The position numbers and the translations under genes are program-made. 41,640 nt of DNA from a virus, in the IMG/VR virus record IMGVR_UViG_3300025117_000131, positions 1-41,640 of that record, one strand, 5' to 3'. This document shows positions 1-41,640 of the stretch, piece after piece (position 1 is the first letter of the stretch; each line of letters starts with the position of its first letter). The notes beneath the pieces are model-generated. The model did not search any database. It was not told the origin of the DNA and saw nothing but the letters and a program-made list of their open reading frames with translations.

Positions 1-392
1 TGTCGAGGGCCGACCTGTCAGGGGCTGACCTATCGAGGGCTAACCTGTCGGGGGCTGACCTGTCGAGGGCTAACCTGTCGGAGGCTAACCTGTCGGGGGC
101 TGACCTGTCGGGGGCTGACCTGTCGAGGGCTAACCTGTCGTGGGCTGACCTGTCGAGGGCTGACCTGTTGAGGGCTGACCTGTTGAGGGCTAACCTGGAC
201 TACACTAATATCCCTATGTGGTGTGGGGCACTTAAAGGTATAAAAGTGGATTTCAACTTGGTCTGCCAAATGTTACTCCATGTGTTCGCCTTGGAATGTG
301 CAGATAAAAGATTTATCACCATAAAAAAGGCCATAAAGAAATATGCGGAACTTTCTACCAAGTGGGGCTATTACAAGGAGATACACCAATGA
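1..392 (+). CDS. Pentapeptide-repeat protein, C-terminal part (gene continues from the window end)
   Basis: The frame is open from the first base and ends at TGA 390-392. Residues follow the A(D/N)LSx pentapeptide pattern for about a dozen repeats ([15 protein letters not shown]) and then pass into a non-repetitive tail of about 65 residues rich in Lys and Tyr. Pentapeptide repeats fold as a right-handed quadrilateral beta-helix; in some families this mimics DNA, but no role can be assigned here. The N-terminal part with its start codon lies at 41418-41640. Bases 7-132 are identical to 41515-41640, and joining there keeps frame and gives a 160-residue protein. It overlaps the next gene by ATGA. 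Confidence 0.85.
7..132. repeat. Terminal direct repeat, left copy (assembly overlap of a circular genome)
   Basis: These 126 bases are identical to 41515-41640. The first six bases of the window do not match the bases before the right copy. The repeat lies wholly inside the pentapeptide-repeat tract, itself made of near-identical 15-base units. It could therefore be the overlap of a circular or circularly permuted assembly, or an assembly break inside a longer repeat tract. The rejoined gene stays in frame either way. Confidence 0.85.
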
Positions 393-700
393 CCACAATA
401 TCATACGAGTGTGCTAAAAAGTTGAAGGAGTTTTTGGGTGAGAGTGCTCCAAAGCCTATGGATCAGGATTGTTTTTATTCTGATAATTTTGAGTATATGT
501 ATTGGAATACTCCTGCCTATGAACTGCAAGACCTTTTTAGTAAAAAGTTTTGCGAGGCTATGCGTAACAAAATAAAATGGGGTATAAATGAATCTCCAAT
601 GACATCAAAAGAGATTTCAAACGTAATGTTTAGTGCTTACTATGAAAAAGGTTTACCCGCCGTAGAGAAAGAGTTGTTTAGACTCATGGAGAATAAATGA
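389..700 (+). CDS. Hypothetical phage protein, 103 aa
   Basis: I chose ATG 389 because AAGGAGA lies just upstream and the start overlaps the preceding stop as ATGA; a longer in-frame start at 362 has no ribosome-binding site. The product is acidic and aromatic-rich and has no membrane segment. The layout of an N-terminal [11 protein letters not shown] helix, a central tyrosine/tryptophan patch and a C-terminal [13 protein letters not shown] helix resembles small early proteins of unknown function common in phages. The next gene overlaps by ATGA, so the two are translationally coupled. No function is assigned. Confidence 0.8.
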
Positions 701-936
701 ACCAAATAATAATAGTACCTGTAGGACACAGTCATCAGATTTGCCCCAAGTGTCAAGTGGCAGATCAGAAAATAGAGGTTTGCAAAAAATGCGGGCATGA
801 GTATGTAGAAGAGGCTAATAGTACACAAGACACTATTATGTTTACTATAATGATAGTGATGACTATTGCTTTACTCGTTTTTATTGGATTTTTAGCGTCA
901 GATATTTTATTTGATACGCATTGGTTAGGAAGATAA
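697..936 (+). CDS. Zinc-ribbon membrane protein, 79 aa
   Basis: Two CxxC pairs (CPKC near residue 16 and CKKC near residue 29) form a rubredoxin-like zinc ribbon. A polar linker follows, then one strong transmembrane helix at about residues 48-70 (MFTIMIVMTIALLVFIGFLA). The order suggests a single-pass protein with the zinc ribbon on the cytoplasmic side. It overlaps the preceding gene by ATGA. The function is unknown; such small membrane proteins in early phage regions often modify the host envelope, but that is inference. Confidence 0.75.
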   Translation: MNQIIIVPVGHSHQICPKCQVADQKIEVCKKCGHEYVEEANSTQDTIMFTIMIVMTIALLVFIGFLASDILFDTHWLGR

Positions 937-978
937 CCGGACGCGGCCAGATTTGGAATAGTTGAATATGGGAGGATT

Positions 979-1086
979 ATGAACGAAGGAAAAGACTGGT
1001 TGAGTGAGGTAGAAGTCGTAGGTATTATTCTTGGGATATTTGGCATGGTATTTATCGTGTATCACTTTATAGTTAAGTATTGGTAA
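979..1086 (+). CDS. Small single-pass membrane peptide, 35 aa
   Basis: ATG 979 follows a strong GGAGGA site at 971-976 and opens 35 codons to TAA at 1084-1086. The peptide has a charged start (MNEGKDWLSEVE) and a hydrophobic helix from about residue 13 to 31 containing IILGIFGMVFIVYHF. Its short length makes homology hard to judge. The good Shine-Dalgarno and clean membrane segment argue that it is expressed. Confidence 0.55.
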   Translation: MNEGKDWLSEVEVVGIILGIFGMVFIVYHFIVKYW

Positions 1087-1109
1087 CCCCACTAATCTAG
1101 GAGGAGAAT

Positions 1110-1244
1110 ATGAAGAATATTCTACGCATAGATGTCAGGACTTGGGTGTCTAGATGGGCGCTTACTCCGCTGGGCTGGATCGTTGTATTTCTGGAGGCGA
1201 TGTTCATGGTCGGATTTTGCTGTGGGGTGTGGATCGGAAGATAG
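1110..1244 (+). CDS. Small hydrophobic peptide, 44 aa
   Basis: ATG 1110 is preceded by an excellent AGGAGGAG site. The 44-codon frame encodes a basic, Trp-rich N-terminus (RTWVSRWALTPLGW) and a membrane segment at about residues 19-43 with a CC pair. It ends at TAG 1242-1244 just before a TTGACA element. It is probably a membrane peptide like its upstream neighbour. The function is unknown. Confidence 0.55.
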   Translation: MKNILRIDVRTWVSRWALTPLGWIVVFLEAMFMVGFCCGVWIGR

Positions 1245-1478
1245 TAGTTGACACGCTGTAAGACAATTTGTCAGTATATCTATATGGCCCTGGAAATCCA
1301 TCAAAGTTTTGAGCCGGCAATGCGCAACCTTCCAGGGCCGCGCGTTGTCTGGCCGATTTTTGGTTCCATCGAGTACGGAATAAGTCAGACGACACCTACC
1401 TGGAAACGGGGGAGGGTAAAGGTCTTTCAAACGTGTGGCGCGGGCCTAAAAAACCCGGATGCCGGCCAAAATTAATAT
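1245..1478 (+). other. Intergenic region with strong inverted repeat, candidate structured RNA
   Basis: A TTGACA hexamer at 1248-1253 precedes a perfect 10-base inverted repeat, GGCCCTGGAA at 1285-1294 and TTCCAGGGCC at 1332-1341, enclosing 37 bases. Further GC-rich self-complementary blocks occur near 1439-1470 (GCGGG/CCCG). The possible -10 (CAGTAT, 18-base spacing) is poor. A 63-codon frame from ATG 1284 has no ribosome-binding site and reads like noise. I favour a structured RNA or leader for the 1479 gene, at low confidence. Confidence 0.35.
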
Positions 1479-1718
1479 ATGAATCAACTAATCCGTCAAT
1501 CGCTGGACGCTATCGGCGCTGAATATACCGGCGGAGAGCGTGCCTGGCTCGCGGAGAAGAACCCTATGGCTATCCGGCAGCTTGATGGCCTGCATGACCG
1601 CGTGGACGCGGCGGTGTTGTCCGGGGATCCGGTCGCCGCGGGTAGGGCGGCTACGGCTTGGGTGCAGAATTGGTTGTTTTGGTGCAGAAACTACAAAGTT
1701 CAGACGAGGAGGACATGA
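1479..1718 (+). CDS. Hypothetical protein, 79 aa
   Basis: ATG 1479 opens 79 codons with the GC-rich codon use of the core genes. The protein is alpha-helical, with an amphipathic N-terminus (NQLIRQSLDAIGAEY), an Ala-rich middle and the end WVQNWLFWCRNYKVQTRRT. It has no clear Shine-Dalgarno, which lowers confidence in the start. It overlaps the next gene by ATGA. No family recognised. Confidence 0.65.
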   Translation: MNQLIRQSLDAIGAEYTGGERAWLAEKNPMAIRQLDGLHDRVDAAVLSGDPVAAGRAATAWVQNWLFWCRNYKVQTRRT

Positions 1719-1930
1719 TTATGGAGATAAACATGGCCAGGGCAGCGTCCATAAACAAGGAGCTTTCCGAAATCGACATGGAGGACGGAAAGCTGGAAAG
1801 TTTAGAGAAGAAACTAAAAACGGCTATAAAAACGATAGCGTGTTTAATGTCTGCGTTGGAAGACAGGGGCTATTTAAAGCCCGAAGACAGTGTCAATGTC
1901 GTGTTCAAAGCAAAAAAGTGGTGGTTTTAA
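1715..1930 (+). CDS. Coiled-coil hypothetical protein, 71 aa
   Basis: ATG 1715 lies behind GAGGAGG at 1707-1713 and overlaps the previous stop; an upstream in-frame start at 1658 lies inside the preceding gene. Heptad-like hydrophobic spacing from residue 10 to 50 (INKELSEIDMEDGKLESLEK) predicts a coiled coil, followed by the basic, Trp-ending tail FKAKKWWF. It may be a small oligomeric or nucleic-acid-associated protein, but nothing specific supports this. Confidence 0.7.
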   Translation: MIMEINMARAASINKELSEIDMEDGKLESLEKKLKTAIKTIACLMSALEDRGYLKPEDSVNVVFKAKKWWF

Positions 1931-1941
1931 TAGGAGGAATA

Positions 1942-2145
1942 ATGCCTGCAATAAAAAGAACGAGCAGTTGTGATCTGCGGTCGGCCTATGATTGGTTGAC
2001 TTTTGAAAAGAAGGAATACGGACGTAATTTTAAGTATATGTCACCGGAACAGATTAAATGCGTGGAGTCGGTGCTGGTGCATATGCATGAGGTGATGATG
2101 TCAGGGGCAGAGATTCTTAAGAAGATAAACAGGAGCGTGAAATGA
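1942..2145 (+). CDS. Hypothetical protein, 67 aa
   Basis: ATG 1942 follows AGGAGGAAT with good spacing. The 67-residue helical product has no membrane segment. A possible amphipathic segment runs from CVESVLVHMHEVM to the end. The longer frame open from 1540 overlaps two other genes and is not used. It is coupled to the next gene through a four-base overlap at 2142-2145. Function unknown. Confidence 0.7.
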   Translation: MPAIKRTSSCDLRSAYDWLTFEKKEYGRNFKYMSPEQIKCVESVLVHMHEVMMSGAEILKKINRSVK

Positions 2146-2297
2146 AAACATATAAAGAAAGACGTGCGTTTGTGTTGTCAAAATATTCCATCAAGGAATT
2201 GCGCCAAGAATTATATAGGCGTGGAAGTTTAAAATGCAAAGATCAACTCGAATCAGAGGCTGATTTACGCAGATTTAAAAGATGCGGTAAACTATGA
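2142..2297 (+). CDS. Small basic protein, 51 aa
   Basis: A 51-codon gene starts at ATG 2142 (GGAGCG upstream, ATGA overlap with the previous gene) and ends at TGA 2295-2297, overlapping the next start. The sequence is strongly basic, with YSIKELRQELYRRGSL resembling a SAP-like or helix-extended DNA-binding motif, and a second helix after DQLESEADL. A nucleic-acid-binding role is plausible from charge alone. Confidence 0.65.
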   Translation: MKTYKERRAFVLSKYSIKELRQELYRRGSLKCKDQLESEADLRRFKRCGKL

Positions 2298-2533
2298 CAC
2301 GCCGCCGGAAGTATCACTACGAGACGGAGACCTGCTACGAATGCGGGCATAAGACGCGCTACCGTGTGTATCGATCGCGCCGGCAGAAAAAAGGCGGGAT
2401 ATTCGTGCGTGATGTTTCAGGTATTATAAACTCCCTGGATACTGGTCGGGGGCCTTTGGCCGTTCTGATGGAACAGGCACATAAGCATATAAATAAAATT
2501 CACAAGTTTGAATGGGCGGAGGATAAACAGTGA
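2294..2533 (+). CDS. Putative zinc-binding basic protein, 79 aa
   Basis: The protein begins with an RRRK cluster and has one CxxC knuckle (TCYECGH near residues 13-19) with no obvious second pair, so metal binding is uncertain. A second basic cluster (YRSRRQKKGG) follows. The C-terminal half is helical (LAVLMEQAHKHINKIHKFEW). It is embedded between overlapping genes and directly upstream of the helicase, whose GTG start it overlaps, so the two are probably co-translated. Confidence 0.7.
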   Translation: MTRRRKYHYETETCYECGHKTRYRVYRSRRQKKGGIFVRDVSGIINSLDTGRGPLAVLMEQAHKHINKIHKFEWAEDKQ

Positions 2534-3990
2534 TCACTTTATACAAGCACCAAAGCGACGCCATCGCGTTCGCCATCAAGAACGGAGGTAAGATTGCATT
2601 GTTCCATGAGCCTGGCCTGGGAAAAACGTTGACCGCGCTAGAGATATTCAAACATTACCGCCAACAGGATTCGGGGCTCCGTATGCTGGTGGTCTGTCCA
2701 TTGTCGCTTATTAACGCGGCCTGGGGCGAGGACACCAAGAAGTTCACGAGCTTTAAGTATCTGCCTTACTCCGAGGTCAAGAACGTGGGCCGTGGCCGTC
2801 CGGGGTGTATCTTGGACGCGGACGTGGTCGGCATAAACTATGAGTCGCTCATCGTTAAAAGCCGGTTTAAAGAGATTCATGGCCTGCTGGCCGCGGGATC
2901 GTGGATGCTGGTGGTGGATGAGTCCAGCCGGATGAAGAACCCGAAGTCCATGACCACTAAGGCGCTCCTGCAACTGGCTCCGTGGGCCAAGCACCGCGTG
3001 ATCGCGTCTGGTACTCCGGCTCCAAATGTGGAGACTGAATTTTGGGCACAGGCCAAGTTTATCCAGCCAGATTGCTATTCGGATTCGTTCTACGCGTTTC
3101 GCAATAATTACTTCTACCTTGGACGCAATGGCCAAGTGCTTGAGATGCGTGGCCGGGTTATGACGCGCGGCATGATGGCCGAGGTGTTTCAGAAGGGCTG
3201 GAAGTATCAGATTACGGATGCCAGCCGAGCGGAGCTTATCGATCGTATGTCACCGTTTACGCATTGGATGAAGGCTAAGGACGCTCTGGATCTGCCGGAT
3301 ACGGTGGATGAGGTTCGGCTTATCCGGCTTAATCCGAACGAGCGTAGGGCCTATAATGAGATGAAGCGTCACCTGGTGGCCGAGATAAAGACCGGGCGCG
3401 TAGTGGGCGGGCAGGAAGTAGTAGCGCAGGTAACGGCGGAGGTAGCGCTGGCCAAACTTATGAAACTCCGGCAGCTTACGTCCGGGTTCGCCTATGATGA
3501 GAAACACGACGCGCATCGTCCAGGACGGTCGTCTAAAATGCGGGAGTTGGGCGACGCGCTCGAGGAATTGGGCACGCAGCAGGTCATCATATGGGTGCAG
3601 TTCCACGAGGAAGTGGACGCGATCACGAAGATGCTGGCCGAGGATGGTAAGACCTATACGACGCTGTATCAGGGCACGCCGGACCGGGACGTGTCCATAA
3701 AGGACTTCCAGGAGGGTAGGGCGCAGTACCTGGTGGCGCATCCACGGTCTGCCGCGCATGGGCTTACGTTCGTCAATGCGTGGTCGCACGTGTTCTTTAG
3801 CCTGGACTACAGCTACGAGGCGCACGAGCAGGCCCGCAAGCGCACGGACCGCATCGGGCAGACCATGAAGGGGCTTTACATCTACCTGGTGGCCGAGAAC
3901 AGCATCGACGGCATGTGCTTGGACGTGCTCCGGCGCAAGAAGTCGCTGCAAGATGTCTACTATGAGTTGGTACAGGGGGAGGAACTATGA
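2530..3990 (+). CDS. SNF2/SF2-type DNA helicase or translocase, 486 aa
   Basis: This is a superfamily 2 ATPase of the phage SNF2-like type. Motif I is HEPGLGKTL at residues 26-34, motif II is DESS at 130-133, motif III is IASGTPAPN near 158, and motif VI is RTDRIGQ near 438. Both RecA-like halves are present. In this family ATP hydrolysis drives translocation on duplex DNA; phage members sit in replication/recombination blocks, as here beside a VRR-NUC nuclease. The start is GTG 2530, overlapping the previous stop, which shifts the first residue to formyl-Met before ITLYKHQ. It is coupled to the YopX-like gene by ATGA. The presence of a helicase is near certain; its exact role is not shown. 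Confidence 0.93.
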   Translation: MITLYKHQSDAIAFAIKNGGKIALFHEPGLGKTLTALEIFKHYRQQDSGLRMLVVCPLSLINAAWGEDTKKFTSFKYLPYSEVKNVGRGRPGCILDADVVGINYESLIVKSRFKEIHGLLAAGSWMLVVDESSRMKNPKSMTTKALLQLAPWAKHRVIASGTPAPNVETEFWAQAKFIQPDCYSDSFYAFRNNYFYLGRNGQVLEMRGRVMTRGMMAEVFQKGWKYQITDASRAELIDRMSPFTHWMKAKDALDLPDTVDEVRLIRLNPNERRAYNEMKRHLVAEIKTGRVVGGQEVVAQVTAEVALAKLMKLRQLTSGFAYDEKHDAHRPGRSSKMRELGDALEELGTQQVIIWVQFHEEVDAITKMLAEDGKTYTTLYQGTPDRDVSIKDFQEGRAQYLVAHPRSAAHGLTFVNAWSHVFFSLDYSYEAHEQARKRTDRIGQTMKGLYIYLVAENSIDGMCLDVLRRKKSLQDVYYELVQGEEL

Positions 3991-4343
3991 GAGAGATTAA
4001 ATTCAGGGCGTGGGATGAAGATATAAAACAAATGCTTCCTAACGTTCAGGCTGCATATGACACCGGCTATGCTGAGTCTTTTGGTGAAGTTTTAAGGACA
4101 AAGACTCAGCACGTCATGCAGTTCACCGGGCTAAAGGACAGAAACGGACGCGATATCTACGAGGGCGATGTGTGCATTGGTGAGAATATCCGCCATCGGG
4201 AAGATGATGGGCGGCGGCCGATGTTGACTAGGGCCACGGTGGTGTTTAGAAACGCTGAATTCTGTCTTGGGGACACGATGCTCTCTCTTTTCCAGGGGCT
4301 TATAATTATGGGAAATATTTACGAGGGGGAGTGTTGGCCATGA
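3987..4343 (+). CDS. YopX-like protein, 118 aa
   Basis: The start REIKFRAWDEDIKQML and the later FTGLKDRNGRDIYEGDV block are diagnostic of the YopX family, small beta-rich proteins common in phages and prophages. The usual closing GNIYE motif is present near residue 111. The family has no established biochemical role. It overlaps the helicase stop and the nuclease start by four bases on each side, placing it firmly in the replication operon. Confidence 0.9.
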   Translation: MREIKFRAWDEDIKQMLPNVQAAYDTGYAESFGEVLRTKTQHVMQFTGLKDRNGRDIYEGDVCIGENIRHREDDGRRPMLTRATVVFRNAEFCLGDTMLSLFQGLIIMGNIYEGECWP

Positions 4344-4642
4344 GCGAGACTACGTTTAAATGCGCGGCCGTGAAGATGGTGAGGCGGGAGTTGCCGGGCG
4401 CATGGGTGTATCATCCGAGCGATCGTTGGAACAGCGGGATCCCGGATATGCTCATCCTGTGGCAGGGGCGGTTCGCGGCTATCGAGCTTAAGGTCGGACG
4501 GAACACGGCGTCAAAGCTCCAGCTGGTGGTCATGGGGCGGGTCCGGGACGCGGGCGGGATTACGGCGGTGTGCTACGATATACGGCAGGTTAGGGACGTG
4601 ATAAGCAAACTTAAGTTTGCAACAGAGGGGAGGGATTTATGA
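4340..4642 (+). CDS. VRR-NUC-type nuclease, 100 aa
   Basis: This compact PD-(D/E)xK nuclease has the catalytic elements SGIPDML near residue 37 and AIELK near residue 50, followed by a Gln-containing helix (KLQLVVMGRV), the layout of the small stand-alone phage VRR-NUC proteins. Family members cleave branched or flap DNA and usually lie next to an SNF2 helicase, as here. I chose ATG 4340 (ATGA overlap) over GTG 4331. A Holliday-junction-resolving role is inference from the family and neighbourhood. Confidence 0.88.
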   Translation: MSETTFKCAAVKMVRRELPGAWVYHPSDRWNSGIPDMLILWQGRFAAIELKVGRNTASKLQLVVMGRVRDAGGITAVCYDIRQVRDVISKLKFATEGRDL

Positions 4643-4866
4643 ATAACAAGAAATGCGAAGTACGTGGTAAATATTTAAACTGCTATGATCCGTCGCCATT
4701 CGCTCTGTCAAATTGTTACTCCACGGCAGAACTCATTGCCGAGTTAGAACGGCGTAATCCTGATTGCCGTAATTGTTCATGGCCTACTTGCGACCTTTGC
4801 TTGGGATGCTTCTGGAAAGATTTTGGATGGAGAGATATATTCAAAACCAAGGAGAAAAATGTCTAG
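4639..4866 (+). CDS. Cysteine-rich small protein, 75 aa
   Basis: Ten Cys residues occur in 75, most of them in one cluster (CRNCSWPTCDLCLGCFW), suggesting a binuclear zinc or Fe-S site. It overlaps the nuclease stop by ATGA and the next gene by eight bases. No catalytic motif is recognisable. A metal-binding adaptor in the replication operon is the most that can be said. Confidence 0.75.
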   Translation: MNNKKCEVRGKYLNCYDPSPFALSNCYSTAELIAELERRNPDCRNCSWPTCDLCLGCFWKDFGWRDIFKTKEKNV

Positions 4867-5341
4867 ATTCATTATAGAACTACCGGTCAATAACAAGTGT
4901 GGAGTGGAGTGCGCGTTTTGGGAGAAATGCGACAAGTTTAGGGATTGTTGCCCGATTGCACATGCCCGCATGTTACCGGACGCCGGGGAGGTAGGTGGTC
5001 TTAAGAAAGACGAGCAATCGTCCTGGGACGTAGGGGCCGCGTGTGCGTATATAGACGACCTCAACTATGACGACATGCGGTTTGTTTTAGGGTGGATTCA
5101 GCATCTAATGCACGAAAAGAGAAAAGGAGGAGCTGTGAAAAGTAAAGGCGTAATACTGCGGTGCGGATCGTGTTCTGCGGAGTTGGGGTGTACGGATGAT
5201 GGAAAGCTTTACTTTGATAAGAGTGTTGTCAAAGGTAAAAAAGCGCCGTTCCTAGGTAAGTATTGGTCGTGCGCTCAGGGGCAGATAACAGTTATCTGTG
5301 CATGCGGGAATAAAGTCCAGGTGGACTTGCCGGTTAAGTAG
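4859..5341 (+). CDS. Cys-rich protein with C-terminal zinc ribbon, 160 aa
   Basis: ATG 4859 is preceded by AAGGAGAAAA and chosen over the in-frame ATG 4823, which lacks a site. The N-terminal half has four to five Cys in CGVECAFWEKCDKFRDCC, followed by a helical linker. The C-terminal half has CGSC near residue 102 and CACG near residue 147, a likely zinc ribbon. A perfect Shine-Dalgarno (AAAGGAGGAGCT) sits directly before the in-frame GTG 5135, so the ribbon could also be made alone as a 68-residue protein. Function unknown. It ends just before the promoter and RNA element at 5362. Confidence 0.75.
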   Translation: MSRFIIELPVNNKCGVECAFWEKCDKFRDCCPIAHARMLPDAGEVGGLKKDEQSSWDVGAACAYIDDLNYDDMRFVLGWIQHLMHEKRKGGAVKSKGVILRCGSCSAELGCTDDGKLYFDKSVVKGKKAPFLGKYWSCAQGQITVICACGNKVQVDLPVK

Positions 5342-5361
5342 TGGTAGTAATAAGATGTTTA

Positions 5362-5370
5362 TGGTATAAT
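5362..5370 (+). promoter_or_regulatory. Extended -10 promoter (TGG-TATAAT)
   Basis: A perfect TATAAT at 5365-5370 is preceded by TGG, an extended -10 element. The -35 region (TGGTAG, 5342-5347) is weak, as is common for this promoter class. Transcription would begin near 5377, at the start of the structured element below. The same TRTGRTATAAT core recurs at 20482 and 38618. Confidence 0.65.
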
Positions 5371-5463
5371 TATCTTGTCCAGAGAATGCGCGGATTTTTA
5401 TTTTAGACTCCCGGATCTCCGCGTATCTCTGGACAAGATAAGCAGCCGGGAGTCTACTTTTTT
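5371..5463 (+). ncRNA. Putative structured small RNA with interleaved stems and terminator
   Basis: Two perfect helices interleave. Stem A is 15 bp (5371-5385 with 5426-5440) extended by 6 bp (5389-5394 with 5418-5423). Stem B is 10 bp (5405-5414 with 5446-5455) and is followed by a T run at 5458-5463. The 5' arm of B lies in the loop of A, so the two form either a pseudoknot or alternative folds. Only five bases separate the end of A from the start of B', which makes simultaneous full pairing strained and favours a switch or a loop-loop interaction. With the promoter just upstream it looks like a roughly 85-nucleotide transcript, or an attenuator for the 5476 gene. Confidence 0.6.
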
Positions 5464-5475
5464 AAAGGAGGCATA

Positions 5476-5871
5476 ATGGCAAAGAGTGAACGAGAACTGC
5501 TTGTGGAATACAAACTTGCGCTGGAGCGCCGGGACGACATAAAGAGCGCCCTGGCGGACGCGCAGGCAGTTTATGACAAGGCGGAGACCGCTATGGTGGA
5601 GTTCTTGATCGCAAAGGAGGCTAACGAGACGGCCACATATGATGGTGTGGGCTATGCGAAGATGATGAAGCCGCGGGTCTTTGCTTCGTGCAAAATCGAG
5701 AATATTCCGGCGCTTAAGTCACACCTAATAAATACGGGCAGACACGATCTCATAAATGAGACCATCGCGCCGGCTGCGCTGTCGAGTTACGTCGGTGAGG
5801 TAATTGACGCGGGTAAGGCGCCGCCGGACATGGTGTCGTACTACCTTAAGCAGACGGTCAGGATGTATTAA
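5476..5871 (+). CDS. Phage replication-module protein of unknown function, 131 aa
   Basis: It follows AAAGGAGG at 5464-5471. An N-terminal coiled coil (residues 3-45, SERELLVEYKLALERRDD) leads to a compact domain ending YYLKQTVRMY. The second half, with RVFASCKIENIPALKSHL, then DLINETIAPAALSSYV and then PPDM, matches a pattern seen in phage proteins beside SSB and recombination genes, for which I know no proven function. It is probably co-transcribed with the next two genes. Confidence 0.8.
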   Translation: MAKSERELLVEYKLALERRDDIKSALADAQAVYDKAETAMVEFLIAKEANETATYDGVGYAKMMKPRVFASCKIENIPALKSHLINTGRHDLINETIAPAALSSYVGEVIDAGKAPPDMVSYYLKQTVRMY

Positions 5872-5881
5872 AGGAGAGGCT

Positions 5882-6340
5882 ATGACGAAACCGAAGAACA
5901 AAGCACAGAAAGTATACAACGCCGAGTCCAAAAAGAACGAGAAACTACTGGACAAGGCGAAGGAGACGCCGTCGCAGCGCACCGCGCGGCTGTCAAAGTT
6001 GGCGGAGGACATAACAGCCCGCGGCGGGCACATGGTCGGCGGGAATCTTGTGATGCCGCTGGGCCTGGGCCCGGCCAAGCAGGTCCTGAAGGGGCTGGAC
6101 GGCTCACAGTTACGGGCCACCACGCCGCCGGCGGTGCAGGATGCCGCGGACGAGTATTTCGATCGCAAGGAGGAGGTACTAAAGGCAAAAGATCGGATGG
6201 CCACAGCCTTGGACAAGATAGAGTCCGAGATGAAGGCGTCCGATATCACGGTGTGCATCGTGCGGCAGTGCATCGGCGGAGAGCAGATGGTCTGCCGCAT
6301 CAAATCCAGCTCTAAGCTGGAAATTAAAAAGCAGAAATAA
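5882..6340 (+). CDS. Hypothetical protein, 152 aa
   Basis: ATG 5882 sits behind AAAGGAGAGG; the longer in-frame start at 5804 lies inside the upstream gene. The N-terminal third is Lys-rich and disordered-looking (KPKNKAQKVYNAESKKNEK), followed by a Gly-rich segment and a C-terminal helix-strand region with CIVRQCIGGEQMVCRIK. It may be the partner of the neighbouring 5476 and 6354 products in a DNA-processing module. This is context-based only. Confidence 0.75.
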   Translation: MTKPKNKAQKVYNAESKKNEKLLDKAKETPSQRTARLSKLAEDITARGGHMVGGNLVMPLGLGPAKQVLKGLDGSQLRATTPPAVQDAADEYFDRKEEVLKAKDRMATALDKIESEMKASDITVCIVRQCIGGEQMVCRIKSSSKLEIKKQK

Positions 6341-6353
6341 GGAGATAAGACAT

Positions 6354-7139
6354 ATGGCGATAAAACAGCAAGTTAATAAGTTGAAGGAACCAACCGGGCC
6401 GTCGATGCCGCAGGACGCGTCGATAAGTGAAGAGAAGGCATTGTCACCTGTACAGTCGGCAGGGTTGCCGGCGCTTAATAACGATCGACGCGGGTTTGAG
6501 GATGAGGTTGACCAGTCCGACCTCATAATTCCGCGTGCGAAACTTATTCAGCCGACAAGTGACGAGATGCATAATCCGGACAATGTCACGTTACGCGGTG
6601 GCATGATCATTAATAGCCTCACAAAGGAGGAGATATCGAAGGTGTTTGTGCCGATATTCTATTACAAGGAATATTTGCGATTTAATCCGCGCAAGAAGTC
6701 AGACCGTGGGTTCCTTCCTGAATTTGCGCCTGGCGCACTTATCTGGAGGACCAGGGATGGGAATGATCCGCGCGTATTCGCTGAATGCCAGTTCGGGCCT
6801 GGTGGCGAGACGCCTATTGCTATAACAACGCTGAATTTTTTCAGCTTGTTCAAGGACAGCGCTATGCCGCTGATACTGTCATTCGGAAAGACCAGTTATA
6901 AAGCGGGGAAGAACTTACTCTCCCTGGCGAAACTGCGCGGAGGGGCGATGTTCAGCAGGCAGTATAAATTGTCTATATTGCCCATGACGAACGATCAGGG
7001 TTCGTATTTCGTCCTAAAGGTGGATCCGAATGGTGATTGCGACGCTGAGATGTTTAAGATGGGCGAGTCGTATTTTAACCAGTTTGGCGTAAGGAGGGAT
7101 ACTCTTAAGACGCATGTTGACGAAGGAGAGGTACTCTAA
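6354..7139 (+). CDS. Putative ssDNA-associated phage protein, 261 aa
   Basis: ATG 6354 follows AAGGAGATA. After a disordered 55-residue N-terminus comes SDLIIPRAKLIQPTSDE, a signature I associate with phage proteins located where a single-stranded DNA-binding or annealing protein is expected. The body is beta-rich with many aromatics (FYYKEYLRFNPRKK, TLNFFSLF). The C-terminus is acidic (HVDEGEVL), as in many SSBs, but no OB-fold can be proven by eye. A terminator hairpin directly downstream ends the unit. Confidence 0.6.
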   Translation: MAIKQQVNKLKEPTGPSMPQDASISEEKALSPVQSAGLPALNNDRRGFEDEVDQSDLIIPRAKLIQPTSDEMHNPDNVTLRGGMIINSLTKEEISKVFVPIFYYKEYLRFNPRKKSDRGFLPEFAPGALIWRTRDGNDPRVFAECQFGPGGETPIAITTLNFFSLFKDSAMPLILSFGKTSYKAGKNLLSLAKLRGGAMFSRQYKLSILPMTNDQGSYFVLKVDPNGDCDAEMFKMGESYFNQFGVRRDTLKTHVDEGEVL

Positions 7140-7148
7140 AGTACAAGA

Positions 7149-7176
7149 CCCCGGCGTTATGGGCGCCGGGGGTTTT
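7149..7176 (+). terminator. Rho-independent terminator
   Basis: An 8-bp perfect GC stem (CCCCGGCG at 7149-7156 with CGCCGGGG at 7164-7171), a seven-base loop and the run GTTTT form a standard intrinsic terminator ending the 5476-7139 gene group. The T run is short, so partial read-through into the next genes is likely. Confidence 0.8.
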
Positions 7177-7194
7177 AAAATTCAAGGAGGATAA

Positions 7195-7461
7195 ATGGAA
7201 GCATGTAAAATCGGGGAGTTGGAAAACATTCAACAGAGAAACCATCAAATAATGGATAATCTCAATAATGCCATATCTCGGTTGGCCAAACACCGCGAGA
7301 AGTTGTTCGGCTCAATACCGGGAAAATTACAGGGGGCAGAAAACAATGTCCCCTGTTCTCCGCCGGCCGGGATGATGGGTATCATAAAAGATCAGGCGGC
7401 AGAGATCGTGCGGAAGTCTGAAGAAATTCAGGTGCTTATAACGAAGCTGGAAGATCTGTAA
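7195..7461 (+). CDS. Coiled-coil hypothetical protein, 88 aa
   Basis: It starts at ATG 7195 after AAGGAGGATAA. Two helical segments with heptad spacing (residues 6-38 and 62-88, the latter DQAAEIVRKSEEIQVLITKL) flank a Pro/Gly/Cys linker (PCSPPAGMM). It likely oligomerises. No family recognised. It lies between a terminator and a structured leader, so it may be monocistronic. Confidence 0.7.
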   Translation: MEACKIGELENIQQRNHQIMDNLNNAISRLAKHREKLFGSIPGKLQGAENNVPCSPPAGMMGIIKDQAAEIVRKSEEIQVLITKLEDL

Positions 7462-7465
7462 AATA

Positions 7466-7621
7466 TTGCGCGGCGGCCGGGAAGGACCGGCTAGAGTCAA
7501 CGAGAAACTGTCTTAATCCCACCGACCTTTGAACGTTCCTGGGGAAGAGTGGGGCGATGTTCCCCGCCTTGATAGAAGCCGGTATCAAGCCCGGCCCGCG
7601 CTTTAAATTTTTAGGAGGTTT
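7466..7621 (+). promoter_or_regulatory. GC-rich structured leader of the cytosine methyltransferase gene
   Basis: No gene lies here. The region is closed by GCGCGG near 7468 pairing with CCGCGC near 7597, next to GCCGGG/CCCGGC. Inside are a local GCCGG/CCGGC hairpin near 7477-7493, a GGGG/CCCC hairpin near 7552-7565 and a 7-bp CTTGATA/TATCAAG hairpin near 7570-7590. It ends at the AGGAGG ribosome-binding site (7613-7618). The density of alternative pairings suggests a cis-regulatory RNA or independent RNA; it matches no riboswitch class I know. Confidence 0.5.
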
Positions 7622-9217
7622 ATGTGGATTATCCCGAAGTCACTTGTGTTGAGTGGTTCTACGGTTACGGTGGAAACGCTCTCGGACTTAAACGAGCAAT
7701 CCCAGGTCTGCGCGAAATCGCTAAGTGTGAGAGGGACGCCTTCGTCGTTGCGAACATGGTCAGCAAAATGGAAGCGGGACTCATGGACGCGGTTCCTGTC
7801 TGGACGGATTGTAAAACCTTCCCAATTGCAGAGTTTCACGGACTCGTGGACCTCTTTATTGCGTCCTATCCTTGCCAGGGGTTCAGCCACGCCGGTAAAA
7901 GACTCGGGGTCGAAGATGAACGCCACCTCTGGCCCTACTGCCGAAAGTGGATCCAAGGTGCAAGACCAGGAGCTGTTTGGCTCGAAAACGTCGAAGGACA
8001 CGTTTCGCTTGGACTCTCCACAGTCCTTGCCGACTTGGAAGAAGATGATTATACAGCGGCGTGGGGAATATTCAGCGCGTCTGAAGTCGGCGCGCCTCAC
8101 CAACGAAAAAGAGTGTTTATCCTGGCCTACGACCGCCGTAATGGACACGCTTGGCGGGCCTTACAAAACGGAATTAAAGGACGGGGCGTTCAGGAGTCAA
8201 CACAATCACAGCGATCCGAACAGCCCTTGGTACGGGGCGAGGTTGCGAGATGCGGTGAATGTTCCGGTTCAGAAGAACTGGCCCTCCGCAACAGTATCGG
8301 ACGTACACACGGACAATCTAAAGAGCAGTCAGCAGAAGCCCGGTTCGTTCCACAGCGTGACCCTGCCACAAGCGGACCGCTTGTGGCCCAGCAGCAACAG
8401 CAGGGATTGGAAGGACACGCCGGGGATGTCAACCACGCGAGATGGGAACCCCGAGGGGAGGATAGACCAGTTGCCGAGGGCGGTTTATGCGGAGTCAACC
8501 AGGTTGACTCCCGACTGTTCGGACAGGAGAAGCCAGAACAGCAAGCAACAAGGATTGAGCAATCAAATCAAGTCTGGCCTTCCCGCCCCGGAGTCAGCCA
8601 ATACGGATGGGAGCCGCCGAGAGTCGTGGGCAACGCCGAGAAGCGGAATGTCCGCGGGGAGCAAAGACGCGGTGTGGGAGCCGGGGAAGAAACCGACGTT
8701 GAATGGAAAGCCGATAACAACATCACTGACGGACCAAGTAAGGATAGTGTCATCGAAAGACTGCGGGAAGCGGGATATACTGTCGAGCCATGCGAACAAT
8801 GCCAAAAAGATGGAGATGACAGATACACCGTCTGTTTCTCCGACAACGGGTCCGGGGACTGTTGCTCCGTCGAAGGGATGCGGAGAATCTTGGGCGAGCC
8901 CGCACAGCAACTGCATGACGGGTCCGGGAGCGCAGGGCCGACAGGGCCGACAGGGCGGGAAGAACTTGCAGACGCAGGCGGGGAAACTCAATCCCCGTTG
9001 GGTAGAGACGCTAATGGGCTTGCCGCTGGGCTGGACCTGTCCCGATACACCGGCCTCAGTGATTCTGAACTGGCCGAAATTCGTGAATGGATGGAGAAGG
9101 GCACAAACCGAACCGACGAACTCCGCATGTGCGGAAACGGGGTTGTGCCAGCCACCGCCGAGCGTGCGTTCAGGGTCTTATACAAAGAACTCCAAGGAGC
9201 AAGATGAACTATTCTGA
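7622..9217 (+). CDS. Overlapping second-frame ORF across the methyltransferase gene, 531 aa
   Basis: An uninterrupted 531-codon frame starts at ATG 7622, two bases before the methyltransferase GTG (ATGTG), and ends at TGA 9217, ten bases past the methyltransferase stop. It contains motifs I recognise from a Ser/Thr-rich phage protein group: SWPTTAVMD near residue 164, LWPSSNSRDWKD near 254, and LNPRWVETLMGLPLGW near 455. The frame is open far longer than chance would allow. Translation would share AGGAGG 7613-7618, although its 3-base spacing is short. It may be a real protein, perhaps a methyltransferase partner, or a constrained shadow frame. The biochemical role is unknown. Confidence 0.5.
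   Translation: MWIIPKSLVLSGSTVTVETLSDLNEQSQVCAKSLSVRGTPSSLRTWSAKWKRDSWTRFLSGRIVKPSQLQSFTDSWTSLLRPILARGSATPVKDSGSKMNATSGPTAESGSKVQDQELFGSKTSKDTFRLDSPQSLPTWKKMIIQRRGEYSARLKSARLTNEKECLSWPTTAVMDTLGGPYKTELKDGAFRSQHNHSDPNSPWYGARLRDAVNVPVQKNWPSATVSDVHTDNLKSSQQKPGSFHSVTLPQADRLWPSSNSRDWKDTPGMSTTRDGNPEGRIDQLPRAVYAESTRLTPDCSDRRSQNSKQQGLSNQIKSGLPAPESANTDGSRRESWATPRSGMSAGSKDAVWEPGKKPTLNGKPITTSLTDQVRIVSSKDCGKRDILSSHANNAKKMEMTDTPSVSPTTGPGTVAPSKGCGESWASPHSNCMTGPGAQGRQGRQGGKNLQTQAGKLNPRWVETLMGLPLGWTCPDTPASVILNWPKFVNGWRRAQTEPTNSACAETGLCQPPPSVRSGSYTKNSKEQDELF
7624..9207 (+). CDS. DNA (cytosine-C5) methyltransferase, 527 aa
   Basis: It transfers a methyl group from SAM to cytosine C5 in DNA. Motif I is FYGYGG at residues 12-17, motif IV SYPCQGF with catalytic Cys84, motif VI ENV at 121-123, motif VIII QRKR at 160-163, and the closing motif X GNGVVP lies near 502. 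Between VIII and X is a long low-complexity Gln/Gly-rich stretch of about 300 residues that would hold the target-recognition region. GTG 7624 is five bases after AGGAGG. The protein is longer than the common 330-420 residues. Probable role: modifying phage DNA against host restriction. A second open frame overlaps its whole length. Confidence 0.92.
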   Translation: MDYPEVTCVEWFYGYGGNALGLKRAIPGLREIAKCERDAFVVANMVSKMEAGLMDAVPVWTDCKTFPIAEFHGLVDLFIASYPCQGFSHAGKRLGVEDERHLWPYCRKWIQGARPGAVWLENVEGHVSLGLSTVLADLEEDDYTAAWGIFSASEVGAPHQRKRVFILAYDRRNGHAWRALQNGIKGRGVQESTQSQRSEQPLVRGEVARCGECSGSEELALRNSIGRTHGQSKEQSAEARFVPQRDPATSGPLVAQQQQQGLEGHAGDVNHARWEPRGEDRPVAEGGLCGVNQVDSRLFGQEKPEQQATRIEQSNQVWPSRPGVSQYGWEPPRVVGNAEKRNVRGEQRRGVGAGEETDVEWKADNNITDGPSKDSVIERLREAGYTVEPCEQCQKDGDDRYTVCFSDNGSGDCCSVEGMRRILGEPAQQLHDGSGSAGPTGPTGREELADAGGETQSPLGRDANGLAAGLDLSRYTGLSDSELAEIREWMEKGTNRTDELRMCGNGVVPATAERAFRVLYKELQGAR

Positions 9218-11354
9218 TTTTGGTTGGGCGACGTTCCCCTGCAGCGGGAAGGTGCCGGTTAAAGGCTCGAATGGTTTCGAGGACGCTGATTTAACCGGCG
9301 AGGTGTTTCAGAAATTCCACGGCGATAACATCGCGATAGCCACCGGCGCCCCGTCCGGCGTCTTTGTCTTGGACGTGGACGTGAAGCCAAAGAAGGACGG
9401 CCGGCCTGGTGTCGGGGCTGAGTCCCTGGCTGCGCTGGTGGCTAAGCATGGGCCGCTGCCGGACACCGTACAGGCGCGAACCTGGAGCGGTGGATCTCAT
9501 TACTTTTTTAAGATGCCGGAGGGCGGGCTTGGCTGCAGGATAGGGTTCCTGCCGGATTTAGACATCAGGGCAGATGGGGGCTACGTTATAGCGCCGCCGT
9601 CCATTGTCGAGGGCAAGTCCTATACCTGGGTGCACAGCCCGGAGGATTATGACGTGGACCCGGCGCCGAAGTGGTTGCTGGATTTATTGGCGAAGCCGAA
9701 GGCGCCTACCGCGCCGGCAGCCGAAGATGCCACAGGGATGGTCGTTGAGGGTAATAGGAACGGCGAGTTAACTCGCCGGGCCGGGAAGATGCGCGCGGCC
9801 GGGGTCGCCGCGGATGAGATATATACCACGCTGTCGAAGTTTAACGCCACACGTTGCTCTCCGCCTCTACCCGACAAGGACGTGCGCGTGATCTCTAATT
9901 CTATTGCGCGTTACGAGCCGTCTGTCGACAATATCTTCCTGTCGACGCCGCATGACCAGGAGGGGCATTATCAGGTGTTTAAGTCACTGCATGGCAAGAA
10001 CGTGCTGTTCACCCGGGAGCTTGGCTGGATGGTATATCACGACGGGTTTTGGGATAAGGATCTATCCGATAAATACCTTAGCGAGTGGATCACGGACGTG
10101 TTGCGTCGACGTAAGCAAGCCATCACGCAGGGCGGCATGAAGTTCACGCTCTCCAAGTTTGAGGCCAGCCGCGCGAACCTGGACTCTGTGAAGGCGATTT
10201 GTAAGGACCGGTTGATGGGGCGTTTGGCCGATTTTAACGCGGAGCCGCACTTATTGAACTGTAATAACGGCGTGCTGAACCTGAAAACGCTGGAATTATT
10301 GCCACACGCGCCGGAGTTCCTGTTTAACTACAAGCTTAAGACGAACTGGAATCCGGCCGCAGAGTCGCTGCCCTGGGTGGATTTTGTGGCCAGTTGCGTG
10401 GGGGAGGATCCCGCCGACTTCACGGAGTCTATCAGCGCGCTTGAGCTCCTGCAGATAGCGGCCGGGTATTCGTTAACCGGGGATACCACCGCGGAGACCA
10501 TGTTTTACGTGTTCGGACCGCCGCGGTCCGGTAAGGGCACGTTTATGACCGCTATACAGAATCTCATGGGTCCGCTGTCTAACACCGTGAACATTGGGAC
10601 GCTGTGCTCCGCCAGCAAGAGCGACAACCAGAACTTCGAGCTGGCCGGGCTATCGCTTTGCCGGTACGTTACGGTCGCGGAGACTGGGCGCGACACCTAC
10701 CTGGACTCCGGCCGGATAAAGAATTTGACCGGTAATGACCCCATACAATGCGCGTTCAAATTCAAGGACTCATTCCGCTATAACCCTCTGTTTAAGATAT
10801 GGGTGTCGTCAAATCATGAGGTTAACGTGGACGCCGGGGATGACGCCGTGTGGGACAGGCTACGGGCGTTTCACTTCCTGAATAGCCATAAGGATAACCC
10901 GGACACGTCCCTTAAGCGCAGGATGGTGGCAGGTAGCGAGGCTGTGTTGCTGTGGTGCGCACAGGGCGCTCAGGCTTGGTTTAGGCTGCAGGAACAGGGC
11001 AAGGCCATGCCTCGGACCGACAAAATGCGAGAATACCTCAAGGAACGTAAGGACGAGGCCGACTACGTGCAGCAGTTCCTGCAGGATGAGGGGATTGAGA
11101 AGCCGGACTATGGGTCTAGCGCGTTTGATGGGTATAGCTCAGATAATTATGAGCCGGTGGCTCGCATTTATGGCCGGTTTAAGGAGTTCTGCGGCGCCAA
11201 TCATATAGATAAGTTCCTTTCTTTACGGAGTTTTGTGAGCGATCTTAAGCGCCGGGGGTTCGTTTATACGCAGCGTAAGGTGGCGGATAAGACCGCGCGG
11301 GTGTTCTTAATCACGAAGCGCATGCCTACTGGGGTAAACAATGACCTTTTTTAG
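9204..11354 (+). CDS. Bifunctional primase-polymerase / D5-like SF3 helicase, 716 aa
   Basis: The N-terminal Prim-Pol domain (residues 1-195) carries the catalytic VLDVDV (D57, D59), the SHYFF histidine motif near residue 98 and DLDIRADGGYVIAPPS. A PriCT-like helical domain follows at about 205-255 (GNRNGELTRRAGKM). The C-terminal SF3/D5 helicase has Walker A GPPRSGKGT near 438 and VSSNHEVNVDAGDDAVWDR with the arginine finger region. The predicted role is primer synthesis and unwinding at the phage fork. ATG 9204 has GGAGC upstream; the frame open from 9087 lies inside the previous gene. The adjacent DnaA-box region suggests a co-located origin. Confidence 0.93.
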   Translation: MNYSDFGWATFPCSGKVPVKGSNGFEDADLTGEVFQKFHGDNIAIATGAPSGVFVLDVDVKPKKDGRPGVGAESLAALVAKHGPLPDTVQARTWSGGSHYFFKMPEGGLGCRIGFLPDLDIRADGGYVIAPPSIVEGKSYTWVHSPEDYDVDPAPKWLLDLLAKPKAPTAPAAEDATGMVVEGNRNGELTRRAGKMRAAGVAADEIYTTLSKFNATRCSPPLPDKDVRVISNSIARYEPSVDNIFLSTPHDQEGHYQVFKSLHGKNVLFTRELGWMVYHDGFWDKDLSDKYLSEWITDVLRRRKQAITQGGMKFTLSKFEASRANLDSVKAICKDRLMGRLADFNAEPHLLNCNNGVLNLKTLELLPHAPEFLFNYKLKTNWNPAAESLPWVDFVASCVGEDPADFTESISALELLQIAAGYSLTGDTTAETMFYVFGPPRSGKGTFMTAIQNLMGPLSNTVNIGTLCSASKSDNQNFELAGLSLCRYVTVAETGRDTYLDSGRIKNLTGNDPIQCAFKFKDSFRYNPLFKIWVSSNHEVNVDAGDDAVWDRLRAFHFLNSHKDNPDTSLKRRMVAGSEAVLLWCAQGAQAWFRLQEQGKAMPRTDKMREYLKERKDEADYVQQFLQDEGIEKPDYGSSAFDGYSSDNYEPVARIYGRFKEFCGANHIDKFLSLRSFVSDLKRRGFVYTQRKVADKTARVFLITKRMPTGVNNDLF

Positions 11355-11652
11355 GTCCCTGAGTCCGTCCCTGAACGGTCCCTGGCTGAGGGACGGACGG
11401 AGTTATCCACAGGTTTACGGAGTTATCCACAGGGGATTGTGGATAACATTCAGGGACGGGGGACCATTAGGGACGGATTTTTACCAATGAGAATCCCTAG
11501 GTCCCCAAGTCCCTGTGTTACAGGATGTGTATGTTAAAGGGTAAAAAAGGATATATACTATATATAGCGGGGGGGTTTCCAAAAAATCGGGGACTCAGGG
11601 GAATTCAGTATAATTAATACGTGTATATAATGATAATGATAAGGAGAAAGTT
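11355..11652. other. Putative replication origin with DnaA boxes and iteron-like repeats
   Basis: Three perfect DnaA boxes lie within 44 bases: TTATCCACA at 11403-11411 and 11423-11431, and its reverse complement at 11438-11446. GGGACGG units recur on both strands, including the inverted repeat TCCGTCCCT near 11362 with AGGGACGGA near 11390 and further copies near 11452 and 11470. An AT-rich stretch (11531-11570, with TATATACTATATATA) could be the unwinding element. The position right after the primase-helicase gene supports an origin. There is no gene in this interval. Confidence 0.75.
11609..11631 (+). promoter_or_regulatory. Tandem -10-like elements upstream of the 11653 gene
   Basis: Two exact TATAAT hexamers occur at 11609-11614 and 11626-11631, in the AT-rich DNA between the origin and the 11653 gene. 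Neither has a good -35 or a TGn extension. They may be weak promoters for the 11653-13562 operon or part of the duplex-unwinding region. Confidence 0.4.
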
Positions 11653-12009
11653 ATGGCAAAATACAAAGGGCACGATCGGGTGGTGTTTCTGGATGGGTAC
11701 GCGCATGGGTGGCAGGATGGGCTGGCGGTGGGGTGGAAGCGGTCAGGGGGTGGGCAGGCGGCGCTAGAGCCTGCGTTCAAGCGTGGGGGCCGGCTGCGCT
11801 ACACGGACGCGCTTGGGGTGGCGTACCGGGCGGGTGGAGGGAGAATGTCAGGCCCATGCGCCAGTCCGGTGACCGGTCCGAACATGAAGGTTTCTTTTGA
11901 GGCCATAAAGCGCGGGGTCAAGAAATTGGGGCGCATAAAAACCAAACATGGGGTGTTGCGGTTTGTAAAACATCCGCTGCTTGACAAAGCGCGAAGGGGG
12001 ACAAAATGA
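11653..12009 (+). CDS. Hypothetical Gly/Arg-rich protein, 118 aa
   Basis: ATG 11653 follows AAGGAGAAAG. The N-terminal half is Gly-rich and aromatic (YAHGWQDGLAVGWKR), suggesting an internal repeat around HGW/VGW. The C-terminal third is basic (FEAIKRGVKKLGRIKTKHG). It ends DKARRGTK, almost the same tail as the next protein because a DNA repeat lies at both gene ends. It overlaps the HTH gene by four bases. Function unknown; adjacency to the origin and basic charge fit DNA binding. Confidence 0.65.
   Translation: MAKYKGHDRVVFLDGYAHGWQDGLAVGWKRSGGGQAALEPAFKRGGRLRYTDALGVAYRAGGGRMSGPCASPVTGPNMKVSFEAIKRGVKKLGRIKTKHGVLRFVKHPLLDKARRGTK
11981..12005 (+). repeat. TTGACAAAGCGCGA direct repeat, copy 1
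   Basis: The 14-base sequence TTGACAAAGCGCGA, followed after a short G tract by GGGACAAA, sits at the 3' end of the 11653 gene and recurs at 12202-12223 at the 3' end of the following gene. It contains a consensus -35 hexamer. It may be a duplicated promoter or operator. Confidence 0.6.
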
Positions 12010-12227
12010 CCGGAGACTTCACAAAGCGATTCACAAGGTGCTTGACAACCTATCGCAGGCTTTCCTGCGGGGCAGTTTTAACGGTAGCGCAGTTGTCGCG
12101 GGATTATGGCGTCAGTATACGCACAATCCAGCGTGATTTAAACGCACTATCAATGGCGGGATATTCGATAATACCGGCGTTGGGTAAGGGCACAGTGGCT
12201 ATTGACAAAGCGCGAGGGACAAAGTAA
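12006..12227 (+). CDS. HTH transcriptional regulator, 73 aa
   Basis: The central segment LTVAQLSRDYGVSIRTIQRDLNALSMAGYSI (about residues 25-57) is a clear winged-helix HTH of the HTH_11/DeoR type, with the recognition helix in VSIRTIQRDL. No effector domain is present, so it would act as a minimal DNA-binding protein. It overlaps its neighbour by ATGA. TTGACA-containing repeats at both of its ends are candidate binding sites, though this is untested. Confidence 0.82.
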   Translation: MTGDFTKRFTRCLTTYRRLSCGAVLTVAQLSRDYGVSIRTIQRDLNALSMAGYSIIPALGKGTVAIDKARGTK

Positions 12228-12230
12228 ACT
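12202..12230 (+). promoter_or_regulatory. Putative promoter for the adenine methyltransferase gene, within repeat copy 2
   Basis: TTGACA at 12202-12207 is followed after exactly 17 bases by TAAACT at 12225-12230. The predicted start of transcription, near 12237, coincides with an ATG, so the message could be leaderless. The -35 belongs to the second copy of the TTGACAAAGCGCGA repeat. It overlaps the end of the HTH gene. Confidence 0.5.
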
Positions 12231-13562
12231 ATGGTCATGGTATCACTGTCCTGGAAAACCGAGCGCCGGAAAGTGTCAGCGCTTATCCCTTATGATAAAA
12301 ACCCGCGGCGGCTTACGGAGGCGCAGCCTGCGCAGCTCACAAAATCTCTTGAACGCTTTAACCTGGTTGAAATCCCGGCCATAAACACGGACGGCGTGAT
12401 CGTGGCTGGGCACCAGCGCCTGGCGATGATGAAAGCGCTTGGCCGCGGGGACGAGGTGGTGGACGTCCGGGTGCCGAACCGTAAACTATCGGTGGGGGAG
12501 CTTAAGGAGTACAATCTCCGCAGCAATAAAAATACCGGCGAGTGGGACCTGGGTATCCTGGCGTCTGATTTTGATATCGAAATGCTCAAAGACGTGGGGT
12601 TCACGGATGCTGAGCTCTCGAAGATGCCGTTTGAGGGCCTGGGCCCTGATGATTTAAACGATGTGCCGCCGATACCTGACAAAGCGGTCAGTAAGTTGGG
12701 CGATTTATACGCCCTGGGTAGCCATCGTTTGCTTTGTGGTGATTCCTGTAAAGCCGAGGACGTGAAGCGGCTCATGGGCGGGAAGCCGGCGGAGTGCGTG
12801 TTCACGGATCCGCCGTATAATGTAAATTATACCGGTCGGCGTAAAATGCGGAACGAAATCCTCAACGACTCGATGTCCGGTGATGATTTTTACCTGTTCC
12901 TGTTGTCGGCATTTAAGAACATGTGCTCGGCTATGGCGCCTGGTGCCGGCATCTACGTGTGCCACGGCGACAACGAGCGCTTCAATTTCCAGAAGGCGAT
13001 GGTTAACGCCGGCCTGGAGCAGAAGGAGTGTATAATTTGGGTTAAGAACAGCCTGGTGATCGGCCGGCAGGACTACCATTGGCGACACGAGCCCATCCTC
13101 TACGGCTGGAAGCCGGGCGCGTCGCACCGCTGGTATGGCGACCGCAAGGGCACGACCGTCATTGAAAATTTTCCCTGCTTGCAGGTTGTACCGTTAATCG
13201 AGAAAAAGGGCTTTCATGTCACGGTATCGACCGAGGAGAACCACGTTTCGTTTGAGTGCAAAGACGTGAAAGTGTTGGAGGCATTCACTGGGGATAAGAG
13301 TAGCGTGTGGTATTTCAACCGGCCGACGTCCAGTAAAGAGCACCCGACCATGAAGCCGGTGGAGTTGATAACCCGGGCGCTTAACAACAGCTCCAAGCGC
13401 GGGGATATCGTGCTGGACCTGTTTGGCGGGAGTGGTAGCACGCTGATCGCGGCCGAGCATATCGGGCGCGTGGCGTACCTGATGGAGCTATCGCCGGTGT
13501 TCGTGGACGTCATCATAAAACGATGGGAGAACGCTACCGGGAAGAAGGCGGTGAAGCTATAA
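12231..13562 (+). CDS. ParB-like/DNA N6-adenine methyltransferase fusion, 443 aa
   Basis: Residues about 12-110 form a ParB-like domain (LIPYDKNPRRL, VAGHQRLAMMKALG). The methyltransferase has the catalytic TDPPYN motif near residues 192-197 and the SAM-binding DLFGGSGST near 396-404; this order (DPPY before FGGSG) fits a beta-class N6-adenine enzyme. Such fusions are common in phages and are annotated as site-specific methyltransferases. It may start at ATG 12231 or ATG 12237. It likely protects phage DNA or alters promoter binding. It ends one base into the terminase gene (TAATG). Confidence 0.92.
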   Translation: MVMVSLSWKTERRKVSALIPYDKNPRRLTEAQPAQLTKSLERFNLVEIPAINTDGVIVAGHQRLAMMKALGRGDEVVDVRVPNRKLSVGELKEYNLRSNKNTGEWDLGILASDFDIEMLKDVGFTDAELSKMPFEGLGPDDLNDVPPIPDKAVSKLGDLYALGSHRLLCGDSCKAEDVKRLMGGKPAECVFTDPPYNVNYTGRRKMRNEILNDSMSGDDFYLFLLSAFKNMCSAMAPGAGIYVCHGDNERFNFQKAMVNAGLEQKECIIWVKNSLVIGRQDYHWRHEPILYGWKPGASHRWYGDRKGTTVIENFPCLQVVPLIEKKGFHVTVSTEENHVSFECKDVKVLEAFTGDKSSVWYFNRPTSSKEHPTMKPVELITRALNNSSKRGDIVLDLFGGSGSTLIAAEHIGRVAYLMELSPVFVDVIIKRWENATGKKAVKL

Positions 13563-14005
13563 TGGGCGCTCCTGGTAAACCGAACCCGAACGCTGGCCGT
13601 AAGCTTTTTAATGGCAAACCGGAGGCGTCCGTACTTTTGTTATTGAGACAAGCGTGGTCGCTTGACTGCCCGGACGCGGAGGCAGCGGCGCTCGCCGGAA
13701 TTTCCCCATCTGCTCTTTCTGAGTATCTTTCTCGCAATCCTGCAATAGCCGAAGAGAAAGAGGCTTTAAAGCTTAAGCCGTTTCTCTCGGCGCGTAACAC
13801 GATAATAAAAGGCATTGTTGAGGGAGATAAAGACACGGCACGATGGTATCTAGAGCGCAAGCGTAAGCGCGAGTTTAGCACGTTACAGCAGCACGAGGTT
13901 GGCGAGCAGGGCACGTTCCGTGATTTGACCGATGACGAGCTTGATCAGATAATCGCCGGGAAGAAGAAGCCGGCGGACTTCCTGGGTTTGGAAAAAAAAC
14001 TATGA
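13562..14005 (+). CDS. terS: Terminase small subunit, 147 aa
   Basis: An N-terminal Gly/Pro/Asn-rich lead is followed by an HTH (CPDAEAAALAGISPSALSEYL), an oligomerisation helix and KDTARWYLERKRKREFS, the usual TerS layout. The C-terminus (LTDDELDQIIAG) is the tail often seen to contact the large subunit. ATG 13562 overlaps the methyltransferase stop. TerS recognises the packaging site; that site was not identified here. Confidence 0.88.
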   Translation: MGAPGKPNPNAGRKLFNGKPEASVLLLLRQAWSLDCPDAEAAALAGISPSALSEYLSRNPAIAEEKEALKLKPFLSARNTIIKGIVEGDKDTARWYLERKRKREFSTLQQHEVGEQGTFRDLTDDELDQIIAGKKKPADFLGLEKKL

Positions 14006-14211
14006 CATTTTTTAAACTGTCGCGCAAAAATGGTAAGGCTTCATTAATGAAATGGGTAAACAGTCAAGAGGCCGCTGGTCCATTGACCGAGGAAGATTTT
14101 AACCGCGCGATCAGGCAATTATTTCCGTGTAATGACCCCACCGCCGACGTGAAAGCCTCACCTGGGGCAACGTCGCCCGCCGAAAATGCCAGAACTTCCC
14201 GAAAACATTGA
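14002..14211 (+). CDS. Small protein between terminase genes, 69 aa
   Basis: It overlaps the TerS stop by ATGA and extends 26 bases into the large terminase gene, so it belongs to the same translational chain. The first 45 residues look like a small folded helical domain (ASLMKWVNSQEAAG, TEEDFNRAIRQLF); the rest is low-complexity. It may assist packaging. No family recognised. Confidence 0.65.
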   Translation: MTFFKLSRKNGKASLMKWVNSQEAAGPLTEEDFNRAIRQLFPCNDPTADVKASPGATSPAENARTSRKH

Positions 14212-15760
14212 ACCATCGGACCCAACCGACGCACAGCGTGCATGGCGTGAACGTCAACGGCGCGTGGCATCTGAGCGCTGCCGTTACTACGTGCCCAATG
14301 GCAGGGCGGAGCAGTTCCTGGGGCACCTTAAGCGTTTCAAGCCGGGACACAACGGGATCATCATCCTGATCCTGCGTGCCGGCAACAGCTTCGGTAAGTC
14401 TGCGCTCGCGTGTAACCTGGCCGCGTATCTGATGCGCGGTAAGCCGAACCCTTGGTTTGATTCCATACCATATTTAAAGCAATTCAAGCGTCCGAACCGA
14501 GGACGTGTATACACTACCGCTAATGCTGCCAAGAATACATGGGACGATGAGGTCAAGAAATGGTATCCCGCCGGGTCTTATACTCCCAACAAAGAAGGCA
14601 CCACATTTAATAAAAAGATAACCATGCGTAATCGGTCAATCATGGACTTCTTCACGTTCGACCAGGACGTGGAGCAGGCCGAGTCGGTGACGCTGGATTG
14701 GCAGATCGCGGACGAGCCGCCGTCGCGTAAGTTGTTCGGCGCGATGAAGACGCGCCTACGGTTCGGCGGACTCATGGTGTTTGTCCTTACGCCGCTTGAG
14801 GACGCCGCGTGGATGGCTGACGAGCTTGAAATCCCGGAGCGCTTGGGGGACGACGTGTTTGTGACTACGGCCGACACCGAGGACGCATGTATCGAGCATG
14901 GCGTGCGCGGCCACCTGCCGCATGCGTCCATTGAGGCCATGTTTAAGGATTGCGACGAGGCGGAGCGTGCTGCGCGTAAGGGCGGCGCGTACCTGCATTT
15001 GTCCGGACGCATCTATAAAACTTATCGCGCCGAGGAGTCGGGCCATTGCCCGGTTGATATCCATCCGTATCACATGGACGAGTGGGAGCGCGGGCCCGGC
15101 GCCGGCTGGACGCTTTGGAATGTTGTAGATCCTCATGATAGAAAGCCGTTCGCTATCGGCTGGTATGCGGCGTTTCGTAATGGCGACGTTTATACTATCG
15201 CGGAATGGCCGGACGATTCCTGGGCGCCGTTCCACAAATTAAAGGACTGCTCTTACGTGCCCAAGGACTATGCCCGCATGATCATGGAGACCGAGCGAGC
15301 CCTGGGTGTTAAGGACGCAGGACGCGGAGTGCGGCGGCTCATCGATCCAAATTTTGGGAATACTCCATGCTTTCTCTCCAACACCACAATAAAACAGGAG
15401 TTAAGCGCCGAGGGCACTAAACTGGGGTATTCCCTTAACTTTCAGGATCCGCCGGACTCACTAGAGGGCGGGCATGTGTCGGTGAAGGCGCTGCTGGGCG
15501 ATATCTCCAAGGGCGTGCGTCCCAAGTATTACGACCTCGCGCATTGTAAAAACCATATCTACGGCATGACGCGCTACGGCTGGGCAGAGAATCGTAACGA
15601 GAAGAAGGGCGTGTCGGAGAAGCCGGAGCTATTACACAAGGACTTCCCTGACCTCAAGCGGTATCTTGCATTGGCACGCGTAAAATTCATAGAATTACCC
15701 AAGGCAGAAAAAGTTCAGCGGGCGTCCTCTTACGGGAAGCCTGGCTACCGAGGAGTGTAA
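14186..15760 (+). CDS. terL: Terminase large subunit, 524 aa
   Basis: The ATPase domain has a P-loop-like RAGNSFGKSA near residues 64-73 and Walker B IADEPPS near 174. The C-terminal RNase H-like nuclease contributes VVDPHD near 313 and LIDPNFG near 383. It packages DNA into procapsids and cuts concatemers. Length and motif order are typical. It starts inside the 3' end of the previous gene at ATG 14186 without a strong ribosome-binding site, consistent with coupled translation. Confidence 0.92.
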   Translation: MPELPENIEPSDPTDAQRAWRERQRRVASERCRYYVPNGRAEQFLGHLKRFKPGHNGIIILILRAGNSFGKSALACNLAAYLMRGKPNPWFDSIPYLKQFKRPNRGRVYTTANAAKNTWDDEVKKWYPAGSYTPNKEGTTFNKKITMRNRSIMDFFTFDQDVEQAESVTLDWQIADEPPSRKLFGAMKTRLRFGGLMVFVLTPLEDAAWMADELEIPERLGDDVFVTTADTEDACIEHGVRGHLPHASIEAMFKDCDEAERAARKGGAYLHLSGRIYKTYRAEESGHCPVDIHPYHMDEWERGPGAGWTLWNVVDPHDRKPFAIGWYAAFRNGDVYTIAEWPDDSWAPFHKLKDCSYVPKDYARMIMETERALGVKDAGRGVRRLIDPNFGNTPCFLSNTTIKQELSAEGTKLGYSLNFQDPPDSLEGGHVSVKALLGDISKGVRPKYYDLAHCKNHIYGMTRYGWAENRNEKKGVSEKPELLHKDFPDLKRYLALARVKFIELPKAEKVQRASSYGKPGYRGV

Positions 15761-16108
15761 ATGTCTAAACCGATAATCAATCCCAAGGCAGAGTTAATCT
15801 TCCCCACGGATGTAGAGTTCCTGGCGAAGATAGAGCATTTTGCGAACGACCTGGCATACATCGCGCAGTGCCGGCATTGCGGCGGCAAGATTGCCGGGCA
15901 CATCCACATGCCTGGTGCTATCAATCAAACAGTTGATCAGCGTGAAGCCGCGGTGTTTGGTGTGCTTAAGCGCCGGCATAACTGTCCGCGTAAACATGAG
16001 CAGTGGGGAGATAAGTCGTTACCGGGGCTGATAGCTCCGGACATCATGCGCGGCATGGCCAAGCTAAAAGATCAGGCGCTGCGTAATAAAAAGATTGGAA
16101 GGGCTTGA
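15761..16108 (+). CDS. Hypothetical protein with CxxC, 115 aa
   Basis: It begins immediately after the terminase stop. One CRHCGG knuckle near residue 36 followed by GHIHMPG and a later HNC suggest a zinc site. The C-terminus is basic (RGMAKLKDQALRNKKIGRA). Located between terminase and portal, it may assist packaging. Its stop codon is part of the TTGACA of the downstream promoter. No family recognised. Confidence 0.75.
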   Translation: MSKPIINPKAELIFPTDVEFLAKIEHFANDLAYIAQCRHCGGKIAGHIHMPGAINQTVDQREAAVFGVLKRRHNCPRKHEQWGDKSLPGLIAPDIMRGMAKLKDQALRNKKIGRA

Positions 16109-16134
16109 CAAATAACAATCGCGTGTCATATAAT
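16105..16134 (+). promoter_or_regulatory. Consensus sigma-70 promoter of the structural operon
   Basis: A perfect TTGACA at 16105-16110 and a perfect TATAAT at 16129-16134 are separated by 18 bases. Transcription would start near 16141, about 20 bases before the portal TTG start. This is the best-matching promoter in the window and places the virion genes under host RNA polymerase. Confidence 0.85.
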
Positions 16135-16160
16135 CTTGATATGAAGCCGGAGATAAAAAA

Positions 16161-18374
16161 TTGAACGCCGAACTTCCCACAGATCCGCGTAAGCGCCAAG
16201 AGTTAGTGGACTTGGCTAAGAATCGATATAATCTTTCCAAAGAATTCTTTTCCCCTAAACACGAGATATGGGTGCGCTGTTATAAAATCTATCGCGCCTT
16301 GGCCGATGCCGTTGACGATCCCGACGAAGATAACATGTTCATTCCCTATGCCTATGGCATGGTGGAGGATATCGTCGCGCGATTAACTGAGCCGGTATTG
16401 CAGAAGATGGCTATTAAGCCGCAAGCCCGGTCTTTGCGCTTTGCAAAGGCTGCCCGCAATTTCTACGCGCTCATAAAAACCTATCGTTCCACGTCGCGCT
16501 ATCAGCTCGACTTTACCGATTCCAAGCGCCAGGAGGTTGTGGCCGGTAATGCTTGGGAGAAGGACGAGTGGGCGTCCGAGTATATCGAGGGCACCGAGTG
16601 GAAGAACACGATGGTGACGGAGATGGTGACTAAGATCGTGGACGTGCTGGGTAAACTCATGCCAATGCCGCTTAAGGTTGAGTATAAAAAGCTCGTAGAG
16701 GTTGCGAAACTTTACGCCAAGTCCATTGGCTATCGTGTGCGTTATCCGTCAGTGTTCTTGGTGTGGCCGGAGCCCGGTATTAAGCGCGTGGATGATATGC
16801 ATTGGTTGTGCGAGGAAGAGGAATGTGTCGCGCTTGACGACCTGCGCTCGCAGAAATACAAGGACGCCAACAAGCAGGTAAAGAACGTTTACGATTTGTC
16901 CGAGATTGATAATGATTACCGCAAGCACGAGCCGGGATCCATAACTCCCAATTTCAGCGAGACCAGTTCTTATCATGCCGAGGTGTCGGATGTTTTGGGA
17001 GCTCGCACCGGTGATTCGCAGGCGACTAAGGCCGCGCGTGGTGATCTTAAGTCCGACATGGATAAGGTCCACCTGCTGCATGTTTATGAGCTGGGCCGCA
17101 GGTTCACTATCGCTAACGGGAAGTATCTTGTCCTTTATATTGAGAAACCTTTCCATAGGCCGCGTATACCGTTTCGCTTGCGCTGCTACACGCCGGATCC
17201 CGAAAACCTTTATGGCCTTGGTGCCATCGAGCCTACAGAGGATTTGTTTTTAGGGTTGAATGATATCCATCGGATGTGCATGCGCTCCTGGACGCGCGTA
17301 ATCGGTGGCATGCTTGCATATCACACCGATTCCGTTCCGTTCCCTGACGACTGGAAGCCTAAACCGGGAGGGACGCGTGTGCGCATTGATCCGGGCGTGT
17401 CGCCAAACGTCCATAATGCCATCGCGGCTATCCAGCAGCAGAATCCCACAAACGACATGATCGCGCATGAGTCCAACATGAAAGGGCTCCTAGAGCGCGT
17501 TATAAGCGTGGCCGATTTATCGCCTGGCGTTGAGGGCACGAAGCAGTATCACGAGACGGCCACCGGGCTTATTGAGATTCAAAACCAGCTCGCCAAGCGG
17601 TTCGCCGTCATGCGGCGTGCGCAGTTGGCGAACGACGTCAGCCAGTGTCAGGCCATGTATGACATGTGTATGCAGTTCATGTTTGAGCCTATGGTTGCCC
17701 AGGATATGGACGCCGGCGGCAAGACGATGTATCCTAAATTCTCGCGCGACGATATCTGGACGGATGGCGAGGGCTTTGACTTCCTGATTGAAGAGGATCC
17801 GTCATTCGGTGACAACGTTGTCCAGCGTAACCAGCTTATGGTCCTGCTGGAACTGGCGATGAAGTACGAGACGTTCCGCATGAATTCAAAGGATGCCGAG
17901 ATGCTTAAGTTCAAGGTGTCCGAGGTCATGCAGCGCGTGGTAGAGGCGTTCGGCTGGACGTTCAACGCTGAGTTAATGTCGCCTGTGGGTGATATTATGA
18001 CGCCGGATGCTGAGTTAAATATGATGCTGGACGGCCAGCCGGTGCAACCTAATCCTAAAGAAAATCTTATCGGGCACGCGATTGACCATATGGTGCAGAT
18101 GATGTCGCCTAAAATAGTAGAGGGCGCGGCGTCCGGGCAGGTATCGCCCGAAACTTTGGCTATGCTTAAGCTTCATATTCAGGATACCATGAGTATGGCG
18201 CAGGCCGTGATGCAGAATATTGATGCCGCGGCTCAGGCTCGCTTACAAGAGGCGATGAAGTCTGCTGGGCTTACCGGGGGGCCGGCTGATGGCATGCCGG
18301 ATGGTCCAAGGATAATGGCACCGACCAATCGCACACCTGGTATGCCGGGGCTTGTGTCCGGAGGGAATAGATGA
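16161..18374 (+). CDS. Portal protein, 737 aa
   Basis: This is a long portal of the podovirus type, following the terminase. The N-terminal helical region includes DNMFIPYAYGMVEDIVARL; a mid-region has RPRIPFRLRCYTPDPENLYGLG, typical of the portal clip/wing, and YHETATGLIEIQNQLAKR belongs to the helical crown. The Met/Gln-rich C-terminal tail (MAQAVMQNIDAAAQARLQEA) is the barrel-like extension seen in large portals. It uses a TTG start at 16161 with GGAG eight bases upstream; the nearby ATG at 16141 is out of frame and quickly closed. It forms the dodecameric DNA channel at one capsid vertex. Confidence 0.88.
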   Translation: MNAELPTDPRKRQELVDLAKNRYNLSKEFFSPKHEIWVRCYKIYRALADAVDDPDEDNMFIPYAYGMVEDIVARLTEPVLQKMAIKPQARSLRFAKAARNFYALIKTYRSTSRYQLDFTDSKRQEVVAGNAWEKDEWASEYIEGTEWKNTMVTEMVTKIVDVLGKLMPMPLKVEYKKLVEVAKLYAKSIGYRVRYPSVFLVWPEPGIKRVDDMHWLCEEEECVALDDLRSQKYKDANKQVKNVYDLSEIDNDYRKHEPGSITPNFSETSSYHAEVSDVLGARTGDSQATKAARGDLKSDMDKVHLLHVYELGRRFTIANGKYLVLYIEKPFHRPRIPFRLRCYTPDPENLYGLGAIEPTEDLFLGLNDIHRMCMRSWTRVIGGMLAYHTDSVPFPDDWKPKPGGTRVRIDPGVSPNVHNAIAAIQQQNPTNDMIAHESNMKGLLERVISVADLSPGVEGTKQYHETATGLIEIQNQLAKRFAVMRRAQLANDVSQCQAMYDMCMQFMFEPMVAQDMDAGGKTMYPKFSRDDIWTDGEGFDFLIEEDPSFGDNVVQRNQLMVLLELAMKYETFRMNSKDAEMLKFKVSEVMQRVVEAFGWTFNAELMSPVGDIMTPDAELNMMLDGQPVQPNPKENLIGHAIDHMVQMMSPKIVEGAASGQVSPETLAMLKLHIQDTMSMAQAVMQNIDAAAQARLQEAMKSAGLTGGPADGMPDGPRIMAPTNRTPGMPGLVSGGNR

Positions 18375-18697
18375 CTGCTGACGAATTTAATAAACTAGAG
18401 ACCGAGTTGCAGCCGGTTATCGCTAAGGGTGAGCGTGCGCGTTCGCTCTTGGGCTCCGGGTGTTGGAAGTCAGATGTCGAGCCGTATCTGATGGTCAGGT
18501 GCGCTGATCTGCAGCGCGGTTCCGGCTGGAAGCCGTCAACCGGAGTGTTCAGCGTGGACGCCGTGGCGATGGGCGCCGCGTATAACGGCGGACGTGAGGA
18601 CGAGTGTTTGAATCTACGCAACACGCTTAATATATGGGTAGAGCAGGGCCGGCAGGCTGCCGATAAACTTAAAAAGGGACAGGAGAGCATACGATGA
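18371..18697 (+). CDS. Hypothetical virion-module protein, 108 aa
   Basis: It overlaps both the portal stop and the next start by ATGA, so its synthesis is tied to the portal. It is mostly helical, with no membrane segment. The centre (YLMVRCADLQRGSGWKPSTG) has aromatic and basic residues. It could be a small head-completion protein by position. No homology recognised. Confidence 0.7.
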   Translation: MTADEFNKLETELQPVIAKGERARSLLGSGCWKSDVEPYLMVRCADLQRGSGWKPSTGVFSVDAVAMGAAYNGGREDECLNLRNTLNIWVEQGRQAADKLKKGQESIR

Positions 18698-19116
18698 AAA
18701 CTCTATTTTTGGTTATGATGTTTGCATTTTGCGGATCGGTAAAAGCCGCGGATGGATATCTGATGTATGAATCCGCGTCGAGTTCAATAACGCATGCGAC
18801 TGTATCGCTTTCAAGTTCATCGCCTACGCTTATATCGAAAGCGACCACGACTACGGTGGCAGATGGAACATTGCCGGTATCGTGGTATTCGTTGACTCTG
18901 TTCAATGTGAATACGACCACCGCTGCTTATGGTTGGAGCAATCAATCCGGAGTCGCGCCTGTGCCCGCATTGACGTGTGCAGATGGCGTGCCGCTTGGTG
19001 CTGGTAGCCCTACTGCTCCCTGGAATCAAACCGAACAATTTTTTGGCGCTTACATGTGGGGAATTTCATGTACCAATGCCGCAATGAATCTAAAGGTAGT
19101 TTACAGAGGGAGATAA
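18694..19116 (+). CDS. Exported structural-module protein, 140 aa
   Basis: A classical Sec signal peptide covers residues 1-18: Lys2, a hydrophobic core LFLVMMFAFCGSV and the VKA cleavage site before ADGY. There is no lipobox. The mature part is Ser/Thr-rich beta-type sequence with paired Cys (CADG, CTNA) that could form a disulphide after export. It is unusual to find this directly downstream of the portal gene. It may be a virion decoration or fibre-associated protein. Confidence 0.75.
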   Translation: MKTLFLVMMFAFCGSVKAADGYLMYESASSSITHATVSLSSSSPTLISKATTTTVADGTLPVSWYSLTLFNVNTTTAAYGWSNQSGVAPVPALTCADGVPLGAGSPTAPWNQTEQFFGAYMWGISCTNAAMNLKVVYRGR

Positions 19117-19117
19117 A

Positions 19118-19912
19118 ATGAAAAGACTATTTTTGGTATTAATATTGTGTCCGATATTTGCGCACGCTGTTGGTGGGAGTTTTGAGGCCAGCAATAATAT
19201 CTCCGGACAAGGAGATTCGATTTACGTCAACATAACAGGCGACACGATGACAGGAACGCTAAATGGTACAGAACAGAGGTTGACGGGCCAGTTGATAGTG
19301 GGCGGGAGCGTGACGGTGCAGGGAGCTGGCTTATTTAGTGGTTCGTCCGGGATATATGGCGTTTCTATATCATCCAATATCAGAGTCGCAACAGACAGGA
19401 TAGTTACTCGCAACGGCAGAGTAGGATTGCTGACGGCTGACCCTGGCTCGGATGTGCAGATTGGTGGGGACATGACTAATACGTCGGTAGGGACAACGCT
19501 GGCTATACTGTCAAAAGCCGGTAACGAAAAAGCTATTCAGATAGCAGATACGGATGGCAATGCCGCGTACGGTGAGTACTGGAAACACTTATATTCTGCT
19601 GGTTCCATAGGTACATTAGGCACTCGTCATAACGGAGTTGACACAGACGCTATATCCTGGAAATTTGGAAATGTCGGAATAGGCACAGTGGCTCCAGATG
19701 CCAAGTTATCCATTTCAAGTTCTACGGCAAGCACCGCATTTATATCGTTTTTAGGAGCAATGACCAAAGCAGAAATATTAGCCTTTGATCCAGTACAGGC
19801 CGGGGCTTCCGCATACTGTACTGATTGCGTCACTGCGACTCACTGCATATCAACAGGAACGGCGGTAACCCAATTCGCAGATATCGGTGATAGGACGGTG
19901 GCTTGCAACTGA
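19118..19912 (+). CDS. Tail-fibre-like protein with signal peptide, 264 aa
   Basis: The signal peptide is MKRLFLVLILCPIFAHA (cut after AHA). The mature protein has repetitive beta-helical character (LNGTEQRLTGQLIVGGSVTVQG) and the fibre motif WKFGNVGIGTVAPDAKLSI, commonly found before the tip or chaperone region of phage fibres. The Cys-containing end (YCTDCVTATHCISTG) resembles C-termini of other phage fibre proteins. Location before the scaffold and capsid genes is atypical. A receptor-binding fibre is likely; export is inferred only from the signal. Confidence 0.7.
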   Translation: MKRLFLVLILCPIFAHAVGGSFEASNNISGQGDSIYVNITGDTMTGTLNGTEQRLTGQLIVGGSVTVQGAGLFSGSSGIYGVSISSNIRVATDRIVTRNGRVGLLTADPGSDVQIGGDMTNTSVGTTLAILSKAGNEKAIQIADTDGNAAYGEYWKHLYSAGSIGTLGTRHNGVDTDAISWKFGNVGIGTVAPDAKLSISSSTASTAFISFLGAMTKAEILAFDPVQAGASAYCTDCVTATHCISTGTAVTQFADIGDRTVACN

Positions 19913-20478
19913 TGAAAGCGATACTCTCTCTATTTTTCATAGTGTTCTCGCCGTTAATAGTAACGGCTCTTAACGTACATCACAAGATATTGGCTGATGC
20001 TCACGGTAGTCCGATAATGCCATATATCACACTGTACTCCACCTACACACAAAAGATAGAGGATACAAATGCGGTACAGTACCTGGAATTAAACTCACAT
20101 ATTAATGGGGAAGGGCACTTTACTCAAATAAATAGAAGCACCTGGATGATAGTTGATGCAGGAGCGTATGAGCTTTGTTTTAGTGGAATAGCTGACTTAA
20201 TACAGGTTCCGGGAGCTACCATAGAGATGTGGATTAGGCAAAACAATGTTGACATTCCTGATTCCAATACGAGAGTATCTTTACCTACCGCCGCACTTGA
20301 ACAGACTATGGCTATATGTTGGATAGGTCCGTTCAATGCCGGTGATACTTTTAACGCCATGACTTACGGTGACGATGTGGATATGCAATGGCTTTACACA
20401 GCCGCAGGGACTTCTCCTGACAGGCCTGTTACTCCGTCTATAATTATGACGGTTAAGAAGGTTTCGGGGATTGAGTAA
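19912..20478 (+). CDS. Jelly-roll (C1q/TNF-like) exported protein, 188 aa
   Basis: ATG 19912 overlaps the previous stop (TGATG). Residues 1-19 form a signal peptide ending VTA. The remainder has the strand pattern of C1q/TNF-like jelly rolls: NGEGHFTQINRSTWMIVDAG, then YELCFSGIADLI, EMWIRQNNVDIPDSN, MAICWIGPFNAGD and IIMTVKKV. Phage proteins of this type form trimers at fibre tips or head surfaces. It likely partners with the upstream fibre protein. Confidence 0.7.
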   Translation: MKAILSLFFIVFSPLIVTALNVHHKILADAHGSPIMPYITLYSTYTQKIEDTNAVQYLELNSHINGEGHFTQINRSTWMIVDAGAYELCFSGIADLIQVPGATIEMWIRQNNVDIPDSNTRVSLPTAALEQTMAICWIGPFNAGDTFNAMTYGDDVDMQWLYTAAGTSPDRPVTPSIIMTVKKVSGIE

Positions 20479-20481
20479 ATG

Positions 20482-20490
20482 TGATATAAT
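20482..20490 (+). promoter_or_regulatory. Extended -10 promoter (TGA-TATAAT)
   Basis: TGA 20482-20484 directly precedes TATAAT 20485-20490. The match with the promoters at 5362 and 38618 (TRTGRTATAAT) is striking. It would start a transcript near 20497, just before a highly structured region leading to the scaffold gene. Confidence 0.6.
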
Positions 20491-20496
20491 AAATAC

Positions 20497-20679
20497 AATA
20501 ATTTTGAGCCGCGCTGGGTAGCTCCCAGCAAATGCGCTGAACCGCACGGCTAGAAGGTCTGTTCAGAGGCCACGTAACGGAGAAATCCTGCACGCGGCCT
20601 TTTCGTTTATAGACCTTTAAGATTTAGGCGGTAAACCCGCCCAAAAAACTACGGGGGAAAACCCTCTGGAGGCATAACG
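20497..20679 (+). ncRNA. Structured leader or small RNA before the scaffold gene
   Basis: There is no gene in this interval. Helices seen: GCTGGG 20513-20518 with CCCAGC 20524-20529; CTGAAC 20537-20542 with GTTCAG 20561-20566; AAGGTCT 20554-20560 with AGACCTT 20611-20617; AGGCC 20567-20571 with GGCCT 20596-20600 followed by TTT; GGCGG 20627-20631 with CCGCC 20637-20641. Several are mutually exclusive or interleaved, as in regulated leaders. It ends with CTGGAGG, the scaffold ribosome-binding site. It fits no riboswitch I recognise. Confidence 0.55.
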
Positions 20680-21642
20680 ATGACAGTAACAGCACCGGCC
20701 GCACCTGCGGCCACTACAACGACAGCCGCGACTCCTGCAGCCGCAGCGCCTACACCGGACAGCACGCCGGCGTCCGCGCCGCAGCAATCAGGCGGGTTCC
20801 TTGACCACGTCAAGATCCACGAGTCCTCGCCGGCTGATAGTACACAGACGCCACCGGCTACGCCGCCTGCCGCAGCTACCGAGCCTGGGACAACCCCGGA
20901 CCCGGCCACGCCTAAAGCGGGAGAAACACCGCCTGTTGTGTTTAAAACCACGATACGCGGAAGGGAATACACCGGAGATGAACTGTCGAAGGCATTCGAG
21001 CATTCGAGCGCTGAGGGTATCCGTCTTGACCAGACCGTGAAGCAAATCCAGCAGGAGCTGTCTGCCGAACGTGCTGCGCGTGCGGAACTCGAGGAGAAGG
21101 CCAACGAGACCCCGCCTTTCAAAATACTGACTAAGTCAGAAATGAAAGAGCTTGACCCGGTGGACCTCGCCGAATACATCTCGAAACGAGACAAGTGGGA
21201 GACGCAGAAGGAGACCAGGAAAGAGTCGCTTACGAAAGCGAAAGCCGCGCACGAAGCGGAGACCAAGGCGGTTAAAGATCACATCTACGCCCGGTCAGAG
21301 ATGATGATGAACGACGCGGTGAACTTTCCCGGCTACAAGGATCTGATGCCTGTGATGGAGCAGATACTTGACCGCGCACCGCATATGGCGGGCAGGCGCG
21401 AGACTCCTGATCTGCTCTACTTTGCAGCTCTAGGACTCCAAAAGTACAGGGAGGGAAAGGTATCAAAGGACGCCGAGCAGAAGGCCAAGGACGAAGCGGC
21501 TGCGCAGGCAGCGGCCCAGGCTGCGGCTGCCGGAAGCGGTAATCCGCCGGCTCCTGTGGGATCTCCCCAACCGCAAGACGATGACTCTGACGAGGCTTTC
21601 AACAAGCGACTGCTTGAGAAGGCGCCGAAGAGAATCTTCTAA
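20680..21642 (+). CDS. Scaffolding protein, 320 aa
   Basis: It sits directly upstream of the major capsid gene. The first 95 residues are Ala/Pro/Thr-rich and disordered. A helical core follows (about 105-260), with a coiled coil at LDQTVKQIQQELSAERAARA, then an Ala/Gln tract and a short charged C-terminus (FNKRLLEKAPKRIF), the usual capsid-binding end of scaffolds. Highly acidic overall. The role is to guide procapsid assembly and then exit. Identity rests on position and composition. Confidence 0.82.
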   Translation: MTVTAPAAPAATTTTAATPAAAAPTPDSTPASAPQQSGGFLDHVKIHESSPADSTQTPPATPPAAATEPGTTPDPATPKAGETPPVVFKTTIRGREYTGDELSKAFEHSSAEGIRLDQTVKQIQQELSAERAARAELEEKANETPPFKILTKSEMKELDPVDLAEYISKRDKWETQKETRKESLTKAKAAHEAETKAVKDHIYARSEMMMNDAVNFPGYKDLMPVMEQILDRAPHMAGRRETPDLLYFAALGLQKYREGKVSKDAEQKAKDEAAAQAAAQAAAAGSGNPPAPVGSPQPQDDDSDEAFNKRLLEKAPKRIF

Positions 21643-21665
21643 TTCAGAACGGAGGTTAGTAAATT

Positions 21666-22823
21666 ATGCCTACAATGGTTACCACAACGCGCGGCACCGG
21701 CGTTCTCAACACTGAGACGCGGCGCAAGCGCGACGTTTCCCCGCTTATAGCGCAGCTCGAGCCGGACGCGGGTCCTCTCGTAACGCTTTTAATGCGGCTT
21801 CGCAGTAAAGCTACCACGGATCCGAAGTTTGAGTGGTTCGAAGATGAACTGCTCCCGCGCTTCGATATCCTGGCTGGTGCGGTAACAGTCGCAGACGCCA
21901 CCATCACCGTGACCAATTACAAGTATTTCCGGGCCGGAGATATAGTAAGGGTCAACAAGGATGAGCTTCTGCGCGTTACCACGACCCCGACCAGCACCAC
22001 AGTGGCCATCGAAACACTGGCCGGCGTCGCATCTGCGGCCACCGCCGCGGCTAACGGCAGCCAGCTCCACATCATCGGTAATTCCAACGAGGAAGGCGCG
22101 ACCAAGCGGTCGTTGCTCTCCACGCAGCGCCAGCCGAAGTACAACTACTGTCAGATATTCAGGCATCCGTTCGGTTATACGGGTACCGCAGTAGCGACCG
22201 ATCAGTACGGCCAGAAGGACCCGGAAGCCGAGAAAGCCAAGCAGCTTATCGAGCATAAAAAGGACATCGAGCTGTCCTTCATCCTGGGCAAGAAGAGCGA
22301 ATACACCGGCGGGACGCATCCCGAACGGACGACCGGCGGCATCGAGGAATTCATAGCGACCAACGTGCAGGATATGGGCGGCACAATGACCGAGGCTGAA
22401 TTCAACGACTTCATGCGCAGGGTATTCCGCTACGGATCGAACGAGCGCATCTGTCTGCTGTCGCCGCTGATGGCTACCGTCATGAGCAATCTCGCGGCTG
22501 GGAAGTTGCATACTCGCTCCGACGATAAGACCTACGGCATCACGCTGTCACGCTATCAGAGCGCTGGCCGCGTAGTCGAGCTTGTTGAGCACAAACTGCT
22601 CAATAACGATTCCTTGACCGATCTCTCCGGCATCGCCGGCTGGGGTCTGATCCTGGACATCGCTGACCTGGCCATAAGGTACATGAATGGCCGGTTCACC
22701 ATCCTTAAAGAGAACATCCAGGCCAACGACGAAGATGGCAAGACGGATGAGTATCTCTCCGAGGTTGGTTTGCAGCTAGAGCTCGAGAAGAAACACGGTA
22801 TGGCCACGGGGGTAACCGATTAA
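21666..22823 (+). CDS. Major capsid protein (SU10/DUF5309-like), 385 aa
   Basis: HK97-fold family of the SU10/DUF5309 type, recognised by an N-arm with DVSPLIAQLEPDAGPL, the insertion RAGDIVRVNKDELLRV, and the helix EKAKQLIEHKKDIELSFILGKK followed by TTGGIEEFI. LLSPLMATVMSNLA and the closing domain GWGLILDIADLAIRYM complete the fold. It follows the scaffold after 23 bases with GGAGG upstream. It forms the icosahedral shell. Confidence 0.9.
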   Translation: MPTMVTTTRGTGVLNTETRRKRDVSPLIAQLEPDAGPLVTLLMRLRSKATTDPKFEWFEDELLPRFDILAGAVTVADATITVTNYKYFRAGDIVRVNKDELLRVTTTPTSTTVAIETLAGVASAATAAANGSQLHIIGNSNEEGATKRSLLSTQRQPKYNYCQIFRHPFGYTGTAVATDQYGQKDPEAEKAKQLIEHKKDIELSFILGKKSEYTGGTHPERTTGGIEEFIATNVQDMGGTMTEAEFNDFMRRVFRYGSNERICLLSPLMATVMSNLAAGKLHTRSDDKTYGITLSRYQSAGRVVELVEHKLLNNDSLTDLSGIAGWGLILDIADLAIRYMNGRFTILKENIQANDEDGKTDEYLSEVGLQLELEKKHGMATGVTD

Positions 22824-22850
22824 TCGGATAGCCGATTATAGGTAAAACCT

Positions 22851-23660
22851 ATGAACTTCATAAAAGCCATGTTGGTGTCGGTTCTTTTCCTGGTGGCGAA
22901 TAACGCGTTTGCCATCTCTCTCCAGGACCTGCAAGTCAGGGACTTGGACACTATATCGATGAGTAAAATCGTCGATTATAATGACGGTACTTTAATGAAC
23001 GTGGACTATACCGGTTCAGAATCGACGGCGAAACTGTACATCGGTTCGGGCACGTTATCCATTGACGCTCCGTCAGGCACGGTATTGGTGTCAACCATTA
23101 ATATCGCTGCCGCAGCCTATGACACGTTGGGAGAATTGTGCGACTATCTTAATGCGCAGACCGGAGTGGCCTGCACGTTAACCGGTGGAAAGCGCGATGA
23201 TTCTTCCGTGTTATTGGGGAACACTGCCGCTTTGGTGGCGGCTGGTTCCGATATCGCCGCGGCTGGTGGCTATTCAGTGTTAATAGGAACGGCTGCCGTG
23301 GTCGCAGACGATACGTCAGCGTATATGATGAGAATCGGTATAACCCCGCAGGCGGGCAGACGCGTAGTGCTTAAATACTGCGATCTGAACGTCAATGTGG
23401 CGGATGCCGATGCTCTCCAGGTCTATGGTAAACTGGCGAAGTACGCCGGGGTATCAGATGGCGTGGTTCGAAACGATACGACCAAGGTCATCGGTTCGAT
23501 CTATACCGCAGACGATACGTCCGAATCCGACGGAAATCTCTATGGTGGAAACTGGATAGAATTCGCCAAAGACGAGCACGTCGTGATCTCGGCCGGCAGC
23601 GGGACCGGAGTACAGGCAGTTAACACTAACTTCCTGCAGTGTTTCTGGGACGAGAAATAA
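22851..23660 (+). CDS. Exported protein downstream of capsid, 269 aa
   Basis: Residues 1-21 are a signal peptide with cleavage after AFA. The mature chain is beta-rich and Ala/Gly/Asp-rich (STINIAAAAYDTLGELCDYL, VLKYCDLNVNVADADALQV). By position immediately after the major capsid gene this would normally be a head decoration or cement protein, so a Sec signal is surprising. The Cys residues might pair after export. It has no strong ribosome-binding site (GGTAAAACCT upstream). It ends before a strong hairpin. Confidence 0.7.
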   Translation: MNFIKAMLVSVLFLVANNAFAISLQDLQVRDLDTISMSKIVDYNDGTLMNVDYTGSESTAKLYIGSGTLSIDAPSGTVLVSTINIAAAAYDTLGELCDYLNAQTGVACTLTGGKRDDSSVLLGNTAALVAAGSDIAAAGGYSVLIGTAAVVADDTSAYMMRIGITPQAGRRVVLKYCDLNVNVADADALQVYGKLAKYAGVSDGVVRNDTTKVIGSIYTADDTSESDGNLYGGNWIEFAKDEHVVISAGSGTGVQAVNTNFLQCFWDEK

Positions 23661-23682
23661 AGCGTAGTAAATTTGTAACAGG

Positions 23683-23711
23683 CCCGGCGTGGCCTAAAAA
23701 ACCACGCCGGG
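23683..23711 (+). terminator. Strong hairpin after the capsid genes
   Basis: A perfect 10-bp stem (CCCGGCGTGG 23683-23692 with CCACGCCGGG 23702-23711) has a nine-base A-rich loop, but only ACTTT follows it. It is therefore a weak terminator or an RNA-stabilising or processing hairpin that keeps capsid mRNA more abundant than the tail mRNA. Confidence 0.6.
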
Positions 23712-23736
23712 ACTTTAAACAGTCAAGGAGAGTATC

Positions 23737-24111
23737 ATGAAAGAGTCAATATTCCATTGCGGCCGATATCCGGAGCTGGTGCTCACGGTGGAGCCGTTCG
23801 GTATGAAGGATAAATTCGGGACCAAGACGAAGGCTGTGCATCTTAACTTTAAACCGGACCCCGAGTTGGGTGCCGGTATCCTGCGCGTTTCCAACGAGGA
23901 ACACGTGAAGTTTGTGCAGGCGCACGAATACTTCAAGGGTGGCAAGATCATAGACGTGACCGACGCTGATGTAAAGCCTTCGCCCAAGGCGTCCAATAAA
24001 GTCGTGACCGGGACTCATAGTTCCCTGGATACACGCCCGCTGTCAGGCAACGCGCCTGCTTCCGCGGATCTTCCGGTCAAGGCCGCAAAGGTGCCCGCTA
24101 AACGCAAGTAA
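23737..24111 (+). CDS. Hypothetical structural-module protein, 124 aa
   Basis: It follows AAGGAGAG. A beta-type N-terminal domain of about 80 residues (SIFHCGRYPELVLTVEPFG, HLNFKPDPELGAG, FKGGKIIDVTD) is followed by a basic disordered tail ending KAAKVPAKRK. Similar short proteins with a strand-rich head lie between capsid and adaptor genes in many podoviruses. The role is unknown. Confidence 0.75.
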   Translation: MKESIFHCGRYPELVLTVEPFGMKDKFGTKTKAVHLNFKPDPELGAGILRVSNEEHVKFVQAHEYFKGGKIIDVTDADVKPSPKASNKVVTGTHSSLDTRPLSGNAPASADLPVKAAKVPAKRK

Positions 24112-24120
24112 GGAGCCATC

Positions 24121-24846
24121 ATGTCTGCTTTAACGCTGGCGCAGTTCATCCAGCAGTGCAAGCGCAAGACACGCTACGGCGATCCGAGCGTCACAACGGA
24201 CAGCATAACCGCTGACATCGTGCATTACACGAATCAGCGGCGCTTCCGGTTGTGGCGCCGGTATCCGTGGGCGTGGTCTATCTATGAGTTTACCCTGGCG
24301 CTGGTGGCCGGGACCATAAACTACACGCTTGATGTGTTGGTGGGGGATATTGTCGCTATTGATAATGGTAACGGTGGATATTTCAAGAAGCGCACGTTAA
24401 AGCGCTATCTGCAATGGCATAAGGGATCGCAGACCTCGGACGAGTCAACGTCTGATAATCCGTCCGACTATGTCAGGATGGGACAGGACGAGGCCACAGA
24501 CGCGCTGAAAATAAAGGTATGGCCGGAGCCGGCGAGTGCGGCTAATCGAACCGGATGGGCGAAGAAGCGTATTGCCCGGTACGCGGTAGCTGATATCGCC
24601 ACGAACACGGACTTCGGGTATTTTCCGGAGGAAGTGCTGGACGTGCTGGAATCCGGAGTTATAGCCGACATCTATGAAGCGCAGGGGAAAACTGCTGAGT
24701 CGGTGGCTAAGAACCAATACTTCCAGGCCGAGATGGAGCGTATGGTCAAGGAAGAGGCGGTTGAAGAGGATAGCGAGGAGCAGCGCGACCCGCCCGATTA
24801 TATGATATTCCATAGACGCAAGCGCGGAGGGACCACGGTCACGTGA
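24121..24846 (+). CDS. Head-tail adaptor / tail tubular protein A-like, 241 aa
   Basis: MSALTLAQFIQQCKRKT, the helix SITADIVHYTNQRRFRLWRRYPWAW and the later YFPEEVLDVLESGVIADIYEAQG, a helix that often marks gp4/gp11-type adaptors, are all present. A beta hairpin region lies between (TINYTLDVLVGDI). These proteins form the ring between portal and tail nozzle. It overlaps the next gene by GTGA. The assignment is by pattern and position. Confidence 0.78.
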   Translation: MSALTLAQFIQQCKRKTRYGDPSVTTDSITADIVHYTNQRRFRLWRRYPWAWSIYEFTLALVAGTINYTLDVLVGDIVAIDNGNGGYFKKRTLKRYLQWHKGSQTSDESTSDNPSDYVRMGQDEATDALKIKVWPEPASAANRTGWAKKRIARYAVADIATNTDFGYFPEEVLDVLESGVIADIYEAQGKTAESVAKNQYFQAEMERMVKEEAVEEDSEEQRDPPDYMIFHRRKRGGTTVT

Positions 24847-27545
24847 AACGCTTACTGCTGATTATTGCCCTGGTTACTCCTTGTCAGGGCGTCGAGGCTC
24901 CCCCCAAGTATCTGAACGCTTGGGGTGGGCTGGACACTTTTCACGACAGTGCGCAGATACGCGATACAGACGCGTCGGCGCTTTCCAATGTGTTGACCGA
25001 TCGTGGATTCCTAGAGAAGCGCACCGGTAGTGAGTTATTCCAGACGCTATTGGCCGGGTGGTCGGTGCTTTACATGCAGGAGTTTGTGGCTTCGTCAAAG
25101 ACTCGGTATCTTATCGCACATGCGTCGTCAACGGTCTATGCCAGTGACACGGCCACGGCGTTTGCGGCTATATCCACCACGACGCTGGGGTATAACGTGG
25201 ATTGCGTATCAGCTTATGGTAAAGAATACTGTGCGGATGGGTTCGCCACGCCGTGGGGCTGGAATGGCACCGCGGTGACGCGGCTGTCATCGGCTCCGAT
25301 CTGCACGTTCCTGGAGTTCGCGGACGAGCGTTTATATTGTGCAAACACCACGGCTGGCGATAGTCGAGTTCATGCGGGCGCGTATGGCGATCCTGCGGAC
25401 TGGACAGTACCGGCCTTGGACCCATTGCCAGCCGATGTGCCTAATATGTGGACGTTTAACCGGACGGATGGCGAGGGAATAACCTGTTTCAAGGTGACGC
25501 CGTGGGGCAAATTCATAGGGAAGCGACATAGCACGCATATCCTAAAGGGTCAAGATAACGTCACCTATTATAAGCGCCTTATTGATCCTGGCATTGGGTG
25601 CGTGGATGATCGCAGTGTGCAGATGGTGGACGGCGTGCTTATGTGGCTCGCGCTAGAGGGTGTATATGCCTGGGCGGGTTCGGGGAAGCCGGAACTTATC
25701 AGCCAGGATATTGACGCGGAGATAAAGGCGGCGCGGCAGCTCGTAAGCAATAAGGCGAGTTGGACGCAGACGTCGCAGGCTGACTGGCAGTTGGGCGTGT
25801 TGAATGTATCCGGACCTGGGGCGTTGGTGTCGGAGACGATAACTCCGGGGAGCATAACGCCTAGTTCGTGGACGGTGGTTGACACGTCTAGTTCAGATTT
25901 TATAGCTGGCCAAGTATTGGATAGCACTTCTTTTTATTACATGTATATTAGCACAGCAAGCGGACGTGGTGATGTGGTATTACGTACTGCAGACAACATG
26001 GGGGCTGAAATTTCTGATACAGGAGGTTGGGGGGTTTTATATCCTACTAGATTAACAGATAGTACGATGTGGGGATCTTATCTATGGAGTGATACACGTT
26101 CCGGAGCATGTTCTGATTATGCATCCAATTATGCTCGGATATATTATGGCGACACTTCTTCTTCTTATACACAAATATTAACACATCCGGTTGATGGGAC
26201 TGACTCTTTTTTAAATTTTGATTTAAGCGCATCGACGGTGACGTATGTAACTTTTTTAATTAGAGTTCAAGGGACTGGGACTTCGGCTACGTATACTTCT
26301 AATTTATTCGTAAAACCATCAGTGTTCACTTTTCATTTTAAATCTAACACTTCTGGAGGGACGTGTGTGTTTAAATGGGATGTTGATTCGTCCAGTAATT
26401 CAAATAATGGGATTTACGTGTCGAGCATATTTGATACTGTTCTATCTACCCCAATTGCGGGTCCTCTTTCTAGCAATATTGTCCTATCTCCTGGCACTTC
26501 CGTATATTTTGATGTGCATACAAGCACTACTAATAACAATACTGCATGGACTGATTGGAGGGCATCTACTAATTCAGTAATAATAGAGAAGCGTTACTGG
26601 CAATATAGAGCTAAATTTAGTTCTTCTGATTCTGCCTATACTGCTATATTGAATGATGTCACATTATTGGCGCGGACGACCGCTGAATATTATTCCGATG
26701 TCAAATATATATCCGCTTCCACTATTACATGGTTGACGTTTGACTCCAATGAATCAGCAGATGGCGGGAGTCTTTCCTATTGGACGCGTACGTCAACTGG
26801 TGCATTTACTAAAAGTTCATCGACTCCGACATGGGTGGCGCAAACAAATCATTTACAAGTTGCGGCGAATGCATCTGCGTATTATCAATGGAAGACTCTG
26901 TTTAACGTGCCGTCGGGGTCGAACGCGGTGACTATAAACGACGTAACGACGAATTGGCAGGAGGGCTCCGCGGCTCCGGTGGCTTCGCTTGTATGGGATC
27001 ATAGGTATCATTTATGTGTGATGAATTCCAGCACGACCGTATTGAACGATCGCTGCTGGGTATATCAACGCAATAAGCGCTGGACGCATTTTGACGGGCC
27101 GAACTACTCCGCGCTTACTCTTTTTAATAACGAGCCGCTGGCTGGATCTGCCGGCACCGATGGCGCTATCGACAAGATCATGCGTCCGGGCATTTACAGC
27201 GACAAGGGCGTGGCGATTGACGCATATTGGGAAACTCCGAACTATACTTGGGAGCAGCCTAACCATCACAAGACTTTGCGTAATTTATGGTTTGACGCGG
27301 AGTATAACTCCGGAGGCACGTTGGATGTGGGATATGCTCTTAATCGCGGGACTGTGTTCACTAGCACGTCCACGACGCTTGACTCTACATCCGGGTATGT
27401 GGCTAAGCGCGTGGAGAACTTGGTGGACGGTTACGCCAAGGGTCGGTATATACGATTGCGCTTTGGAAATGATATACTTGATAAATATTTCAGGTTGAAC
27501 ACTGTTACAATATATGGAGAAGTTGATCCATTAATTTCGGATTAG
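24843..27545 (+). CDS. Large tail protein (tail tubular B / stabilisation type) with signal peptide, 900 aa
   Basis: GTG 24843 overlaps the adaptor stop. Residues 1-19 look like a signal peptide (MKRLLLIIALVTPCQGVEA). Straight after it comes LNAWGGLDTFHDSAQIRDTD and then RGFLEKRTGSEL, the start typical of phage tail nozzle proteins that anchor to the adaptor ring. The body is beta-rich. Bases about 25870-26890 (residues about 343-683) are visibly AT-rich and Ser/Thr-rich compared with the flanks, indicating a swapped domain. The C-terminus (VENLVDGYAKGRYIRLRFG) returns to native codon use. The role is tail tube with a host-contact insert. Confidence 0.75.
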   Translation: MKRLLLIIALVTPCQGVEAPPKYLNAWGGLDTFHDSAQIRDTDASALSNVLTDRGFLEKRTGSELFQTLLAGWSVLYMQEFVASSKTRYLIAHASSTVYASDTATAFAAISTTTLGYNVDCVSAYGKEYCADGFATPWGWNGTAVTRLSSAPICTFLEFADERLYCANTTAGDSRVHAGAYGDPADWTVPALDPLPADVPNMWTFNRTDGEGITCFKVTPWGKFIGKRHSTHILKGQDNVTYYKRLIDPGIGCVDDRSVQMVDGVLMWLALEGVYAWAGSGKPELISQDIDAEIKAARQLVSNKASWTQTSQADWQLGVLNVSGPGALVSETITPGSITPSSWTVVDTSSSDFIAGQVLDSTSFYYMYISTASGRGDVVLRTADNMGAEISDTGGWGVLYPTRLTDSTMWGSYLWSDTRSGACSDYASNYARIYYGDTSSSYTQILTHPVDGTDSFLNFDLSASTVTYVTFLIRVQGTGTSATYTSNLFVKPSVFTFHFKSNTSGGTCVFKWDVDSSSNSNNGIYVSSIFDTVLSTPIAGPLSSNIVLSPGTSVYFDVHTSTTNNNTAWTDWRASTNSVIIEKRYWQYRAKFSSSDSAYTAILNDVTLLARTTAEYYSDVKYISASTITWLTFDSNESADGGSLSYWTRTSTGAFTKSSSTPTWVAQTNHLQVAANASAYYQWKTLFNVPSGSNAVTINDVTTNWQEGSAAPVASLVWDHRYHLCVMNSSTTVLNDRCWVYQRNKRWTHFDGPNYSALTLFNNEPLAGSAGTDGAIDKIMRPGIYSDKGVAIDAYWETPNYTWEQPNHHKTLRNLWFDAEYNSGGTLDVGYALNRGTVFTSTSTTLDSTSGYVAKRVENLVDGYAKGRYIRLRFGNDILDKYFRLNTVTIYGEVDPLISD

Positions 27546-27556
27546 CGGAGGACATT

Positions 27557-28045
27557 ATGCCCAGCATGCCGCAGGAATATACGCCGGAGATGAATAAAAA
27601 CTTTTTCGAGAGTTTAGCGCGTCCTATCGAGGAGCGCACGAACCTTAACGTGGGTAAGGCCCGCAGCGAGGCTCTTGCACGTGGTATGGAAGGCGACCCT
27701 ATGGAGGCGCTGGGCGTGGCATCTGCGCGTAACCAGGGTGCCCAGCAGTTGGGTGACCTGTGGTCCGGCATCTCCATGCAGGGCGCTGACCGGGCGCGAG
27801 AGGAGCGCATGAGAAATACCGAACGCGAGGACACGCAGGCGTTTGGAGCGGAGCAATCCAAGCTAGGGCGTGATTGGCAATCCGGTGAAAATATCGCAGG
27901 GCGCAACTTTCAGGAGAAAATGACGCAAACAAACTACGACAACGCTGTGGGCATGAACCGCAGGGAAAACAGGAACGCATATCAGAGCGAATTATGGGGA
28001 GCTGGCGGCAAGTTGGCTGGCGGATTCCTAGGGGGGTTATTCTAA
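27557..28045 (+). CDS. Putative internal virion protein, 162 aa
   Basis: ATG 27557 follows GCGGAGGAC. It is Gln/Arg/Glu-rich and helical (NTEREDTQAFGAEQSKLGRD), with a short Gly-rich hydrophobic C-terminus (WGAGGKLAGGFLGGLF) able to touch membranes. The layout resembles small ejection proteins placed between tail nozzle and large internal proteins in T7- and P22-like phages. The next gene starts in its stop codon (TAATG). Confidence 0.6.
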   Translation: MPSMPQEYTPEMNKNFFESLARPIEERTNLNVGKARSEALARGMEGDPMEALGVASARNQGAQQLGDLWSGISMQGADRAREERMRNTEREDTQAFGAEQSKLGRDWQSGENIAGRNFQEKMTQTNYDNAVGMNRRENRNAYQSELWGAGGKLAGGFLGGLF

Positions 28046-28734
28046 TGCCTTATGATTTCGGCAATCAGTGGGGACAGATAGGGTCAGATCTGGGCGCAAA
28101 AGTGGCAGGCCGCCCATCGGCGCGTCAGTCCAAAGATGCCGACCGCGCTCTCGCCGCTAAGATGGCGCAGGATAAATCGGACTACGAAAAAGGCCAGGAC
28201 AAAATAAAGAACTTCAACACTATGGGCGGCGACTCTGAACGCATAATGGCTGGCGCTCAAGAGGCTGCTTTCATGGGGACAGACGCCGAGGAGAACTTTA
28301 AAGCGAACATGACAAATCCCGGCAATATGGTGATGCGGAACGAATTCAAATCACCGTCGCAGGATTTTAAGGCTTATCAAGATTTTCAGGATAGGCTCGC
28401 CAACAAGATCAAATATAAAGGCCGCACAATGGAAGACCAGTTGGCCATTGATGCCGCGCGTGAGGAGGGCAGGCAAGAGACCAACGCGGCACGCATATCC
28501 GAAACATCCAAGGCGAAAGCCAAAGCTGAGGCGGACAAATTGGCAAAAATTGAAGAGATGTTAAAAGAACCGCCCGACTATAATGGGCCGTGGAAGTTAT
28601 TCGACTGGTCTACTTGGGGGAATGGAACGCCGCCGGACAAGGGCGCGGCGCCGGCTGCGGAAGAGACGCGCATGGTCAATGGGAAGCAGGCGATATTTGA
28701 TTCAAAGACTAAAAAATTCATAAGATATAAATAA
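28045..28734 (+). CDS. Putative internal virion protein, 229 aa
   Basis: ATG 28045 overlaps the previous stop; the frame extends upstream only inside that gene. Almost entirely helical and highly charged, with a long coiled coil (RISETSKAKAKAEADKLAKI) and an N-terminal WGQIGSDLGAKVAG amphipathic segment. It is probably packaged with the large polyvalent protein, which begins at its stop codon. No sequence family recognised. Confidence 0.6.
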   Translation: MPYDFGNQWGQIGSDLGAKVAGRPSARQSKDADRALAAKMAQDKSDYEKGQDKIKNFNTMGGDSERIMAGAQEAAFMGTDAEENFKANMTNPGNMVMRNEFKSPSQDFKAYQDFQDRLANKIKYKGRTMEDQLAIDAAREEGRQETNAARISETSKAKAKAEADKLAKIEEMLKEPPDYNGPWKLFDWSTWGNGTPPDKGAAPAAEETRMVNGKQAIFDSKTKKFIRYK

Positions 28735-31700
28735 TGCCTATCCCAAAATGGGAAGATTCGACACCTATTGACGATATCCCCAAGTACGAGGATAGCGTTG
28801 CTGTTGGTGACGCTCCGAAATACGAGGATAGCAAGCCGGCGGCGCCGTCCTTTACTCCCGACATTTCAAACCTCACAGTCAAGCCGCCGAAGTTGGCGGA
28901 GTTTACACCGGAGCAGATACAGTCATCCGCGCCGGTTATCCCCGCTTTACGTAATCTGCCGGCACCGCCGATGCCTAAAGTGGGCGGAATTCAAATGGCT
29001 GGGGATCTTACTCCTGGCAGCGTGGACACGTTGCAACAGGCCGAAGAGGAGCGTGCGCGCGCGCAGTTCCAACAGATACAGGAGCCGGTAAAGAAGGTAT
29101 TGTTTTATAAGCCGTTTGAGGCCGAGGGCGCGGCTATCCGTAAGACCGCGGCCGGGCTCGAGCCGCCGGTGCCCACGGCCAGTCCGTTGGCTATGGCGGG
29201 TTCTACGGCGGCCGGTGTCGCGCAACTGGCCGGCGGGGCGATCCAGCATGCTACGGTGTTGGACCTTATGACGCTTTTCGGCCCGAAAGCGGCCAGTATG
29301 ATCACGGAGTCCAATTGGTTCCGGAAGCTGGCTATTTCGGAACGTGCGTTGGTGGTACAGCAGTTATCGGACGATCAAATCATCAAAATGGCGCAGGGCA
29401 TGTCGCACAAGGCCCGCCGGGAGTTTGTGGCGGGTAATCCGCGCGCCCGGACGTTATTCACCCAGGGCCCGGAAGGGCCCATTTCGGCAGAGCGCACAGT
29501 GGCCGACGTTGCCTCTGGCGCCCCTGAACCGGAGCCCGCGGGTATTCCGCCGGCTCCTGCTCCAGCCGCGCCCACAGCCCAGCCACGGCCGCCTATGGGC
29601 TCGTTTGAGGGCACAGTCCTTGAATTCAAGATAAAGACGGCTATGGGGCTTAAGCCGGCCGATCACCTGACCGATACCGCCATAAACGCCGCATTCGCCG
29701 CGGGTAAGATACCGCAGGACCTGGCGGAGCAGATGGGCCATCCTGGGGCGTTGCAGGTTGCGGCCGAGGAAGCCGCCAAGAACGCGCCGCCGGCGCCTGC
29801 CCTGGACCCCGCGAGTCAACAGATGGCTCCGGAGCAAGATGTTGAATCACGGCAGGAGGCTATTTCACAGCCGCATCCGCGCACCGGGCAGCCGGTTTAT
29901 GCCATGAGCGAGAGTGATTTTAGCGCCGCGATGCGTGAGGTGGCGCCGGAGATGTCACCTGAGACCATATCAAAGAGGTATCAGGCGTTGTTATCGGAGT
30001 CAAAAGACTTAAAACTGGTAGACGACCGTGAGATTGCGCAATTAAACGACCCTAAATTGGCAGAGGAGTCTAAAATCGCGCAGGCCGCCGGGGAGATGTT
30101 GCCCGAGGATCACGAATTCAACTTTATGGACGCCGGGCCTGCGTCCTTGTCAGCGATGTCGCTGGAGGAGTTACGGGCTAAATTCCCAGGCATGAGTGAG
30201 CAGTTACACCGTGAGCTGGTGGTTGAGGGTCTTAACGCGGGGCAGATATTACCGGAGCAAGCGCCGTATGCCGATATCAAGAAAGCGGCCATAGATCGCG
30301 TGAATCAGGATCAATTGAACGTAGAGAAGCGTCAAGCGCAGGCTGGCGATCATCCGACGCCTATTCTACAGATGCTTTGGAAGCGGAAGCTTAACCGGGC
30401 TGGTGCGCAACGCGAGGGTATTGACCTCGGCGCTATGCGCGGGTATTTCACGGAGAAGGGTGGCATGACCATTGAGCAGGCTACGGAGAACGCCTACGAG
30501 ATGGGCTGGATCCTGGAATATGACCAGGCTTTGTTTTTAGAGGCTATGGACAAGGAGTTGATGCGTAAAGAGGGGGTTATAAGGTCGCCGGAGGCCGAGT
30601 ATAAGCCAGGTGGTCAGTCATCATTAATGTACCACGGCACGTCTGCCGCTGATTTTAAGGAATTTAAGGGCGGGGTGGTGTATCTCTCCGGGAGTGCTGA
30701 GGAAGCGGGGGCATTCGCCGGCGGCGGGATTTTGGGCGGGGGCCGTGGTACCGGGTCGTCAAGGGTGCTGAGCGTCCGGGTTCCGGACGGCCCTAGCGAG
30801 AGTATCGACGCAATTGTCCAAGAGACCATCATGAACGATGGGGATTTGGACGCCGTCATCGCAGAGCATGCGGCGCTGGCTCGTAAACGTGGCATTGAAT
30901 ACCTGACGTTTAACCATCCTGGAGTGTCGGGTGAGGATTTTGAGGCGACGGTGGCAGTTAACCCGGAGAAGTTGAAGATTGTGCGGACATTCTTGGCGTC
31001 GCCCGGCCAGGAGTACACGCCCGCACCGGCTCCTGCGTTCTACTCCACCGGCGAGATGCCCGTCGACCTGCGCGACTTATTCTCTATGCAGTCGGGCGAA
31101 GGTGGAAAGTATTCGCAACCTGCCTGGCATGGGTCGCCGCACGATTTCGACAAGTTTCTGCTGCACAAGATAGGTACAGGCGAGGGTGCGCAGGCTTACG
31201 GGTGGGGGCTTTACTTTGCGGGGGATAAGGCGGTTGCGGAGTATTACAAGAAATCCCTATCTAGCAGGGAAGATGTTGCCTTTGAAAAAGATGGCGTAAA
31301 ACTTTCCACAGGCATAGATATGCTTCGGGAATATTTTAAACCCGATACTATCGTTCATGGCTATAGCGGCATGGACAAGGTTGTGGCTTTCCATGACGGA
31401 ATAAAAGAAGGGACATCGTGGTACGTAGACGTTGCAGAGGTTGATAGGAATAATAAAGTTATAGGCCGTGTTAGACGGCATGGAACGATGCCTAGCGGAA
31501 GAGAATTTAATGAAGTGCTTGGCCGTGACGGCTGGAAGAGGACAACCGGCAAACTCTACGAAGTCAACATACCCGACAGCGACAAAATGCTGGATTGGGA
31601 TAAGAAGTTATCAGAGCAATATGACAAAAGCAAACTATTCAAGGACGCATTTGAGAAAATATCTAAAGAACACCCACAGTTAAACATGGACGTCAAAGGG

Positions 31701-34700
31701 AACATTCTTTATGGCTATCTGGAAGATAGGCTAGGTTCTCCCGAAGCAGTTTCAAAATATCTAAATAGCCTTGGAATAACTGGCATTAAATACCTTGACA
31801 GCAGTTCTCGCAGCAAGATAACTGTTCACGTGGAGAAGATTTTAGGGAACAATACGGATTATGGCGTATTTGAAGGGGCTGTTGGTGTAAAGATGGGGCC
31901 AAGATTAAAGGTTTTTAAGACAGAATCGGAAGCCAAAGATTATGCTGATAAGAACAATAATTTAAATCACAACTACGTAATCTTCGACGACAACCTTGTG
32001 CAGATAGTCAATAAGTATTCACAGCCAGGGGCGAAGTATGCGCCCGGCCACGTCTACACGCCCGGCGAGATGCTTACGGACGAGGCGGGTGCCGGCGCGG
32101 ACACGGCGTTGGCCGTTACCGACACGCGGCGCGTGCGGCCGGTTGGCCAATATTGGACGGATATACGGCCTAATCCGGCCATCGACGGCATCAATAAGCA
32201 GACGATGGAGAAGGGTTTCGCCAGCGCGGTCGGCATGCGGATTGACACCATCCAGGACGTGGCAGAGATTGACGGGTTCTGCGTTCGGCATCCCGGCATT
32301 GAGCATTATGCTGTCACCAAGTTGAAGGACGGTAAGATCACCGGGTCGTTGGTGCTGACGTCCGGGAAGGTAGGTTGGTTTGACATAGACGTCTACCGTG
32401 ACGTTATAGACAAATTCCTTTCGACGGATTGTGATGAGTTCTACGACACGCATGGCCATCCCAGCGGCGACTCTACGCCGTCCGTGGACGACATAAAGGC
32501 CACGAAGCGCATGGCCGCGGACAAGCGGTATAAGGGCCACGTGGTAACAAACCATAAGACCTACACGGCCATCATGCCGGATGGCACCGCTATCGCGCAG
32601 GAGTTCCGCAATGAGAAGCAGTCGTTCCGTAAGGACATTGAGCAGATGTCATGGTCGCCGGCAGTGGTCGGGTGGGCGCATGGATCCCTGCAGGGCGATA
32701 AGCTGGGCATCATGTTCGTGGACGTTAAGAAGCAGGTCATGTCGTTCGACCAGGTTGACCCGCGCTCCAATTATAACGCCTATATCCAGCGCAATGCTTC
32801 CAAGTATGGTGCGGTTGGCGTGTTCCTGGTGACCGGGGACGCGGCTTTCGCCCGCATGACTCCGCGCGTGCTAAGTGGCAGTTACTACGATCTGCTGGTG
32901 ATCGGCGCTGACGGCCAGTACCGGAGCGCGGCGTTGGGGCACCTGCCTGGCTTTAGCATCGACCTGGCGGATACGCAGAAGTTCCCCGAGTTGGAGGGTG
33001 TGTTCGGCGCCAATAGGCTGGCCGAGACTCCCGCCGACTACCATCCGGAGGACTATCAGAATATCATCGGACGTTTTAAACCTGGCATGAAACTCACATT
33101 GCGGTCAAGGTTTACATCCGCACAGTTCCCCAAAGGTCTGCCGCGCGGGTCAGAGTTTGAATTGAAGGCGGTTGCAAAGACCGGCGAGATGCTGGTCACG
33201 TATCAAGGCAGGGTAGTCGCAATGATTTTGAACCCGAGCTTGTTCAAGGAGACGTACCGGGCGCCGATAGTAAGGGCGCCCGTGATCCCGGAAGCCACGT
33301 GGTTGCGCGGCATGGAGCGTGCCGGGTCAAGGGATACGGGGTTGCCACCGACAGAGACAACGGCTCTGGTTAACGCTGAATTACCGCCTGGCGAGAAGGT
33401 CAACGTGTGGGGCGATATAATCAAGTATTACATGGGGACAAAGCGCGAACGCTTCCAGGCAATGGCCGGCAGTGTGGAGAAGGGCGATAACTGGTATAAC
33501 GCTGTCCGGCAGATGGCGGTCAATTTAAGCTCAGTAAAGAAGATGGTTGAAGCAAGGAATAAAGAAATTTTAGGCAGTATCCCGAAAGAGATTCGTGAGC
33601 AGGTGCACAATATCGTTAAGGGCATAAGCATGTCACCTGCTGGTGAAGTAATCGGGGGCGGAATACAGCCGGCCGGAGTGGTACAGGGTAAGATGTTGCA
33701 GGTTGGTCAGGAGTTGCCCGATAATCGCATAATTGGGAACGAGATAGAGCCGGGAGTTTATCAGATTTACAGGTTTTTTAACACCCTGGGAGATTACAAG
33801 ACGATGGTGGCTGAGCACCCTGAAACCGTGAAGTTCTTTAAGGCGTTTCTGGCCACATCTGAACTCCTGGACAAGACAAAACTTGGCCAGGAGTTGCCCG
33901 CGTTTTCCAGGGAGGTGATGAAGTCGCAGTATGATATACGGACCGTCCACCCTACGGGGTATTTGTGGGTGCCGTCGGTTAAGCCGGAGCAGAAGTTCTT
34001 CACTAAAATCGGGAATCTGTTTAAGAGTTACGTGGCGTCCGGCCGGAAATATAAGACGGGGATATTGGCGGAACGCGGCGGTGAGAATAAAGACCTGCTT
34101 AAAACCTTAACGGAGAAGCAGGTGGATTTCGCCTACGAGAATATATACAACAACACCGTGGGCGATATCCTGTCCACGATCTTGGAGCCTATTGGGAGCG
34201 AGGGCGTGAAGCCTGGATTTATTGAGGTAAATCTAAACAAGCCTAAACTGGCCGCCATTATAGAGTTAAAGCGTGGATTGCTTTTGGCGAATGGGATAGA
34301 CGTCGCCAAGATAAGCGAGTATCAGTACCCGATGGATATTGAGAAAGAATTCAATCTACAGCGCACTGCGAAGTTTAACCCTGCGCGGCAGGCCGTTGTG
34401 GATGACATGAAGAAGCGCACCAATGAGTTCGTGGGGTATATCTTAACGAACTACCTCATAAGGCCGAGTACGGCTGTGCGTAATCTGACCAGTGGTTTTA
34501 TGCAGTATAATCTGCGGACGTTAACTCATTTTTATGAAGGCATGTTGGGTGAGGGATTAATGCCGGCGGTAAATGATATAAAAGCATTGGCCACATCGTT
34601 ACTGCCATCGGTGCGGCAGGAGATACCGGCGGAAATGCTGGGGATTAATTTCTTCTCTGAGATCCCGGGGAATTTAAACCTGATGAATAAAGCGCTCGGG

Positions 34701-35795
34701 CCATTTAAAGCCGTAGAGGTATTCTTTAAACGCGCGTCTTTTGATTCGGATTTAAGCACTTTGGCGGGAAAGGCATACGACACTGTAAAGCAGGCAGGGG
34801 GCGTGAAGTGGGGCGATAAGGCGCAGTTTATCCACGACTGGCGTATTAATTATTTCCAGGATGTGTTCAATTTTCTATCTGATAATTCGGACAGCGTAAC
34901 TTTTGACTATGGAAACAAGCCTTATTTTTTGGAGAAGATGAGCAACAGTATCGGGCGCGGCATGGTTCCGTTCCCCAACTACCTTTACCATAAATGGCGT
35001 ATGTATTCGGAGTATAGTCCGATGCAATTGGTGGGGATGGATAAAACCAATTACAAGAACAAGATCTCCAAGATGATGGCGGGCATGACGATGTTCGCTA
35101 TCGGTTCAATCATCGCGTCGGGATTGGTGGAGGATCGTCGCCGCAGGTTAAAAAAACTAGAAATCAAGAAGTTGCCTTGGGAATTTGACACAACGGGGCG
35201 GATAAAGGTATACGCCGACGATGAGGTTGAGCGCTGGTTAAGGATTTACGATCTGCCGTTTATCGGGGACAGTGTGTACATGCTGGAGATTCTAAACGGA
35301 TTGTCTAGTGTAGAGGACTGGATGAAGGACACGCTTTCAATGGGCCCGATATTTAATTCGATGGCTATGGTCGCGGGGTTTAAATCGAAATACACTACCG
35401 GATCACCGACTAGTGCGATTGCCGGGCAGCAGGTGGCGGGGTTTATTCCGTTCGGCGCGTATATGCAATATGTGCGCATGGTTGCTGATCCTGTTAAGAG
35501 AAAGACTTTCGCGAATAATTACTCCGCTTTTGAGGATTTTATAAATCCTATTATAGACGCTGTGCCTGGCGCGTCCAAGATGTTGTCACCGCAGATCGGG
35601 AAGACAGGCGCCGAGAAGGGGCATATTCGCAAGTATGACATCCCTGGCCAGACCATGAGCTTCTTTTTTCTGAATATCCGGTCTATCGATAAGCAGGAAT
35701 ATAAGCAGTATATGATTGACCAGTACATGTCGGGGAAAGTGCAGAAGCGCATAGAGAAAGAAACCCTTAAGAAGGCGGGGGTTCCGCCGCGATGA
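28734..35795 (+). CDS. Polyvalent internal virion protein with two ART-like domains and a JAMM domain, 2353 aa
   Basis: Phage polyvalent proteins string effector domains that are injected with the DNA. Three PK(W/Y)EDS repeats open the chain. A helical LPD-like region at about 545-620 contains MTIEQATENAYEMGWI. ART-like domain 1 begins MYHGTSAADF at 632. ART-like domain 2 begins AWHGSPHDFDKF at 797 and continues GWGLYFAGDKAVAEYY, with LYEVNIPDSDKMLDWD further on. An intact JAMM signature, H1240-x-H1242-x7-S1250-x2-D1253, lies in THGHPSGDSTPSVDD. The C-terminal 700 residues are helical, with a membrane segment near 2112. KYSQP flanks ART 2 on both sides. Confidence 0.85.
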   Translation: MPIPKWEDSTPIDDIPKYEDSVAVGDAPKYEDSKPAAPSFTPDISNLTVKPPKLAEFTPEQIQSSAPVIPALRNLPAPPMPKVGGIQMAGDLTPGSVDTLQQAEEERARAQFQQIQEPVKKVLFYKPFEAEGAAIRKTAAGLEPPVPTASPLAMAGSTAAGVAQLAGGAIQHATVLDLMTLFGPKAASMITESNWFRKLAISERALVVQQLSDDQIIKMAQGMSHKARREFVAGNPRARTLFTQGPEGPISAERTVADVASGAPEPEPAGIPPAPAPAAPTAQPRPPMGSFEGTVLEFKIKTAMGLKPADHLTDTAINAAFAAGKIPQDLAEQMGHPGALQVAAEEAAKNAPPAPALDPASQQMAPEQDVESRQEAISQPHPRTGQPVYAMSESDFSAAMREVAPEMSPETISKRYQALLSESKDLKLVDDREIAQLNDPKLAEESKIAQAAGEMLPEDHEFNFMDAGPASLSAMSLEELRAKFPGMSEQLHRELVVEGLNAGQILPEQAPYADIKKAAIDRVNQDQLNVEKRQAQAGDHPTPILQMLWKRKLNRAGAQREGIDLGAMRGYFTEKGGMTIEQATENAYEMGWILEYDQALFLEAMDKELMRKEGVIRSPEAEYKPGGQSSLMYHGTSAADFKEFKGGVVYLSGSAEEAGAFAGGGILGGGRGTGSSRVLSVRVPDGPSESIDAIVQETIMNDGDLDAVIAEHAALARKRGIEYLTFNHPGVSGEDFEATVAVNPEKLKIVRTFLASPGQEYTPAPAPAFYSTGEMPVDLRDLFSMQSGEGGKYSQPAWHGSPHDFDKFLLHKIGTGEGAQAYGWGLYFAGDKAVAEYYKKSLSSREDVAFEKDGVKLSTGIDMLREYFKPDTIVHGYSGMDKVVAFHDGIKEGTSWYVDVAEVDRNNKVIGRVRRHGTMPSGREFNEVLGRDGWKRTTGKLYEVNIPDSDKMLDWDKKLSEQYDKSKLFKDAFEKISKEHPQLNMDVKGNILYGYLEDRLGSPEAVSKYLNSLGITGIKYLDSSSRSKITVHVEKILGNNTDYGVFEGAVGVKMGPRLKVFKTESEAKDYADKNNNLNHNYVIFDDNLVQIVNKYSQPGAKYAPGHVYTPGEMLTDEAGAGADTALAVTDTRRVRPVGQYWTDIRPNPAIDGINKQTMEKGFASAVGMRIDTIQDVAEIDGFCVRHPGIEHYAVTKLKDGKITGSLVLTSGKVGWFDIDVYRDVIDKFLSTDCDEFYDTHGHPSGDSTPSVDDIKATKRMAADKRYKGHVVTNHKTYTAIMPDGTAIAQEFRNEKQSFRKDIEQMSWSPAVVGWAHGSLQGDKLGIMFVDVKKQVMSFDQVDPRSNYNAYIQRNASKYGAVGVFLVTGDAAFARMTPRVLSGSYYDLLVIGADGQYRSAALGHLPGFSIDLADTQKFPELEGVFGANRLAETPADYHPEDYQNIIGRFKPGMKLTLRSRFTSAQFPKGLPRGSEFELKAVAKTGEMLVTYQGRVVAMILNPSLFKETYRAPIVRAPVIPEATWLRGMERAGSRDTGLPPTETTALVNAELPPGEKVNVWGDIIKYYMGTKRERFQAMAGSVEKGDNWYNAVRQMAVNLSSVKKMVEARNKEILGSIPKEIREQVHNIVKGISMSPAGEVIGGGIQPAGVVQGKMLQVGQELPDNRIIGNEIEPGVYQIYRFFNTLGDYKTMVAEHPETVKFFKAFLATSELLDKTKLGQELPAFSREVMKSQYDIRTVHPTGYLWVPSVKPEQKFFTKIGNLFKSYVASGRKYKTGILAERGGENKDLLKTLTEKQVDFAYENIYNNTVGDILSTILEPIGSEGVKPGFIEVNLNKPKLAAIIELKRGLLLANGIDVAKISEYQYPMDIEKEFNLQRTAKFNPARQAVVDDMKKRTNEFVGYILTNYLIRPSTAVRNLTSGFMQYNLRTLTHFYEGMLGEGLMPAVNDIKALATSLLPSVRQEIPAEMLGINFFSEIPGNLNLMNKALGPFKAVEVFFKRASFDSDLSTLAGKAYDTVKQAGGVKWGDKAQFIHDWRINYFQDVFNFLSDNSDSVTFDYGNKPYFLEKMSNSIGRGMVPFPNYLYHKWRMYSEYSPMQLVGMDKTNYKNKISKMMAGMTMFAIGSIIASGLVEDRRRRLKKLEIKKLPWEFDTTGRIKVYADDEVERWLRIYDLPFIGDSVYMLEILNGLSSVEDWMKDTLSMGPIFNSMAMVAGFKSKYTTGSPTSAIAGQQVAGFIPFGAYMQYVRMVADPVKRKTFANNYSAFEDFINPIIDAVPGASKMLSPQIGKTGAEKGHIRKYDIPGQTMSFFFLNIRSIDKQEYKQYMIDQYMSGKVQKRIEKETLKKAGVPPR

Positions 35796-36325
35796 GGTAT
35801 TTACTCGCTCTGATGTTGCTACCTGGGATTGTTGCGGCCGAGTTGCCGCAGCAGATCCCGGACACGGCCATTATGGAGAATGAGGAATTTATTCTTAACA
35901 AAATTGTCCGGCTAGATATTTTGGCGAATCAAGTACCCGCTTCATCATCTACCCTTTTTGGTGCTACGACAAACTCTACTAGCTTTGTATGTTTAGCAGG
36001 ATCAACCGTAACTTTGACTGTTCAGGCAAATTCCCGCGTATTAATAAATTGGGCAGGTATCCCTACTTCCGATGTGGGGCAAGCCACCTATTTTGTTACC
36101 GCGTATGATGGTACTAATTGCGTAAATTCAGCCAGTGGACAAGGTTATTACTCTATCAATACTACCGGAGTCGGATATAATAGTGCCGTTATGTCTGCTA
36201 CATGCCTAACACCAGCGTTAAGTGCTGGGGTGCATGGATTTTGCGTAAACGCTAAAGTAAGCGGCGGTGGGGCAAATGGGATATACACGGAAACTGGATT
36301 TTTATCGGCTATTGAGATACGTTAA
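35792..36325 (+). CDS. Exported beta-rich protein, 177 aa
   Basis: MRYLLALMLLPGIVAA is a Sec signal peptide (cut after VAA). The mature chain has a jelly-roll-like strand pattern (STLFGATTNSTSFVCLAGST, RVLINWAGIPTSDVGQATYF, GVHGFCVNAKVSGGG) with three or four Cys. It overlaps the polyvalent gene stop by ATGA and may be a fibre-tip or head-surface protein like 19912. Function inferred only. Confidence 0.7.
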   Translation: MRYLLALMLLPGIVAAELPQQIPDTAIMENEEFILNKIVRLDILANQVPASSSTLFGATTNSTSFVCLAGSTVTLTVQANSRVLINWAGIPTSDVGQATYFVTAYDGTNCVNSASGQGYYSINTTGVGYNSAVMSATCLTPALSAGVHGFCVNAKVSGGGANGIYTETGFLSAIEIR

Positions 36326-36326
36326 T

Positions 36327-36773
36327 ATGAGCTTCCTAGATATTTTTAAAAGAAAGCAATGGGAGAAGTTGGGCGAACCAATAGACCATGATACTCTTTA
36401 TGAAGAGATACGGTTACTTTATAACCCATCCCATATAGCACTACGCGACGCGGATTTTAGATCTATCCCCTTTTACGATTGGGATTGGTTAAATAAAAAC
36501 TACGTCAGACCAATGCCTTCTTATAAATCTGAGATAGCAGACTGTGACGATATGTGCTTGTTTAGGATAGCAGACATACGCCGAGGGTGGATAGAGAAAT
36601 CAAGGGGGAAAGAGGCACAAACTTCAGGATGGGTGACGGGAATTAATCCCAATGGAGGGGCGCACCAGTGGGTATGGCAAAGAGACGATAATGGGATCTA
36701 CCGTTTTGTTGAAGGTCAAACCGGAGAGTTAATGGTGGGAACTCCAAAGGCATATTACAGTTTTGAGGCTTAA
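36327..36773 (+). CDS. Transglutaminase-like cysteine peptidase candidate, 148 aa
   Basis: IADCDDMCLF with Cys73, GAHQWVW with His113 and the following FVEGQ match the C-H-D/E/Q arrangement of the small phage transglutaminase-like proteins. ATG 36327 is used; the frame open from 36267 overlaps the upstream gene without a ribosome-binding site. There is no signal peptide. In similar phages this gene lies beside lysis genes; the substrate is unknown. It is coupled to the next gene by TAATG. Confidence 0.65.
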   Translation: MSFLDIFKRKQWEKLGEPIDHDTLYEEIRLLYNPSHIALRDADFRSIPFYDWDWLNKNYVRPMPSYKSEIADCDDMCLFRIADIRRGWIEKSRGKEAQTSGWVTGINPNGGAHQWVWQRDDNGIYRFVEGQTGELMVGTPKAYYSFEA

Positions 36774-36970
36774 TGCTTAAAATTATGTACGAATGGACTC
36801 GCAGGAACTTAAGGCGTATTGAGATAATGGGCCCAGAAGATACGGCCAAAAAGCCAGAGATACCGGATTGTAACACGATTACGGCACGATTACGGAAGGC
36901 TACGGATGAAGCACATGCAAGAGGTCGTAAAATATTAAATATCATAAAAAGGAATAACCGCAATGGCTGA
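36773..36970 (+). CDS. Basic small protein, 65 aa
   Basis: It starts in the preceding stop (TAATG). It is strongly basic (EWTRRNLRRIEIMG, ATDEAHARGRKILNIIKRN), with no membrane segment. It overlaps the following gene by eight bases. It could be an Rz-like or regulatory accessory, but nothing diagnostic is visible. Confidence 0.6.
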   Translation: MLKIMYEWTRRNLRRIEIMGPEDTAKKPEIPDCNTITARLRKATDEAHARGRKILNIIKRNNRNG

Positions 36971-37241
36971 GGAAGATTACGGAAACGATTTTGTGGAACG
37001 GCGCCGCCCATCAGTGATGGTTCTTGAGCCGAGACAAGCCCAAATGCTTGAGGAATTGCATACACTTGTCACACATAAGGAATTAGGCATAATCTGCTTA
37101 CTGCAAAAGCATGATAAAACACTGTACGGCAACGGCTGGCCTGGACTTAAAATTCAAACCGCCGCGATATGGGCGTTAGTGGCTATATTAGGTACTGATA
37201 GCCCTGTCGTACAGAAACTTGTTAAAATGTGGTGGAGATAA
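36963..37241 (+). CDS. Small membrane protein, possible holin/XhlA-like, 92 aa
   Basis: A helical N-terminus (PRQAQMLEELHTLVTHKE) is followed by a single hydrophobic segment, IQTAAIWALVAILG, at about residues 64-77 and a short basic tail. This order recalls haemolysin XhlA-like lysis proteins. It sits immediately upstream of the endolysin candidate. Holin function is a guess from position. Confidence 0.55.
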   Translation: MAEEDYGNDFVERRRPSVMVLEPRQAQMLEELHTLVTHKELGIICLLQKHDKTLYGNGWPGLKIQTAAIWALVAILGTDSPVVQKLVKMWWR

Positions 37242-37242
37242 T

Positions 37243-37689
37243 ATGACCGTAAATAGAATAAGACAGGCTTGCCATGAAGTTCTGGCTAAAAAGGAATATC
37301 TACCTAAATTGGACGGGACGACCTTTTGTAATTATGGAGTCCATGAGATATTAAGTAAATTGGGCTTTCCTGAATTTTGTTGGGATCAGTCAAAAGCTCA
37401 AAGGCCCATGCTGGCTAATGACATAGCGGAGAAGTGCGAAAACGAACTTTGCGAACTGGATATTATGAACGCCTTTGACGCGGCCAAGGAAGGCCGTATT
37501 GTACTGGCGGCTATCAAGATGCCAAATCACGGCCATGTGGCCATCCTATACCCCTTCCCGGCGCCCTATTACAGCGGTAAATGGAAGAGGGAAGTCCCTT
37601 GTGTCGCCAATATAGGCAAGGACAACGGTATCATCCCTATAAATTGGGCGTTTGGTGCTATGCCTAAATTCTACGAAGTTAAAAAATAG
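37243..37689 (+). CDS. Endolysin candidate (NlpC/P60- or CHAP-like peptidase), 148 aa
   Basis: ATG 37243 follows GGAGATAAT. DGTTFCNYGVHEIL places the nucleophile Cys29 at a helix start, and IKMPNHGHVAILYP supplies the His (96 or 98). GIIPINWAFG may complete the site. This C-H layout is that of compact amidase/endopeptidases that cleave the peptidoglycan stem peptide. No signal peptide is present, so release would need a holin, and holin-like genes flank it. Confidence 0.75.
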   Translation: MTVNRIRQACHEVLAKKEYLPKLDGTTFCNYGVHEILSKLGFPEFCWDQSKAQRPMLANDIAEKCENELCELDIMNAFDAAKEGRIVLAAIKMPNHGHVAILYPFPAPYYSGKWKREVPCVANIGKDNGIIPINWAFGAMPKFYEVKK

Positions 37690-37700
37690 GAGGATTAATT

Positions 37701-38279
37701 ATGGGTGGAATTATCGGAGCCATAGGCGGTGCGATAGGTGGGTTTTTTAAAGGCGGGGTACTTGGTATGGGTGCATCCCTTATCCAAAAGTGGCTTAACA
37801 ATAAAGCCGAGGCTAAGGAAAAAGATAAAGAGATTGAACTGGCACGATTGGCTGTACAACTGGCTATCCAGAAGGGGAGTGCGGATGCTATCATAGAAAC
37901 AATTAAAGCCAATGCCGCGTCCAGAACGGCAAGTTACGAACATGACACTAAGACGATGAACCTTGCGGCCGGGATAACGCAGTTTTTCGACGGCGAGAAT
38001 AAAAATAGGTCTGGTCTAGGGTATTTTGTGAGTTTGGTGCTCTTTGTTATGTCGTTTGGGCTGGACTTCATTAGGTTGTCGTATCGGTCGTTTATGGGCT
38101 ATATTTATACTACATTTAGTGCCCTGATTGTGGTGTATGCGTATCATAAAGGTTGGATTACTATGGATGTGATACAGCGTTGTTCAGAGTACACCATCTA
38201 TGCGTGGGTTGAAACTTCCGGTCTTATAATAGCGTGGTACTTCGGTAGCAAGAACGACGAAAAAGTTAAGCGGAAATAG
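37701..38279 (+). CDS. Putative 3-TM holin (GTA-holin-like), 192 aa
   Basis: A Gly-rich hydrophobic N-terminus (GGIIGAIGGAIGGFFKGGVL) and charged coiled coil (AEAKEKDKEIELARLAVQLA) precede membrane segments at about 108-122, 131-147 and 168-183. The closing LIIAWYFGSKNDEKVKRK resembles the WFGSR end of GTA_holin_3TM proteins. It follows AGGAGG. The likely role is forming the lesion for endolysin release. Confidence 0.72.
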   Translation: MGGIIGAIGGAIGGFFKGGVLGMGASLIQKWLNNKAEAKEKDKEIELARLAVQLAIQKGSADAIIETIKANAASRTASYEHDTKTMNLAAGITQFFDGENKNRSGLGYFVSLVLFVMSFGLDFIRLSYRSFMGYIYTTFSALIVVYAYHKGWITMDVIQRCSEYTIYAWVETSGLIIAWYFGSKNDEKVKRK

Positions 38280-38291
38280 GAGCACAACAAT

Positions 38292-38606
38292 ATGGACGTT
38301 AAAGACTTAGCAGATAAAGTGATAGCCGACTTTGAAAATCTTAAAGTTGCCATTGGCGATTTTAAAGGCTCATGGGTTGAAGTGGTTAAGAATATACCCA
38401 AAGCCATTATTGCGGTTGAGAAAATAGGCAAAGACTACATTCTGTCTGGTTCAGATAAGAAAGCCCTTGCCATTCTTGTTCTTGACCTCATTGTTAAAAT
38501 AAAATGGATGCCTGGATTCATAAAAATAGCCATCATCGAAATAGTGATTGAGGGCGTGATTGCGGCTTACAATATGTTTGGGCATGAATGGTTAATGAAA
38601 CTATAA
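38292..38606 (+). CDS. Lysis-module amphipathic protein, 104 aa
   Basis: SGSDKKALAILVLDLIVKIK and GFIKIAIIEIVIEGVIAAYN form two hydrophobic/amphipathic helices in the C-terminal half. Similar proteins often accompany the 3-TM holin in phage lysis regions. It may be an antiholin or holin partner. The start follows AGGAGCAC. It is the last gene before a terminator-bounded RNA locus. Confidence 0.65.
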   Translation: MDVKDLADKVIADFENLKVAIGDFKGSWVEVVKNIPKAIIAVEKIGKDYILSGSDKKALAILVLDLIVKIKWMPGFIKIAIIEIVIEGVIAAYNMFGHEWLMKL

Positions 38607-38617
38607 ATACCAGAATG

Positions 38618-38626
38618 TGGTATAAT
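38618..38626 (+). promoter_or_regulatory. Extended -10 promoter (TGG-TATAAT)
   Basis: TGG 38618-38620 with TATAAT 38621-38626 gives the same TGTGGTATAAT core as at 5362 (TATGGTATAAT). No consensus -35 is seen. Transcription would begin near 38633, running through a hairpin to an intrinsic terminator at 38742 without crossing any good open frame. Confidence 0.65.
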
Positions 38627-38632
38627 CATTAT

Positions 38633-38742
38633 GGTTGAGTCCTACCGATAAAAAAGGACTTAGTTCTCTCCCGCATATTCCTGAATAACAAAAAGCTCTC
38701 CGGCTCGTCATTCCCAATAAAATGATACCGGGGAGTTTTTTT
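38633..38742 (+). ncRNA. Putative small RNA, about 110 nt
   Basis: It starts at the extended -10 promoter. Hairpin 1 is AGTCCT 38638-38643 with AGGACT 38655-38660. A single-stranded stretch containing CTCTCCC follows, then the terminator stem. No ORF with a ribosome-binding site is present. CTCTCC occurs both in the unpaired stretch and in the terminator stem, allowing alternative pairing with GGGGAG. The layout of promoter, hairpin, spacer and terminator is that of a trans-acting small RNA. Confidence 0.55.
38696..38742 (+). terminator. Rho-independent terminator
   Basis: CTCTCCGG 38696-38703 pairs with CCGGGGAG 38728-38735 (one G-T pair), with an inner TCATT/AATGA extension, followed by seven T at 38736-38742. 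It ends the small RNA and probably the upstream lysis operon, immediately before a new TTGACA promoter. Confidence 0.8.
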
Positions 38743-38747
38743 ATCTC

Positions 38748-38776
38748 TTGACATTGTCTTACAAATGTCTTACACT
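38748..38776 (+). promoter_or_regulatory. Promoter for the 38786 operon
   Basis: TTGACA 38748-38753 and TACACT 38771-38776 have an ideal 17-base spacer. The predicted start, near 38783, is two to three bases before ATG 38786, so the first message is nearly leaderless, as for some phage repressor genes. It directly follows the terminator at 38742. Confidence 0.7.
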
Positions 38777-38785
38777 ATTATCGTT

Positions 38786-38956
38786 ATGAAAAATAAAATC
38801 GTTAGAAGATGCAAGTGGTGTATTCCTGCACATCGTATGGATCGACGTGGACGCACGATAAAAGGAAAAATAGAAGATTCCACTCCTGGGGTTATTTTCA
38901 CGGACGGAATATGTTCAAAGGCTGAGAAAAAACTATGGGAGGGTTATTGTGAATAA
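38786..38956 (+). CDS. Small zinc-ribbon-like protein, 56 aa
   Basis: The ATG at 38786 is preferred to ATG 38765, which lies inside the promoter upstream of the predicted transcript start. CKWC near residue 9 and DGICSKAEKKL near residue 41 resemble the knuckle pattern of small proteins ending GICPxCxEKL, though the last knuckle Cys is replaced by Ala here (SKAEK). It is basic. As first gene of a promoter-driven operon with an almost leaderless start it may be regulatory. Confidence 0.6.
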   Translation: MKNKIVRRCKWCIPAHRMDRRGRTIKGKIEDSTPGVIFTDGICSKAEKKLWEGYCE

Positions 38957-39131
38957 TGTCGCATTGTGGCAGTATTTTGTAATAGGCGGGCCTTGTTTCA
39001 TTGTGGGGTGTGTGTTTATGTACCTCTTTTATAAGGATTACACGAAAGGGCTCGAAGACCTAATCTTGGAAGAGAAAAAAGACATAAGGACTACAGAAGA
39101 TATCTCAAATCATCTTCTGAATAATTTATGA
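38949..39131 (+). CDS. Single-pass membrane protein, 60 aa
   Basis: A GTG start at 38949 overlaps the previous gene by eight bases, with GGAGGG upstream. One membrane helix lies at about residues 8-27 (QYFVIGGPCFIVGCVFMYLF), followed by an acidic-basic cytoplasmic tail (LEDLILEEKKDIRTTEDISN). Function unknown. It is coupled to the next gene by ATGA. Confidence 0.6.
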   Translation: MNNVALWQYFVIGGPCFIVGCVFMYLFYKDYTKGLEDLILEEKKDIRTTEDISNHLLNNL

Positions 39132-39367
39132 CGGGATCCGGGAATCACATGGTTGACGGTTCGGATTCTGCGCTGGATAAAATAGGCAGATGTCCCTGCG
39201 GTGGATATTTCAACGAAAATAACTGGTGCGGATTGCATAACGAAAATTGCGATTTATCATCGGCGTGCGCTGAATATATTTTTAGACCGGCTGCTAATAA
39301 GTCGTGCCCACATTTAAAGATAATCCTTATTTGTGGGCATTGTGAATCTAAAACGGAGGCGCGATGA
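39128..39367 (+). CDS. Cys/His-rich small protein, 79 aa
   Basis: CPCGGYFNENNWCGLH, then NCDLSSACAEY and finally CPHLKIILICGHC give at least nine Cys/His potential metal ligands. It is soluble. It overlaps both neighbours by ATGA. A zinc-binding accessory protein is all that can be supported. Confidence 0.6.
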   Translation: MTGSGNHMVDGSDSALDKIGRCPCGGYFNENNWCGLHNENCDLSSACAEYIFRPAANKSCPHLKIILICGHCESKTEAR

Positions 39368-39558
39368 AATATTTTTTTATGTCTTTTTTTTCTCTAATAA
39401 TAGGAATTCTATTGGGGGTAGAAATGGCAAAGGATAAACGCATATTTGTTAAACCTGAAAACAGTTTTAGGATTATAGAGATTCCTATCTCCAGCGGTCC
39501 AGTGACACTAGAAGGAGCTGGATTATTCAGATGTGAATGTAAGAGGATCGAACAATGA
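39364..39558 (+). CDS. Small membrane-anchored protein, 64 aa
   Basis: The N-terminal hydrophobic segment MKYFFMSFFSLIIGILLGVE is an anchor or uncleaved signal (no A-x-A site). The tail is beta-like, with two Cys close to the end (CECKR). It overlaps the ribbon-helix-helix gene by ATGA. Function unknown. Confidence 0.6.
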   Translation: MKYFFMSFFSLIIGILLGVEMAKDKRIFVKPENSFRIIEIPISSGPVTLEGAGLFRCECKRIEQ

Positions 39559-39689
39559 AAGACTTAATCACGGTTAGGTTGCCTGATGGCATGAAAATAC
39601 AGGTATCCAAGTATGCTAAAGTCCAGAAGCGGAGCATGTCTAAGGTGGTTGTGGATGCAATACGTAGGCTGTTAAATTTGCCGCGTTAA
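39555..39689 (+). CDS. Ribbon-helix-helix (Arc/CopG-like) regulator, 44 aa
   Basis: This 44-codon gene starts at ATG 39555 in an ATGA overlap. DLITVRLPDGMKIQVSKYA, followed by QKRSMSKVVVDAIRRLL, is a textbook RHH fold: a DNA-contacting beta strand (TVRL), helix A, the turn KRSMSK and helix B. The size equals Arc-type phage repressors. It probably binds operators in this cluster. The target is not identified. Confidence 0.8.
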   Translation: MKDLITVRLPDGMKIQVSKYAKVQKRSMSKVVVDAIRRLLNLPR

Positions 39690-39806
39690 GCGGCCGGCGT
39701 GACTATCGCCTTTTGTTTGTCGCCAGTCCTTGACGAAAGGGAAGATAAAAGCTGGTCCGTCTGTATAAGGCCAATCCAGCCCGCCGCCTAAATTATAAAG
39801 AGGAAT
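39690..39806 (+). other. Intergenic region with terminator-like hairpin
   Basis: After the RHH gene, GGCG (39697) pairs with CGCC across seven bases and is followed by TTTTGTTT, a weak terminator. GCTGG/CCAGC near 39751-39781 and the outer GCGGC/GCCGC repeat make the whole stretch foldable. No promoter consensus and no gene are visible. It ends with AGAGGAATATG at the HD gene. Confidence 0.4.
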
Positions 39807-40346
39807 ATGATGAAAGATATCTTATCAGAACTATCGAAAGTAAATCGTCCAGGGATGAACGAACTGATTAAATTCTTGGTATCATCGGATTATTTTTCAG
39901 CACCGGCATCGCGTGGTTATCATTTGAATGTTGTTGGGGGACTTGCAAAGCATCACTGGAATGTTTTTAAAGAGTTATGCGATATTAAGCATTCTATTTG
40001 CCAGTCTGCGGACAATGACTCTATTCGCATCTGCGCTCTATTGCATGATATATGTAAGGTTAATTTTTTTAAAGTAGAGCGCGGTGGGGATCCTCTTTTG
40101 TTCGGATCTATAAAAATCACTATTGACGATCAGGAACCTCTCGGACATGGCGAGAAGTCGGTAATCGTACTGCAGCGCTATATAAAATTGACTACGGATG
40201 AGGCGTTGGCTATCCGATGGCATATGGGCGCCTGGGACGCGGTAGGCGACACGTCCCGGCGCTGTCTTAACCAGGCGCTGGATCGATGTGCGCTGCTTCG
40301 TGGACTTATGCTGGCGGATCAGATGGCTACGTTTAAGGAGAAATAA
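39807..40346 (+). CDS. HD-domain phosphohydrolase, 179 aa
   Basis: Metal ligands of the HD superfamily are visible: His49 in LAKHHWNVF, His80-Asp81 in ALLHDICK, His114 in PLGHGEKS, a later His in AIRWHMGAW, and Asp in LADQMATF. Compact HD hydrolases in phages may act on nucleotides or cyclic (oligo)nucleotide signals, so an anti-defence or nucleotide-metabolism role is possible but not proven. AGAGGAATATG lies upstream; ATG 39807 or 39810 could be used. Confidence 0.85.
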   Translation: MMKDILSELSKVNRPGMNELIKFLVSSDYFSAPASRGYHLNVVGGLAKHHWNVFKELCDIKHSICQSADNDSIRICALLHDICKVNFFKVERGGDPLLFGSIKITIDDQEPLGHGEKSVIVLQRYIKLTTDEALAIRWHMGAWDAVGDTSRRCLNQALDRCALLRGLMLADQMATFKEK

Positions 40347-40394
40347 TGATAATTTATTACGCAACCAGTAAAGCCATAAAGGAGGATTAACAAT

Positions 40395-40604
40395 ATGAGA
40401 ATGTGTAACTTTTGTTCGTTCAAGTTTTCAAAACAGTGGCATAAGGAAAAAGGGGAAAGATGTTTACTGGGGCCTGTAGATTCAGATGGTTTTATACAGG
40501 TGTTTTCTTTCCCAAAATCTGTTAGCAAGAAAGAGGCGTTTGCAAACCCGAAAAAATATGTCCATGCTTGGTACATGGCTATCGGTGATAAGTGCGAGTG
40601 TTAA
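40395..40604 (+). CDS. Small zinc-finger-like protein, 69 aa
   Basis: AAAGGAGGATTAACAAT precedes ATG 40395. CNFCSF near residue 4, a Cys after GER and the terminal CEC could bind metal. Aromatic and Lys-rich in the centre (VFSFPKSVSKKEAF). Stand-alone in a roughly 100-base spaced context. Function unknown. Confidence 0.65.
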   Translation: MRMCNFCSFKFSKQWHKEKGERCLLGPVDSDGFIQVFSFPKSVSKKEAFANPKKYVHAWYMAIGDKCEC

Positions 40605-40639
40605 ATAACCCATCCCAAACAAGGTAAGGATAAATAATT

Positions 40640-41284
40640 ATGAAAATCATAATAGACACAGGCGAACTAGAAGAAGCCATAGATACGTTGATAAACGACC
40701 AAGCATTAACGGCTAGTCAGAAGATACTTATAATGCCAGAAGTCTTTGCGCCTTTTCTTACTGCCAAGTCGTCCGTTGAGGTTCCGTGTGGTATGGTGGA
40801 GGAATTGGAGGAGTATTGCCGCATGCCTAGCCCCTGGAAAGGTAATAGTGAGAAATACGCAAATGGTATGCACGAGTCCAAAAGGCATATAAAAGAAATC
40901 ATCTACCGCAACACCCAATCCCCCAAGCAACAGGACGGGTTGCCCATATGTACAGAATGCGGAGGCAATGGTTACGTCCTTGAACGTTCAGGTTATGGTG
41001 AAGAACAAGAACCGCAAAAGTGCCTTAATTGCGGAGGAAAGGGCATTGTTTACCCCCAATCCCCCAAGCCCGTAGAGCAAGAGCCGTTGGCGTGTTTGGC
41101 TGATAGGAAAGGGTTTTGGGTTAATACAAACTGTCATAACGGTAACTGGTGCGTAAACATGGAACGCAATGAGATAAGTGCTGGGTCAAATAAAGCCTTC
41201 TCTGCTATAGAAAGAAGTTTTAAGTTCGCCGAATCCAAAGCAAGGCAGTATTTAGAATCGTTGCCCGATGTGAAGAGCAAGTAA
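40640..41284 (+). CDS. Protein with DnaJ-type zinc motifs, 214 aa
   Basis: Residues about 104-138 hold CTECGGNGYV and CLNCGGKGIV, two CxxCxGxG repeats as in the DnaJ cysteine-rich domain. The N-terminal 95 residues are helical (GELEEAIDTLINDQ, CGMVEELEEYCRM), and the C-terminal part contains WVNTNCHNGNWC and a helix ending in KSK. Such isolated repeats appear in phage early proteins of unknown role. It lies before the tRNA-like element. Confidence 0.75.
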   Translation: MKIIIDTGELEEAIDTLINDQALTASQKILIMPEVFAPFLTAKSSVEVPCGMVEELEEYCRMPSPWKGNSEKYANGMHESKRHIKEIIYRNTQSPKQQDGLPICTECGGNGYVLERSGYGEEQEPQKCLNCGGKGIVYPQSPKPVEQEPLACLADRKGFWVNTNCHNGNWCVNMERNEISAGSNKAFSAIERSFKFAESKARQYLESLPDVKSK

Positions 41285-41290
41285 TTTAAT

Positions 41291-41390
41291 GGCGCGGCGG
41301 CGTATGGGCGTATTTGGCTATTAGCCTATGGACGACACGCTTACCGAGCCAAACGGTAAGAGTAGCAGGTTTAAATCCTGCCCGCGCCCA
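41291..41390 (+). tRNA. tRNA-like element, possible degenerate tRNA (CCA anticodon position)
   Basis: The acceptor stem GGCGCGG 41291-41297 pairs with CCGCGCC 41382-41388. The T arm is GCAGG-TTTAAAT-CCTGC (41365-41381). The anticodon stem is TACCG/CGGTA with loop AGCCAAA (41347-41353), placing CCA at the anticodon. The D stem is GCGT/ACGC. Anomalies are a 33-base D loop containing its own GGCT/AGCC hairpin, G instead of T at position 33, and no encoded CCA tail. It is either a decayed tRNA-Trp-like gene or a tRNA-mimicking RNA. Confidence 0.4.
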
Positions 41391-41417
41391 AATTTAAAAT
41401 ATGGATAGGAGGAATAT

Positions 41418-41640
41418 ATGAGAATAGAAATAAAACATAGGTTTAACGGTTCGGTTTTGTTTTCGTGCGAAGCGGTCAGCATGAAAATAGCGGTTAAATT
41501 GGCTATAGAGGCAGGGGCCGACCTGTCAGGGGCTGACCTATCGAGGGCTAACCTGTCGGGGGCTGACCTGTCGAGGGCTAACCTGTCGGAGGCTAACCTG
41601 TCGGGGGCTGACCTGTCGGGGGCTGACCTGTCGAGGGCTA
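41418..41640 (+). CDS. Pentapeptide-repeat protein, N-terminal part (continues at window start)
   Basis: ATG 41418 follows TAGGAGGAATAT. A 33-residue N-terminal cap ([20 protein letters not shown]) is the form common in phage pentapeptide-repeat proteins, after which the A(D/N)LSx repeats begin. The frame runs off the window end. Joining 41640 to base 133 keeps the frame through to TGA 390-392, giving 160 residues. Function unknown; the split is an artefact of linearising a circle. Confidence 0.85.
41515..41640. repeat. Terminal direct repeat, right copy
   Basis: Identical to bases 7-132. It lies in the 15-base repeat tract of the pentapeptide gene. Removal of one copy gives a 41,508-bp circle. 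Confidence 0.85.

Follow-up and report, generated by a model that had tools for sequence, protein, structure and literature searches.

C5 cytosine methyltransferases of the phages SPbeta, SPR and phi3T are multispecific one-chain enzymes with several tandem recognition modules between motifs VIII and IX, and these modules are shuffled between phages. Other C5 methyltransferases consist of two polypeptides, including M.EcoHK31I and, like it, M.EaeI; the small chain of M.EcoHK31I was reportedly traced by Lee, Kam and Shaw in 1995 to an alternative frame inside the large gene. In M.EcoHK31I the large chain carries motifs I-VIII, motif X and a predicted TRD and the small chain motif IX alone, and in M.AquI both IX and X are located on the small chain (PMC3404938). 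A coding sequence hidden in a phage methylase was also described for the ShiLan element, an HNH homing endonuclease that occurs as a patchy mobile insertion (PMC11855218).

This article describes a methyltransferase locus in a virus record of 41,640 bases, which was analyzed at its full length and is referred to as the window. The locus is read here as a two-chain C5 cytosine methyltransferase whose subunit genes are superimposed in two frames, to which we assign a probability of about 0.84 on the evidence of sequence comparison. Like M.EcoHK31I, the window has motifs I-VIII and X on a large chain (alpha) and motif IX on a separate chain (beta) and, as is said of that enzyme, the same DNA encodes the second chain in another frame. 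Unlike in M.EcoHK31I, the two genes here overlap almost entirely and share their first bases as ATGTG, beta matches alpha in length, the pair belongs to a phage, and the probable recognition modules, variable in number, are conserved in the frame of beta, whereas the predicted TRD of M.EcoHK31I is on the large chain. Coextensive genes with overlapping starts, variable modules on beta and a wide spread among phages are the three points of difference within the M.EcoHK31I kind.

With the M.AquI type, represented by gp78/gp77 of mycobacteriophage Nyxis, the window shares two chains and a second chain holding the recognition region and IX; however, the beta chain of M.AquI also includes X and its genes are in tandem, while in the window X is on alpha and the genes are superimposed. 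An M.AquI-type combination of IX and X on one small chain was met only in locus L119, as an overlapping version. As in the SPbeta, SPR and phi3T enzymes, tandem candidate recognition modules shared between phages precede IX, but they are placed on a second chain in another frame instead of one chain and one frame. The nested 'g55 internal gene' of Paenibacillus phage Shelly (phrog_1008) has the same +1 offset, WPTP modules and the ending LNPEWVECLMGFPIGW; it differs from the window beta in starting about 60 codons inside alpha and in being shorter (234 aa). ShiLan resembles the window in that a second frame is hidden in a phage methylase gene, and differs in being a mobile insertion rather than a subunit, as beta putatively is. 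Literature searches in an open collection with few subscription journals found no paper on this phage architecture, parts of which may already be known to specialists.

Two coextensive reading frames

All features are on the plus strand. Frame B, the gene of the beta chain, extends over 7622-9217 (ATG at 7622, TGA at 9215-9217, 531 codons), and frame A, the gene of the alpha chain (C5 cytosine methyltransferase), over 7624-9207 (GTG at 7624, TGA at 9205-9207, 527 codons), so that A1 corresponds to B3, A2 to B1 and A3 to B2. The overlap comprises about 1.6 kb on the same strand and includes each gene at full length. A single AGGAGG Shine-Dalgarno sequence (7613-7618) is common to both starts, at 3 nt from the ATG and 5 nt from the GTG. 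The initial annotation had reported the two frames with these coordinates and lengths (531 and 527 aa), the starts overlapping as ATGTG behind one AGGAGG and the stops ten bases apart; inspection of the sequence confirmed each of these points. The ATG of a primase-like gene at 9204 overlaps the alpha stop as ATGA inside both methyltransferase frames, and thus three frames are used for a few bases (9204-9217).

The same annotation judged that an open frame of this length would hardly arise by chance, and this was borne out. With the alpha protein kept fixed, frame B was expected to contain a mean of 6.3 stops when the synonymous codons of A itself were permuted, and 15.6 when codon usage was taken from the rest of the window; a stop-free B was obtained in 0 of 20,000 synonymous shuffles of either kind. 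The equivalent relative frame of the 12 other large genes of the window contains 11-111 stops, and frame +2 of A contains 29. Permutation of invariant alignment columns over motifs I-VIII gave 38 expected stops in B versus the 0 present. A similarity score derived from column permutation (invariant columns, motifs I-VIII) was discarded, as it was not frame-specific and rose in the control frame too.

Relatives and selection on each frame

Relatives were collected by a search with B, which gave 33 viral loci, and by a profile search, which gave 456 viral contigs, 80 of which were kept. Bacterial genome contigs contributed four further loci, and for three of these the bacterium is named and of the Verrucomicrobia type (a Verrucomicrobia MAG, a Pedosphaera MAG and Geminisphaera colitermitum). 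Frames A and B were both present with the identical +1 offset in all 108 B-selected loci, 99 of which showed an overlap of at least 900 nt; the third frame of the 108 accumulates 2016 stops in 43,822 codons. The beta start is typically located 2, 5 or 8 nt upstream of the alpha start in most loci. Since this set had been selected by B, the search was repeated with only the N-terminal part of A. It had been reasoned beforehand that +1 stops common in homologous methyltransferases would speak against a second gene; instead, the +1 frame was open over nearly the whole gene in 80 of 80 loci found by alpha alone. The motif IX pattern occurred in frame A of 0 of these 80 relatives and in the +1 frame of most. 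As a control, 78 one-chain relatives of the Enterococcus phage EC99P2 methyltransferase were examined; their +1 frame carries 7-23 stops (mean 16).

An alpha chain lacking IX together with a +1 beta that ends in an LNP-type IX was found in C75C1, Shelly, R9.1, Haboob, BS-TP4, SEN5, BcepC6B, C72C1, ctNMl277, Zerg, Rhynn, LASTA, S9-5, KPN U2874, Yong-M2-251 and the E. coli phage Golestan. A similar +1 frame is present in Lc-Nu and Paisley, where its ending has diverged; phiJH1301-2 and EC99P2 are one-chain and do not share the alpha/beta layout. Similar +1 partners are distributed among phages of Paenibacillus, Mycobacterium, Salmonella, Klebsiella, E. coli, Lactobacillus and cyanobacteria, and the WPTP/LNPxWVEWLMG signature, which the initial annotation associated with phage proteins, is indeed widespread in phages. 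Only alpha is annotated in most phage records with this layout. Beta matches also lie under genes annotated as cytosine methyltransferases on plasmids of Salmonella, Citrobacter, Klebsiella and others. What is annotated as a DNA-cytosine methyltransferase gene in Stenotrophomonas phage SOVA965 (L205, 1489-1989) is a beta chain.

Selection was assessed by counting nucleotide differences by codon position in ungapped BLASTN pairs from 162 non-redundant loci; the pairs are non-independent and the intervals are therefore indicative. In the IX segment the divergence was.091 at B1,.035 at B2 and.372 at B3, giving a B3/B2 ratio of 10.8 (bootstrap 8.7-13.7) with the alpha wobble position nearly frozen; selection on the second frame, which had been proposed as something to look for, is seen here. 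About 100 bases after IX, in the X segment, the values were.070 at A1,.020 at A2 and.458 at A3 (A1/A3 0.15). Third-position divergence is thus that of B at IX and that of A at X, from which both frames are coding. The same was observed for the window alone, with B2.079 and B3.506 at IX and A2.150 and A3.654 at X. The module region is balanced between the frames (1.15, interval 1.01-1.27), and over motifs I-VIII frame A dominates (A1/A3 0.56, A third positions the fastest). In the one-chain control A1/A3 was 0.45 over motifs I-VIII and 0.22 at IX.

At matched divergence the N-terminal A1/A3 was 0.52-0.58 versus 0.36-0.51 in the one-chain control, so the extra constraint on the N-terminal third of beta is real but slight. 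Stronger evidence for the beta N-terminus is the absence of stops, 0 versus about 598 expected over 161 loci that were partly chosen for this open frame.

These data bear on the possibility that frame B is never made and is an open shadow that the methyltransferase casts through its codon composition and its conservation. It would agree with the A third positions being still the fastest over motifs I-VIII. Synonymous shuffles, however, always produce stops where B has none, one-chain methyltransferases are full of +1 stops, and alpha lacks its own motif IX in all 80 relatives; the B-coding evolution of the IX segment, with alpha wobble frozen, already contradicts a shadow frame, which we regard as extremely improbable. 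These sequence patterns strongly support the reading of both frames as genes.

Motifs and modules of the two chains

The Pfam DNA_methylase family matches alpha with E 1.3e-27 over residues 7-184 only. Motifs I-VIII (7642-8175) were placed by Pfam, HhaI chains and invariant columns, which locate PCQ at 7870-7878, ENV at 7984-7992 and the QxRxR motif, as QRKR, at 8101-8112. Motif X (GNxV) is found near the alpha C-terminus (LRMCGNGVVPATAERAF) and lies as NRTDELRMCGNGVVPATAERAF in frame A at 9106-9171, with an A-coding divergence signature. In the middle of the overlap (8575-8631) the alpha sequences of relatives share a conserved element, WPSRPGVSQYGWEPPRVV, with an A-frame identity of at most 82%. 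Of the defence models, the nearest to alpha (7624-9207) is DruM, the Druantia II cytosine methylase.

Motif IX is absent from the alpha chain and present in frame B, as KLNPRWVETLMGLPLGW at 8984-9034; frame A reads TQSPLGRDANGLAAGLDL from these bases. The initial annotation had noticed that SPLGRDANGL (A) and LNPRWVETLMG (B) are encoded by the same bases, which is correct, and had taken the former for a methyltransferase motif, which did not stand: the wobble position of A is nearly frozen there while B varies, and SPLGRDANGL behaves as a by-product of the frame-B motif IX. It had also placed SWPTT of the second frame on motif VIII; SWPTT does exist in B, just 3' of the bases for alpha motif VIII (QRKR).

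The beta chain starts with a region of about 167 aa (7622-8122) overprinted on alpha motifs I-VIII, for which helices were predicted with low confidence. It is followed by about five tandem modules of the W(P/A)TP type (8123-8983, delimited by an HMM of module plus IX), with starts near 8123, 8279, 8384, 8627 and 8891, which are probable target-recognition modules, and then by LNPRWVETLMGLPLGW, the motif IX; the chain ends in KLNPRWVETLMGLPLGW plus a short tail. The number of modules in relatives ranges from 1 to 10. The block profile of beta is in register with classical motif IX (RKLTPRECWRLQGFP), a short match of 15 columns with P 0.006. The HMM, built from the last module and IX, matches the VIII-to-X region of the one-chain Babsiella gp54 (iE 3.7e-7), as well as the AquI-like Nyxis gp77 and Getalong gp86. 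Babsiella gp54 contains motifs I-VIII, several LPTP modules, IX and X in a single frame, an order from which the modules would occupy the place of the target-recognition region of one-chain C5 enzymes.

Modules of the window, SEN5 and KPN U2874 recur in unrelated phages with 65-76% identity in B and 24-41% in A. Between the window module TDNLKSSQQKPGSFHSVTLPQA and its counterpart in Lacticaseibacillus phage R9.1 the identity is 67% in B and 34% in A; for a SEN5 module that recurs in viral contig L142 it is 76% and 34%, respectively. Because similarity in B served to select the pairs, the contrast with A is illustrative, the unbiased evidence being the codon-position divergence of the 162 loci. 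Sequence searches of Pfam, NCBIfam, PADLOC and PDB gave nothing credible for beta. AlphaFold models of beta from the window (27 sequences) and L142 (47 sequences) had pLDDT of 42 and 56, too low for use, and comparison of the L142 model with PDB folds returned one meaningless match (Z 2.9). Beta does match phrog_1008, labeled 'DNA methyltransferase', with E 7.6e-9 for the window, 8.2e-74 for Shelly and 4.8e-19 for L011. The last 30 positions of phrog_1008 match alpha motif X instead of beta, and some members of this family seem to combine IX and X in a single chain.

As beta holds the IX that alpha misses, together with probable target-recognition modules, the two chains most likely belong to one enzyme, with beta as its second subunit. 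The initial annotation had called the second protein unknown and possibly associated: the first term no longer applies, and an association as a subunit is likely. Beta could alternatively be made for another job, for example as an inhibitor, a regulator or an anti-restriction protein, with alpha acting alone. This would suit a protein that has no recognized Pfam fold. Yet alpha would then act without the IX usual in one-chain C5 enzymes while beta has it at the matching place, modules and IX are found inside the one-chain Babsiella gp54 and in the AquI-like second chain Nyxis gp77, and motif X moves between chains (L119); a separate function of beta is very unlikely.

It might also be thought that a single chain is synthesized by ribosomal frameshifting, the ribosome leaving A for B to read the modules and IX and returning to A for X. 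The succession of I-VIII (A), modules and IX (B) and X (A) is indeed the order of one-chain enzymes, which Babsiella gp54 displays in a single frame, and the distance between IX and X is about that of one-chain spacing. Such a product would require two efficient shifts and would have no need of a B frame open over I-VIII; A is open across the modules and IX, in most loci the start of B is a separate one, 2, 5 or 8 nt upstream of that of A, and two-chain enzymes are known that work without any shift. We consider this explanation improbable.

In the two-chain enzyme, alpha, with motifs I-VIII and X, would form the large, catalytic domain, most likely responsible for AdoMet binding and chemistry, and beta would complete the small domain with a variable number of tandem target-recognition modules and then IX. 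Ribosomes would start both chains at ATGTG behind the one Shine-Dalgarno, and alpha and beta would assemble into one complex. The modules would set the target sequence, several modules conferring several targets. The enzyme may methylate the phage's own DNA, most simply as protection from host restriction; no restriction enzyme was recognized among the neighboring proteins examined. A one-chain enzyme could have given rise to the arrangement if two frameshifts that compensate each other flanked its recognition region and IX and beta was then extended upstream; such an origin would explain the constant +1 offset.

In R9.1 the alpha sequence PEPSVGRVADGVPNRLDR is encoded by the same bases as LNPAWVEWLMGYPIGW in +1, and this relation between an alpha sequence and a +1 motif IX is also seen in C72C1, S9-5 and Zerg. 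PSVGRVADGVPNRxDR is a common C-terminal sequence of such annotated phage C5 enzymes. A large class of phage C5 methyltransferases, mostly annotated as complete single proteins, are probably overlapping-frame alpha/beta pairs with a modular, multi-target recognition chain hidden in +1, PSVGRVADGVPNRxDR then being the out-of-frame image of motif IX (LNPxWVEWLMGYPIGW). If so, many phage methyltransferases in databases, and some plasmid ones, would be half enzymes, cloning of the annotated frame without beta may fail, and the annotated protein would not reveal the DNA targets. As a same-strand overlap the locus is unusually long, and selection on each frame is readable in it segment by segment; X switching chains and swapped modules provide natural experiments already available, and modules could be paired with target sequences by methylome comparison.

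Loci with rearranged parts

In L119 (3484-5361) X has come to lie behind IX on beta through an indel, and only I-VIII remain on alpha. This locus is on a bacterial MAG contig and its beta, of 625 aa, has about nine modules, IX and X. In four loci (L019, L020, L025 and L052) a frameshift moved modules and IX to a third open frame and left X after the beta N-terminus, so that motifs I-VIII, the beta N-terminus fused to X, and the modules with IX constitute three open frames. In L003 (112-1914) and L021 (749-2647) there is nothing more of beta beyond motif IX (NPRWVCTLMNVPVFWVKP), and an additional stretch of about 200 aa precedes motif X in alpha. Two more loci, L027 and L032, have an alpha stop 3' of motif VIII with beta intact, and with L019, L020, L025 and L052 they make up the few loci in which one frame is broken. 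Parts that switch chains yet stay open would be expected if they are joined in one enzyme, although some of the rearranged loci could instead reflect decay or assembly error.

Other arrangements were observed in two phages. In Gordonia phage Getalong (L212, 1496-2586) the methylase gp85 has a LAGLIDADG-like +1 reading at the place of motif VIII and the modules, and IX and X are in gp86. In Mycobacterium phage Papez (L207, 1577-2404) a module, LLPTPLARDSKG, is located in +1 and IX and X are in the main frame.
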